A stretch of DNA of 47,338 nucleotides from Chloroflexota bacterium (GTDB lineage Bacteria; Chloroflexota; Dehalococcoidia; Lucifugimonadales; Lucifugimonadaceae): contig PBKW01000007.1 of the NCBI GenBank assembly GCA_002721615.1, positions 35,567-82,904 on the forward strand, in the 5' to 3' direction. Position 1 is the first letter of the stretch, and every line of letters begins with the position of its first letter. Made by a program: the position numbers and the translations under genes. The notes below the pieces were generated by a model, which worked only from the letters and a program-made list of their open reading frames with translations, was not told the origin of the DNA and searched no databases. This document shows, piece by piece, positions 1-47,338 of this stretch.

Positions 1-639
1 GCTTTTTCTAAAAGCTTACATATATATATGAGAAGACAATTTGAAGGTAAATGGATTGGTCATTCTTTAAAAAATTCGACAAGGCATTTACCTGAATGCA
101 CAGCATTGATTGTAGGTGTAGGAGGAATAGGGGCAGAAACTGGAAAATATTGTGCTGATTTTGGAATGAGAGTGTTAGGTGTTGATGCTCGTAGAGAAGA
201 TGTTCCAGAAGGTGTTGAGAAAATTTTTAAACCTGACTATCTTGATCAACTTATTCCTGAGGCTGACTTTATTATTTCAACTATTCCTCATAATCCTATT
301 ACTGAAGGTTTATTTAACATTGAAAAATTTAAATTAATGAAGAAGTCAGCATTCTTTATTAACATTGGAAGAGGAATGACTACTAAATTAGATGATTTAG
401 TAATTGCTTTGGAAAATGGTGAAATTAGTGGAGCAGGGTTAGATGTTTATGAAATCGAACCATTACCAGAGGATCATCCTCTATGGTTAAGAGAAGATGT
501 GATTTTAACTCCACATGTTGCTACATGGGATGTTCCTTATTTGGATGAAAGAAGATATCAAATTGTCTTAGATAATTGTCGAGCTTTAAATGAAGGTAAA
601 GATCTTAGAAATGTAGTAGATAAAAAACTTTGGTTTTAA
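1..639 (+). CDS. D-2-hydroxyacid dehydrogenase, 5' end cut by window edge
   Basis: NAD(P)-dependent reduction of a 2-keto acid to a D-2-hydroxy acid (or the reverse), cytosolic. The reading frame is open from base 1, and the codons before the ATG at 28 encode the conserved helix that precedes the nucleotide-binding domain, so the ATG at 28 is internal and the true start lies outside the window. Counting from that ATG, the Rossmann motif GVGGIG is near residues 30-35. The catalytic triad of the family is visible as Arg in NIGRG, Glu in YEIEPLP and His in TPHVATWD. It ends 17 bases before an alcohol dehydrogenase with a strong ribosome site, so the two are probably co-transcribed. The family (2-Hacid_dh_C) is secure; the substrate is unknown. 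Three other members occur in this window, including serA. Confidence 0.9.
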   Translation, partial: AFSKSLHIYMRRQFEGKWIGHSLKNSTRHLPECTALIVGVGGIGAETGKYCADFGMRVLGVDARREDVPEGVEKIFKPDYLDQLIPEADFIISTIPHNPITEGLFNIEKFKLMKKSAFFINIGRGMTTKLDDLVIALENGEISGAGLDVYEIEPLPEDHPLWLREDVILTPHVATWDVPYLDERRYQIVLDNCRALNEGKDLRNVVDKKLWF

Positions 640-656
640 TTTTATAGGAGGAATTT

Positions 657-1760
657 ATGGATATGAAAGCGGCAGTACTTAGAGAGAGAAAAGGAAAATT
701 ATCAGTTGAAAATATTTCTATAGATTCACCTAAAAAAGGAGAAGTACTAGTAAAGATTGCTGCAAGTGGTCTATGTCATACTGATTGGGAAACCATGCAT
801 GGTTTCCAATCTCAAGTTCTACCAGCAGTTTTGGGTCATGAAGGTGCAGGAATAGTTGAAGAAGTAGGTCCTGATGTAGAAAGGGTAAAAGTGGGTGATC
901 ATGTTGTATGTTCTTGGAACCCTAATTGTGGGATTTGTTTTTACTGTGATAGTGGTCAACCAATACTATGCGAAATCCAAAGTGGAATTAAGGCTAAAGG
1001 AGTAATGTTTGAAGGAACGCCAAGAATGAAATCTGCTGATGGACAATCAGTTTTTCATTATAGTTTAGTCTCATCACATGCCGAGTATACAATTATACCA
1101 GAGGCGGGAGCTGTGCCTGTGAGAAAAGATTTTCCATTAGACAGAGCAGCACTTTTAGGTTGTGCTGTAATGACTGGTTATGGCGGTGCTGTTTATGCTG
1201 GAAATGTTAGGCCCGAAAACAGTGTAATTGTAATTGGATGTGGGGCAGTTGGTTTAAGTGCAATACAAGGAGCAAAAATTGCTGGAGCATCTATAATAAT
1301 AGGAGTTGATATAAATCCCAAAAAACTTGAGTGGGCTAAAAATGTGGGTGCTACTCATGTAGTGAACTCTAAAGAAGAAGATCCTATAAAATTTGCTAGA
1401 AATTTTACTCAAGGTAGAGGAGTTGATTGTGCTATAGAATCAGCAGGTCATAATGACAGTATTAGACAAACTCTTGAATCTTCTAGGCCTGGTGGAAGAG
1501 TAGTTTTCCTAGGGAAGACTCCTTATGGTGTAGAAGTTAAGCTGCCTTTTTACACTCTTATGGGAGATAGAGAAATTATAAGGACATCTTATGGAAGTAG
1601 TCGTCCCAGAAGAGATTTTCCTAAATTAGCAAATTTATACATGGATGGAAAACTTTTATTAGATGAGATGATTTCTAAGAAAATGTCCATTGATGACATT
1701 AATCAGGGATTTGATGATTTGGAAAAAGGTAAATTAGCTAGGGGTTTAATAATATTTTAA
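657..1760 (+). CDS. Zinc-dependent medium-chain alcohol dehydrogenase
   Basis: Oxidises an alcohol to an aldehyde or ketone with NAD(P)+, cytosolic. Length 367 aa is normal for class III-type zinc ADHs. The catalytic zinc ligands are Cys40, His61-Glu62 (GHE) and Cys169. The structural zinc lobe is Cys91, Cys94, Cys97 and Cys105 with classical spacing. The Rossmann motif GCGAVG is at 194-199. The start ATG at 657 is preceded by AGGAGG seven bases upstream, one of the strongest ribosome sites in the window. The gene follows the 2-hydroxyacid dehydrogenase by 17 bases, suggesting a small dehydrogenase operon. The substrate cannot be assigned; resemblance is to broad-range or class III-like ADHs, but no formaldehyde- or thiol-specific signature was identified. 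Confidence 0.93.
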   Translation: MDMKAAVLRERKGKLSVENISIDSPKKGEVLVKIAASGLCHTDWETMHGFQSQVLPAVLGHEGAGIVEEVGPDVERVKVGDHVVCSWNPNCGICFYCDSGQPILCEIQSGIKAKGVMFEGTPRMKSADGQSVFHYSLVSSHAEYTIIPEAGAVPVRKDFPLDRAALLGCAVMTGYGGAVYAGNVRPENSVIVIGCGAVGLSAIQGAKIAGASIIIGVDINPKKLEWAKNVGATHVVNSKEEDPIKFARNFTQGRGVDCAIESAGHNDSIRQTLESSRPGGRVVFLGKTPYGVEVKLPFYTLMGDREIIRTSYGSSRPRRDFPKLANLYMDGKLLLDEMISKKMSIDDINQGFDDLEKGKLARGLIIF

Positions 1761-2068
1761 AAAATTTAATATTAGTTCTTTTAATATTTTTTTTGTTTTC
1801 TTGTACATCTTCTGTAGAGATAGAAGTTTCTAATGAAATAAATTGTGAAAACGATTTATTTAAATCAGAAATAGTCAAAATGGTTGAATTGGAAATACCT
1901 GTATTAAAGGGTCGAATTTTAGCTTTTGAAAGTATCTCAGAAATTTTGAATGATAATAATTTTATGGCATGTAGAGGAGAGTTGTTTTTTGATGATTTTT
2001 CACTTTTAAGTATAAGATTTTATTTTAACAAAAAAGATCTTTCATATTCTTTTGAATTGGATAGATAA
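1754..2068 (+). CDS. Small putative lipoprotein with non-AUG start
   Basis: I do not recognise this family. From the first conventional start in frame (TTG at 1793) the product is 91 aa and places a Cys at residue 4. The frame stays open upstream to a stop at 1739, and these codons encode a lysine followed by a leucine/isoleucine/phenylalanine-rich stretch ending in LFSC, which is a lipoprotein signal peptide with lipobox. The only sensible start giving Lys at position 3 is an ATT at 1754, with AGGGG about nine bases upstream and overlapping the alcohol dehydrogenase stop codon by seven bases. That gives 104 aa with the lipidated Cys at 17. The mature part is acidic, with no motif I know. A missed ATG through a sequencing error is the main alternative. 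Confidence 0.55.
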   Translation: MLKNLILVLLIFFLFSCTSSVEIEVSNEINCENDLFKSEIVKMVELEIPVLKGRILAFESISEILNDNNFMACRGELFFDDFSLLSIRFYFNKKDLSYSFELDR

Positions 2069-2137
2069 GATTGAAAATAGTAATTATCTAATAATTATAA
2101 TACTGTAAACTAAATTGTATTAAATCTAGGGAGAAAA

Positions 2138-2905
2138 ATGATTGATATTTCAGATATAGAAAGACCTTCAAAAGAAATTATCGAAAAGTTAAAAAAAATT
2201 GGAAGTGCTACTGCTTCTGGTGAATTAAGTCGAATGGGAATTAAAGATCCTTTTATTCAAGGACCAGTAACATGGACACCAGGAAAAACTATTGCTGGAC
2301 CAGCTATTACTTTACAGTTTATGCCTATAAGAGAGGATGTATATCACGATGATGAATATTCTGATCCTGAAACTCAATTACATAGACATGCTTTATATAT
2401 GGCTAAGCAAGGAGATATTGTTGTAGTAGATGCAAGAGCTGAAATGACTAGTGGTGTTTTTGGAGAAATGATGCTCACCTTTTTTCAAGGACAAGGAGGT
2501 GCAGGAGTTGTTATTGATGGTTGTATAAGAGATTATACTCACGCAAAAGATTTGGAAATTGGAATGTGGTTACGTGGAGTTACTCCTAATTATCACACCC
2601 AAACTACTCAATTTCCTAGCGCTGTGAATGTTCCCATATCTTGTGGAGGAACATTAGTATTACCTGGTGATATTATCATTGCTGATGATGATGGCGCAGT
2701 AGTGGTTCCAGCAACAATGGCCTCTGAGTTAGCAAATAAGGGTGGAGATCACTCTGACTGGGAAAATTGGGTAAGGATGAAGTTAGCCCAAGGTGGACAT
2801 TTAAAAGATTATTATGGAAGAAGAGCTTGGTCAAAAGAAACCGATGATGAGTATAAGAAATGGTGTAAGGAAAATGATATTGAATATCATCCTTTAGAAG
2901 AATAG
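2138..2905 (+). CDS. RraA-like / HMG aldolase-type protein
   Basis: Member of the RraA-like fold (formerly mis-annotated as demethylmenaquinone methyltransferase), which includes 4-hydroxy-4-methyl-2-oxoglutarate/oxaloacetate aldolases acting at the end of protocatechuate and gallate cleavage pathways. The diagnostic motif is seen as VIDGCIRD near residues 129-136, with the catalytic Arg-Asp pair, followed by GDIIIADDDGAVVVP. At 255 aa it is longer than true RraA (about 160 aa), with an extra C-terminal acidic/aromatic tail after residue 205. The ATG has AGGGAG seven bases upstream. It follows the lipoprotein by 69 bases and precedes the convergent panB. An aldolase or decarboxylase acting on a hydroxy-keto acid would fit the neighbouring dehydrogenases; the substrate is inference. 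Confidence 0.82.
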   Translation: MIDISDIERPSKEIIEKLKKIGSATASGELSRMGIKDPFIQGPVTWTPGKTIAGPAITLQFMPIREDVYHDDEYSDPETQLHRHALYMAKQGDIVVVDARAEMTSGVFGEMMLTFFQGQGGAGVVIDGCIRDYTHAKDLEIGMWLRGVTPNYHTQTTQFPSAVNVPISCGGTLVLPGDIIIADDDGAVVVPATMASELANKGGDHSDWENWVRMKLAQGGHLKDYYGRRAWSKETDDEYKKWCKENDIEYHPLEE

Positions 2906-2928
2906 ATTTAAAACTTAATTTTTACTTG

Positions 2929-3792
2929 TTATTTTGATTTGTAGCTTGAACTATACTTTTGAATTTCTTTAAGATCATCTTCTTTTATTGGATACTGATG
3001 CTCTTCAGCAGGAAAAGATAAATTTTCCACATCTTTTTTATATTCTTTAAAAGCATTTGTTATTGAATCTGATAGATTAGCATATTTTTTAACGAATTTT
3101 GGGTTTACATCTCCTACGAAAAGACCAAGCATGTCATGAGAAATTACTAATTGACCATCAACATGTTTTCCTGCTCCTATACCATATAGTGGAACTTTGA
3201 TGTGTTTATATAATTCAGCAGATACCTCCTCTGGAATTGCTTCAACAAGGACTGAAAATGCACCTGCTGATTCTACAGCTAAAGTATCTTCAAGTAATTT
3301 TTTAAATGAGGATAAATTTTTTCCTTGAACTCTATAGCCACCCATTTGAGAAAGGCTTTGAGGAGTTAATCCAAGGTGTGCCATTACAGGAATTCCAGAA
3401 TTATTTATTGCAGAAATCCTTTCACAGACTTCAGTTCCGCCTTCTAGTTTTACAGCATCACATCCAATTGCTATTAATTTTCCAGCATTTCTAATTGCAT
3501 CTTCATTAGAAGCTTGATATGACATAAAAGGCATGTCACCTACATTAAAGGTAGATTTAGACCCTCTAACGACTGACTTTGCCATCATTAACATTTCATC
3601 CATTGTTACTGAAATAGTAGATTCTTGTCCCATCATCGTCATTCCTCCTGAATCACCTATTAGAAGCATATCTATTTCAGCCTGATCAGCAAAGTGTGCA
3701 GTAGGAAAGTCATAAGCTGTTAGATAAGTTATCTTTTCATTTCTTTTTTTCTTCAAGCGTAAAGTGTTGATGTTTACTTTTCTTCTTGCCAT
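2929..3792 (-). CDS. panB: 3-methyl-2-oxobutanoate hydroxymethyltransferase
   Basis: First committed step of pantothenate and coenzyme A synthesis: transfers a hydroxymethyl group from methylene-tetrahydrofolate to 2-oxoisovalerate to give ketopantoate. The 287-aa length matches the family. The magnesium ligands expected for PanB are visible at Asp47 (LIGDSGG), Asp86 (VGDMPF) and Glu117 (VKLEGG), with Lys115 and the general base Glu184 (VEAIP). AHLGLTPQ near 138-145 and GIGAGKHVDGQ near 204-214 are family signatures. The start ATG has AGGA about nine bases upstream. It is divergent from the pseudouridine synthase across 107 bases. No panC or panD lies in the window, so pantothenate genes are dispersed here. 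Confidence 0.97.
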   Translation of the reverse strand: MARRKVNINTLRLKKKRNEKITYLTAYDFPTAHFADQAEIDMLLIGDSGGMTMMGQESTISVTMDEMLMMAKSVVRGSKSTFNVGDMPFMSYQASNEDAIRNAGKLIAIGCDAVKLEGGTEVCERISAINNSGIPVMAHLGLTPQSLSQMGGYRVQGKNLSSFKKLLEDTLAVESAGAFSVLVEAIPEEVSAELYKHIKVPLYGIGAGKHVDGQLVISHDMLGLFVGDVNPKFVKKYANLSDSITNAFKEYKKDVENLSFPAEEHQYPIKEDDLKEIQKYSSSYKSK

Positions 3793-3899
3793 AATCTTTG
3801 TCCTGTTTTTAATATTTATCTTAAGGTAGATAATATATTAGATATTAAATTCATGAAAATCACAATTATAAGAATTTTTTGTTTTTAGGGAAGAATTTT

Positions 3900-4610
3900 A
3901 TGAGAATAGCAAAATTTATATCTCACTCTGGTTATTGTTCTAGGCGAGAAGCAGAAGAATTAATATATTCAAAAAGAGTGATGGTAAATGGTTATTTGTG
4001 TATATCTCCAGCTATAAATGTGTCAGAATCTGATTTGATTCAAGTGGATTATAGAGAAATTAAACTTCAAGATGAAATAAAATTATGGAAATTTCATAAA
4101 CCAGTTGGAGTAATTACTACTACAAAAGATCCTTTAAAAAGGAAAACAGTTTTTGATCTTATACCGAAGAATTTGCCTAGATTAATGCCTATAGGACGTT
4201 TAGATAGAAAAAGTGAAGGTTTATTACTTTTAACAAACAATGGAACTTTATCAAGATATTTTGAGTTACCCAAAAACAAGATAATTAGAGTTTATAGTGT
4301 AAGAGTAAAAGGAAAAGTTGAAGAAAATCAATTGAATGTAATAAGAAGAGGTATAAAGGTGGATAGAGTAAGATATGCTCCAATTAAAGTAAAAGTGGAA
4401 TCATATAATATCTCTAGTACTTGGCTTAAAATGGAATTAATTGAAGGAAAAAATAGAGAAATAAGAAAAATTTGTTCTCAATTAGGTTGGCATGTTCATA
4501 GATTGATAAGAACTAATTATGGAGAATTCTCTCTTGGTAAATTACAGAAGGGTAAAATTGAAGATTTAACTAATGATAAATTTTTCAAAAAAATAAAAAA
4601 TTTGATTTAA
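3900..4610 (+). CDS. RsuA/RluB-family 23S or 16S rRNA pseudouridine synthase
   Basis: Isomerises a uridine in ribosomal RNA to pseudouridine. The N-terminus (about 1-60) is an S4 RNA-binding domain (RIAKFISHSGYCSRREAEELI). The catalytic domain contains GRLDRKSEGLLLLTNNG around residue 100, whose Asp is the conserved nucleophile. I chose the ATG at 3900, not the upstream in-frame TTG at 3879, because it begins exactly at the S4 domain and has AGGG about nine bases upstream. The product is 236 aa, typical for RluB/RsuA. Whether it is RluB (23S) or RsuA (16S) cannot be decided by eye; in non-proteobacteria the single member is usually RluB-like. A tiny ORF follows at 4616. Confidence 0.93.
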   Translation: MRIAKFISHSGYCSRREAEELIYSKRVMVNGYLCISPAINVSESDLIQVDYREIKLQDEIKLWKFHKPVGVITTTKDPLKRKTVFDLIPKNLPRLMPIGRLDRKSEGLLLLTNNGTLSRYFELPKNKIIRVYSVRVKGKVEENQLNVIRRGIKVDRVRYAPIKVKVESYNISSTWLKMELIEGKNREIRKICSQLGWHVHRLIRTNYGEFSLGKLQKGKIEDLTNDKFFKKIKNLI

Positions 4611-4615
4611 GTTTT

Positions 4616-4756
4616 ATGGAAGAGCAAACAAAATTATATAAAATGTTATCTTTTATTGTTGTTTCATTAACACTTTTAATTTTTATTCCAACAGTAATTT
4701 TGTATGTATTTTTTTCCAAAATATATTTATTTCTTTTAAGAAAAGATACTGATTAA
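4616..4756 (+). CDS. 46-aa single-pass membrane micro-protein (candidate)
   Basis: A short ORF fills the gap between the pseudouridine synthase and pgsA. It encodes a charged N-terminus (MEEQTKLYKML), one strongly hydrophobic segment of about 28 residues rich in Ile, Leu, Val and Phe, and a short basic/acidic tail (LRKDTD). This is the layout of a small single-transmembrane protein. The start follows the upstream stop by five bases, compatible with translational coupling, but there is no clear ribosome site. It is not a family I recognise. In AT-rich DNA a random ORF of this size can look hydrophobic, so confidence is moderate; the snug fit between two genes and the charge pattern argue for it. 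Confidence 0.4.
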   Translation: MEEQTKLYKMLSFIVVSLTLLIFIPTVILYVFFSKIYLFLLRKDTD

Positions 4757-4774
4757 GATATTTGTTTTTAATTT

Positions 4775-5329
4775 TTAATCAGTGTTTTTTAAGTAAGGAA
4801 TACAAGAATAGAAGTAATGTGCTGCAGAATAAACACCAAATAAAACTCCTAAAGAAATGATTATCATAGAAATTTCATAAAGATAAATGTTTGTCATTGT
4901 GCGTGAAATTATTAATAAAAATATTCCAACCATTTGTAATACTGCTTTTAATTTTCCAATCATAGAAACTTCTACGTAACTATCTTTTCCGATTTTTGCC
5001 ATCCATTCTCTTAATGAGATAATTATTATTTCTCTAGCAATAATAATTGTAGCTATGATTGATAAATAAAAAGAGTCTAAAATATATACTAGAGAAATTA
5101 ATACTATAGATACCAAAAGTTTGTCTGCTACTGGATCTAGAAAAGTTCCAAATTTTGTTACTTGAGATTTTCTTCTAGCTATTTTTCCATCTAAAAAATC
5201 TGTAATACTACCTATTGCGAAAAGAATACTTGCAATTATGGGAGCAAAAACAAAATTTATATAAATTATAATCGCTATAACAGGACCTATTATTATCCTT
5301 AAATTAGTTAATGTAGTTGAAGTATTCAT
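4775..5329 (-). CDS. pgsA: CDP-diacylglycerol-glycerol-3-phosphate 3-phosphatidyltransferase
   Basis: Integral membrane enzyme that makes phosphatidylglycerol-phosphate from CDP-diacylglycerol and glycerol-3-phosphate. The CDP-alcohol phosphatidyltransferase signature DGx2ARx8Gx3Dx3D is intact around residues 46-68. There are about four to five hydrophobic segments and a total of 184 aa, as in bacterial PgsA. I use the ATG at 5329; a TTG two codons further upstream is less likely. The N-terminal LTNLRI is the usual start of the family. The gene converges on the small membrane ORF at 4616-4756. The family assignment is secure; distinguishing glycerophosphate from serine or inositol acceptors rests on overall resemblance to PgsA. 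Confidence 0.93.
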   Translation of the reverse strand: MNTSTTLTNLRIIIGPVIAIIIYINFVFAPIIASILFAIGSITDFLDGKIARRKSQVTKFGTFLDPVADKLLVSIVLISLVYILDSFYLSIIATIIIAREIIIISLREWMAKIGKDSYVEVSMIGKLKAVLQMVGIFLLIISRTMTNIYLYEISMIIISLGVLFGVYSAAHYFYSCIPYLKNTD

Positions 5330-5421
5330 TTTCAATATAAATTTAAATATTTTGGAGATTATATAAGACTTTATTAAAATGTTTAAGTTAATATTTATCT
5401 AGATAGTTTAAATCAAAAATT

Positions 5422-5577
5422 ATGAAAAAACACTTGATAAAATTTATTTTAACTCTTTATGTCATGTTGATGATTACATTAATGCTTTCTGATTATTCTA
5501 GTGATTCATCATATGATCAAAATGATTTTAATTCTTCACGTTTTCCTAAAACAATGAATTTACACGTTATTGAATAA
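5422..5577 (+). CDS. 51-aa small secreted or membrane-anchored peptide (candidate)
   Basis: Short ORF in the 281-bp gap between pgsA (divergent) and the first GNAT gene. It starts MKKHLIKF and continues with a hydrophobic run of about 16 residues, which is a classical N-terminal signal or anchor. It ends in a polar Ser/Asp/Asn-rich tail of about 28 residues (DYSSDSSYDQNDF). There is no lipobox Cys. No family is recognised and no clear ribosome site is seen, so it may be leaderless or not expressed. The amphipathic layout, starting with two Lys codons and changing cleanly to a polar tail, is better than chance but not proof. Confidence 0.4.
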   Translation: MKKHLIKFILTLYVMLMITLMLSDYSSDSSYDQNDFNSSRFPKTMNLHVIE

Positions 5578-5616
5578 AATTATATATAACAAGAATTTAA
5601 TAATAGAAAACTTAAA

Positions 5617-6063
5617 ATGAAAATTGAATTACAGAATAAAATTGATGATGATCTTTTAGAGATAATCAATTTGAGTGATGAATATCTTAAAGATCTTTAT
5701 CCCCCTGAGAGTAACCACTTGGTAGGTGTTTCAGAATTATTATCAAGCTGGTTTGAACTTTACTTAATGAAAGAAAAAACTAAAACGATAGGATCTATAG
5801 GAATAAGTTTAAAAAATCATTATCCTGAGATTAAGAGAATGTTTATCAAAAAAGAATTTAGAGGAATGGGTTATTCTTATAAATTATTAGATTTTATTTT
5901 TGAGAGATGTAGGGAATTAGGACATAAGAAAATTCAATTAGAAACTGGAATTAATCAACCAGAAGCGATTAATATTTATAAGAAGCATGGATTTAGGGCA
6001 ATTAAGCCATTCAATGATTATAAAGAAGATCCTCTTTCTATATTTTTTGAGTTAAACATTTAG
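5617..6063 (+). CDS. GNAT-family N-acetyltransferase
   Basis: Transfers an acetyl group from acetyl-CoA to an amine. The 148-aa protein is a single GNAT domain. Motif A with the pyrophosphate-binding loop is seen as FIKKEFRGMGYSYKLL around 86-101. The C-terminal ETGINQPEAINIYKKHGFR is characteristic of GNATs of the MarR-associated/YhhY type, with the Tyr-Lys-x-x-Gly-Phe end motif. Substrate unknown. The next GNAT gene follows after about 26 bases in the same direction, so the two are likely co-transcribed. No clear ribosome site precedes the ATG. Confidence 0.88.
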   Translation: MKIELQNKIDDDLLEIINLSDEYLKDLYPPESNHLVGVSELLSSWFELYLMKEKTKTIGSIGISLKNHYPEIKRMFIKKEFRGMGYSYKLLDFIFERCRELGHKKIQLETGINQPEAINIYKKHGFRAIKPFNDYKEDPLSIFFELNI

Positions 6064-6089
6064 TTTTATTGACTAGAAATTTTTTAAAT

Positions 6090-6575
6090 ATGAAAACTAA
6101 TAATGAAAAATTTAATTTTCTAAAAATTTTCATTATTGAAGACTCGACAATACTTTTAGAAGCGTTAAAGATTAGAATTGAAGTTTTTGTATTGGAGCAA
6201 GGATGTCCTCCAGAAGAAGAAACAGATGATTATGACTTTCAACCTTGGTCGAGTAATAAGGCAGTTCATTTTATAGCTAAATTGAAAGATAAATATATAG
6301 GTACTGCTAGGATAATATTTCCTTTTGATAAAAAATATTCAAATTCTCCGTTGATTCAAAGAGTTGCTATTTTAAAAGAATTCAGAGGTAAAAATTATGG
6401 TAATTATATTATGCAAACATTACATAATTTTTTAATTGAAAAAGAATTTAAAACTGCCAAGTTGTCAGCACAGCTATATGCTATAGGATTTTATGAAAAA
6501 CTTGGATATAAAGCATTCGGTGAAATTTACCTTGATGCTGGAATTAAACATAAAGCAATGAAAATAAAATTTTGA
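6090..6575 (+). CDS. GNAT-family acetyltransferase, ElaA/YjcF type
   Basis: Predicted acyltransferase of the ElaA/YjcF branch. Diagnostic elements are RIEVFVLEQGCPPEEE near the N-terminus, RVAILKEFRGKNYG (motif A), AQLYAIGFYEKLGYKAFGEIY and GIKHKAM at the end. I prefer the ATG at 6090; a TTG seven codons upstream is also in frame. At 161 aa the protein has the usual ElaA length. It is the second of a GNAT pair and ends just before the tRNA-Leu on the opposite strand. The biological substrate of this branch is not known. Confidence 0.88.
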   Translation: MKTNNEKFNFLKIFIIEDSTILLEALKIRIEVFVLEQGCPPEEETDDYDFQPWSSNKAVHFIAKLKDKYIGTARIIFPFDKKYSNSPLIQRVAILKEFRGKNYGNYIMQTLHNFLIEKEFKTAKLSAQLYAIGFYEKLGYKAFGEIYLDAGIKHKAMKIKF

Positions 6576-6582
6576 TTATTCT

Positions 6583-6668
6583 TGGTGCCGAAGGTGAGAG
6601 TCGAACTCACACGGGTTTTATCCCAATGGTGTTTGAGACCATCGCGTCTGCCATTCCGCCACTTCGGC
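6583..6668 (-). tRNA. tRNA-Leu (anticodon CAA)
   Basis: On the minus strand the sequence folds as a class II tRNA: acceptor GCCGAAG/CTTCGGC (7 bp), a D arm, an anticodon stem ATGGT/ACCAT around the loop CTCAAAC with anticodon CAA, a long variable arm with a GGG/CCC stem, and a T arm GTGAG-TTCGACT-CTCAC. Discriminator A and an encoded CCA tail are present. The long variable arm plus CAA gives leucine (UUG codons). It is a single isolated tRNA between the GNAT pair and the O-antigen-ligase-like gene. No integrase or repeated att-like segment is seen next to it. Confidence 0.96.
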
Positions 6669-6722
6669 TAAATAATTATTCTAACTTTACAGTTTATTAG
6701 TGTAAATTGGTGATTTTAAATT

Positions 6723-9152
6723 TTAATCTTTTATTAATTCATTCAAATTGAATGCGATTGCTTTATTTTTTGCATCAAGTATTCTTTTATTGGATTCTTT
6801 TTTATTATCCTCAAAATTTAAAAATTTTTTTATATCAGGACTAGGGTCATAGAAACTCAATATTTCTCCAATAGTTTGATTAGCTAATATTTGATAAGCT
6901 CTTTTTTTATTTAATGTGATTTCATCAAACACAGTTTCATTACCATGTTCACCTGGATTAGAGAATTCTTTGATGTATTCTTCAACATAAATATTTGATT
7001 TTTCTAAATTTATTAAAGCTTCATCATATTTTTCTTTAATTTTTAAGATTTCGCCTTTTACCCAATAAGCTTGAGGAATAGGTTTTGGGTTTTCAGTATT
7101 GTTATTTAAATCTATAGCTTTATTTGTAACCTCTAAGGCTTTATCAAATGCTCCTATAGATAGAAAAATATTGGCTGAAACTTTGAAAATATCAGTATAG
7201 TTCGGCATTAACTGAGTTAAATATATATATCTGTTTAAAACTTCGATTTTAAAATCAGGATTTCGAAGGAAAAGATCTAAAGATGTTCTAGCGAGAAACA
7301 TTTCTACGTTATATGAATAAGGATTTATTTTTTCAAAATCCATAAGTCTAGAATATGAATGAATGAGTAATTTAGTTTTTTCTTCTTCATTAAAACCTAA
7401 AGAAGTTGAAATTGCTGATTTTCTAATTAATTTAAAGCTTTCTACAGTATATGTTTCTGAAAAAGGTTTAAGTATCCTTGCATCTTCAATAAACTGTAAA
7501 CCTTCGGATGCTTTTCCTTGCGAAATTAATTCTGATCCTTTAGCTAAATATCTAGATGCTTTTATTGAATTTATTTCATTAATATAGACAAATATTAAAA
7601 TTGCTAATACAGGAATGTTGAATAATAAATATGAATAAGAAGACTTATTTATTTTTATTAAAGATTTTGATTTTTCTTTATTTAACTCTTTAGGGTTTTT
7701 ATTAATTGAAATAACACATAATAAGCTAATTAATACCCAAAAAATTAATGAATCAGATGTGACTGCTAATCCTGTCATTTGTTCTACCATGTGAGAAATA
7801 AATCCTGAAAAAATAGCAATTATTAACATAGATTCAAAAGAAGATGAAAGTGTTTTTTCTTTTAGAAGGTCAAAAATTATTAATAACGAAATTAAAATTA
7901 TTGAAGAAAATGTTATTAAACCTAAAAATCCTAATTCAACTGTTATTCTAAGTAAAATATTATGTGGATCACTAGATACGATAATATCTCTTTGGGGTCT
8001 GATAGTTTGTGGATATAAATAAATGTAAGTATCAGGTCCATAACCTATTAATGGTCTAATTGTCTGTAATTTTAACTCTAAACCATTTGGGCTAGGCCAA
8101 TTTTTTATCAAATCTATTCCTCCTGCCCAAATCTCTATTCTTCCTGAAAATCCTGATCCGCTAACATTAATTCCAGTCTTTTGATTTATTGATAAGTCTA
8201 AATTTTCAGAAATACTTCCTATCCTTTCAGTCAATTTGTCTTCAGGTTTCAAGTCTTCTTTTTTTACAGGAATATAATTTATCAATATAGCTATTAAAAA
8301 ACTTGAAAGAAGTATTGTGATAAATCTAAATATGGATGTGTTAGTTTTTCTTGAGAATAAAATCCAATAGAAAACCACACTAATGAATCCAATGAATATA
8401 CCTGACCATGGGCCTCTACTTAAAGTTAATCCTAAAACAGATAATTGTATTCCGATAATTAATGAAGAAATTATTAGAAAAATTTTATAATTTAACTTAT
8501 CTGAGAGCTGGTTTAATATAACTATAGATAGTGGAATAGTCATAATAAGATATGCTCCAAGATATATTGGATTTCCTAAAGTAGAATAAACTCTTCCTTT
8601 ATTCATCCAAGTGTACCAATCAATGCTATCTGAAAAGAAATGTTGTAAAAGTCCGTAAATACAAACTATAGTGCTACTAGTAATGATTGTAATCAGAATT
8701 CTTTTGATTTGATTATTTTCTTTTCCTTGAAAAAATATTGCTAAAAATATTCCCAAATAACTTATTAAAGAAATTAATGTATTGCCTGCCATTCCACTTT
8801 CTCTTCCCCAAAAACTTACATATGGGACAATAGATAACCAACTAGATAAAAAATTAGAAAATAAAAATAAAAATATTGCTAAAAATAAAAATAAAACTTT
8901 TTTATTTTTTGTGATGGATTCTAAGTAATCTAGTTTTATATTAAATGATAGTTGTAAAGTAATTTTGATTGTTAGCAAAAATATGCTCAGAAAACCAGTA
9001 AAATGTAAAATAGATTCTTTAGGTTGTTGATAAAAAGCGAGAAAGTTGTCTGATGCAAAAACTAAAGGAATAGAGAAAATAGCAAATAAATAAACTGTCT
9101 CTATAGTTAAATTAAGAAAATTAAAAATTTTATATATTTTTTGTTTTCCCAT
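6723..9152 (-). CDS. O-antigen ligase/polymerase-like membrane protein with TPR tail
   Basis: Large (809 aa) polytopic inner-membrane protein of the Wzy_C/O-antigen-ligase superfamily, which transfers or polymerises lipid-linked glycans. Residues about 1-500 carry some 12 hydrophobic segments. The family signatures TLSRGPWSG, IGYGPDTY and DPHNILLRITVELGFLG are present, including the conserved Arg and His. After the last membrane span (near 515-530) the C-terminal 270 residues are soluble with TPR-like helical pairs (for example FDKALEVTNKAIDLN and KYDEALINLEKSNI). This architecture is common in Chloroflexota and other non-LPS bacteria, where the target may be an S-layer or teichoic-type glycan. 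No other glycan genes lie in the window. The ATG at 9152 has no ribosome site. Confidence 0.85.
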   Translation of the reverse strand: MGKQKIYKIFNFLNLTIETVYLFAIFSIPLVFASDNFLAFYQQPKESILHFTGFLSIFLLTIKITLQLSFNIKLDYLESITKNKKVLFLFLAIFLFLFSNFLSSWLSIVPYVSFWGRESGMAGNTLISLISYLGIFLAIFFQGKENNQIKRILITIITSSTIVCIYGLLQHFFSDSIDWYTWMNKGRVYSTLGNPIYLGAYLIMTIPLSIVILNQLSDKLNYKIFLIISSLIIGIQLSVLGLTLSRGPWSGIFIGFISVVFYWILFSRKTNTSIFRFITILLSSFLIAILINYIPVKKEDLKPEDKLTERIGSISENLDLSINQKTGINVSGSGFSGRIEIWAGGIDLIKNWPSPNGLELKLQTIRPLIGYGPDTYIYLYPQTIRPQRDIIVSSDPHNILLRITVELGFLGLITFSSIILISLLIIFDLLKEKTLSSSFESMLIIAIFSGFISHMVEQMTGLAVTSDSLIFWVLISLLCVISINKNPKELNKEKSKSLIKINKSSYSYLLFNIPVLAILIFVYINEINSIKASRYLAKGSELISQGKASEGLQFIEDARILKPFSETYTVESFKLIRKSAISTSLGFNEEEKTKLLIHSYSRLMDFEKINPYSYNVEMFLARTSLDLFLRNPDFKIEVLNRYIYLTQLMPNYTDIFKVSANIFLSIGAFDKALEVTNKAIDLNNNTENPKPIPQAYWVKGEILKIKEKYDEALINLEKSNIYVEEYIKEFSNPGEHGNETVFDEITLNKKRAYQILANQTIGEILSFYDPSPDIKKFLNFEDNKKESNKRILDAKNKAIAFNLNELIKD

Positions 9153-9206
9153 ATTTATATTTTAATATTTTTTTTTCTCTTAATAAATTTGATATTATAG
9201 CGAGTT

Positions 9207-9782
9207 ATGTTCGGTAATAATTTTAATCTTATTAATCCTATAGCATTTGTTGATGTTGCATCTACAAGTTTAGAATTGACCAATGCTAGAATTGTTAGAA
9301 TATCAGTTTTGAAATTCACTGCTAATGGTTCAAAACAGTATAAATCTCATTTAATTAATCCTGAATGTGATATTCCAAAAGATGCTACAAATATTCATTT
9401 GATAAAAAATGAAGATGTAAAAGATGCAAAGCCTTTTAATGCTTATGCTAGATCACTTTCAAAGTATTTATCTGGATGTGACTTAATAGGATTTGGCATA
9501 AAAAGATATGGGTTACCTTTAATAAGAAAAGAATTTAGGAAATCAAAAATTTATTTTCCTGTTAGGAATAGGATTGTGGTAGATTTAATGCAAATTTATC
9601 ATCAAGTTGAACCAAGAAATTTTGTGGCTGCATTTAATAGATTTGTTGGTCCTGATTCTCCTGATCAAAGTAATCCTAAAGAAAGAGTTGAAGGAATGAG
9701 AGAAATTTTGAAAGGTCAGTTAAGAGACTTCCCAGAAATACCTAGAAACACTAATGAAATTTCTAAATGGATCAAATATTAA
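9207..9782 (+). CDS. DnaQ-fold 3'-5' exonuclease homologue, catalytically degenerate
   Basis: The 191-aa protein aligns by eye with DnaQ-like DEDDh exonucleases: FVDVAST (Exo I), INPECDIPKDATNIHLI (the INP..IP..A..IHGI region), LIGFGIKRYGLPLI (Exo II) and NFVAAFNRFVG. However, of the acidic residues needed for two-metal catalysis only Asp16 remains. The Exo I Glu is Ala18, the Exo II Asp is Tyr101, and the Exo III His-x4-Asp is Val161...Glu166. The fold is kept and the frame is intact, so this looks like a pseudo-enzyme and not a decaying gene. It may bind nucleic acid or a replication partner. A TATTAT hexamer eight bases before the ATG suggests leaderless transcription. Confidence 0.7.
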   Translation: MFGNNFNLINPIAFVDVASTSLELTNARIVRISVLKFTANGSKQYKSHLINPECDIPKDATNIHLIKNEDVKDAKPFNAYARSLSKYLSGCDLIGFGIKRYGLPLIRKEFRKSKIYFPVRNRIVVDLMQIYHQVEPRNFVAAFNRFVGPDSPDQSNPKERVEGMREILKGQLRDFPEIPRNTNEISKWIKY

Positions 9783-9803
9783 TATCTTTTCATAAGAAAT
9801 TTG

Positions 9804-10286
9804 TTAAATTCTAATTTTTGGGATTCCTTGAAATTCAATTTCTACACAGGGCATTTGATGAAAAATTCGCTTTGCAATCCAGAATGGTCCCCACCAAGGA
9901 AGTTTTAACTTTTTGTTTAAATAGATCATTTTAATTGCGAATTGTATAAAAATTCTAGGATAACCAGGTCTCTTAGACCAACGTTCAATATATTTTAAGA
10001 TATATTGAATTTTTTCTTCTTGGTTTTCTACGATTCTTGCTTTAGATTTAATATCCCACTTAGGTTCAAATTCTACAGTGTGTAGAGTTACATTTTGGTG
10101 AGTTTTCATATTTGCAACCCAGTCTCTTTTACCTGGATAACCTGATAGAAAAATCTTTTTATGTCCATCCCAGTAATATGTTAATTCTACAACTCTTAAA
10201 ATTTTAGTTTTACTGCCTTTTAAAGAGATTCTTATTAAAAAACTTTTGTTTAGAATTTTTTCTAGTTCACTAGGAATTTCTAGCAA
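9804..10286 (-). CDS. Deazaflavin(F420)-dependent nitroreductase-like (DDN/DUF385) protein
   Basis: 160-aa split-beta-barrel flavin- or F420-binding protein. FLSGYPGKRDWVANMKTHQNVTLH in the middle matches the DDN-family pattern in which a Trp-x-x-Asn-x-x-x-Asn/His-Pro segment follows a glycine turn that binds the deazaflavin phosphate. The C-terminal part is basic and aromatic (LPWWGPFW). Such proteins perform F420H2-dependent reductions of enoates, quinones or nitro compounds. The start is a TTG directly after the stop codon of the 2-hydroxyacid dehydrogenase, so it is probably translated by coupling as the last gene of the ten-gene minus-strand run. The family assignment is by pattern only; a PNPOx-like FMN protein is the alternative. 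Confidence 0.6.
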   Translation of the reverse strand: MLEIPSELEKILNKSFLIRISLKGSKTKILRVVELTYYWDGHKKIFLSGYPGKRDWVANMKTHQNVTLHTVEFEPKWDIKSKARIVENQEEKIQYILKYIERWSKRPGYPRIFIQFAIKMIYLNKKLKLPWWGPFWIAKRIFHQMPCVEIEFQGIPKIRI

Positions 10287-11276
10287 TTAAACTACTCCAT
10301 TTTTTAATTCCTGATTTCCTGAACTTAGTAGAGAAAGGTTTTCTAGCAATATGTCTATTATATTTTCTTCGTACATTCTTGTTTCACCAGCACTGTGAGG
10401 TGTAATAATAATATTATCCAAATCCCAAAAAGGTGAATTCTCAGACAAAGGATCTTCGTTGAAATGGTCAATTCCAGCGCCTGAAATTTCATGGTTTCTC
10501 AATGAATGGAGTAAATCTTGATCATTTACACAACCACCTCTAGCAACATTAATTAGATGAGAAGTTTTTTTCATTTTACTAAGTAAGTTTGAGTCAACTA
10601 TGGATTTTGTTTCTTGAGTTAATGGACAAGCTAGAACCAGAAAGTCTGTTTTGTGAATTAGATTGTTTAAACTACTAATGGGATGTATTTCATCTGCAGT
10701 TCCTTTACCTAATTTTGGGTTTTGTCTTATAGCAATAACATTCATTCCAAATGCTTTTGCGATTTTAGAAATTCTTGAACCTATTTGTCCCAATCCTATT
10801 AGAAGCATAGTTTTGTTTTCTAATTCGTCTTCTCGAATAGTTGAATCAGATATCATGGGTCTCCAAAAATGTTTTTTTTGATTATCTCTTCCATGATGGA
10901 GTAATCTAGTTAAAGATAAGATCATAGAAATTGCATGTTCACTTACAGCATTTTTATTACAGCCTGAAGCATTAGCGAGTTTAATCCCTCTGGATTTTAA
11001 TGCTTTAAGGTCGAATTGATCGTATCCAGCTCCTATAGATTGAATGAATTTTAGGTTTTTTGCCTCATCAAGTAAATTGTTATCCCACAATCCTGATATT
11101 GTTAAGACTTCAACTTTATTAATATTTGCTTTTAAGCTTTCAAAATCCCAATATTGATTAAACTGTATTCCAGTATTTCTAATTTTAAATGCTTTTTCTA
11201 ATTCATAGGCTACATGAGCAAAGCAAATACCATTATTGAATGTTTTTATAATTTGTGCATACGATGTTGATTTCAT
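10287..11276 (-). CDS. D-2-hydroxyacid dehydrogenase
   Basis: NAD(P)-linked 2-keto acid reductase / D-2-hydroxyacid dehydrogenase, 329 aa. The Rossmann motif GLGQIG is at 161-166. The catalytic Arg246 (VARGG), Glu274 (NEDPL) and His294 (TPHSAG) are all in place. The ATG overlaps the stop of the aminotransferase gene by four bases (ATGA type), indicating translational coupling. The adjacent PLP enzyme suggests a logic in which a keto acid released or formed upstream is reduced here; the particular acid is unknown. It is about equally distant by eye from the other family members in the window. Confidence 0.93.
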   Translation of the reverse strand: MKSTSYAQIIKTFNNGICFAHVAYELEKAFKIRNTGIQFNQYWDFESLKANINKVEVLTISGLWDNNLLDEAKNLKFIQSIGAGYDQFDLKALKSRGIKLANASGCNKNAVSEHAISMILSLTRLLHHGRDNQKKHFWRPMISDSTIREDELENKTMLLIGLGQIGSRISKIAKAFGMNVIAIRQNPKLGKGTADEIHPISSLNNLIHKTDFLVLACPLTQETKSIVDSNLLSKMKKTSHLINVARGGCVNDQDLLHSLRNHEISGAGIDHFNEDPLSENSPFWDLDNIIITPHSAGETRMYEENIIDILLENLSLLSSGNQELKNGVV

Positions 11277-12451
11277 GTGAATGTTGAATCTTTTTTATAT
11301 ATGATTTCTTTTAAAGAACTTAATAATTTTTCTATTTCTTCTTCTAGCATAAAGAATGGAATACTTGCTCTTAGACCTTTGATTGAATCCAAGTTGTATT
11401 TTATATCAATATTATATTGAGTTTTTAATTGTTTCCCAATTTTTTCTTCATTGAAGTTTTGAATTTTAAAAGTGACTAAGGGTCCAGAAGCTTGAGATTT
11501 ATAAGGAGTGAACATTTTTACTTCGGGAATTTTCATTAAACCATCTTTTAACATTTGTGTTAATAATTTTGTTCTATCCCAAATTGAATTAATTCCTTTT
11601 TCAGATAAATAATCTAGACTGTATGACCATGTATGAATTAATGGCCAACACCATGGTCCAGATTCGAATTTTTTTGTGTTCTGAGGTATTTTGATCGTTT
11701 CATCCTCATGAATTCCAACTCTTCCAGATACTATATCGTGTTGTAGTTTATTTAATGAATTCTTATTAACATATAGAGCTCCAACAGAATATGGGCCAAA
11801 GGTCCATTTATAAGAAAGTATACTTGCAAAATCGCAATTCATTTCAGTTACATTTATGGGCATTACTCCTACTGAATGAGCCAAATCAACATAAGTAAGG
11901 ATAGATAATTTTTTTGCAAAATCGCAAATCTCTTTAGCAGGCAATTTATGACCTGAGTCTGTAGTCACATGACTAAATGCAATTAGTTTAGTTTTTTTAG
12001 AGATTGCATTTTTAAATATTTCAATTTGTTCTGAAATATCTTCAACTAAAGGTACCATTTTTAATTTTAATTTTCTAGAATCTGCAAGCATTTTGCATGG
12101 GTTTTCTATTGCAGCTTCATCAATAGTTAAAATTATTTCATCATTTTCATTCCAGTTAATAGAATTGAGAACTTTAAGAAATCCATCACTTACACCCAAA
12201 GTTAAAGCTATTTCAGAATATTCAGCTCCAATAAATTTTGCAATATTTTTAACGCTTTCTATTCTTCTAGGATTTTCTATTTCTGGATATAACAAATGCA
12301 TAGGTCCTTTAATATATAGCTCTTCAAAATATTCATTCTGTTTTTTCATTACAGGTGTTGGGATTGCGCTAACAAAACCATTTTGAAACCATAATCTGTT
12401 TTTGATGAGAGGAAAATCTTCTCTGATTTTGTTTATATCTAGATTAGTCAT
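11273..12451 (-). CDS. Class V aminotransferase-like PLP enzyme
   Basis: Fold-type I PLP enzyme of the class V aminotransferase / isopenicillin-N-epimerase-like branch, 392 aa. The cofactor region is clear: AFSHVTTDSGHKLPAKEI, then TYVDLAHSVG with the Asp that contacts the pyridine nitrogen, then SILSYKWTFGPYSVG with the Schiff-base Lys. WFQNGFVSAIPTPV at the start is the family's usual opening. Members act as aminotransferases, amino-acid epimerases, kynureninase-like hydrolases or cysteine desulfurases. A desulfurase role is not supported because no catalytic Cys loop was noticed. It overlaps the amidohydrolase by eight bases upstream and the hydroxyacid dehydrogenase by four downstream, so all three are translated as a unit. 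Confidence 0.85.
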   Translation of the reverse strand: MTNLDINKIREDFPLIKNRLWFQNGFVSAIPTPVMKKQNEYFEELYIKGPMHLLYPEIENPRRIESVKNIAKFIGAEYSEIALTLGVSDGFLKVLNSINWNENDEIILTIDEAAIENPCKMLADSRKLKLKMVPLVEDISEQIEIFKNAISKKTKLIAFSHVTTDSGHKLPAKEICDFAKKLSILTYVDLAHSVGVMPINVTEMNCDFASILSYKWTFGPYSVGALYVNKNSLNKLQHDIVSGRVGIHEDETIKIPQNTKKFESGPWCWPLIHTWSYSLDYLSEKGINSIWDRTKLLTQMLKDGLMKIPEVKMFTPYKSQASGPLVTFKIQNFNEEKIGKQLKTQYNIDIKYNLDSIKGLRASIPFFMLEEEIEKLLSSLKEIIYKKDSTFT

Positions 12452-13733
12452 CAGATACTAATTTGTGATTGAATTTTAGAATTTTACCATTCTGAATTAC
12501 TGAATTAGGATTATTTAAATTCCTGATATTTTGACTTGGATCTTTTTCAAAAGATATAAGGTCTGCATTCAACCCTACTCTAATATTTCCTACCTGATTA
12601 TTTATTCCTAAGCCTTCAGCATTATTGTTTGTAAGAGATTGAATTCCTTCCCAAGGACTAAAACCTAAATTTTCAACGGTGAACCAAGCAGTAGCTGGAG
12701 TGTTATCAAAATGAGCATGAGCCATTCCCACATCCAGTCCTCCTAAAAATCTTACTCCTTTATCATACATATCCAATAGTATTTCTGTTCTTCTATTGTC
12801 ATGTTCGGGATCTTTTTCACTTACATCACCACTTACATCAGTGGATGTCCAATTTGGCATTTGATAGTCAGGAGCATTTTCTCTACGTAAAAGAGTTACT
12901 CCTCCTCCTGGATCAACCCAAATGTTTTTTTCAGCCATTTCTTTTGTGGTTTTTTGATCATAATCTTCCCCATTTTCTGAATTTTCAGAAAGCCAGCTTG
13001 AATGAATAATATGTTTTACTCCAGCATCAACACACTGTTTAATAGATTCAGTAGCATGAGCATGTGCTGCTATAGGTATTCCCAATCTCTCTGTTTCTAC
13101 TACTGCTGCTTTTATAATCTCTGAAGTGTATTGAGCTTTATATCTATTAGATCTAGGAGTAAATCCTCCTCCTGATGCCATAATTTTTATAACTTCTGCT
13201 CCTAGTTTGACCTGTTTTCTAATAGCTTTTAAAACTTCTTCTTTAGTATCGGCTTCAGTTGCAAAAAAATGACAATGACCTGCAGTAGTAGTAATTGGTG
13301 TTCCACTCAAAATAACTTTTGGACTCTTAATAATATTCGATTCAATAGAATTTTTTATGGAAAAAGCAATTTCATTTTTGCTTCCGAGGTCTCTTAAGGT
13401 AGTTACCCCTGAATATAGAGCAGTAGAAAGATTTTTTGCAGCTCTAATTAATAGAGAATCATTATTTTCACTAGTTGCTAATTTGAAAGTGTCTTTTGTT
13501 CCAGCACAATGCATATGAGCATGAGTTTCAATTAAGCCAGGTATTAGAAATACTTTACCTAAATTTATTACTTTATGAGTTTGATCTATATCTTTAGGGA
13601 GTTTATCCTGATGCAAAATATCCGATATAAGGTTATCTTGCACAATTACAGCATGATTTTTTAACCAACCGGTAGTTTGAGAGTTTGAAACAAAAGAAGA
13701 TTTAAATACCTTTTTTATTTTTGTTGAGGACAT
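12444..13733 (-). CDS. Metal-dependent amidohydrolase, imidazolonepropionase/prolidase-like
   Basis: 429-aa amidohydrolase-superfamily TIM-barrel enzyme. Metal-binding residues are visible as HAH in ETHAHMHC, the bridging Lys/SGGG region KIMASGGGF, His in AAHAHATES, His in HIIHSSW, and the late Asp in GGLDVG. Beta-sandwich strands at both ends (IPGLIE and ADLISFEKDP) complete the composite domain. This branch hydrolyses cyclic amides, Xaa-Pro dipeptides or related amide bonds. There is no signal peptide, so it is cytosolic. It sits between the PhyH oxygenase and the PLP enzyme in the ten-gene run; hydrolysis of an imported amide is a reasonable guess. Confidence 0.9.
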   Translation of the reverse strand: MSSTKIKKVFKSSFVSNSQTTGWLKNHAVIVQDNLISDILHQDKLPKDIDQTHKVINLGKVFLIPGLIETHAHMHCAGTKDTFKLATSENNDSLLIRAAKNLSTALYSGVTTLRDLGSKNEIAFSIKNSIESNIIKSPKVILSGTPITTTAGHCHFFATEADTKEEVLKAIRKQVKLGAEVIKIMASGGGFTPRSNRYKAQYTSEIIKAAVVETERLGIPIAAHAHATESIKQCVDAGVKHIIHSSWLSENSENGEDYDQKTTKEMAEKNIWVDPGGGVTLLRRENAPDYQMPNWTSTDVSGDVSEKDPEHDNRRTEILLDMYDKGVRFLGGLDVGMAHAHFDNTPATAWFTVENLGFSPWEGIQSLTNNNAEGLGINNQVGNIRVGLNADLISFEKDPSQNIRNLNNPNSVIQNGKILKFNHKLVSDD

Positions 13734-13765
13734 TTTAAGATTTTATTACTTTTTCTATAATTAAA

Positions 13766-14761
13766 TTAGGCACATTCAGGGAACTCTCCATCCCATCTTC
13801 CAAAAGGAACATCCACGTCACCACCTTCTTGATTTAATTTGGCCATAATTTTTCTTGTTTCCATCCAAGTGTCTTTCCACTTTTTAGAGTCCCTAAACTC
13901 TTTATCAGGATTTTCTTTACTCCTTGCTATAAATCCTGGGAATATTTCTCTACCTGTGTGTTGTCCAATTGGGTTATACCTCAAGTCAAAGCTCCATCTT
14001 ATATTGTCACTAACATTAGAAAGTGAGCCATGAACAGTTCTTTTATGTAGAAGAACAACTCCTCCTTTTTCCATAGGAACAGGAACTGCTCCATCTGCAT
14101 CAAAAAGATTTTCAGGGATTTCTCTTACTCCTGGGATTTTGTAATCATTACAATGTGTTAATAATTCTCCTTTATGACTTCCGGGAACTACTTTTAATGG
14201 GCCAGATTCTACTGGAGCATCTAACAAAGGGAACCAAACAGTTAACATGTTTGTTTCATCAGCTTCCTCTGTAACTACTCCATGATCTTGGTGCCAAATA
14301 GTTGCTCCAAGTATGGATTGACCATGTTCATTTTTGGGAATTTCTCTTTCTGGCGGTTTAATTCTTACATGTTGAACAGGATTTGAATATACTTCTGAAC
14401 CTATTATAGATTCTACAACGTCTAGAATCTGCTCATTGACCAAAGCATTGAATACAGCTGGTCCAAACCAACAAGGAGTATCTTCTTTTACTCCTTGAAA
14501 AGGAAGAGAAAAATCAAAGTAACCTGCATGATTCTCATGTGTTTCTTGCATGATTTTAGTTAATCTTTTACCAAAAGGAAATTCTTCAAATTTTGATGAA
14601 ATTTTTCCATCTTTGAATAGTTCCTCAGCTAGATTATCAAGCACTCCATGATATTCTTCTATAATAGGATCTGTAACTTTTTCAGGGTCAAATACATTTT
14701 TCACTGGAAGGAATCCAAATTCTTCAAAATAATCTAATTGATTTTGTGTTAACTTAGCCAT
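13766..14761 (-). CDS. Phytanoyl-CoA dioxygenase (PhyH) family oxygenase
   Basis: Non-haem Fe(II)/2-oxoglutarate-dependent oxygenase of the PhyH family, 331 aa. The iron-binding facial triad is intact: His157-x-Asp159 in WHQDHG and His244 in RTVHGSLSN. Arg255 (NIRWSFDLRY) is placed to bind 2-oxoglutarate. VVPGSHKGEL is the usual loop before the distal His. Such enzymes hydroxylate a carbon next to a carboxylate, or in ectoine, quorum-signal and phosphonate/sulfonate metabolism. A clear AGAGGA ribosome site precedes the ATG. The gene lies directly downstream of three enolase-superfamily dehydratases, so its substrate is probably part of the same catabolic scheme, but it cannot be named. Confidence 0.9.
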   Translation of the reverse strand: MAKLTQNQLDYFEEFGFLPVKNVFDPEKVTDPIIEEYHGVLDNLAEELFKDGKISSKFEEFPFGKRLTKIMQETHENHAGYFDFSLPFQGVKEDTPCWFGPAVFNALVNEQILDVVESIIGSEVYSNPVQHVRIKPPEREIPKNEHGQSILGATIWHQDHGVVTEEADETNMLTVWFPLLDAPVESGPLKVVPGSHKGELLTHCNDYKIPGVREIPENLFDADGAVPVPMEKGGVVLLHKRTVHGSLSNVSDNIRWSFDLRYNPIGQHTGREIFPGFIARSKENPDKEFRDSKKWKDTWMETRKIMAKLNQEGGDVDVPFGRWDGEFPECA

Positions 14762-14828
14762 TTAATCCTCTTTTTTTTTTAACTTAGATAATAATTTATT
14801 TTTTTGATTTATTTATGTCAATATGTTT

Positions 14829-16004
14829 CTAAATATGAGCAGGTGTTCCGTCTTCTAAGAAATATTCTTCTCTATGCCAGTAATCATTTGATATATAATC
14901 TTTTAGAAATTCCATATTTAAGTCTATTCCCCAACCTGCTCCTTGAGGTAAAGAAAAATAACCTTCTTTTGTTTCAGGAGTGTTGATAACTATATTTTTT
15001 TCTATATCAGTTGGTCCTCTGTGTTCCAATATCACGAAGTTTGGCGTAGAAAATGCGAAGTGAATATTTACCATGGTTGCAACAGGACCCATTGGATTAT
15101 GAGGTGCAATAGATAAATCATTTCCTTCTGCATTGGCAGCAATTTTCTTTAATTCGAGCATTCCTCCAACCAGACATATATCTGGGTTAAAAATATCTAC
15201 AGCTTTAAGACTGATTAATTGACCTGTCTGCCATTTTGTGAATGTGCATTCTCCTGTTGCTAATGGAACGTGGAATTTTTTTCTCAAATCTGCCATAGCT
15301 TGATAATTTTCCATTCTTATAGGGTCTTCTATAAATAAAGGCTTATACGGTCTTACAGTTTCCTCTATTTCTAATGTTTTTGATGGTTCAAAAATTGCAG
15401 CATGAGTATCTAATGCTATATCAAAAGAGTAGCCAAATTTTTCTCTAACAATTTTCATTCTTTCTTCTGCAGCTGCCAATGCATCATTCCATAATAGTGA
15501 TCTGAAGTTAGATGGTAAGGGAGAAGTTTTTATAGCAGTCAAGCCTCTTTCTATAGCTTTTTGAATTGCTTCACATAGTTGTTCAGGAGAATCACCACCA
15601 GCACCATCATATCCTCTAACACGATCTCTGAATTGACCTCCTAGTAATTCATAAACAGGGGAATTTACTGATTTTCCTAGAATGTCCCATAGTGTCATCT
15701 CAATTGCACTTAATGCTGCCATTCCTGAAGATCCTGGAGGAATTCTAGCTCCTTGATACATTCTAGCCCACAGATATTCTATTCTTCTAGGATCTTGACC
15801 AATTAATTGTTCTTCAAAATATTTTACCCAGTGTAAAGTTGCTGAATCTGGTCCCACACAGAATGCTTCTCCAATTCCATAGATGTCATTATCAGTAAAT
15901 GTTTTCACAAGGATGGTATTTCTTACACCAGTTGAAGAATGGAAACCTTTAACTGTTCCCCGAGCTCCTTTTAAAACATAACATTCTATATGAGTAATTT
16001 TCAT
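14829..16004 (-). CDS. Enolase-superfamily dehydratase, GalD-like (copy A)
   Basis: Mandelate racemase/muconate lactonizing-type enzyme whose motifs follow D-galactonate dehydratase. The capping domain (about 1-125) precedes a beta/alpha-barrel with AIKTSP (the strand-2 Lys), metal ligands Asp199, Glu226 and Glu252, and the His-Asp dyad His302/Asp275. Strand 3 reads LDTH, so His201 is placed as the extra base used by acid-sugar dehydratases. Expected reaction: syn- or anti-dehydration of an aldonate to a 2-keto-3-deoxy acid. I place the start at the ATG at 16004, with AAGGAG six bases upstream, and not at an in-frame upstream codon that would overlap copy B. It is 13 bases downstream of copy B. 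Sugar specificity is unresolved. Confidence 0.88.
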   Translation of the reverse strand: MKITHIECYVLKGARGTVKGFHSSTGVRNTILVKTFTDNDIYGIGEAFCVGPDSATLHWVKYFEEQLIGQDPRRIEYLWARMYQGARIPPGSSGMAALSAIEMTLWDILGKSVNSPVYELLGGQFRDRVRGYDGAGGDSPEQLCEAIQKAIERGLTAIKTSPLPSNFRSLLWNDALAAAEERMKIVREKFGYSFDIALDTHAAIFEPSKTLEIEETVRPYKPLFIEDPIRMENYQAMADLRKKFHVPLATGECTFTKWQTGQLISLKAVDIFNPDICLVGGMLELKKIAANAEGNDLSIAPHNPMGPVATMVNIHFAFSTPNFVILEHRGPTDIEKNIVINTPETKEGYFSLPQGAGWGIDLNMEFLKDYISNDYWHREEYFLEDGTPAHI

Positions 16005-16017
16005 TTTTGCTCCTTTT

Positions 16018-17223
16018 TTACATAAATGCTGGTGCACCTTGGCTATCAGTCGGAAAACCTCTGTGCCAAGTACCCGGTGGTGTTGCTTTTACTCTATCAA
16101 AATCTATTTCCATTCCTAATCCAGGTTCTTTAGGTAAATCAAAATAGCCATTTTTAGGAACCCAAACGTTTTTTGCATACATAGCACTAAGTTGTTTTTG
16201 GTCACTGTGGAATTCAAGTATTTTGAAATTAGGAATATTAGCAGCCAAATGTACAGAAGCTGCAGTTGATATCAAGCCAATTGGATTATGTGGTGCTACA
16301 GTCACATAATGCATTTCTGCAATAGATGACATTTTTTTCATTTCTAAAATACCTCCACAAATCAGAACATCTGGCTGGATAATATCTACTGCTCCTAGTT
16401 CCATTAATTGCGCAAAAGTTTGAATGCTATACAAACATTCTCCTGTAGCTAATGGGGCATTTAGTTCTCCTCTAAGTCTAGCTGTAGTAGTTAAATTATG
16501 GGGAGTAACAGGTTCTTCATAGAAGAGTAATCTATATTGAGATAATTCTCTTACTAATTGATTAGCTTTTACTGCATCCCTAAAGACTGCATGTATATCT
16601 ATAGCAATTTCTGGCCCATTCCCTACAGCATCCCTTACTGCAGCAAGTCTTTCAGATGATAGCCTTATTACATCATTCCACGGTAAGTTCTGCCAAACTG
16701 GGACATAATATTGTTTACTAGCCCTATAATCTGAAGGGCTAAAGTGTTTATTCCCTTCTACTCCAGCAGGAAAGGGGCTCATTTTAAATGCAGTATACCC
16801 TTCTTCCATTAGCTTTAATGCATTTTCTTTTAATTCTTCTGGAGTATCCCCTCCAAGGCCATGGTATGCTCGTATTTTATCTCTAACATTTCCTCCTAAT
16901 AGAGTATGAACTGGGAGTCCTTTAGCCTTTCCTAATATATCCCAAAGAGCTATTTCTATACCTGATAATGCTGCGTAAGAAATGTTGCCTAATACAAACC
17001 TCATAGTATTTTTAGCTCTTCTCATAAGCCATTCTATTCTTGTCGGATCTTGCCCTATGAACCATTCTTTCATGTCTTCTAATGCTCCGATTACTCCATT
17101 GTCAGGACCTACATTGTAAGGTGCTCCAACTCCTGAAATTCCCTCATCTGTTAAGACTCTTAAGAAAGTATAATTTCTATTTCCTGGATTAGTTATATAA
17201 AATTCTATGTCAGTAATTTTCAT
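16018..17223 (-). CDS. Enolase-superfamily dehydratase, GalD-like (copy B)
   Basis: 401-aa paralogue of copy A with the same catalytic layout: FKMSP on strand 2, Asp209 and His211 in IAIDIHAV, Glu236 (FYEEP), Glu262 (ATGEC), Asp285 (IQPDV) and His312 (APHNP). It carries an extra loop of about 25 residues between strands 2 and 3 (near 153-180, rich in Ser, Tyr and Trp) that copy A has only in short form, so the active-site mouth differs. The spacing on both sides (13 and 20 bases) shows it is mid-operon. Copies A and B share the GEC metal-ligand context and the APHNP[MI]G ending and look like an old duplication that has since diverged. Confidence 0.88.
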   Translation of the reverse strand: MKITDIEFYITNPGNRNYTFLRVLTDEGISGVGAPYNVGPDNGVIGALEDMKEWFIGQDPTRIEWLMRRAKNTMRFVLGNISYAALSGIEIALWDILGKAKGLPVHTLLGGNVRDKIRAYHGLGGDTPEELKENALKLMEEGYTAFKMSPFPAGVEGNKHFSPSDYRASKQYYVPVWQNLPWNDVIRLSSERLAAVRDAVGNGPEIAIDIHAVFRDAVKANQLVRELSQYRLLFYEEPVTPHNLTTTARLRGELNAPLATGECLYSIQTFAQLMELGAVDIIQPDVLICGGILEMKKMSSIAEMHYVTVAPHNPIGLISTAASVHLAANIPNFKILEFHSDQKQLSAMYAKNVWVPKNGYFDLPKEPGLGMEIDFDRVKATPPGTWHRGFPTDSQGAPAFM

Positions 17224-17243
17224 TTTTATCTCTCAAAAAATTT

Positions 17244-18362
17244 TTATTTAAGTATTCGGTTATTTAATTCTTTTTCATTGAACTCAATTCCCAGACCCGG
17301 CCTATCTTCAATAACTAAGCAACTATTTTTTATTTCTAAGGGGTTTTTAAGAATATCATTTCTCCAAGGAATAACTCCTGGAGACATAAATTCTTGAATA
17401 AGAGCGTTAGGAGAAGACGCCATTACATGAGCTGCAGCCATAATTCCAACCGGACCTTTTGTGTTATGAGGTGCTATTTTAACTTGATATGCTTCTGCAA
17501 TTGAACATACCTTTTTCATTTCAGTAATTCCACCTATATATACGATATCGGGTTGAGCGATATCTACACATTCATTTTCAAAAAATCTGTTAAATTGTTT
17601 CTTTGATGTCAATCTTTCTGAGCCTGCTATTGGTACTGATGTTGATTTTCGAATATGTGAATATGCCTTTATATCTTCAGGTCCTGTAGGCTCTTCTAGG
17701 AATAAAAGATTATATGGTTCAATTGTTTTGGCTACTTTTATCGCTGATGAAGGGTCAAAAATTCCGTGAGGATCATCCATTAATATAATTTCTTCCCCAA
17801 TTTCCTTTCTTAAAATTTTGTATTTTTCTTCTATTTCATCAAGTTGTTTTTTAGAAACATCTGGTCCTAGATTTTCATGCATTGTTATTCCAGACTTTAA
17901 AGCATTAAAACCATGAGACAAAGTACTTTTTGCACTTTTGATCATGCTATTAATATCTGAACAAGAAAAATGAGAATAAATAGGCACTTCTGCATTTCTT
18001 GGTCCTCCAAGCAATGCACATACAGGAGAATCCAAAATTTTTCCTTTTATATCCCACAAAGCTTGATCAATTCCACTGATAGCACTTGTAAACATTATTC
18101 CGCCAGTTCTATATCCAGTTCTAGCTCCTGTATATAAAATCTTGTAAATTTCTTCAGTATTCCATATATCCTTACCGATAATGAATTCTTTAAGGTCATT
18201 AATCATTTCTGCTACTACAGTTTCTTTGTGGCTATAAGTAGCTTCCCCGTAACCAGTGATTCCTTGATCAGTATGAATATTTACTATAGTCCATTTACGG
18301 CCACAGTCAGATGGAACTAGTTTAACTGTAATGTCTATGATTCGTGCTTTTGTTTTATCCAT
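17244..18362 (-). CDS. Enolase-superfamily dehydratase, GalD-like (copy C)
   Basis: 372-aa family member. The capping-domain to barrel junction SGIDQALWDIKGK is very close to authentic D-galactonate dehydratases. Active-site residues: Lys156 (ALKSG), Asp196/Asp197 and His199 in MDDPHG (one residue longer than the LDxH of copies A and B), Glu223 (FLEEP), Glu249 (GSERL, resembling the GER of GalD), Asp272 (QPDI) and His299 (APHNTKGP). I start it at the ATG at 18362, one base after the dppC-like stop codon; a TTG three codons upstream would overlap that gene by eight bases. It is coupled directly to the transporter genes, so uptake and dehydration are probably co-regulated. Confidence 0.88.
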   Translation of the reverse strand: MDKTKARIIDITVKLVPSDCGRKWTIVNIHTDQGITGYGEATYSHKETVVAEMINDLKEFIIGKDIWNTEEIYKILYTGARTGYRTGGIMFTSAISGIDQALWDIKGKILDSPVCALLGGPRNAEVPIYSHFSCSDINSMIKSAKSTLSHGFNALKSGITMHENLGPDVSKKQLDEIEEKYKILRKEIGEEIILMDDPHGIFDPSSAIKVAKTIEPYNLLFLEEPTGPEDIKAYSHIRKSTSVPIAGSERLTSKKQFNRFFENECVDIAQPDIVYIGGITEMKKVCSIAEAYQVKIAPHNTKGPVGIMAAAHVMASSPNALIQEFMSPGVIPWRNDILKNPLEIKNSCLVIEDRPGLGIEFNEKELNNRILK

Positions 18363-18363
18363 A

Positions 18364-19284
18364 TTAGTCAAGTTGAGTTAATCGAGGATCTAATCTATCT
18401 CTTAACCAATCTCCAAAGAAACTTAGTGAAATAATCAATAGCATTATAGATACTCCGGGAACTACTGTAGACCACCAAGCAGAGTCAACATAAGCTCTAC
18501 CTTCAGAAATCATTAATCCCCATGCAGGAGTAGGAGACGGGATTCCTGCTCCAAGAAAGCTTAGAGAAGCTTCAGAAAGAATTAGTGAACCTACCCTAAG
18601 ACTAGCAATTACTACAACTGTATTTATTACACCAGGGAAAATATGAGTCATGATAATCCTAAAATTTGAAGCACCAGCAATTCGAGAATATAGAACATAA
18701 TCTCTTTCCCTTAAAGTTAGTACCTCGGCACGAACATTTCGTACAGTGGCACTCCATGCCACCAGAGCCAGCAGAATTACAACAAGGGCGAAACTAGAAC
18801 CAAATATGATAACTGCTACCATTGCGATGAGTAGGAATGGTAGAGCATACCACACATCTAGGAAACGAAGTATGATTTCATCAACGTGTCCTCCAAAATA
18901 TCCTGCAATTAATGCTAAAGTAGTACCTATAGTTATTCCTGTAACAAGTGCTGTTCCTCCTGTGATTAAAGATAATCTAGCTCCATGAATAGTCCTGCTT
19001 AGAACATCTCTACCCATATGATCTCCCCCTAAAAGATATTTTGGAGCTTTAGGGTTTTCTGCATACCATTGTTTATCCCATAAATATCCAGGTGCATTTC
19101 TAGATCTTAAGTTTTGTTTTATTGGATCATGGGGGGAGATTAAATCTGCAAAAATCCCAGTGAAAAACAAAAGAATGATTAAAACAACAGAAATTATCGG
19201 GTATCGTCTTAGAAGCCTCCAAATTTCTGAAAGATAGAATAAAGGAAGTTTCAAAATTTTTAATATTGAAGAAATATTTTTCAT
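18364..19284 (-). CDS. ABC transporter permease, DppC/OppC type
   Basis: Inner-membrane permease of the peptide/nickel/opine uptake family, 306 aa. One N-terminal span (about 28-48) is followed by a periplasmic loop with the family motif LGGDHMGRDVLSRTIHGARLSL and then five further spans. The EAA-type coupling loop ERDYVLYSRIAGASNFRIIMTHIFPGV is near 195-225, and LSFLGAGIPSPTPAWG is the usual DppC ending. It pairs with the DppB-type permease four bases upstream. ATP-binding subunits (DppD/DppF) are absent from the window, so they must be encoded elsewhere or shared. Solutes of this family include oligopeptides, oligosaccharides and glutathione, so substrate is open. Confidence 0.94.
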   Translation of the reverse strand: MKNISSILKILKLPLFYLSEIWRLLRRYPIISVVLIILLFFTGIFADLISPHDPIKQNLRSRNAPGYLWDKQWYAENPKAPKYLLGGDHMGRDVLSRTIHGARLSLITGGTALVTGITIGTTLALIAGYFGGHVDEIILRFLDVWYALPFLLIAMVAVIIFGSSFALVVILLALVAWSATVRNVRAEVLTLRERDYVLYSRIAGASNFRIIMTHIFPGVINTVVVIASLRVGSLILSEASLSFLGAGIPSPTPAWGLMISEGRAYVDSAWWSTVVPGVSIMLLIISLSFFGDWLRDRLDPRLTQLD

Positions 19285-19288
19285 TTTA

Positions 19289-20245
19289 CTATGAGTATCT
19301 TATTCTAGGATCTATAAATGCATAGGCTATATCTGTAAGGAAATTAACTATAGCAAAGATAATAGCAAAGAATAGGACTGTTGCTGTAAGAACAGGGAAA
19401 TCATTATTTCCTATTGCATCAACTCCAATTCTTCCTAATCCAGGCCAAGCAAAAATAGATTCTGTAACTATTACTCCTGTGATAAAACTTACCATTAGAA
19501 GAGGTGCTATTGTTAATGGAGGAATTAAAGCATTTTTAAAAGCATGTTTCCAGATTACTACGTTGTTTGAAACTCCTTTTGCACGTGCTAGTTTAACATA
19601 TTCAGAGTCTAAAACTTCTAACATGGCTGAGCGAGTAATTCTTAGATATCCTGCAGCTGCCCCTATACCCAAAGTAAATGAGGGCAATACATAATATGAT
19701 AGGTTTTTCCATTGCCACCAATGTCCATCAAAATTTCCTCTTGTACCAGCCGGTAGCCATCCTAAATTAACTGCAAAAATAAGAATTAATATAATTGCTA
19801 ACCAAAAAGTTGGCATAGAAACACCTAAGAGAGCTATAGTCCTAGCAATGTAGTCCCATACCGTACCTCTTTTAACTGCAGATAATATCCCTAGAGGAAT
19901 TCCTAGTCCTGTTGCAAATACCCAAGAGATAATTCCTAGAGATACTGTTGACCATAACAATTCTCTAAACAAATCAAGTACAGGACGTTCATCTAGAAGA
20001 GTTTTTCCTAAATCTCCTTTCAAAGTTCTGCCAAGATACATCAAATACTGAACATGGAATGGTTTATCTAGTCCTAGTTTTTTTCCTAAAGCTTCCCATT
20101 GCTCTTCAGTATTTCCATATCCTCCTGGCTTTGCATAAAGAAGTCTTGGATCTCCAGACATTCTAGATAAACCAAAAACTAAGAATGTAGCTGCAATTAC
20201 AGAAATGATTGCATATATAAATCTTCTGAAAATGAAATTACGCAT
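19289..20245 (-). CDS. ABC transporter permease, DppB/OppB type
   Basis: Inner-membrane permease, 318 aa, first gene of the ten-gene minus-strand run. It begins with the typical FIFRRFIYAIISVIAATFLVFGLSR span, then GDPR, a periplasmic domain, and five more spans. The EAA coupling loop LDSEYVKLARAKGVSNNVVIWKHAFKNALIPP is near 215-245, and GVIVTESIFAWPGLG near 265-280 is a family signature. A TATAAT on the minus strand at 20260-20265 lies 14 bases before the start, which would give a very short leader. The corresponding binding protein is transcribed divergently from the same intergenic region. Confidence 0.94.
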   Translation of the reverse strand: MRNFIFRRFIYAIISVIAATFLVFGLSRMSGDPRLLYAKPGGYGNTEEQWEALGKKLGLDKPFHVQYLMYLGRTLKGDLGKTLLDERPVLDLFRELLWSTVSLGIISWVFATGLGIPLGILSAVKRGTVWDYIARTIALLGVSMPTFWLAIILILIFAVNLGWLPAGTRGNFDGHWWQWKNLSYYVLPSFTLGIGAAAGYLRITRSAMLEVLDSEYVKLARAKGVSNNVVIWKHAFKNALIPPLTIAPLLMVSFITGVIVTESIFAWPGLGRIGVDAIGNNDFPVLTATVLFFAIIFAIVNFLTDIAYAFIDPRIRYS

Positions 20246-20598
20246 TCAATGATTTTTAAATTATATTTATAAACAAAACACTTGAAGAAAATATAATTAA
20301 TAAAAAAATCTAAGTCAATACTAATTTTGTTAAAAGCGAAAATAATTGATTTTATTACGAAAAAATATAATTTCATTACTAAATTTTTAGGAAAAGTTTA
20401 TTTTATGTTGTTTATGTTTAAATTTTTCTTCTTTAAACTTGACAACTTGATCAAGTATAATTAACCTAGGCTCAAATATAAGAGCAGGTATAATTTATTG
20501 CTTGCTTTTTTGTATTTATAATTATTATTAAAATCTAAGTTGAAATCGTTTATAACTTAGTGGAAATAAATAAACTAAAATAGGGTATAGGAGAAATC
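20246..20598. promoter_or_regulatory. 353-bp divergent control region between permease operon and binding protein
   Basis: AT-rich gap with no convincing gene. On the minus side, TATAAT (20260-20265) with a weak -35 17 bases upstream could drive the permease operon. On the plus side there are TATAAT hexamers at 20456-20461, 20489-20494 and 20517-20522, and a TTGACA at 20439-20444. An 11-base direct repeat AAAATCTAAGT occurs at 20305-20315 and 20530-20540, one copy near each divergent promoter. The second copy overlaps the left arm of an inverted repeat CTAAGTT/AACTTAG (20535-20541 and 20554-20560) in the probable leader of the binding-protein gene. The ATG of the binding protein has AGGAG eight bases upstream. 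Confidence 0.5.
20439..20467 (+). promoter_or_regulatory. Promoter-like element with perfect palindromic spacer (operator candidate)
   Basis: TTGACA (20439-20444) is followed at 17 bases by TAACCT (20462-20467), and the perfect 12-base palindrome ACTTGATCAAGT occupies 20445-20456, directly against the -35 inside the spacer. A dyad at this position is the classical place for a repressor dimer (MarR, GntR or LacI-type half-sites are of this size). The promoter reading is weaker than the palindrome, because the -10 is poor and a better TATAAT overlaps the dyad's right edge at 20456-20461 with too short a spacer. No regulator gene is adjacent. Confidence 0.35.
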
Positions 20599-22494
20599 AT
20601 GAATAAAAAAATGATTGTACTTTTAGGCTTAACGCCGGCTCTTCTTTTTGCAATTGCATGTGCTGGAGAAACAGTTGTAGAGACTGTTGAGGTTGAAAAA
20701 ATTGTAGTGCAAGAAAAAGAAGTGGTTAAAGAAGTACCTGTGGAAGTTGTAGTTGAGAAAGAAGTTATTAAAGAAAAAATTGTTGAAGTACAAGCTGAAA
20801 AAGCACCAATTGTTGCTGCGAAAGAAGCTGATACGTCTAACATCTCAATTCCTACTAGTAAACAATCTGGTGGAGTTGTTCATTTTGGAACTAAGAGCGT
20901 AGGCCCTGCTCCAGGATTGAACAGAGCTCAATCTCCAGAAATGTTAATGTGGATGAGTGTTTCTGAATTACTTTTCAGACCAGGTGCTCCTGGATCTGCA
21001 GAAGCTAAAGAGTTAGTAAAACCTTGGTTAGCTAAATCTTGGGAAATGTCAGATGACTTCATGACTGCTACAGTAAAGATACAAGAGGGTGTTCCTTTCC
21101 ATGGTGGAAATGGCACATTATCTGCTTGTGATATAGCTTGGAGCTTGAATGATACTAATGGAAAAACTACTCCAACAAGTATTCACGGACAGGCTGGTGA
21201 CTTTGCTGCTTTCATGGATGAAGCAGAATGTACTGATGACTCTACACTTGTATTGAATTTCTCTGCTGTAGAATCTCGATGGCAGACAATGTTATTCAAT
21301 GGTGGTGGAGATGGATTCAATGTGTTCTCTAAGAAACTTTATGATGAAAAAGGTGAAGATTGGATGCGTGATAACATCGTTAGTACCGGTCCATTCTCAG
21401 TTGGAAAGTGGTTAGTTAATGACAGAGCTGAATTAAATGCAGTTAAAGATCATTGGCTTAACCCTCCAAAAATAGAAAAATTAGTAATGGTTGCAGTTCC
21501 AGAAGGTTCTACCAGAAAAGCTATGATGAGTACTGGTGAACTAGATATTGCTGACTTAGATCTTAGGGATACTATTCCTCTGCTTAAAGCAGGATTTGGT
21601 CAAAGTTCTGGACAGAGACAATCAGGTGTTACTCTTCACTTGGCTGGAAACTATTGGGAAGAAAAACATGCTCAGACAGGAGAAGTGTATGCTCATCCTA
21701 CTATGATTCATGATATTCCTTGGATAGGTAACCCATTCAAACCTAATGATGGAAATAACCCAGAAGGAATGAATGACCAGGACCAAGCAAGAATGGTTAG
21801 AAACGCTATTGCTAGATCTTACGATAGAGACCTTCTTAATGAAGTAATTATGGGTGGATTTGGAAACCCATATTACGTGAATGGTTTCTTTGCTGATGAC
21901 CCTAATTGGGACGACAAGTATGTTTATGAGTACGACCCAGTAGTTGCAGAAGCAATGTTAGATAAAGCTGGTTATCCTAGAGGTAAAGACGGTTACAGAT
22001 TCGAAATGCCTTTGTATGGATTTACTACCACAGCATTATTTGAAGAAACAGCTGATGCATTATCAGGATTCTTTGAAGAAGTTGGAATTAAAACTTCTGT
22101 AGTGAAAGCAGCTTATGCTATTGCTAGGCCTTCAATGGTTGGTCGAACTAATACTACACCTACAATCCAATGGTGTAGGTCTGGTTTGAAAGTACCTTAT
22201 GACTGGCCAAGAATGGAAGAAGAAACTACTTTGACAAGAGGTGGTTTTGGATGTCACATGGAGAACCCTTTCGTTCTTAAGACATTCCAGTTTGTTTCTG
22301 AAGAAGCAGACCCAGCTAAAAGACTTGATGCTAACCTAGAATTACTAGATTACATGCACACAGAAGCATTAGCTCCTGGTGTTGTAACTAAAAAATTCGT
22401 TCAGGTATTCAATCCTACTTACGTTAAGGATTGGCCTCAGTATGTTGCTGTTCAAGCATTCTATACAGGTTGGGAGTTAATTGAGTTAAAATAA
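20599..22494 (+). CDS. ABC transporter substrate-binding lipoprotein, family 5
   Basis: Extracytoplasmic solute-binding protein of the peptide/nickel/opine class (SBP_bac_5), 631 aa. The signal peptide ends at the lipobox Cys21 (LLFAIAC). Residues about 24-68 are a low-complexity linker of alternating Val, Glu and Lys (VEKIVVQEKEVVKEVP and similar), typical of Chloroflexota binding proteins, which lifts the domain from the membrane. The mature domain shows LVKPWLAKSWEMSDD, PFHGGNGTLSACDIAWS and ARMVRNAIARSYDRDLLN in family order. It is divergent from the two permeases and is their probable partner. It is slightly richer in G/C-ending codons than most neighbours (for example AAC, TTC, GAC), as expected of a highly expressed gene. 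A strong terminator follows. Confidence 0.95.
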   Translation: MNKKMIVLLGLTPALLFAIACAGETVVETVEVEKIVVQEKEVVKEVPVEVVVEKEVIKEKIVEVQAEKAPIVAAKEADTSNISIPTSKQSGGVVHFGTKSVGPAPGLNRAQSPEMLMWMSVSELLFRPGAPGSAEAKELVKPWLAKSWEMSDDFMTATVKIQEGVPFHGGNGTLSACDIAWSLNDTNGKTTPTSIHGQAGDFAAFMDEAECTDDSTLVLNFSAVESRWQTMLFNGGGDGFNVFSKKLYDEKGEDWMRDNIVSTGPFSVGKWLVNDRAELNAVKDHWLNPPKIEKLVMVAVPEGSTRKAMMSTGELDIADLDLRDTIPLLKAGFGQSSGQRQSGVTLHLAGNYWEEKHAQTGEVYAHPTMIHDIPWIGNPFKPNDGNNPEGMNDQDQARMVRNAIARSYDRDLLNEVIMGGFGNPYYVNGFFADDPNWDDKYVYEYDPVVAEAMLDKAGYPRGKDGYRFEMPLYGFTTTALFEETADALSGFFEEVGIKTSVVKAAYAIARPSMVGRTNTTPTIQWCRSGLKVPYDWPRMEEETTLTRGGFGCHMENPFVLKTFQFVSEEADPAKRLDANLELLDYMHTEALAPGVVTKKFVQVFNPTYVKDWPQYVAVQAFYTGWELIELK

Positions 22495-22518
22495 AAACTT
22501 AATTTTCGAAGAATAATT

Positions 22519-22555
22519 AATGGGGGGAATAGTTTAACTGTTTCCCCCATTTTTA
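22519..22555 (+). terminator. Rho-independent terminator after the binding-protein gene
   Basis: An inverted repeat ATGGGGGGAA (22520-22529) and TTTCCCCCAT (22541-22550), with one unpaired G, encloses an 11-base loop and is followed by TTTTT. The GC-rich stem stands out sharply in this AT-rich sequence. It lies 25 bases after the stop codon and isolates the binding-protein gene from the sulfatase that follows. Confidence 0.85.
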
Positions 22556-22581
22556 CTTAAAAAATATATTAAAGGAAGGTT

Positions 22582-24117
22582 ATGCATTCTCAAAAAAAAT
22601 CCCCTGAAAAGCCAAATATTGTATTTATTTTCAGTGATCAACAAAGATACGATTCTATGAAATGTTATGGAAATAATTGGATTCAAACTCCTCATTTGAA
22701 TGCATTGGCAGATGAATCTTTTGTCTTTGAAAATGCTTATGTAACACAACCAGTATGTGCTCCTGCTAGAGCTTCTATTATGACTGGATTGTATCCTCCA
22801 AAAGCTGGTCCTGTCGTAAATAGGATCCCATTACCAAAAGATAAAAAAACTATTGCTGAAATGATTACACAAGATTACAAATGTGCTTATTTTGGAAAAT
22901 GGCATTTGGGAGAAGATACTTTACCTCAACATGGTTTTACAGAATGGAGAAGCGTAGAAGATAATAAAATAGAGGATAATTTACCATTCAGTAGTTACCA
23001 TAATTATCTTTTAAGCAGAGGATATAAACCTGATCAAAATAGTAAATTTTTCGGATTAAAAGATAAAACTTCCAAGGATTATGCTTCTAGAGATATTTTT
23101 TCTGTAAAATTCAGAGCTAGTCTACCAGTAGAAGATCAAATGGCTTCATTTCTTGGTAGAGAAGCTTCTGAATTTATTGATAATAATAAAGATGAACCTT
23201 TCGTTCTTTATGTAAGTACTTTTGAGCCCCACTCTCCATATTCTGGACCATTAAATGGTCTTTATGATCCTGAGAAATTGCCTGTAGGGCCGAGTTTTTT
23301 GAAGAAACCTGAAGATGTATCAGAATTTAATAGAGTGAGATCAGAATATTTTATGCAATATTTAGAAGGTGGTGATATCTCTTCGGATCCTTATATGCAA
23401 AAATATTTAGCTGTTTGTGATGAGGATTTCTCTACAGAGAAAGGATGGAAAGAAGCAAGAGCAAATTATTTTGCCAATATTACCTTAGTGGATAATATGG
23501 TGGGTGATATTATCAGTTCTTTAGAAAGAAATAATATTTCTGAAAACACAATTGTAGTTTTCACAAGTGAACATGGTGAAATGATGGGGGACCATGGACT
23601 TTTAGAAAAACGAGCTTTATATGAAGAGGCTTCAAGGGTACCTCTTCTTTTTAAGGTTCCTTGGTTAAATAATCATCAAAAAATGATTGATGGAAGTATT
23701 AGTCATATAGATTTGGTACCTACTTTGATGGATTTGATTGGAGAGGATCTTCCTGATCACCTTCAAGGAGAATCTCGCAAAGGTGTTTTTGAAGGAACAG
23801 AAGATTTGCATGATAATAATGTTGTTGTTCAATGGAATGGTACAGGAGAAATACCTGATAGAAATCTAGGAAGTGAAAGTATAAATTCTTTAAATGCTAG
23901 CCCTTGGAGATCTATTATTTCTGAAAGATTAAAATTAAATCTTTGTGCTACAGATAAACCTGAATTGTTTGACTTGAATTTAGATAAATTTGAACAAGAA
24001 AACGTCTTTAGTAAAGATGAATATAGAGATTCTGTATCAAAGTTATTTGAATCAATTGTGCAATGGCAAAAAGATGCTGAGGATTCTGCTGATTTACCTA
24101 ATTTAGAAGATAATTAG
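22582..24117 (+). CDS. Type I sulfatase (formylglycine-dependent)
   Basis: Alkaline-phosphatase-fold sulfatase, 511 aa, hydrolysing a sulfate (or phosphonate) ester. The formylglycine motif CAPAR is near residue 58 (VCAPARASIMTG), preceded by the metal-binding FSDQQRYD. YFGKWHLGE near 108 gives the second Lys/His signature. The third metal motif reads TSEHGEMMGDHG, with Glu where most relatives have Asp; this is conservative but unusual. There is no signal peptide, so the protein appears cytosolic, unlike many polysaccharide sulfatases. AAGGAAGG precedes the ATG. It overlaps the convergent amidohydrolase gene by four bases. No formylglycine-generating enzyme is present here. Confidence 0.92.
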   Translation: MHSQKKSPEKPNIVFIFSDQQRYDSMKCYGNNWIQTPHLNALADESFVFENAYVTQPVCAPARASIMTGLYPPKAGPVVNRIPLPKDKKTIAEMITQDYKCAYFGKWHLGEDTLPQHGFTEWRSVEDNKIEDNLPFSSYHNYLLSRGYKPDQNSKFFGLKDKTSKDYASRDIFSVKFRASLPVEDQMASFLGREASEFIDNNKDEPFVLYVSTFEPHSPYSGPLNGLYDPEKLPVGPSFLKKPEDVSEFNRVRSEYFMQYLEGGDISSDPYMQKYLAVCDEDFSTEKGWKEARANYFANITLVDNMVGDIISSLERNNISENTIVVFTSEHGEMMGDHGLLEKRALYEEASRVPLLFKVPWLNNHQKMIDGSISHIDLVPTLMDLIGEDLPDHLQGESRKGVFEGTEDLHDNNVVVQWNGTGEIPDRNLGSESINSLNASPWRSIISERLKLNLCATDKPELFDLNLDKFEQENVFSKDEYRDSVSKLFESIVQWQKDAEDSADLPNLEDN

Positions 24118-24986
24118 AGATCAAATACTTTTTTAGGAGTATTCCAAAAGATATTAATTAAATCATTTTCAGAAAGAGTTTTATTTTCTGTAATAGATTT
24201 TAAAGAATTAGAATATCCTTCTCTACCTGATACTGGTGGAAAGTCACTTCCCCACATTAATCTTTTAGAGCCAAAATTTTCCACTAAAAGTTTAACAATA
24301 TTATTTGAGTCTTTAAGGTCAAAAGAATCTTTAAGTTCTTTTTTCTTAGATTCTATTTCTCCTAAGCCATGAATCTTTACGAAAATGTTTGGATGTTTAG
24401 AATATTTTAAGATTTTTTTGAAATCTTCAAGATGATTTTTTATCTTTCCAGCAATTGTAAATGGATTTCCTGTTAGGGTTTTTTTATTATGTTTCAATTC
24501 TTTCGATTTACCTCCTCCCATTAAACTAGTGCCTAAACCTGCATAATGTTCAAGAATCAATTTTGTGTTAGAACTTGTAGATATGATTTCTTGAAAATTT
24601 TCTGATATCAATCCTGATAAATCAGAATGTACACTTACTGGTAGACCTAGTTCTCCAGCAGTATTCCAAATTTTTTTAGGGGTAATTTTTGAGAACTTTG
24701 TGTTAGGTGAGAGTCTTATTCCACAAGCACCAGATGATTTTAATTTTTCAAGAGTCTTTAGAGGATTTTTATCATTGGGGTCTAATTGGGCTACGATGTG
24801 TATACGATTTATATATTTTGTAGATGCTTCAAATAAATATTCATGATTAAAAAATCCTCCGTGCTGAATAATTATTGCTTTAGAAACATTATTATTATCC
24901 ATCTGGAATAGGAGAGATTCTACAGGTTCATACCAATTTTCCCCTGAGTGGCAGTGAGTATCTATTTTTTTTTGGTTTTTCATCAT
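24114..24986 (-). CDS. Amidohydrolase-2 family metal-dependent hydrolase
   Basis: TIM-barrel hydrolase or decarboxylase of the amidohydrolase-related (ACMSD-like) group, 290 aa. The metal motif HCH appears in IDTHCHSGENW, with later His residues in VSVHSD and LILEHYAG and the catalytic Asp in WGSDFPP. Members include lactonases and aromatic-acid decarboxylases. Two adjacent ATG codons (24986 and 24983) could both serve as the start. A -10-like TATTAT on the minus strand (24998-25003) lies 11 bases upstream and overlaps the -10 of the divergent acylase gene. Lactone or decarboxylation substrates cannot be distinguished by eye. Confidence 0.85.
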   Translation of the reverse strand: MMKNQKKIDTHCHSGENWYEPVESLLFQMDNNNVSKAIIIQHGGFFNHEYLFEASTKYINRIHIVAQLDPNDKNPLKTLEKLKSSGACGIRLSPNTKFSKITPKKIWNTAGELGLPVSVHSDLSGLISENFQEIISTSSNTKLILEHYAGLGTSLMGGGKSKELKHNKKTLTGNPFTIAGKIKNHLEDFKKILKYSKHPNIFVKIHGLGEIESKKKELKDSFDLKDSNNIVKLLVENFGSKRLMWGSDFPPVSGREGYSNSLKSITENKTLSENDLINIFWNTPKKVFDL

Positions 24987-25011
24987 CTATCTGTGAGATA
25001 ATAAATTTGAT
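24987..25011. promoter_or_regulatory. 25-bp divergent gap with overlapping -10 hexamers
   Basis: GATAAT on the plus strand (24997-25002) and TATTAT on the minus strand (24998-25003) overlap almost completely. Each lies 9-11 bases from the ATG it would serve, so both transcripts would be leaderless or nearly so. No ribosome site fits on either side. Confidence 0.45.
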
Positions 25012-26109
25012 ATGAAAGATGATAACAAAAAATATTTTCCAGTTGAAGAAGTTTCTGGGACTCCTATTCAAATGGGTGAATCAATAGGGGAATCACAGAA
25101 AGAAGTTTTAAAAAATTTTTTTTCTATGACTTTAGATAGAATTAATAAGGGAAGAGGTGGAGAACAATCATTTAGAGATATAGGTTTAATTTCTATTGAT
25201 TTTGCTAAAAAAACAGCAAAAGAAAGTATTGAATATGTTGAAGAATATTCTCCTGATATTTTTGAAGAAATAAAGGGGATCTCTAATTCTTCTGGGCTAA
25301 AGATCTGGGAAGTGATGTTGCTAAATATCAGAAATCAATTGGGAATAGCTTTTGATTCAGGATGTACTTCAATAGGTGTTAGTAGAGAAAAATCTCAGTC
25401 AGGAAATAATATTATTGGCCAGAATTGGGACAATGATCCAGAACTTGATAAGTTTTCATTAGTTCTTATAAGGAAACCTAAAAACAAACCTAATTTTATT
25501 TCATTTACTCAGCCTGGATTAATGGCTTATATAGGGTTTAATGATGAAGGATTAGGGATTTGTATGAATGCATTGATGGCACCAGGTAAAGGTTCTGGCG
25601 TTCCCTGGTATTTTATAGTTAGAAAAATTTTTGAACAGAACAGTTATAAAAATGTAATTAAGCAAGTTGAATCTGCAAAGAGGGCGATACCTGCTAATGC
25701 ATTTATCACGACTACTTCGGAATTATTTGATTTAGAGATTACTGATAGTCAGGTGGAGACACTTTTTCCTGATGCCAATGGTGTATTGATACATACAAAC
25801 CATTGTGTACATCCGAAATTTTCTAAAATTGCTGATGATTATCCTGATCTTATAGAATCTAAAGCTAGATTTCCAAGAGCACAGACTTTTTTTGATAGAA
25901 AATCAGAAAGTATTACCTCTGATGATTTTAAAAATATATTAATGAATCATGAGGAGTATCCAAGATCAATCTGTAGGCATGAAAACGAACATCCTGAAAC
26001 TGGATTTTGGACTACTACTATTTCTGTGATTATTAATCCTTCAGAAAATAAGATGGATTTAACAAGAGGAAATCCTTGTTCAAATGAATACGTAACTTAT
26101 AAGTTATAG
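25012..26109 (+). CDS. C45-type autoproteolytic acyltransferase/amidohydrolase
   Basis: Ntn-hydrolase of the acyl-CoA:6-aminopenicillanate acyltransferase (peptidase C45) family, 365 aa. The pro-sequence (about 1-117) ends at the conserved Gly-Cys118-Thr-Ser (SGCTSIG). Cys118 would become the N-terminal nucleophile after self-cleavage. IIGQNWDNDP, GLGICMNAL and HTNHCVHP follow as in the family. Bacterial members act as amidases or acylases on N-acyl compounds. There is no signal peptide. The start lacks a ribosome site and has a -10-like element nine bases upstream. It is divergent from the amidohydrolase, with which it may share a promoter. Confidence 0.88.
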   Translation: MKDDNKKYFPVEEVSGTPIQMGESIGESQKEVLKNFFSMTLDRINKGRGGEQSFRDIGLISIDFAKKTAKESIEYVEEYSPDIFEEIKGISNSSGLKIWEVMLLNIRNQLGIAFDSGCTSIGVSREKSQSGNNIIGQNWDNDPELDKFSLVLIRKPKNKPNFISFTQPGLMAYIGFNDEGLGICMNALMAPGKGSGVPWYFIVRKIFEQNSYKNVIKQVESAKRAIPANAFITTTSELFDLEITDSQVETLFPDANGVLIHTNHCVHPKFSKIADDYPDLIESKARFPRAQTFFDRKSESITSDDFKNILMNHEEYPRSICRHENEHPETGFWTTTISVIINPSENKMDLTRGNPCSNEYVTYKL

Positions 26110-26123
26110 TGTTAAAGAATTTC

Positions 26124-27101
26124 TTAATTAACTATTGAGAGTGGAGTATCACCATCTAAAAATCTTTTTACATTATCTACCATAAATCTATCTGTTCTAT
26201 GAACAACTTCTAAAGATAGTGCTGCTAAATGGGGAGTTATAAATACATTTTTTAAAGATAGTAATGGATGGTTTTTATTAACATTTGATTCATCTTCTAA
26301 CACATCTAACCCTGCTCCCATTATTCTTTTATTTATTAAAATTTTATAAAGAGCTTTTTCGTCTACTACAGCCCCTCTAGATGTATTGATTAGAATTGAG
26401 GATTTCTTCATCATATTCAATTCTTTTCCCCCTAGTAATTTTTTAGTTATATTAGTTAAGGGTACGTGAATTGAAATAATATCTGAATTTTTTAAAATAT
26501 CTTCTTTAGATTTTTCTTTAACATTTAACTTTTCTCTAATTATTGTTGGAATTTTTATAATGTCATTATATGAAATTTCGCATTCCCATCCTTGTAGTCT
26601 TTGAGCAACTTTTTGGCCAATTTTTCCAAAACCGATTATTCCAATTTTCTTTCCATACAATTCAGAGTTTTGTAATTTTTCTCTTATTTCTGATTGCCAA
26701 TTTCCATTTATTGATTCTGTAATCTGAACATGAAAATTTCTTGATACTGAAATCATTAAACCTATGGCATGCTCAGCTACTGTGACTGCATTTTGACCAA
26801 AATTATTAGCAACATTTATTCCGTTTTTTGTTAGATATTTTATGTCTAAATCATCAGTTCCTGCGCTATAAACTTGGATTAGTTTTAAGTTTTTACATTT
26901 TTCTACTAATTCATTTGGGAATATAGAAGGCATAGCAATAATTACTGATAAATCTTTTAGTGATTCTATTTGAGAAGGTATCGATAGATTTGAATTTACG
27001 AATTTAATAGTATATTGAGGGCCGAAAAGATTTTTTAATGTGTTTAATTTTTCTTTAATTCTATCTGTTTCTGGTCCATAGATTCCTAGAGTTTTTGTCA
27101 T
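26124..27101 (-). CDS. D-2-hydroxyacid dehydrogenase
   Basis: 325-aa NAD(P)-dependent dehydrogenase of the D-isomer-specific family. The Rossmann motif GFGKIG is near 157-162. The catalytic Arg lies in NTSRGAVVDE, the Glu in LEDESNVN and the His in TPHLAALS. It resembles hydroxypyruvate/glyoxylate reductase-like and phosphoglycerate-dehydrogenase-like members but lacks an ACT domain. The ATG overlaps the upstream ybjQ-like gene by four bases, so the two are co-translated, an unusual pairing. It converges on the C45 acylase gene with only 14 bases between. Confidence 0.93.
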   Translation of the reverse strand: MTKTLGIYGPETDRIKEKLNTLKNLFGPQYTIKFVNSNLSIPSQIESLKDLSVIIAMPSIFPNELVEKCKNLKLIQVYSAGTDDLDIKYLTKNGINVANNFGQNAVTVAEHAIGLMISVSRNFHVQITESINGNWQSEIREKLQNSELYGKKIGIIGFGKIGQKVAQRLQGWECEISYNDIIKIPTIIREKLNVKEKSKEDILKNSDIISIHVPLTNITKKLLGGKELNMMKKSSILINTSRGAVVDEKALYKILINKRIMGAGLDVLEDESNVNKNHPLLSLKNVFITPHLAALSLEVVHRTDRFMVDNVKRFLDGDTPLSIVN

Positions 27102-27421
27102 GATTTCTTTTCAATTTTAACTGCTGTACCATAGGCAAGAAGTTCTGCAGAGCCCTGTAATATAGCAGATGTAGTGAATTTCATTCCTACTATACCATTC
27201 GCTCCTTTTGATTTTGCATCTTCTATCATTCTGTCTACTGCTTGTTCTCTAGATTCAGCTAGCATCTTAGTATACTCAGAGACCTCTCCTCCTACTATAC
27301 TTCGAAATCCAGCAAGAATATCTTTTCCTATATGCCTTGCTCTAATAGTGTTTCCTTTAACTATTCCTAGAGTTTCAATGATTTGATGATCTATAAAAGT
27401 ATCTTGTGTTGTGATTTTCAT
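27098..27421 (-). CDS. YbjQ family protein (UPF0145, heavy-metal-binding-like domain)
   Basis: 107-aa protein matching the YbjQ/DUF74 family through its whole length: IIETLGIVKGNTIRARHIG, GEVSEYTKMLAESREQAVDRM and AKSKGANGIVGMKFTTS are family blocks. These proteins form small alpha/beta oligomers (pentamers in known structures); the biochemical role is unknown despite the old heavy-metal label. AGAGG precedes the ATG. It is two bases downstream of a small membrane protein and overlaps the 2-hydroxyacid dehydrogenase. Confidence 0.92.
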   Translation of the reverse strand: MKITTQDTFIDHQIIETLGIVKGNTIRARHIGKDILAGFRSIVGGEVSEYTKMLAESREQAVDRMIEDAKSKGANGIVGMKFTTSAILQGSAELLAYGTAVKIEKKS

Positions 27422-27423
27422 AT

Positions 27424-27648
27424 TTACCTCTTGATATTTTTTGAATAGTGAGAATCTTCCTTATTTTTGATTCTTTCTTTTAGTGCTTTAACAAATAATA
27501 GAAATAAACCTATAAACAAAAGAATAGATGTCCAAATAAAAGTTGAGGGAGGAAGAAAATTCAAAGTTACTCCTATTATTGAGAAAACATAAATGATGAT
27601 CCATAACGTTAAAAAAATATAACTAGTTTTTTCAATTAATCTAAACAT
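27424..27648 (-). CDS. Small two-span membrane protein
   Basis: 74 aa with two hydrophobic segments (about 8-28 and 38-56) joined by a short Pro-containing loop, ending in a basic tail (ALKERIKNKEDSHYSKNIKR). It is two bases upstream of ybjQ and therefore in the same transcript; membrane partners beside YbjQ genes are common. No named family recognised. A TAAAAT hexamer lies nine bases upstream of the ATG on the minus strand, again suggesting a leaderless start. Confidence 0.7.
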   Translation of the reverse strand: MFRLIEKTSYIFLTLWIIIYVFSIIGVTLNFLPPSTFIWTSILLFIGLFLLFVKALKERIKNKEDSHYSKNIKR

Positions 27649-27756
27649 ATTGACAATATTTTATCAAAATCATAAATATTCGACTATTTTCCTCTATGAA
27701 CCATTGTAAAGATTTTATTAGGATTGAAATATCATTCTTTTAGGAGCTAAGTAATA

Positions 27757-27987
27757 ATGAAAAGTAAAAAGATTAATAAAAGAGCTATTTGCTTCTTGTG
27801 CAAAGATATTAAAATTGATGAAGCTTCTGATTGGGAGAGTTGGGCATTACATGCTAAAAATGAGCATAAATTAGATCTTAATAGTATTAACACTAGTTTT
27901 AATATGCCTGAACATACTCAAGGTTGGATGTTGAAGCTTCCCAACGGAAAACCTTGGTTATACGTTTCCACCTCTGAAGAAAACTAA
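27757..27987 (+). CDS. Small C2H2-like zinc-binding protein
   Basis: 76-aa hypothetical protein. CFLC...HAKNEH gives a Cys-x2-Cys-x16-His-x4-His pattern (residues about 12-37) resembling a C2H2 finger, after a basic N-terminus (MKSKKINKR). The tail GWMLKLPNGKPWLYVST has a beta-hairpin look. AGGAG lies ten bases upstream of the ATG. Function unknown; nucleic-acid or protein binding is a possibility only. Confidence 0.72.
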   Translation: MKSKKINKRAICFLCKDIKIDEASDWESWALHAKNEHKLDLNSINTSFNMPEHTQGWMLKLPNGKPWLYVSTSEEN

Positions 27988-28084
27988 ATTTCTAATTAAT
28001 TCTTTAAATTCGTATTTAAATTTTTGTTGCAATAATGATGATTATAAGCTACAGTTATATAAATTAGTAGTATATAGTCGAAAT

Positions 28085-28273
28085 ATGTTTTTATTTGATC
28101 AGTGTCCAAAATGTAGAGGTACTGTCACATTAATATCAGAATTAGATGGAAATGAACTTCAATGTATCCATTGTGGATTTTCTGTATCAATTCAACATTC
28201 AGATGGTATGTCTGGAAATGACTTACAGAAAGTTCTAAAAAACAGTTCTGATGATATCAAGAAGAATGGTTAA
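28085..28273 (+). CDS. Zinc-ribbon small protein
   Basis: 62-aa protein with two CxxC knuckles, CPKC (8-11) and CIHC (27-30), forming a zinc ribbon, followed by a polar tail. No ribosome site is seen; TATATA about eight bases upstream could give a leaderless mRNA. The gene converges on the B12-binding regulator with a ten-base gap. Such small ribbons often belong to transcription or RNA-associated proteins, but no role is assigned here. Confidence 0.72.
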   Translation: MFLFDQCPKCRGTVTLISELDGNELQCIHCGFSVSIQHSDGMSGNDLQKVLKNSSDDIKKNG

Positions 28274-28282
28274 ACATCTTCT

Positions 28283-29242
28283 CTAGATCAATGGTTTAAA
28301 TAAATCATCTATTTCTCTTTCTAAAGATATTGATATTTTCTGTAACGCAGAAATACTTATGTTTCTTTTACCATTTTCTACAGCACTTAGAAAAGTTCTA
28401 TCTAGTTTAGATTTTGTTGCTAGTTCTTGTTGACTTAAATTTTTATTTGATCTTAAGTATTGAATATTTGTACCAATGATTTTCATTAATTTTTTAGTAC
28501 TTACTTGTTTTGCATTATTATTTGATAAGTTTTTTACATAGATGAGTGTATGTGAGGGATCTTTATCCAAAAAGTCTGGACAATATTTTGTTTCAATTCC
28601 TAAATGTTTTGATATTAAATTTTTTGAATTAAAGTTTTTATCTATATTATATTTTTTTGTTATTCCTGAACCGCTCCAAATAACATTTATTTTTTGTGGT
28701 GTTGTTTTAATTTCTTTTGTTATTTCTTTACATTTATTAAATGAAGAATCTAATGTTCCTGAAAGAACAAGAAGTTCAGGAGTTCTCAATTTAATAAACT
28801 TTAAAAGATCTTTTGAAGGAGTATCAGTACCAAGAAAATCTACATTCCAATTATTAATTAATAATACATCAGCTATGATTCGGGCTCCAATAATATGAGC
28901 ATCTCCTTCTACAGTAGAAACTATTGCAAGAGGAGCATTAGAAGGAGTGTTTACTAAATTTGATCTTAGATAAGTAAGTATATTTAATGTTATTTGAGAT
29001 GCTCGATGTTCATGAGAAATGGTGATTTCATTATTGTGCCACATATCTCCGATTTTTTTCATAGATTCCGCAATTAATTTTTTGTAGATATTTAAAATGT
29101 CCAATCCATCAGTTAAAGCGTAGTTTATAGATGCTAAAGCTTTATTTTCTTGTCCATTTAATAAGGCATCAAAATATCTATCTCTAATTTTGTTAAAATA
29201 AAATTGATTGCTTTTAATGTTATTTGTAATTTTTCTGGACAT
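28283..29242 (-). CDS. CarH-like B12-binding regulator with C-terminal XRE HTH
   Basis: 319 aa. Residues about 15-95 form the four-helix cap of B12-binding domains and contain Trp68-His69 and Glu78-His79, the full W-x9-EH signature of CarH/LitR photoreceptors, including the His that ligates cobalt after photolysis in CarH. Residues about 103-235 form the Rossmann-like cobalamin domain with D-x-H-x2-G at 114-119 (lower axial His116). Residues about 253-312 are a typical Cro/C1-type helix-turn-helix (LSQQELATKSKLDRTFLSAVENGKR). Known CarH proteins have an N-terminal MerR-type HTH, so here both the DNA-binding fold and its position differ. Predicted to bind adenosylcobalamin and control transcription, possibly by light. 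TATAAT on the minus strand (29253-29258) is ten bases before the ATG. Targets unknown; no carotenoid or photolyase genes are nearby. Confidence 0.85.
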   Translation of the reverse strand: MSRKITNNIKSNQFYFNKIRDRYFDALLNGQENKALASINYALTDGLDILNIYKKLIAESMKKIGDMWHNNEITISHEHRASQITLNILTYLRSNLVNTPSNAPLAIVSTVEGDAHIIGARIIADVLLINNWNVDFLGTDTPSKDLLKFIKLRTPELLVLSGTLDSSFNKCKEITKEIKTTPQKINVIWSGSGITKKYNIDKNFNSKNLISKHLGIETKYCPDFLDKDPSHTLIYVKNLSNNNAKQVSTKKLMKIIGTNIQYLRSNKNLSQQELATKSKLDRTFLSAVENGKRNISISALQKISISLEREIDDLFKPLI

Positions 29243-29286
29243 TTTAATGTTGATTATACACTACATTTTTCTAGAATGAGTTTTTA

Positions 29287-29808
29287 TTAAGTAGTATTCT
29301 TAGGGGTATAATTTGAGCAAGCTTCACATATTGTTTGAGGAATTAAGCCTAGTTTAATTAAAATATTGAAAACTTTACATCCTGCACAGAAACCTAGAAA
29401 AGATTCTAAGAAAGTAAAAATTATTAATATACTTATAAGTATCATTGAAACTTCTTTTAAAGAAAATATAAAAAGAATTAATGCTAATCCAGAAAATATA
29501 AGTCCTATAAGTTGAGCAAATCTTTTGGGTGGTCCAGCAACTAACTTTTCCTTAATATTTATATTAGGAACTATAATCTTTGTAACTAGTAATGCTAGGG
29601 GACTTATTTTAGGGCCACTACTAACTCTTGCTAAAAATCCGTAGGTTAATAGAGAAAGTATTATTATAGGATATAAGTTAGGAAGATCTAGTAACATTAA
29701 TATTAATGAAAATATACATATAAAAAATACACCTAAAGCCACTAACCTAGCAGAAACTTCGTTTACAGGATTAGGAAAACTGAAGAAATCAGTTAAATAT
29801 TTTTTCAT
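29287..29808 (-). CDS. DUF4395 integral membrane protein
   Basis: 173-aa membrane protein with about four hydrophobic segments. It matches DUF4395 by NPVNEVSARLVALG at the start, GPKISPLALL, PPKRFAQLIG in the middle and FLESFLGFCAGCKVFNILIKLGLIP at the end, where the FCxGC pair is conserved. Function unknown; in other genomes these proteins often accompany thiol-redox or sulfur-transfer genes, which would suit the Cys pair, but none is adjacent. GGAG precedes the ATG. It is 44 bases upstream of the B12 regulator in the same direction. Confidence 0.85.
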   Translation of the reverse strand: MKKYLTDFFSFPNPVNEVSARLVALGVFFICIFSLILMLLDLPNLYPIIILSLLTYGFLARVSSGPKISPLALLVTKIIVPNINIKEKLVAGPPKRFAQLIGLIFSGLALILFIFSLKEVSMILISILIIFTFLESFLGFCAGCKVFNILIKLGLIPQTICEACSNYTPKNTT

Positions 29809-29866
29809 TTTAAACTCCGATATTGTGATTTTTAGATAGTATCTTTAGAAGATTGAAGTAGTTAAT

Positions 29867-29883
29867 CCCCGATCTTGTCGGGG
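29867..29883. repeat. GC-rich perfect hairpin CCCCGA-loop-TCGGGG
   Basis: A six-base perfect stem with a five-base loop, very GC-rich against the AT-rich background. It lies between the DUF368 stop codon and the DUF4395 start. No T-tract follows on either strand, so it is not a standard intrinsic terminator; it could be a REP-like element or a transcript-stabilising hairpin. Confidence 0.5.
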
Positions 29884-29955
29884 CAGATACATATGCAATT
29901 CGAAGTTGAAAATGATTTTAATTTAAACACATCAAAGAAATTAACATTTTATACC

Positions 29956-30861
29956 TTATTCAGTCAAACTTTTTATAATATGAGGTATTTTTCTTAATAA
30001 GGTAGAAAAAATTATTCCTAAAATAATAAAAACTATTGAGATAAACAGGAGATGTATTTCATCAGGTAATTTAGGGAAATTGTTTGTACTTGTCTTCCAT
30101 GGCCATAAATTGATTGATGATCCAATCATTAATCCTACTAAAATAATTAATATTTTTTCTCTATATTTTTTAAATAACCATTTTAATATTGGAATAAGTA
30201 TTACCATTCCTGAGCATACTCCTAAAAAAAATAATACTAGATAAATAAAATTTCCATTTTTTACTGCGTTGAGGGTTATCTCATACATTCCAATCATTAA
30301 TAATATCAATGCTCCACTTATACCGGGCAGGATCATCGCACATACCGATAATAGTCCTGCAAATATTATCATCAATAAATGAGGATCAGTATTTGTAGAA
30401 AATGATATTGATAAAATCAGAAAACTTAATGCAATTGAGATTGATAATATCGCATGAACAGAAAAGGTTTTTTTCTTAATTTGTGTCCATGGGATTACTA
30501 TTGATCCTAATATTAATCCCAAAAATAGAGACATTAATTCATTAGGCCACTTTTCTAATAAAGTTGATATTAAATTAGCTCCAATAAATAAAGCAGTGAT
30601 AATTCCTAAAGTCAAACAAATAATAAATTTCCAATCTAATTTATTAAAATGATCTAAAGACTTCTCTCTTTTTTGTAGAATAAAATTTATTATTCCAAAC
30701 TCGATATTAAAAATAGAATTAATTGTTTTTTCATAGATTCCAAGCATTAACGCAATTGTTCCACCACTTATTCCTGGAATTACGTCAACAGAACCTATTG
30801 CAAATCCTCTTAGAAAGAAATCTATTGATCTTATTATTGATTTTGATTTTTTATTATTCAA
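29956..30861 (-). CDS. DUF368 family membrane protein (polyprenyl-phosphate transporter type)
   Basis: 301-aa polytopic membrane protein with the DUF368 repeat GSVDVIPGISGGTIALMLGIYE (about 22-43) and its second copy MILPGISGALILLMIGMYE (near 175-195), reflecting internal symmetry. DUF368 proteins include PopT, which recycles undecaprenyl phosphate across the membrane for envelope glycan synthesis. The start appears to be a TTG, since no ATG precedes the first conserved block. The gene follows the EamA transporter by 32 bases on the same strand and is separated from DUF4395 by a GC-rich hairpin. The O-antigen-ligase-like protein at 6723-9152 is a possible functional relative. Confidence 0.88.
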   Translation of the reverse strand: MNNKKSKSIIRSIDFFLRGFAIGSVDVIPGISGGTIALMLGIYEKTINSIFNIEFGIINFILQKREKSLDHFNKLDWKFIICLTLGIITALFIGANLISTLLEKWPNELMSLFLGLILGSIVIPWTQIKKKTFSVHAILSISIALSFLILSISFSTNTDPHLLMIIFAGLLSVCAMILPGISGALILLMIGMYEITLNAVKNGNFIYLVLFFLGVCSGMVILIPILKWLFKKYREKILIILVGLMIGSSINLWPWKTSTNNFPKLPDEIHLLFISIVFIILGIIFSTLLRKIPHIIKSLTE

Positions 30862-30893
30862 AATAATTTAAAAGTTTATGAAAAATTTAGATG

Positions 30894-31790
30894 TTACTTA
30901 AATAATGATAATGTAATTAATCCACTAGTTACCATGATTAAAGATATCATCTTAATTAAAGTATTAGTTTTACTCCAATTTTCAAAAGATTTTATTCCAA
31001 ATATAGTTAAAATAATTGATCCTATGAATACGAAAACAGGCCTTGTTCCCATAATTGCTTGAACAATTGAAACTGGTCCAGAAGTTATTGCTATAATTAT
31101 CAACATATTAGCAAGAGCAGCGCCAAGTTCTGTAGATATTATAAATGGACCTTTTTTTATATTAGTTAGATAAGCTATTAATTTCCTGAATGATGAAATT
31201 CTGAGACTAGGAACTCCTAATGTGATTCCAATTCCAACTCCTCGAAGTGCTAAGGCATGTAGTTCTCCAATTTCTTTAGAATTTGATTTTAAAACTATTG
31301 ATGCAACTCCAACTAAAAATGCTGAAAATAACAGAAATAACAAATCCTTTTTATTTAACCCAGAGGATTGTTTATTAATTTCTATTGAAGCAAGAATAGA
31401 TCCAAACATCATTAGAATAAAAGAAAAAATTATAGGTATACTGAGGTTTTCTTCTAAGAATAATGTTGCCATAATAATTACGAAAATTGGTGAACTTTGG
31501 AAAATGAGTTCAACTCTAGTTATTTCTCGTTTTTTAAGTATTGAGAACATGATCCAAATGGCTAATCCCCATAAAATACCTACACTTATTCCTTTTATGA
31601 TTAGTATAAATTGTAATGATGGGATATTAGAAAATAAAAATATTATTAAAGAAATAAGTAAGTTTACTGATCCTGCAAAAAGACAAAATGGATATAAATC
31701 TAATTTATGTTTACTTAATATTTGTTTGTCAGTGAGGCTAACAGCAGCATAGATTACTGAGCTTAAGGTTGCTATAAGTACCCAGTTCAA
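30894..31790 (-). CDS. EamA/DMT-family transporter
   Basis: 298-aa protein with ten hydrophobic spans in two EamA halves, the first opening with MNWVLIATLSSVIYAAVSLTDK, the second near residue 150 (LLFLLFSAFLVGVASIVLK). Drug/metabolite transporters of this type export or import small metabolites, and the substrate is unknown. The start codon is TTG 12 bases after the stop of the enolase-superfamily gene, so enzyme and transporter are probably one transcript. The N-terminus begins directly at the first span, which supports the TTG. Confidence 0.88.
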   Translation of the reverse strand: MNWVLIATLSSVIYAAVSLTDKQILSKHKLDLYPFCLFAGSVNLLISLIIFLFSNIPSLQFILIIKGISVGILWGLAIWIMFSILKKREITRVELIFQSSPIFVIIMATLFLEENLSIPIIFSFILMMFGSILASIEINKQSSGLNKKDLLFLLFSAFLVGVASIVLKSNSKEIGELHALALRGVGIGITLGVPSLRISSFRKLIAYLTNIKKGPFIISTELGAALANMLIIIAITSGPVSIVQAIMGTRPVFVFIGSIILTIFGIKSFENWSKTNTLIKMISLIMVTSGLITLSLFK

Positions 31791-31802
31791 ATTATCTCGT
31801 TA

Positions 31803-33032
31803 TTATACTGATGGTTTTAGGAGAAATTTTTGTAGGGATTCTTCATCAATATCTATTCCTAATCCAGGTGCTTCTGTGACAGGAAATAATCCGTTTTTTG
31901 GTTCGAAAGGTTTAGATAGATATAAAGATTTCATTTTATTGCCTTGTTCTGAATGTTCCATTATCAGGAAATTAGGTGTCGCTATTGAAAATTGTACTGT
32001 AGATGCTACTGATAATATTCCTCCTCCTCCTACATGTGGGGCAACCGGAATATTATAAAGGTGTGCAATAGAAGCAATTTGTTTTGCGCCTGTCAACCCA
32101 GTTCTAGCTATATCTGGCATAGAAATATCATATGCTCTTTTTTCAAATATTTCTCTCATTTCAAATTTTGTTCTAGTCCATTCTCCATTGGCTATTGGCA
32201 TATCAAGTGATCTAGCAATTTCTATTTGTCCTGGTATGTCATTAGGATCAGATGGAGATTCTAGCCAATATACATTAAAGTTCTCTAGTTGTTTACCTAG
32301 TTTTATTGCTTCGTGGGTATTGAACATCATATGAACATCCAGCATAAGATCTATATTGTTTCCAACGGTTTTTCTCACTTCAGATACAATATCAATAGTT
32401 CCTTCAATAGTTTCTCTAAGATGAAGTTTCAAGGCCTTATATCCTTTTGATATTGACCACTCTGCCATTTCAGCAACTTTTTTAGGGTCTCTTCCACCAA
32501 TTCCATTATATATTTTGACAGAATTTCTATGCCTTCCTCCCATTAGTTTATGAGTTGGTAATTTAAAAGTTTTCCCTATGGCATCCCAAATTGCAATGTC
32601 TACTCCAGAAATTGCATCTATATAAAATCCAGTGTAATGTCCTCTTTCTCTCATAGCAGTAAAGTTGTTATGCCAAATTGCTTCTACATCTAAAATATCT
32701 GCATTAATAATTAATGGATATACAAGGTCATTAATTATTGTTGCTGTTGTATTTGGGGATACAGGAGATTGAGATTCGCCCCATCCAACAATCCCATCTG
32801 AGGTTTCTACTCTCACTACAGTGGTTTCATGAAATTTTGAATATATAGAAGTATGATGAGTTTCGTCTATAAAATGGTCTCCTAGATCTCTAATAGGAGG
32901 GCGTTCAGAACCTCCTCCGAAGCTTTGATCAGATACATCTTTTCTTCCCTTATCAAACTGTTCAAGTATAGATGAAACATCGTCATAATTTTGAATTCTA
33001 ATTGGATAAGCTTTTACATCAACTATTTTCAT
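31803..33032 (-). CDS. Enolase-superfamily enzyme, mandelate racemase-like (copy D)
   Basis: 409-aa member. The capping domain has an insertion near residues 20-70 (rich in Ser, Asp and His) that the other copies lack. Barrel residues: Lys202-Leu-His204 (KLH), Asp232 and His234 (LDVH), Glu258 (WLESP), Glu284 (NGEW), Asp307 (MPDI) and His333 (APHVGGGG). The KxH on strand 2 together with the His-Asp dyad suits an acid-sugar dehydratase or racemase. It heads a minus-strand group with an EamA transporter and DUF368. The -10 palindrome just upstream is shared with the divergent HPP gene, and no ribosome site is present, so it is likely leaderless. Confidence 0.87.
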   Translation of the reverse strand: MKIVDVKAYPIRIQNYDDVSSILEQFDKGRKDVSDQSFGGGSERPPIRDLGDHFIDETHHTSIYSKFHETTVVRVETSDGIVGWGESQSPVSPNTTATIINDLVYPLIINADILDVEAIWHNNFTAMRERGHYTGFYIDAISGVDIAIWDAIGKTFKLPTHKLMGGRHRNSVKIYNGIGGRDPKKVAEMAEWSISKGYKALKLHLRETIEGTIDIVSEVRKTVGNNIDLMLDVHMMFNTHEAIKLGKQLENFNVYWLESPSDPNDIPGQIEIARSLDMPIANGEWTRTKFEMREIFEKRAYDISMPDIARTGLTGAKQIASIAHLYNIPVAPHVGGGGILSVASTVQFSIATPNFLIMEHSEQGNKMKSLYLSKPFEPKNGLFPVTEAPGLGIDIDEESLQKFLLKPSV

Positions 33033-33058
33033 ATTTTGATTATAATTAAAAATAGACT
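33033..33058. promoter_or_regulatory. 26-bp bidirectional promoter with palindromic -10 ATTATAAT
   Basis: The palindrome ATTATAAT (33039-33046) contains TATAAT on both strands: minus-strand -10 at 33039-33044, six bases from the enolase ATG, and plus-strand -10 at 33041-33046, 12 bases from the HPP ATG. There is no room for separate promoters or ribosome sites, so both messages are predicted to start at or just before the start codon. Confidence 0.55.
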
Positions 33059-33592
33059 ATGAATAAAGAACGTAATAACTTGTTCAAAAATTGGCATTTT
33101 TTAGATAAAAATTTTTCTGAAAAGAAATTTTATTATCTATTTCAGTCTGCATTAACTTCTATAGCTTTATTTTTAATATTTTTATTTGAAGATAGGTTTG
33201 CAAGTGGAGCAATTTTAGCTGGTATTGGCTCTACTATTGCTTTAATTTTTTTAGTTCCACATTCAATTGCAACTCATCCTAGAAGAGTTTTAGGAGGACA
33301 TATTGTAGCTATTTTATTATCATTTATTGTTTTTTTATTGTTAACTATTTTATTTGGAGATTTTTCAAATATTCCTTTAAATTATTTAAGATTATCTTCA
33401 GTAATTTCAATAGGATTTCTAATAATGATCATGGGGTTAACCAATACTGAACATCCTCCTGCTGCTGCCTGTCTTTTGGGATTAATATTGAATGGTGTGA
33501 ACCTTGAAAGAATTCTATCAATTTTAGGTGCTGTTATTTTATTGATATTGATTAGATTTCTTCTTATAAATAGGTTAAAAAATCTAATATAA
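33059..33592 (+). CDS. HPP family integral membrane protein
   Basis: 177 aa with about five to six hydrophobic spans and the family-defining His-Pro-Pro in NTEHPPAAACLLGL (near 130). LVPHSIATHPRRVLGGH near 67-83 is the first conserved block. Plant and cyanobacterial HPP proteins transport nitrite into plastids or cells; the bacterial role is less certain. The coding region stops at the base before the stop codon of the convergent SDR gene begins, so there is no intergenic space at the 3' end. Confidence 0.88.
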   Translation: MNKERNNLFKNWHFLDKNFSEKKFYYLFQSALTSIALFLIFLFEDRFASGAILAGIGSTIALIFLVPHSIATHPRRVLGGHIVAILLSFIVFLLLTILFGDFSNIPLNYLRLSSVISIGFLIMIMGLTNTEHPPAAACLLGLILNGVNLERILSILGAVILLILIRFLLINRLKNLI

Positions 33593-34348
33593 TTATAATC
33601 GGTTTTTCCCACCACCAACAGTGATAACCTCTCCAGTAATGTAAGAAGAATTTTCAGATACAAGGAAAGATATTGCTGAAGCTATATCTTCGGGCTCTGC
33701 TAGTCTACCTAAAGGTATAGTATTTATCTGAGATTCTAAAACTTTTGGGTTTTTGATTTTTACTTCATCGTGAAAATGAGTATCAACTATACCAGGAGAA
33801 ATTGCGTTAACTCTTATCCCATGTTCTGCTAAATAAGCTGCTGCTGTAACAGTCATTGTAACTACACCTGATTTTGCAATTGCATAGGAAGGTGAAGAAG
33901 TCATTCCTCCAGATGAGGATATTGATGCTATGTTAATTATACATCCTGATTTTTGCTTAATCATATGTTTTGCAGCTTCTTGCATTATGAAGAATGGACC
34001 TTTTAAATTTAGATTCAAATTCCATTCCCAATTTTCTTCGCTTACTTCAGGAAAACTATTAGGTTTTGAGGCACCTGCATTATTAATGAGAATATCTAGT
34101 TTTCCATAATGTTTAATTACGCTATCTATAAGAATTTTAGCGTTGGATATATCACTAGAATCAAATACTCCCCCTGTCGCTTCAATTCCCTCGCTTTTTA
34201 AATCTGATAAAGATTCTTCAAGTAAATTCGAATCAATGTCTGTAATGTATAGGGATTTTCCAGATCTTCCTAATTTTAATGCTGTTGCCTTACCACTTCC
34301 TCTTCCGGCCCCAGTTATTGTAGCAATTTGGGGATTAGAACTTTTCAT
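33593..34348 (-). CDS. Short-chain dehydrogenase/reductase, FabG-like
   Basis: 251-aa classical SDR using NAD(P)H. The cofactor motif is TGAGRGSGKA near 14-23 (Ser where most FabG-like proteins have Ile). NNAGAS is near 88-93. The catalytic Ser-Tyr-Lys set is visible in ISSSGG, followed by SYAIAKSG. The C-terminal SYITGEVITVGGG is typical. A partner for sugar-acid or hydroxy-acid oxidation is likely, given the neighbouring dehydratases, though a 3-oxoacyl-ACP reductase role cannot be excluded. It is divergent from enolase copy E across 96 bases. Confidence 0.93.
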   Translation of the reverse strand: MKSSNPQIATITGAGRGSGKATALKLGRSGKSLYITDIDSNLLEESLSDLKSEGIEATGGVFDSSDISNAKILIDSVIKHYGKLDILINNAGASKPNSFPEVSEENWEWNLNLNLKGPFFIMQEAAKHMIKQKSGCIINIASISSSGGMTSSPSYAIAKSGVVTMTVTAAAYLAEHGIRVNAISPGIVDTHFHDEVKIKNPKVLESQINTIPLGRLAEPEDIASAISFLVSENSSYITGEVITVGGGKNRL

Positions 34349-34444
34349 TTTAGACCTGCTGTTTTTTCTTAATAAATAGTATATTTAGATTTATTCTACT
34401 TGAATAATAAAAGAAAATTAAATACCACTCAATAAAGAGGAATT

Positions 34445-35623
34445 ATGAAATCAGATTTAGAGATCACCAAAATAGAAATTGTAGAATTTAAGCATCCAGT
34501 AAAGAATTTAGGTAAGGATTATAATTCTTTTAATCTTGTTTATACCCCTAATAATGATTTAGAAATGACAGGCTTGATCTTAAGGATTCACACTTCCGAA
34601 GGCATTATAGGAGAATATGAAGGTTTAACTGGCCCTGCTTTAGCTGAAGTGAAAATGATTGCTGACTATTTATTAGGAAAAAATCCTCTAGAAAGAGAAC
34701 AAATATACAACGATACTAAGCGGGGATTACGACATGGAGCAATGCTCGGAACTAGTATTGTTGATATTTGTTTGTGGGACATAGCAGGAAAGTTATATGA
34801 AGAACCTATTTGGAGATTATTAGGAGGTCAATCTAGAAAACTTCCTTGTTATGCTTCTACTTTACATGGTGATGAAAATGGAGGTTTAACTACTCCTGAT
34901 GATTTTATTGAATTTGCCGAACAATGTTTTTCCATGGGTTATCCGGCTTTCAAGATTCATGGTTGGGGTTTAGCAAGAAATGATATATCTAGAGAAATAT
35001 CCAATGTTTTGAAAATGGGAGAGAAATTTAAAGGAAGAATGGATTTGATGATAGATCCAGCTTGTGAAATAAAAAACTTCATGGATGCTTTGGCTTTAGG
35101 AAAAGCATGTGATGAGGCGGAATTTTTCTGGTGGGAGGACCCTTATCAAGATGGGGGAGTATCTCAATTTTCACATAGAAAATTGAGACAAATGGTTAAA
35201 ACTCCTCTTCTACAAACTGAACATATTAGGATGCTAGAACAGCATGTAGATTTTATAGTAGCTGATGGTACTGATTTAGTAAGAGCTGGAGCACATGAGG
35301 ATGGTGGAATTACTGGAGTAATGAAAATTGCTCATGCGGCAGAAGGTTTTGGTTTAGATGTGGAATTACATGGTCCTGGTCCTGCACATAGACATTTAAT
35401 GACTTCGATTAGGAATACGAATTATTTTGAAATGGGATTAGTTCATCCCAATGTGGATTCCTATAAATCACCTTGTTATCTTGATTATTCTGATAACTTA
35501 GACTCTATAGATAAAAATGGTAATGTAGAAGCTCCTGATAAACCGGGATTAGGTGTAACTTTGGATTGGGATTGGATTAATAAATTTGAAATAGATAGAG
35601 GAATAATTTCTGAAAAATTATAA
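34445..35623 (+). CDS. Enolase-superfamily enzyme (copy E)
   Basis: 392-aa member of a subgroup shared with copy G. Both have the block GDExxGGL[ST]TP after the capping domain, a KIH/KLH strand 2 followed by Trp, and an HGxG C-terminal motif in place of the usual APHNP. Residues here: Lys170-Ile-His172, Asp204 (IDPAC, no His on strand 3), Glu231 (WWEDP), Glu259 (QTEHI), Asp286 (HEDGG) and His309 (ELHGPG). Likely a dehydratase or racemase of a hydroxy-acid with a different substrate from copies A-D. GAGGA precedes the ATG. It is followed at nine bases by copy F, so the two enzymes are co-transcribed. Confidence 0.87.
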   Translation: MKSDLEITKIEIVEFKHPVKNLGKDYNSFNLVYTPNNDLEMTGLILRIHTSEGIIGEYEGLTGPALAEVKMIADYLLGKNPLEREQIYNDTKRGLRHGAMLGTSIVDICLWDIAGKLYEEPIWRLLGGQSRKLPCYASTLHGDENGGLTTPDDFIEFAEQCFSMGYPAFKIHGWGLARNDISREISNVLKMGEKFKGRMDLMIDPACEIKNFMDALALGKACDEAEFFWWEDPYQDGGVSQFSHRKLRQMVKTPLLQTEHIRMLEQHVDFIVADGTDLVRAGAHEDGGITGVMKIAHAAEGFGLDVELHGPGPAHRHLMTSIRNTNYFEMGLVHPNVDSYKSPCYLDYSDNLDSIDKNGNVEAPDKPGLGVTLDWDWINKFEIDRGIISEKL

Positions 35624-35632
35624 GGAGAAATC

Positions 35633-36880
35633 ATGAAGATTACTGATCTGAAGTGTGCAATTATAGGTAATACTCCGGTGGTTAGAATAACTACAGATGA
35701 AGGTATTTCAGGTTATGGTCAAGCAGAATGGTCTAAACCATATCTTAAACCATATGTCTTATTTTATAAGCCATTGATTTTAGGGGAAGATCCTACAAAC
35801 GTTGAAAGGGTAATGAGTAAAATTAGACGACTAGGATCATTTAAACCTTGGGGTGCCGCAGTAAGTGCAATAGAAGTAGCATTATGGGATATTGCAGGAA
35901 AAGCTGCAGATCTTCCAGTTTATAAACTACTGGGAGGAAAAGTTCGAGATAGAGTTCTTGTGTATAACGGAGGAATTAGATTTCCAATGGAAGGTGATTC
36001 AAGTCCTGAAAATTTTGCTAAAAATATCTTAAAAATGAAAAATTTAAAAGAAGGTTTTTCTATAATAAAACAAGGAATTTCTTTACATGGTCAGATGGCA
36101 GATAATTTCGATAAATATTTTTATGGAGATATATCTTGGGATGAACGAAACAGCATAATTTTTGAAAATGATTCTAAGGATCAATGGGCTCTTAGCCAAT
36201 ATCTTCCTTTTGGAGGTCAAATTACTGAGAAAGGGATGAATTACACTTTAGATTGTATTATAGCAATGAAAGAAGTTTTAGGAGATGAAGTTGGACTTGC
36301 ACTAGATTGTGGACCAGGCATTGTTCCTCATGATGCCTTAAAATTAGCTCAATCTGTTGAAGATTTAAATATAATGTGGATGGAAGATATGATAACTGGG
36401 GATTACACTCCTTATGTATTAGCTGATTTATATAGGGATGTGACAATCAATACTTCTACACCAATTCATACTGGAGAACAAATCTATTTACGCCAAAACT
36501 TTAAAGATCTTATTGATAAAAGGGCTGTAAATATTATTGGCCCAGATCCTTTAGATGTAGGAGGTTTAGCTGAAACAAAATGGATTGCGGAATATGCTGA
36601 CTTGAATGGAATTATGATTGCACCACATGGAACAATAGACGGATTAATTGGATTAGCAGCTCATGTTCATTTAGCAGCGACACTTCCAAGGAATTATATT
36701 GCTTTGGAATATCCTGTACCATGCCATAAATGGTGGTACGACATTATAGAGGGTCTACCAGATCCTATAGTAAAAGATAGCTTTATAGATGTTTGGGACT
36801 CTCCTGGTCTTGGGATTAAATTTCGAGAAGATGAAGCATCAAGATATCTTGATGAAGAAGATAAAGATTTTTTTAACTAA
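35633..36880 (+). CDS. Enolase-superfamily enzyme with enlarged barrel loop (copy F)
   Basis: 415 aa, the longest copy. Lys146 lies in IIKQG. There is then an insertion, so that the first metal ligand Asp225 (LDCGPG) is about 80 residues later, against some 40 in copy A. Glu251 (WMEDM), Glu282 (HTGEQ), Asp305 (GPDPL) and His332 (APHGTIDG) complete the set. Strand 3 lacks the His seen in copies A-D and G. The insert (about 150-205) is aromatic and charged (FDKYFYGDISWDERN) and would reshape the active-site entrance. AAGGAG precedes the ATG. Second gene of the E-F pair; converges on the alpha/beta hydrolase after five bases. Confidence 0.87.
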   Translation: MKITDLKCAIIGNTPVVRITTDEGISGYGQAEWSKPYLKPYVLFYKPLILGEDPTNVERVMSKIRRLGSFKPWGAAVSAIEVALWDIAGKAADLPVYKLLGGKVRDRVLVYNGGIRFPMEGDSSPENFAKNILKMKNLKEGFSIIKQGISLHGQMADNFDKYFYGDISWDERNSIIFENDSKDQWALSQYLPFGGQITEKGMNYTLDCIIAMKEVLGDEVGLALDCGPGIVPHDALKLAQSVEDLNIMWMEDMITGDYTPYVLADLYRDVTINTSTPIHTGEQIYLRQNFKDLIDKRAVNIIGPDPLDVGGLAETKWIAEYADLNGIMIAPHGTIDGLIGLAAHVHLAATLPRNYIALEYPVPCHKWWYDIIEGLPDPIVKDSFIDVWDSPGLGIKFREDEASRYLDEEDKDFFN

Positions 36881-36885
36881 GAAAG

Positions 36886-37785
36886 CTAATTGAATCTTTC
36901 ATCAAAATATTCTTTGAAATATTTCATGTAAGTATCTTTGTTTCCTTCATAAGCTTTTCCATGTTCTTCGCAAATTTCAAATTTTTGGTATTCAGATTTC
37001 TTTGGAGAATTCGAAGAAATTACATCAGAATGAGAAACAGGGATGCGCTCATCATTTTCACAATGGACTATGATTATAGGAAAATTTAAATTTGAAACTG
37101 TATCTTGTGGAGCAATATCCTCGATATTTATGCCCTGAAGTATTATTGAGCTTTTGATGATTCCAAATTTTAGTAAGTTTGCAATAAATTTTGGAATAGG
37201 AGTCCTATCAGAGACTTCTTTAGCTAAAAGTTCAGGTATGTTGTAGTAAGGACTATCTGCAAATACTCCTACAATAGAGTTTGTTTCTTCTGCTGCTAAA
37301 ATTCCGATTACAGCACCGTAGCTTAATCCCATTACACCTACATTATGAATATTTTTATTTTCTTTTAAATATTGTATTGCACCTAAAACATCATTTTTTT
37401 CTCTTAAACCTAAACCGAGAGGAGCTTCATCTGAATAACCATGACCTCTCAAGTCAAATGTAAGTACTGAAAATCCAAGACTATGAATTTCTGAGATAAG
37501 TTCCATCTTTTCTCCTTCACGGTTTGCATCTAGTCCATGTATCCAAATGATTGTTCCTTTAGAATTAGCTGTTGGTATCCACCATCCCCTTAATGTGATT
37601 TCTTCTTCCTCATTTGAGAAAAATTCTATTTCTTCGAATTCAATATTATATTCTTCTGGATTAGTTTCTGGTAGATTGATTTTCACTTGAAAGGCAAGAT
37701 TCGTAATGTACAAAGATAATCCAATATAAATTACAATAATTAAAGAAAAGAAAATAATCGCACTTAAGAAAATTATCTTGGTCAT
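36886..37785 (-). CDS. Membrane-anchored alpha/beta hydrolase
   Basis: 299-aa hydrolase with one N-terminal span (about 5-30) and a soluble alpha/beta domain. The oxyanion region is IWIHGLDANREG, DLRGHGYSDE is the strand-4 turn, and the nucleophile is Ser155 in GLSYGA. The acid and base are probably Asp in HCENDERIP and His in EEHGKAYEG. It may be an outward-facing esterase, lipase or carboxylesterase-like protein of the BAAT/DUF1749 kind. It lies downstream of the LLM oxidoreductase (21 bases) in a minus-strand group that includes enolase copy G and the mannonate dehydratase. Confidence 0.85.
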   Translation of the reverse strand: MTKIIFLSAIIFFSLIIVIYIGLSLYITNLAFQVKINLPETNPEEYNIEFEEIEFFSNEEEEITLRGWWIPTANSKGTIIWIHGLDANREGEKMELISEIHSLGFSVLTFDLRGHGYSDEAPLGLGLREKNDVLGAIQYLKENKNIHNVGVMGLSYGAVIGILAAEETNSIVGVFADSPYYNIPELLAKEVSDRTPIPKFIANLLKFGIIKSSIILQGINIEDIAPQDTVSNLNFPIIIVHCENDERIPVSHSDVISSNSPKKSEYQKFEICEEHGKAYEGNKDTYMKYFKEYFDERFN

Positions 37786-37806
37786 TGAAAAATTCCCATT
37801 AGTTTT

Positions 37807-38688
37807 TTAATTTATAAATTCAGAAAAATTTTCAAGTACTGAAAGATGTTCTGATACTGATTTTAATCCAAGGTTCATAGTGTTTATTGAAATTTGAGTT
37901 GCTCCTAATTGTTTCCAATTGTTGATTTCGTCTTTTAATATTGATTTATCTTTGCTGTTTAGAAATTCATTAATAACCGCTGGAATGAAAGTTCCATTAA
38001 TTCCTATTTTTTTTGGATCTCTAGCATTTTCAATAATATATTTTTTGAATTTCTTTATAGTTTCAAAGCCTTGATTATTTGGTTGAATAGTAGCCATCCA
38101 TCCATCTGCTACTCTAGCTGTTCTTTTTAGAACTACTTCTGCTCCTCCTCCAATCCAAATAGGTATAGATTCTTTAGGCATAGGATTGATTCCAACATCA
38201 GGTATTTTATGGAAATCTCCTTCATAAGATACAGATTTGTTCGTCCATAATTTTTTGAGTACTTCAATTTGTTCTTCACATCTTTTCCCTCTGTTTTTAA
38301 AATTCATTCCCAAAGCATCATATTCTAAATCATTCCATCCAATTCCAATTCCTAATTCTAGTCTTCCATTACTTAAAATATCTAGTGAAGCTGCTTGTTT
38401 AGCTACAAGAACAGCAGGTCTTTGAGGAAGTATGATTACTCCAGTAAAAAATTTAATTTTTGAAGTTATTGAGGAAAGAAAACTGAACAAAACAAAAGGT
38501 TCATGAAATGGGTCATTAATATTGTAAACTCCATTCCAATTGGGCCTATTATCTAAATTTGCACCTACGACGTGTTCGTAAGCTAATATATGAGAGAACC
38601 CCATTGATTCAACCTCTTCTCCATAAAGTTTTATGTCATTGGGATTATTGCCAATTTCCGTTTGAGGAAAAGTAACACCTATTTTCAT
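37807..38688 (-). CDS. LLM-class F420-dependent oxidoreductase
   Basis: 293-aa luciferase-like monooxygenase-fold enzyme. LGIGIGWNDLEYDALGMNFKNRG near 112-134 is the hallmark of the F420-dependent subgroup, as are GFSHILAYEHVVG, GVIILPQRPAVLVAKQAASLD and IPIWIGGGAEVVLKRTARVADGW. It catalyses hydride transfer with reduced or oxidised F420 or an FMN-dependent monooxygenation, and the substrate is unknown. The family is heavily expanded in several marine Chloroflexota. AGGAAAAATT precedes the ATG. It sits 12 bases after enolase copy G. Confidence 0.9.
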   Translation of the reverse strand: MKIGVTFPQTEIGNNPNDIKLYGEEVESMGFSHILAYEHVVGANLDNRPNWNGVYNINDPFHEPFVLFSFLSSITSKIKFFTGVIILPQRPAVLVAKQAASLDILSNGRLELGIGIGWNDLEYDALGMNFKNRGKRCEEQIEVLKKLWTNKSVSYEGDFHKIPDVGINPMPKESIPIWIGGGAEVVLKRTARVADGWMATIQPNNQGFETIKKFKKYIIENARDPKKIGINGTFIPAVINEFLNSKDKSILKDEINNWKQLGATQISINTMNLGLKSVSEHLSVLENFSEFIN

Positions 38689-38700
38689 AATTTTTCCTAT

Positions 38701-39852
38701 TTAATCTATTAATGAATTATTTATGTAATCAAAATTAATATCCCAACCTAAGCCATCTCCTAGAGGCATACTGATGAAACCTTCTTTATCCATGGGATCC
38801 ATTATATTATTTAGATATGCAGGAGGTTCTTCATGATCTATAAAAGGATGCAATAATCCTCTTTCATATAATTCTCCTGGTATAGCCATAGATAATAATG
38901 CATGCAAATTTCCTGCTCCTCCTCCATGTACTTCTAATGCCATATTGAATGATTCAGCTAGATGGATGATCTTCATTAATGGAGTTAATCCTCCTACATC
39001 TCCTACACCTCCTCTCAAAATATCACATGCATTGTTAGTAATCCATTCGGCTCTAGTTGCTAATTTTCCTTGCATTGTTTCTGGACCTAAAATTGGTAAA
39101 TCTAATTGATCACTTAACCATATATAAGACGACATGCTAGATTCATCCATAGGTTCTTCCATCCAATGAAAATTGAGTTTTTCTAATTCTTTACCAATCC
39201 ATAGGGCATCTAACCTTGAATAGTTATGATGAGGATCAAGCATTAGTGGAATATCATCGCCTACAGCTTCTCTAACTGCAGCACAAGCTTTTATATCCAT
39301 TTTGGGATCTGGAGCCCATTTTATTGGAGGATACCAAGTATGTAATTTGAAAGCTTGATAACCACGTTCTTTAATACACCATTCAGCAAATTTTGCATAT
39401 TCTTCTGGTGTGCTCAAACCTCCATTCATCTCGTCTCCACACATTGTACTAGCATAAGCTGGAACTTTGTCTCTATATAAACCCAGTATTCGATTAATAG
39501 GTTGTTTTAAAACCTTTCCTATTGTATCCCATAGTGCTAAGTCAACATTTGATAACACTTTATCATTTAGTGATTCTTGTCCAATTCTTTGCATATGGTT
39601 TAATTTTTGCCATAGTCTTTCTCTGAAAAAAGGATCTTCTCCTACCAAAATTGGAGCGATAACATTTTCAGTTATTTCTTTTCCTACACCAAAAGAATAA
39701 CCACTTATCCCTTCATCAGTGTGAATAGAAAATAGTGTTGTTTTGATTTTATGTTCTTTTAAGTCTGGGTCAGGATGAGTATGTCCTTCATCATCACTAA
39801 CAGTTTTTGTAGAATAGAAAAAAGTTTTACTTGTTACTTCTGTAATTTTCAT
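38701..39852 (-). CDS. Enolase-superfamily enzyme (copy G)
   Basis: 383-aa member grouped with copy E by the shared GDExxGGLSTP block and the HGGG terminus. Residues: Lys169-Leu-His171 followed by TWYPP, Asp206 and His208 (LDPHHN, the His absent from copy E), Glu232 (HWMEEP), Glu258 (GPETM), Asp285 (GGVGDVGG) and His309 (EVHGGG). The N-terminus has a His/Asp-rich stretch (DDEGHTHPDPD) in the capping domain that could contribute to substrate selection. It is 17 bases downstream of a UxuA-like gene, so two unrelated dehydratase folds are in one operon. Substrate likely an aldonate or uronate derivative, by inference. Confidence 0.87.
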   Translation of the reverse strand: MKITEVTSKTFFYSTKTVSDDEGHTHPDPDLKEHKIKTTLFSIHTDEGISGYSFGVGKEITENVIAPILVGEDPFFRERLWQKLNHMQRIGQESLNDKVLSNVDLALWDTIGKVLKQPINRILGLYRDKVPAYASTMCGDEMNGGLSTPEEYAKFAEWCIKERGYQAFKLHTWYPPIKWAPDPKMDIKACAAVREAVGDDIPLMLDPHHNYSRLDALWIGKELEKLNFHWMEEPMDESSMSSYIWLSDQLDLPILGPETMQGKLATRAEWITNNACDILRGGVGDVGGLTPLMKIIHLAESFNMALEVHGGGAGNLHALLSMAIPGELYERGLLHPFIDHEEPPAYLNNIMDPMDKEGFISMPLGDGLGWDINFDYINNSLID

Positions 39853-39869
39853 AAAAGCTCTCGATATTA

Positions 39870-40898
39870 TTAATGATTTCTTTTTACTGCTTCTATTGTA
39901 GCTTGTATGTATCCGTTTGCGAATGCTCTTCCTCTATGACAAAAAGGAGTATCTCCAGCAACCATAGGAACATGATCATCTGTAATTACTCCTTTTAGTC
40001 CAATTTCGTGATAAAGCTCCATTGCTTTATACATATCTACATACCCATTGTTAATGAACTCTTCATGAAATTTGGGAACTTGACCTGAAACATTTCTAAA
40101 ATGGACATAAAGTATTTTATTTCTATTACCAAAATAGCGAATCATTTCATAAATGTCTTCATCTTGCATTTCTGAAAAAGTTCCTTGGCAAAATTCAATT
40201 GCGTTATGATCAGATGGATAGATATTTATTAATCTTTTATAAGACTCGAAACTTCTGAATATTTGTGCTATTCCTCCAAGCATTGGTACAGGAGGATCAC
40301 ATGGATGAATTCCTAATTTTATTCCTTCTTCTTCAGCCACAGGAGTAATAATTTTGATCCAATATTCAAGATTCTCCCACATCTCTTCTTCTGTGTAGAT
40401 TCTTCCGTGTGTTAAAGGTTGTCTTCCATCTACATTTTTGTTGTTTTGAAAACCTTCCTCTACGATACTATAATCAAACTCAGTGACTACAGCTTTTCCC
40501 CTGATAAGTTTATTTCTGTTAGTTCTCCAAACTATGTTTGGCATCCAATGATATCCGAATACAGGTATTCCAGCTTTTGCTATATTTCTTATTGTATAAA
40601 TCATATTTTCTATCTGCTTATCTCTTGCAGGGCCATTTAACATGATATCTTCATAGAAATGATTAGGGACGTTTTCAATACAAAATATTTTCATTCCATG
40701 TTTTTCAACTTTTTTTCTTAAATTTTCAATATCTTTTAATTCCCATTTTGATTCTCCAGGTAGTAGGCCTCCTTTATCATATGAGCTTAGAATGAGATCT
40801 TTTACTCCAAATTGTTCAGCAAACTCTAAATCACTTTTTTCTAATCCTGATGTGTTGTAATCTATTGCATTTATAGCTAGGTTGAATGCTGGTCTCAT
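39870..40898 (-). CDS. Mannonate dehydratase-like protein
   Basis: 342-aa TIM-barrel metalloenzyme of the UxuA family, which dehydrates D-mannonate to 2-keto-3-deoxygluconate. The metal-binding set is recognisable: His198 (GIHPCDPP), Cys237 (EFCQGT), His266 (YVHFRNV) and Asp308-His309 (TDDHVP). The E. coli sequence reads HPDDPP; here the third residue is Cys. GDTPFCHRGRAFANGYI near the end is conserved. True UxuA is about 390 aa, so this is a shorter branch, and a related sugar-acid substrate is possible. AGGAG lies seven bases upstream of the ATG. It heads the group UxuA-like, enolase G, LLM, alpha/beta hydrolase. Confidence 0.85.
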   Translation of the reverse strand: MRPAFNLAINAIDYNTSGLEKSDLEFAEQFGVKDLILSSYDKGGLLPGESKWELKDIENLRKKVEKHGMKIFCIENVPNHFYEDIMLNGPARDKQIENMIYTIRNIAKAGIPVFGYHWMPNIVWRTNRNKLIRGKAVVTEFDYSIVEEGFQNNKNVDGRQPLTHGRIYTEEEMWENLEYWIKIITPVAEEEGIKLGIHPCDPPVPMLGGIAQIFRSFESYKRLINIYPSDHNAIEFCQGTFSEMQDEDIYEMIRYFGNRNKILYVHFRNVSGQVPKFHEEFINNGYVDMYKAMELYHEIGLKGVITDDHVPMVAGDTPFCHRGRAFANGYIQATIEAVKRNH

Positions 40899-41030
40899 TT
40901 ATTCTCCTATGGGATATTTGAAAATATTAGTGTAAATTTGAAATTAATTATTTAAAAATTTTTCATTTTAGAAATATTTTTCCTATAGTTTTATATCTAA
41001 ATTTTAATTTATAAATATGACTTTAATAAT

Positions 41031-42128
41031 ATGAAAAACAGTAAGAAAAGAGAACATACAGTTAATTTTGGTGCTGGTCCAGCGGTAATTCCTGATGAAG
41101 TTTTGAAAACAGTTCAAGAAGAATTATTAAATTGGGCAGATACAGGTATGTCTGTAATGGAAATTAGTCATAGGAGTAAAGAATTTAATATTTTAATTGA
41201 ACAGATAAAGAATGATTTGAAAAAGCTAGTTAAAATTCCTAAAGATTTTGAAGTTCTTTTCCTACAAGGTGGTGCTACAAGCCAGTTTTCTATGATTCCA
41301 ATGAATTTTTTAAATAATACTAAAGAATCAGAATATGTTTTAACAGGTTATTGGTCCCAAAAAGCGATAAACGAAGCTCAAAAATTTTCTAAGGTTAATA
41401 TTTCAGCCTCTGGAAAGGATTTCAATTTCACTACTATTCCTTCTTTGAAAAAATGGACTGTCAATAAAAAATCTTCTTATTTGCATTACACATCAAATGA
41501 AACAATAGAGGGGATTGAATTTGATTTTGTTCCAAGTTTTGATGATTTGCCTGTAATTTCAGATATGTCATCAAATTTTTTATCTAAACCTATAGATATT
41601 TCTTCTCATTCATTAATTTATTCTGGAACACAGAAGAATATTGGAACATCAGGATTAACTATTGTAATTATTAATAAGAATCTTATAAATTCATTGTCTT
41701 CAACAATTCCTACTATGTTTAATTATACTACTCACTTAGAATCTGATTCTAGATATAATACGCCTCCAGTATTCAATATTTACTTAGCTGGTTTAGTAAT
41801 TAGGTGGATATTAGAAAATGGTGGATTAGAACAAATGGAAAGAAGAAATAAATTAAAATCCGAACAATTATATAATTTTATTGATCAATCAAATTTATTC
41901 TATAATAAGGTTGTTCCAAAATTTAGATCAAGAATGAATATTACATTTCATGTGGAAGATAAACTGATAGAGACTAAGTTTTTATGGGAAGCAGAAAAAA
42001 ACAATTTAATTAATTTAAAAGGTCATAGGTCAATTGGTGGATTTAGAGCTAGTTTATACAATGCTATTTCATTTGAAGATGTAGAAAAGCTTATACAATT
42101 TATGAAGAAATTTGAGGTGTCAATTTAG
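41031..42128 (+). CDS. serC: Phosphoserine aminotransferase
   Basis: Second step of serine synthesis: transfers an amino group from glutamate to 3-phosphohydroxypyruvate (also used on 3-hydroxy-4-phosphohydroxy-alpha-ketobutyrate in B6 synthesis). 365 aa. NFGAGPAVIPDEVL at the start, TGMSVMEISHRSKEF near 36-50, LQGGATSQFSMIPMN and the PLP lysine in SGTQKNIGTSG are all SerC signatures. No ribosome site is evident. TATAAA at 41010-41015 is the nearest -10-like element. The stop codon is one base before the start of serA, so the two are translationally coupled. Confidence 0.96.
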   Translation: MKNSKKREHTVNFGAGPAVIPDEVLKTVQEELLNWADTGMSVMEISHRSKEFNILIEQIKNDLKKLVKIPKDFEVLFLQGGATSQFSMIPMNFLNNTKESEYVLTGYWSQKAINEAQKFSKVNISASGKDFNFTTIPSLKKWTVNKKSSYLHYTSNETIEGIEFDFVPSFDDLPVISDMSSNFLSKPIDISSHSLIYSGTQKNIGTSGLTIVIINKNLINSLSSTIPTMFNYTTHLESDSRYNTPPVFNIYLAGLVIRWILENGGLEQMERRNKLKSEQLYNFIDQSNLFYNKVVPKFRSRMNITFHVEDKLIETKFLWEAEKNNLINLKGHRSIGGFRASLYNAISFEDVEKLIQFMKKFEVSI

Positions 42129-42129
42129 T

Positions 42130-43317
42130 ATGTATCAAGTAAAAGTGTTAAATAAAATCCCAGAAAGGGGATTACAGCTTTTTCCTAAAGATTTGTACTC
42201 TATTGGAGATGATTTTTCTGACCCTGATATAATAATTCTTAGATCAAAAAATATTTTAGATTTTGAAATTGGCCCCAACCTTAAAGCTGTTGGTAGATCT
42301 GGTGCAGGCACAAATAATATTCCTGTGGAGAGATTAACGGAAAATGGAGTGGTAGTTTTTAATACTCCTGGAGCTAATGCTAATGCTGTGAAAGAATTAG
42401 TAGTTGCAGGATTATTAATGTCTACAAGAAATTTGCTTCCTGCTATAAAAAAAGTTTCTAATATTCCTGATAATATTGATGATTTTCATGATCATGTTGA
42501 ATCTATAAAAGGAGAATTTAAAGGAATTGAGTTATCTGGTAAAAGTATAGGTATCATTGGATTAGGTTCTATTGGAGTATCAGTTGCAAATACATGTACA
42601 GAATTAGGAATGAATGTATTTGGTTTTGATCCATTAATGACAGTTGAAAATGCATGGAAATTATCTAGAAATGTTAATCGAATTGATCAAATTGATGATC
42701 TTGTAGGATTGTCAGATTTTATAACTATTCATGTTCCATTAGTAGAAAAAACAAAAGGTTTTTTAGGGAAAGATTTATTATCTAAATTCCCAAAAGGCAG
42801 TACACTTTTAAACTTTTCTAGAAGCGAAATTGTAGATATACAAGCTGTAAAAAATTCTTTGGAGAAAGGAATATTAAATTATTATGTTTCTGATTTTCCT
42901 GAAAAAGATATTATTTATCATCCTAGAGTAATTTTTTTCCCTCATCTTGGTGCATCTACTATTGAATCTGAGGAAAATTGTGCCACTATGGTTTCTGAAC
43001 AATTAAGGAGTTTCATTGAGCATGGAATTATTTCTAATTCAGTTAATCTCCCAAACACCAACTTGTTTAAAACAAAATTTTCTAGAATAGCAATAATTAA
43101 TAAGAATATTCCCAATATGGTAAGCCAAATTACTTCTGTAATAGGAAACATGGGATTTAATATAGTCGAGTTTATTAATAAATCTAGAGATAGTGTTGCT
43201 TATAACATTATTGACTTTGATGCTTCGGGGCAAAATCAAAGTGATATGATTAATGAGATCAAAAATATTGAAGGTATTTTAAAGGTTTGGTCTATTCCTT
43301 CAAATAATCTTCTATAA
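42130..43317 (+). CDS. serA: D-3-phosphoglycerate dehydrogenase
   Basis: First step of serine synthesis, oxidising 3-phosphoglycerate with NAD+. 395 aa. I start it at the ATG at 42130, with GAGGTG ten bases upstream inside serC; a TTG upstream would overlap serC. GRSGAGTNNIPVERL, GIIGLGSIG and TPGANANAVKELV mark the family. The catalytic Arg is in NFSRSEIVD, the Glu is in SDFPEKD and the His is in FPHLGAST. The C-terminal 70 residues form an ACT domain (FSRIAIINKNIPNMVSQITSVIGNMG), allowing serine feedback. serB is not in the window. Confidence 0.95.
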   Translation: MYQVKVLNKIPERGLQLFPKDLYSIGDDFSDPDIIILRSKNILDFEIGPNLKAVGRSGAGTNNIPVERLTENGVVVFNTPGANANAVKELVVAGLLMSTRNLLPAIKKVSNIPDNIDDFHDHVESIKGEFKGIELSGKSIGIIGLGSIGVSVANTCTELGMNVFGFDPLMTVENAWKLSRNVNRIDQIDDLVGLSDFITIHVPLVEKTKGFLGKDLLSKFPKGSTLLNFSRSEIVDIQAVKNSLEKGILNYYVSDFPEKDIIYHPRVIFFPHLGASTIESEENCATMVSEQLRSFIEHGIISNSVNLPNTNLFKTKFSRIAIINKNIPNMVSQITSVIGNMGFNIVEFINKSRDSVAYNIIDFDASGQNQSDMINEIKNIEGILKVWSIPSNNLL

Positions 43318-43335
43318 AAATACATTAATCTAAAT

Positions 43336-44553
43336 TTGAATAAAAATATTTGGATAACAACATTTAATTCTAAAGGATTCAAAATTCTATGGAGTTTGGG
43401 ATTTATTACTGCATTCACTCGTTATCTAGAGGTTTTGGCTAATGCATATTTTGTCTTTCAGTTAAGTGAAGATCCTTTATTGGTAGGTATAAATGCAGGT
43501 TTAAGATTATTACCATTGTTTTTATTGGGATGGGTTATTGGAATTTTTAGTGATAGATTAGATAAAAGGTTGATGGTAACACTGTCATTATTCATTTTTT
43601 TCTTAGTTTCTTTTTCTTTATTTCTTCTAATATTTTTTGAAATGATTGAAATATGGCATTTAATGTTTGGTTCATTGTTTTCAGGAATCGGATGGGCATT
43701 TGAATTACCAACTAGAAGATCTCTAATCGGAGACCTTTTGGATTCAGAAAATATCTCATTAGGAATAGGGATTGATGCTTCTACTCAAAACTTCACTAGA
43801 ATTTTGGGTCCATTAATGGCAGGGATATTATTGACATTATTACCTTCTTTGCCTTATTTGATGACTTCAATTTCACATTTTTTTGGTATATTTTTAGCTA
43901 TTTTAATCTTGAAAAAGCAATATTCTAAATTTATTAGAAAGTTAGAAAAATCATCTATCCTCGATGATTTGAAATATCTTCTAACAGGAAAGGCTTTTAG
44001 ATTGGTGTTAGGGATCACTGTAATAATGAATATTTGGGCTTTTCCTTATCAAAGTATGGTTCCAGTAGTAGCTGAAACAGTTTTAAAAATTAATCCTTTT
44101 CTTTTAGGTTTATTAGTTGCTATTGAAGGCACGGGTGCATTTTTGGGTTCAATATTTGTAGCAACATTTGTTATAAGGAGGCTTCAATCGATTTTTTTTA
44201 TTTTGGGATCTTCTTTATTTTTGATTTGTATTTTTATTTTCGCAAATTCTGAGATTTATTTGCTTTCAATAATTATTGTATTTTTGGGAGGATTAGGTAT
44301 TTCATGTTTTAGTACTTTGCAAAGCGTGATAATTTTGGATAGAACTCCTTCTCATCTAAGAGGTTCTGCTATGGGATCACTGACTACAATGATAGGCACT
44401 CAACCTATAGGAGCTTTACATATTGGATGGATATGTTCCGTCATTTCTCCTTCTTTAGGACTAATGATTTCTTCATCTGAAGGTTTGTTTTTATTAGTTT
44501 TATTTGTTTTGATTAATTCAGGAGTATTTTTAAGAAGTAAAGAAAATGATTAA
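43336..44553 (+). CDS. MFS transporter
   Basis: 405-aa major facilitator with about 12 spans. The first-half signature GIFSDRLDKRLM (loop 2-3) corresponds to the MFS motif A, and FELPTRRSLIGDLLDSENISLGIGID lies after span 4. It is closest by eye to the DHA3-like or enterobactin-exporter-like branch of efflux proteins. The start is a TTG, 18 bases after the serA stop; no ATG is available upstream of the first span. It overlaps the UDG gene by eight bases. Substrate unknown. Confidence 0.87.
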   Translation: MNKNIWITTFNSKGFKILWSLGFITAFTRYLEVLANAYFVFQLSEDPLLVGINAGLRLLPLFLLGWVIGIFSDRLDKRLMVTLSLFIFFLVSFSLFLLIFFEMIEIWHLMFGSLFSGIGWAFELPTRRSLIGDLLDSENISLGIGIDASTQNFTRILGPLMAGILLTLLPSLPYLMTSISHFFGIFLAILILKKQYSKFIRKLEKSSILDDLKYLLTGKAFRLVLGITVIMNIWAFPYQSMVPVVAETVLKINPFLLGLLVAIEGTGAFLGSIFVATFVIRRLQSIFFILGSSLFLICIFIFANSEIYLLSIIIVFLGGLGISCFSTLQSVIILDRTPSHLRGSAMGSLTTMIGTQPIGALHIGWICSVISPSLGLMISSSEGLFLLVLFVLINSGVFLRSKEND

Positions 44554-45283
44554 AGAGCCTAAACCTTATGACCATCCTTTGTTATCATCTTCTAATTTTA
44601 TTTCAAAATTTTACACTGAAATGATTGATTGTACTTTGTGTCCTAGAATTTTTGAGTTTCGTAATAAAATTGCTAAGGAGAAAAGAAAGCAATTTACTGA
44701 TTGGAATTACTGGGGTAAACCTGTTCCAGGATATGGAGATTTAAACGCAAATTTATTGATAGTTGGCTTAGCACCTGCAGCTCATGGAGGAAATAGAACT
44801 GGTAGAGTTTTTACTGGTGATAAATCTGCTGATTTTTTAATGAAATGTTTATATCAAGCCGGGTTATGCAATCAACCTTTTTCTGAATCATTATCAGATG
44901 GATTAGAACTTAATAATACTTTTATTACTCCTGTTTTAAAATGTGTTCCACCCCAAGATAAACCTACATCTTTAGAACTTAGAACATGTTTTAAATATTT
45001 TAATAAGGAATTGGAATATTTAAAAAATATTAAAATGGTAGTAGCCTTAGGAAAAATTGCATTTGATGGATGTTTAAAATATTTCGGTCAATTTCAGAAA
45101 ATTAGAATGAAAGATTATCCTTTTGGACATAATGTAAAATACCAAATGAATAGTGGGGTTTTTCTATTAGGTTCTTATCATCCTAGCCCAAGAAATGTAA
45201 ATACTGGACGATTAACAGAAAAAATGATGGTTGATTTTTTTGAAAATTCCTTGAAATTACAAAAGACGAAGAAAACTATTTAG
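44546..45283 (+). CDS. Uracil-DNA glycosylase, family 5 (UdgB type)
   Basis: Base-excision-repair glycosylase removing uracil and other deaminated bases from DNA. 245 aa. The family-5 signature GLAPAAHGG is at 74-82, continuing NRTGRVFTGDKSADF, and the second motif HPSPRNVNTGRLT is near 212-224. Family 5 has Ala where families 1 and 4 have the catalytic Asp or Glu. The four cluster ligands are Cys29, Cys32, Cys133 and Cys148, consistent with a 4Fe-4S centre. The ATG lies inside the MFS gene's last codons. The 3' end overlaps the convergent sulfatase by eight bases. Confidence 0.94.
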   Translation: MIKEPKPYDHPLLSSSNFISKFYTEMIDCTLCPRIFEFRNKIAKEKRKQFTDWNYWGKPVPGYGDLNANLLIVGLAPAAHGGNRTGRVFTGDKSADFLMKCLYQAGLCNQPFSESLSDGLELNNTFITPVLKCVPPQDKPTSLELRTCFKYFNKELEYLKNIKMVVALGKIAFDGCLKYFGQFQKIRMKDYPFGHNVKYQMNSGVFLLGSYHPSPRNVNTGRLTEKMMVDFFENSLKLQKTKKTI

Positions 45284-47048
45284 AGATCCTCATCCCCCTT
45301 ATTGTCACGTTATTCTTATTATTTTTTGGAGGTTTTCTTTCAAATCTTATTTGATGATTTAGTTCAAAATCTAAAAAGTTAGGATCTCCTCTATTGATTA
45401 ATTTGTCAGTATCAAGTTCATCTGATTCTGTTGTAGAATCAATTCCTTTTCCAGTATAGATCAATGTTTTTGTACCTTTATCTTGTAATATCATGGGCCA
45501 ATCTAATACACCGCATCTTTTCGCCCACTCTGAATATTCTTTCTCAAGTTTTTTAGCTATATTCTTTTCTTTATCTATAAGATTATTTGTCTCACTTCTA
45601 TCTTCATTAATATTATATAATTCCCATGGACCAGGAAATTCAGAAACTAGTTTCCATTCACCAATTCTTACAGCTCTATTTCCTTCATGCTCCCAGCACA
45701 GTGGTTTATCTTTACTAAATTCTGAACCATTAAATAATCTAGCAAAACTCTCCCCTTCTATAGGTGTAATATCATTACCATTAAATGTATTAGGATACTT
45801 AGATCCACAAATATCAATTATTGTTGGAGAAATATCAGCAAATTGAACAGGTGCATTAATTATATTGTGGGATGAAATTTTTTCTGGCCAATGAATTATA
45901 AAAGGTGTTGAAATTCCTCCTTCATGAACCCAACGTTTAAATAACCTAAATGGAGTATTTGAGACATTTGCCCAAGGTAAGTCATAACTCATAAATGTAT
46001 CAACAGGACCAGGCCTCAGATTAGGAATATTTCCAAATTTTATTTTTTCTCCATTAGGGCCAGGGGTATTGAATTTACTAGGTTCAGGATTATTAGAATC
46101 TTCTGCCATGAATTCCGCACATCCTCCGTTATCTGCAGCAAACATTATTACAGTATTCTCAAATTCTCCAATCTCTTTTAATTTGTCTATAATAGTTCCT
46201 ATTCCTCTGTCCATTTGTTCAATTTGTGCTGAATAAGTTGCCATTTTGAGATCTTCCCAATCTTTATATCGAACATCACCCCAATTTGGAGTTGCAGGAT
46301 CTTCTTTAGTAAGTTGCCACTTTTGATCTAGTACGTTTCCTATCATCTCTTCGTACCTATTCATTCTTAATTCACTCCATCCTTTTCGATATTTTCCTTC
46401 ATATTTTGAAATATCTTCTTCCCAGGCGTGCAAAGGCCAATGGGGAGCAGTGAAGGCTACATACATAAAGAATGGATTTAATTCGTCCTTCTCGTCTATC
46501 ATTTTCACTGCATGTTTAGAAATTTCATCAGTATAGTGGAAATCATTTGATTCAACTTTTATAAATTTATTTTCAAGCATTAAAGTAGGAGGGTTATAAA
46601 AATTACCAGCGCCTGAAAGAGTTCCAAAAAATTTATCAAAGCCTCTTTCTTTTGGAGTAGGAAACCCTTTTTTCCCAAGGTTGTAATTTTCAGGGTTCAT
46701 CATATTTTCTCCTCCTCCAACATGCCATTTACCTGACATAAAAGTTTGATATCCTGTAGATTTGAGACATTCTGCAATAGTTACACAATTGTCACTCAAA
46801 TAACCTTGATAATTATGAGTTCCAAGGTTGTCTACCATGTGACCTACGCCGGCTTGATGAGGAGTTAGTCCAGTTAAAAGTGATGCTCTTGAAGGACAAC
46901 ATCTAGCTGAGTTATACATCTGCGTCATCATAAGCCCATTGTTGCCTAGAGAATCTAAATTAGGAGTATTAATCTCTGATCCAAAACAACCGATATCAGA
47001 ATATCCAAGATCATCAGCAAGTATAAAAATCACATTAGGTTTTTTCAT
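45276..47048 (-). CDS. Arylsulfatase, formylglycine-dependent
   Basis: Type I sulfatase, 590 aa. The formylglycine motif is CCPSR near residue 51 (SARCCPSRASLLTG), preceded by ILADDLGYSD. SGKWHVGG near 105-112 and the canonical metal motif AADNGG (near 305) are intact, in contrast to the Asp-to-Glu change in the other sulfatase of this window. There is no signal peptide. It resembles arylsulfatases of the PF00884 S1_4-like group that act on aryl or carbohydrate sulfate esters. AGAGGA precedes the ATG. No formylglycine-generating enzyme is encoded nearby, so a distant one must mature it. Divergent from purT across 179 bases. Confidence 0.94.
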   Translation of the reverse strand: MKKPNVIFILADDLGYSDIGCFGSEINTPNLDSLGNNGLMMTQMYNSARCCPSRASLLTGLTPHQAGVGHMVDNLGTHNYQGYLSDNCVTIAECLKSTGYQTFMSGKWHVGGGENMMNPENYNLGKKGFPTPKERGFDKFFGTLSGAGNFYNPPTLMLENKFIKVESNDFHYTDEISKHAVKMIDEKDELNPFFMYVAFTAPHWPLHAWEEDISKYEGKYRKGWSELRMNRYEEMIGNVLDQKWQLTKEDPATPNWGDVRYKDWEDLKMATYSAQIEQMDRGIGTIIDKLKEIGEFENTVIMFAADNGGCAEFMAEDSNNPEPSKFNTPGPNGEKIKFGNIPNLRPGPVDTFMSYDLPWANVSNTPFRLFKRWVHEGGISTPFIIHWPEKISSHNIINAPVQFADISPTIIDICGSKYPNTFNGNDITPIEGESFARLFNGSEFSKDKPLCWEHEGNRAVRIGEWKLVSEFPGPWELYNINEDRSETNNLIDKEKNIAKKLEKEYSEWAKRCGVLDWPMILQDKGTKTLIYTGKGIDSTTESDELDTDKLINRGDPNFLDFELNHQIRFERKPPKNNKNNVTIRGMRISK

Positions 47049-47227
47049 TTTAATTATCCTCTATTGTTAATAATTTGGGGAAAAAGTTTCTTATTGATTA
47101 GACTATTTTATAAATTCAATTAGTTTAAACAAGTTAATGAAAATATATAAGGATCTTATTTTTTTGTCATTAAAATTCTGATTAATAATGGTTATACTTA
47201 AATATCTAATAAAAAAAAGGTATTATT
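47049..47227. promoter_or_regulatory. 179-bp divergent region, arylsulfatase and purT
   Basis: AT-rich gap with no credible ORF. TATACT at 47193-47198 could be a plus-strand -10 for purT, about 35 bases before the ATG; TTGTCA at 47164-47169 is too far (23 bases) to be an ideal -35. AAGG lies eight bases before the purT start. No purine-riboswitch-like fold was recognised. Confidence 0.3.
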
Positions 47228-47338
47228 ATGGTAAAAATTGGCACTGCACTCACTACTAATTCAACTAAGATAATGCTTCTAGGTTCAGGAGAACTTGGAA
47301 AAGAAGTATTAATAGAATTGCAGAGATATGGGGCAGAA
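47228..47338 (+). CDS. purT: Formate-dependent phosphoribosylglycinamide formyltransferase, 3' end cut by window
   Basis: The first 37 codons are visible. The N-terminus [20 protein letters not shown] followed by [13 protein letters not shown] is the characteristic start of PurT, which uses ATP and formate to formylate GAR in purine synthesis. The ATP-grasp domain lies beyond the window. The start ATG is supported by AAGG eight bases upstream and by alignment with PurT proteins. The closely related PurK would not carry KIGTPLS-like residues before the GSGELG loop, so PurT is favoured. Confidence 0.9.

Follow-up and report, generated by a model that had tools for sequence, protein, structure and literature searches.

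The locus described here raises the question of whether a protein that joins cobalamin-binding domains to a C-terminal DNA-binding domain is a light-responsive regulator dependent on adenosylcobalamin (AdoCbl), a sensor of some other signal, or a corrinoid protein of methyl transfer. Its gene lies in a window of 47,338 nucleotides (the whole stretch of DNA analysed) from a 1.46 Mb assembly, the nearest named relatives of which belong to the SAR202 cluster of Chloroflexota. Residue conservation, a phylogenetic tree, gene neighbourhoods and a shared predicted operator together lend strong support, at the level of sequence, to a CarH-like AdoCbl/light regulator with an XRE domain at the other end of the chain.

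The regulator and its signature residues

Pfam models identify a B12-binding_2 cap (E-value 3.8e-14), a B12-binding domain (1.3e-12) and an HTH_3 domain (2.1e-10), all above their curated cut-offs, the last of these bearing out the Cro/C1-type (XRE) helix-turn-helix that the preliminary description had placed at the C-terminus (Table 1). Translation of the open reading frame, which is on the minus strand (a point left out of the preliminary description), likewise recovers W68-H69, E78-H79 (W-x9-EH) and D114-x-H116-x2-G119 where they had first been read. Both motifs had been taken to separate light sensors from methyl carriers; W-x9-EH does discriminate, but D/ExHx2G is a general B12-binding motif, found as GDVH in MetH, with which it is shared (PMC8156234). 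The protein combines W-x9-EH in the cap with the E/DxHx2G lower-ligand motif (PMC8156234; here D114-A-H116-x2-G119), and also carries the whole GxxW/EH/GxxH/GxxxP signature (G65-x2-W68, E78-H79, G113-x2-H116 and G138-x3-P142) with which SignatureFinder predicted four experimentally confirmed photoreceptors (PMC11796333). A Pfam scan of the 319 residues revealed no globin-like biliverdin domain, the Rossmann domain running on into the helix-turn-helix, and an AlphaFold model built on a 20-row alignment has a mean pLDDT of 88.

Table 1. Features of the regulator locus, with positions counted along the window.
Feature	Position	Strand	Basis or score
Regulator gene, 319 aa; B12-binding cap, Rossmann B12-binding domain and C-terminal XRE HTH	28283..29242	-	ORF and Pfam
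B12-binding_2 four-helix cap, residues 20-92; G65-x2-W68-H69 and E78-H79	28967..29185	-	Pfam, conservation
Rossmann B12-binding domain, residues 106-195; D114-x-H116-x2-G119 and G138-x3-P142	28658..28927	-	Pfam, conservation
HTH_3/XRE DNA-binding domain, residues 260-314; recognition helix LDRTFLS	28301..28465	-	Pfam
Zinc-ribbon protein gene, 62 aa, CPKC...CIHC; unlisted ORF, convergent with regulator	28085..28273	+	conserved neighbour
Predicted operator O1, AATGTTGATTATACACTACATT	29246..29267	.	score 22.6; reached by 0/200 window shuffles
Predicted operator O2, AATGATGATTATAAGCTACAGT, upstream of zinc-ribbon gene	28034..28055	.	score 14.2
Predicted operator O3, TTAGTAGTATATAGTCGAAATA, 30 bp from O2	28064..28085	.	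score 13.2

A search for homologues with B12-binding_2, B12-binding and a C-terminal XRE domain in the same order, suggested at the outset as a check, returned about 60, mostly from SAR202/Dehalococcoidia: 17 of 60 related genomes carry them, and some 50 loci were found in a species-level genome collection, whose contigs were searched with a 6-member alignment. Outside Dehalococcoidia, members occur in Myxococcota ('Deltaproteobacteria'), Armatimonadota, Ca. Fraserbacteria and one Planctomycetota MAG, with the proviso that some of these genomes are bins whose contigs may be misassigned. The complete genome of the cultured Ca. Lucifugimonas marina JH1073 has two copies (L098 and L101). Rather than a repressor independently assembled in one marine bacterium, as had been proposed, the protein thus represents a family spread across several phyla.

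Across 62 aligned members the Trp is kept in 61, the Glu in 62, the His of EH in 58 (four relatives lack it), the lower-ligand His in 62 and the Pro of GxxxP (Pro142) in 61, so that the signature in the window protein is not due to chance. The His next to the Trp, equivalent to His132 of CarH, is retained in 45 and missing in 17, and some paralogues (L095, L105) are without part of the signature.

Placement among B12-binding proteins

In a maximum-likelihood tree of B12 domains (66 rows) the XRE members, the MerR-type CarH proteins of other Chloroflexota, Thermus CarH and photocobilin-type proteins lie on one side, and SAR202 MetH with small corrinoid proteins on the other, the split having support of 100/100. 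With a profile built from the B12 domains of the family, CarH-type and photocobilin-type proteins reach 75-154 bits versus 51-70 bits for MetH and corrinoid proteins, and the MetH and corrinoid proteins of the same bacterial group are without W-x9-EH. Profile searches placing the cap with methyltransferase activation domains had been named in advance as evidence against a photoreceptor; the tree and the family profile show the opposite, grouping it with CarH and the photocobilins. Assignment as a corrinoid methyl carrier (MtbC/MtaC/MetH) is ruled out by W-x9-EH and the tree placement, and as a photocobilin by the lack of a biliverdin-binding globin-like domain in the Pfam scan. The CarH/LitR family proper is set aside as well, the protein having XRE/HTH_3 at its C-terminus instead of MerR at its N-terminus.

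It is worth noting that for the single window sequence the methylamine-type corrinoid models of NCBIfam reach 65 bits, slightly above CarH at 57 bits, which is a warning against trusting one profile score; the CarH model NF052513 has a cut-off of 400 bits, far above the 57.4 bits of the window regulator. A fold search gave Z scores of 25 for photocobilin, 21.6 for CtMerR, 20.7 for MetH and 19.7 for CarH, and fold alone (Z 25 to 20) does not tell photoreceptors and MetH apart.

Other Chloroflexota commonly have canonical MerR-CarH; in 60 SAR202-side genomes none was found, every match to the CarH model falling at a B12-domain/XRE locus. None of these matches reaches the N-terminal MerR region, and all but one start at 72 or later, the sole exception being frame-broken and beginning at model position 50. 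Since CarH-model matches in SAR202 occur only at XRE-form loci, and none of them with MerR, the XRE form seems to serve there in place of CarH.

A shared predicted operator

Conserved operators upstream of orthologues had been proposed as a further check, and a shared palindrome does precede most members. In an unbiased count of short gapped palindromes, TGTT-N10-AACA occurred in 10 of 54 non-redundant upstream regions, the most frequent palindrome in 20 shuffled sets reaching no more than 5. Iteration yielded a matrix with the consensus WWTGTnKAnTATAnTMnACAWW, given in palindromic form as the 22-bp predicted operator WWTGTnGAnTATAnTCnACAWW. The matrix was seeded from the same upstream regions on which it was later tested, and held-out tests remain significant: with leave-one-out training, 37/54 upstream regions carry a site at p<=0.01 and 44/54 at p<=0.05. 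At a fixed threshold there are 82 sites in 775 kb around the regulators versus 1 in 300 kb of control regions. Tandem sites are frequent, their centre spacing peaking at 28-33 bp (24 of 48 pairs), and such pairs would suit a dimer of dimers.

When its genus is withheld from matrix training, O1 in the window still reaches 21.5 (p < 1/2000). Only 3 bp separate O1 from the regulator start codon, and it includes a minus-strand TATAAT; no -35 box was found at the regulator promoter. The predicted operators O2 and O3 stand in tandem directly before the zinc-ribbon gene, and a pair of sites scoring at least 13 at 28-33 bp spacing arose in 0/200 window shuffles. At 14 of 62 loci a zinc-ribbon homologue adjoins the regulator, in every case with an operator-like site (score at least 11) within 400 bp upstream of it. 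A role for this protein in light-induced feedback, or an accessory role, is our guess. The DUF4395 membrane protein gene (29287-29808), is on the same strand as the regulator and 44 bp upstream of it, and no operator was found before it.

The operator has the register of the site of C.Esp1396I (GAC-TATA-GTC and, outside it, TG), a match that played no part in finding the motif. Operator matches are weak or lacking in the deltaproteobacterial members (L079, L082-L085, L087), which possibly have a different regulon or site. These loci also have other neighbours, namely a DnaJ-domain protein and a CmoB-like methyltransferase.

Gene neighbourhoods and predicted regulon

Photolyase is present in 9/18 regulator-bearing genomes versus 5/42 without the regulator (Fisher p=0.0027), at seven loci in six genomes only 25-4639 bp from it. 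Of 54 non-redundant regulators, 25 have genes of light, UV or carotenoid function within 6 kb, versus 1 of 20 random 15-kb regions of the same group (p=0.0005); for a strict core set of these genes the counts are 12/54 versus 0/20 (p=0.016). Neighbours confirmed by Pfam comprise photolyase, pyrimidine-dimer glycosylase, phytoene synthase, an amine-oxidase/CrtI-like protein and GTP cyclohydrolase I (FolE), as well as fasciclin, DUF1365, DUF2867-SDR, cobT and cobU. Heliorhodopsin genes also adjoin some orthologues; across genomes, co-occurrence of rhodopsin with the regulator was not significant (4/18 vs 4/42, p=0.18). Each of the two Ca. Lucifugimonas copies stands divergently to a fasciclin-FolE-SRPBCC-photolyase-DUF2867-heliorhodopsin cluster, whose heliorhodopsins are those discussed in the cultivation paper (PMC10444878).

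Several loci have features of their own. The cobalamin nucleotide-loop genes cobT/cobU adjoin the regulator in L066, L071, L073 and L106, which suggests a link between the switch and AdoCbl supply. In same-genus relatives, a pyrimidine-dimer DNA glycosylase gene (L031:8601-8996) sits beside the regulator, the zinc-ribbon gene and photolyase in a compact UV-repair island. A DICT sensory-domain protein (L043:10414-11535), a possible second light or signalling protein, overlaps the start of a photolyase gene at the same locus as a regulator. The window itself holds many enolase-superfamily paralogues (14829-18371, 31803-33032, 34445-36880 and 38701-39852), a set that corresponds to the SAR202 paralogue expansion known from the literature.

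Beyond the regulators' own promoters, predicted operators precede genes for photolyase (L031, L032), fasciclin (L056-L058, L092, L094, L101), MMPL (L100, L110), SRPBCC (L045), FolE (L104) and SDR (L078). In the window's own genome, covered by a pattern search and inspected regions, no convincing operator was found at the photolyase gene, which is on another contig, and no bacterial rhodopsin or heliorhodopsin is present; of the predicted targets in that genome, only the regulator gene itself and the zinc-ribbon gene are near-certain. Three other exact matches to the operator pattern fall inside called ORFs and were taken as chance. One of the three, a strong operator-like palindrome scoring 19.3 (G000:C14:4045, L163:4045), lies inside a 175-aa ORF without a Pfam match, and may be intergenic if that ORF was wrongly called.

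Proposed mechanism and alternative explanations

On this evidence the window protein is probably a repressor that depends on AdoCbl, is released by light and takes the place of CarH in SAR202. In CarH and CtMerR, AdoCbl drives assembly of a tetramer in the dark, and light breaks both the Co-C bond and the oligomer (PMC8156234, PMC11796333). By the same scheme, AdoCbl would be held in the dark between the cap (W68, E78, H79) and the Rossmann domain, with H116 as the lower ligand of the cobalt, and the oligomer would be kept together by B12 domains packed head to tail (W68, P142). Its XRE dimers would bind promoter-overlapping palindromes, in many cases paired at a spacing of 28-33 bp, and so repress in the dark its own gene and the zinc-ribbon gene and, in relatives, genes for photolyase, fasciclin, FolE, SRPBCC and MMPL proteins. 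Light would then break the Co-C bond, the oligomer would fall apart and release the DNA, and genes for light and UV protection would be switched on; H69 may capture the cobalt, as His132 does in CarH. AdoCbl binding, photolysis and the change of oligomer are what we infer for this protein, as is its polarity as a dark repressor, the latter because O1 overlaps the TATAAT; a point against a fixed polarity is that C-proteins can also activate. The host genome encodes a PduO-type corrinoid adenosyltransferase, and the host can therefore make AdoCbl from a corrinoid; CobA/BtuR was not found in it.

The chief alternative is that the protein senses the AdoCbl pool and not light, and controls B12 salvage or B12-linked genes. 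This reading draws on the presence of cobT/cobU near the regulator in four Dehalococcoidia loci and in 0/20 control regions, and we regard it as unlikely: far more loci pair the regulator with photolyase, heliorhodopsin, pyrimidine-dimer glycosylase, SRPBCC/SDR, fasciclin or carotenoid genes, predicted operators stand before such genes whereas no separate operator was found upstream of cob genes, and W-x9-EH is a photoreceptor motif. Cob genes in the same operon would, moreover, be compatible with regulation by light.

Less probable again is a cobalamin regulator that senses redox, methyl transfer, another corrinoid or biliverdin and keeps W-x9-EH only for folding. The NCBIfam scores, with corrinoid methyl-carrier models slightly above CarH, and the incomplete signatures of paralogues L095 and L105 point this way; yet the MetH and corrinoid proteins of the same group have no W-x9-EH and are separated from the regulators in the tree with 100/100 support, no gene for a corrinoid methyltransferase partner is found repeatedly next to the regulator, and the globin-like bilin domain is absent from the 319 residues. 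That CarA and class II LitR show regulators' B12 domains able to lose cobalamin binding (PMC8156234, PMC9758184) gives some footing to a degenerate or B12-independent regulator with a constitutive XRE domain, a reading rendered very improbable by retention of the lower-ligand His (62/62), the Glu (62/62) and the Trp (61/62), in contrast to CarA, which is without Wx9EH (PMC8156234).

Relation to known systems

Thermus thermophilus CarH (class I LitR; PDB 5C8A-F) shares with the light-released repressor proposed here the cap and Rossmann domains, W-x9-EH, the His beside the Trp and the lower-ligand His, and its gene lies beside photolyase (phr) and phytoene synthase, like those of the regulator's relatives. 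The two differ in DNA-binding domain (MerR at the N-terminus in CarH, XRE at the C-terminus here), are 23% identical over the B12 domain, and part company in operator, that of CarH consisting of 11-bp direct repeats and that predicted here of a 22-bp palindrome that frequently occurs as a tandem pair at 28-33 bp spacing. The best PDB sequence match (1.5e-18) is CtMerR of Chloracidobacterium thermophilum (PDB 8JBS/8JBT), a dark tetramer that monomerises in light (PMC11796333); it has the same light signature but an N-terminal MerR-type domain, and is functional with Arg in place of the His beside the Trp, at the CarH His132 position (PMC11796333). Photocobilins (SasPcob 8J2W, AbDPcob 8J2Y) are closest in fold (Z 25) and have the same signature, but they carry a globin-like domain that binds biliverdin, and some of them also an enzyme domain, where the regulator has an XRE helix-turn-helix.

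Among the nearest solved relatives of the XRE domain is the restriction-modification controller C.Esp1396I, whose base-reading residues R35/T36 of the recognition helix correspond to R282/T283 and whose R46 corresponds to R293, a position occupied by Gln in most B12-domain/XRE members. Unlike the regulator, C.Esp1396I is without a sensor domain and controls restriction-modification genes. The tandem sites recall those of C.Csp231I, in which an 18-bp gap separates two 15-bp sites.

Light-responsive B12 domains fused to a helix-turn-helix at either the N- or the C-terminus were already predicted in the 2024 SignatureFinder paper (PMC11796333), so this class of architecture had been anticipated. 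The open-licence literature yielded no account of a family of XRE-type B12 photoreceptors, of its operator or regulon, of a replacement of CarH in SAR202 or of the zinc-ribbon partner.

Implications for SAR202

A wider reading may be advanced tentatively, as a possibility held with rather less than even confidence: that B12 photoreceptors of a distinct lineage, in which a CarH-type sensor was joined to an XRE domain like that of restriction controllers, replaced CarH throughout SAR202, binding paired palindromes about three helical turns apart and working with a conserved, light-induced zinc-ribbon protein as a feedback partner, and that they govern the SAR202 response to light and UV through photolyase-heliorhodopsin operons, including that of the light-inhibited isolates. 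The family would, on sequence grounds, make the B12 light sensor an exchangeable module, here mounted on an unrelated DNA-binding scaffold, and for optogenetics it offers a compact one-protein candidate green-light switch with a defined predicted operator.

SAR202 bacteria are ubiquitous in the ocean, and the first cultured strains stop growing in light, an effect that was called unexplained and for which heliorhodopsin was proposed as the sensor (PMC10444878); cobalamin and photoreceptor proteins go unmentioned in the text of that paper. Each of the two photolyase-heliorhodopsin loci in Ca. Lucifugimonas marina now has next to it, in divergent orientation, a dedicated second candidate for the sensor together with a predicted operator, so that the question of light becomes directly testable in a cultured strain and the light sensitivity of cultured SAR202 gains a testable lead.
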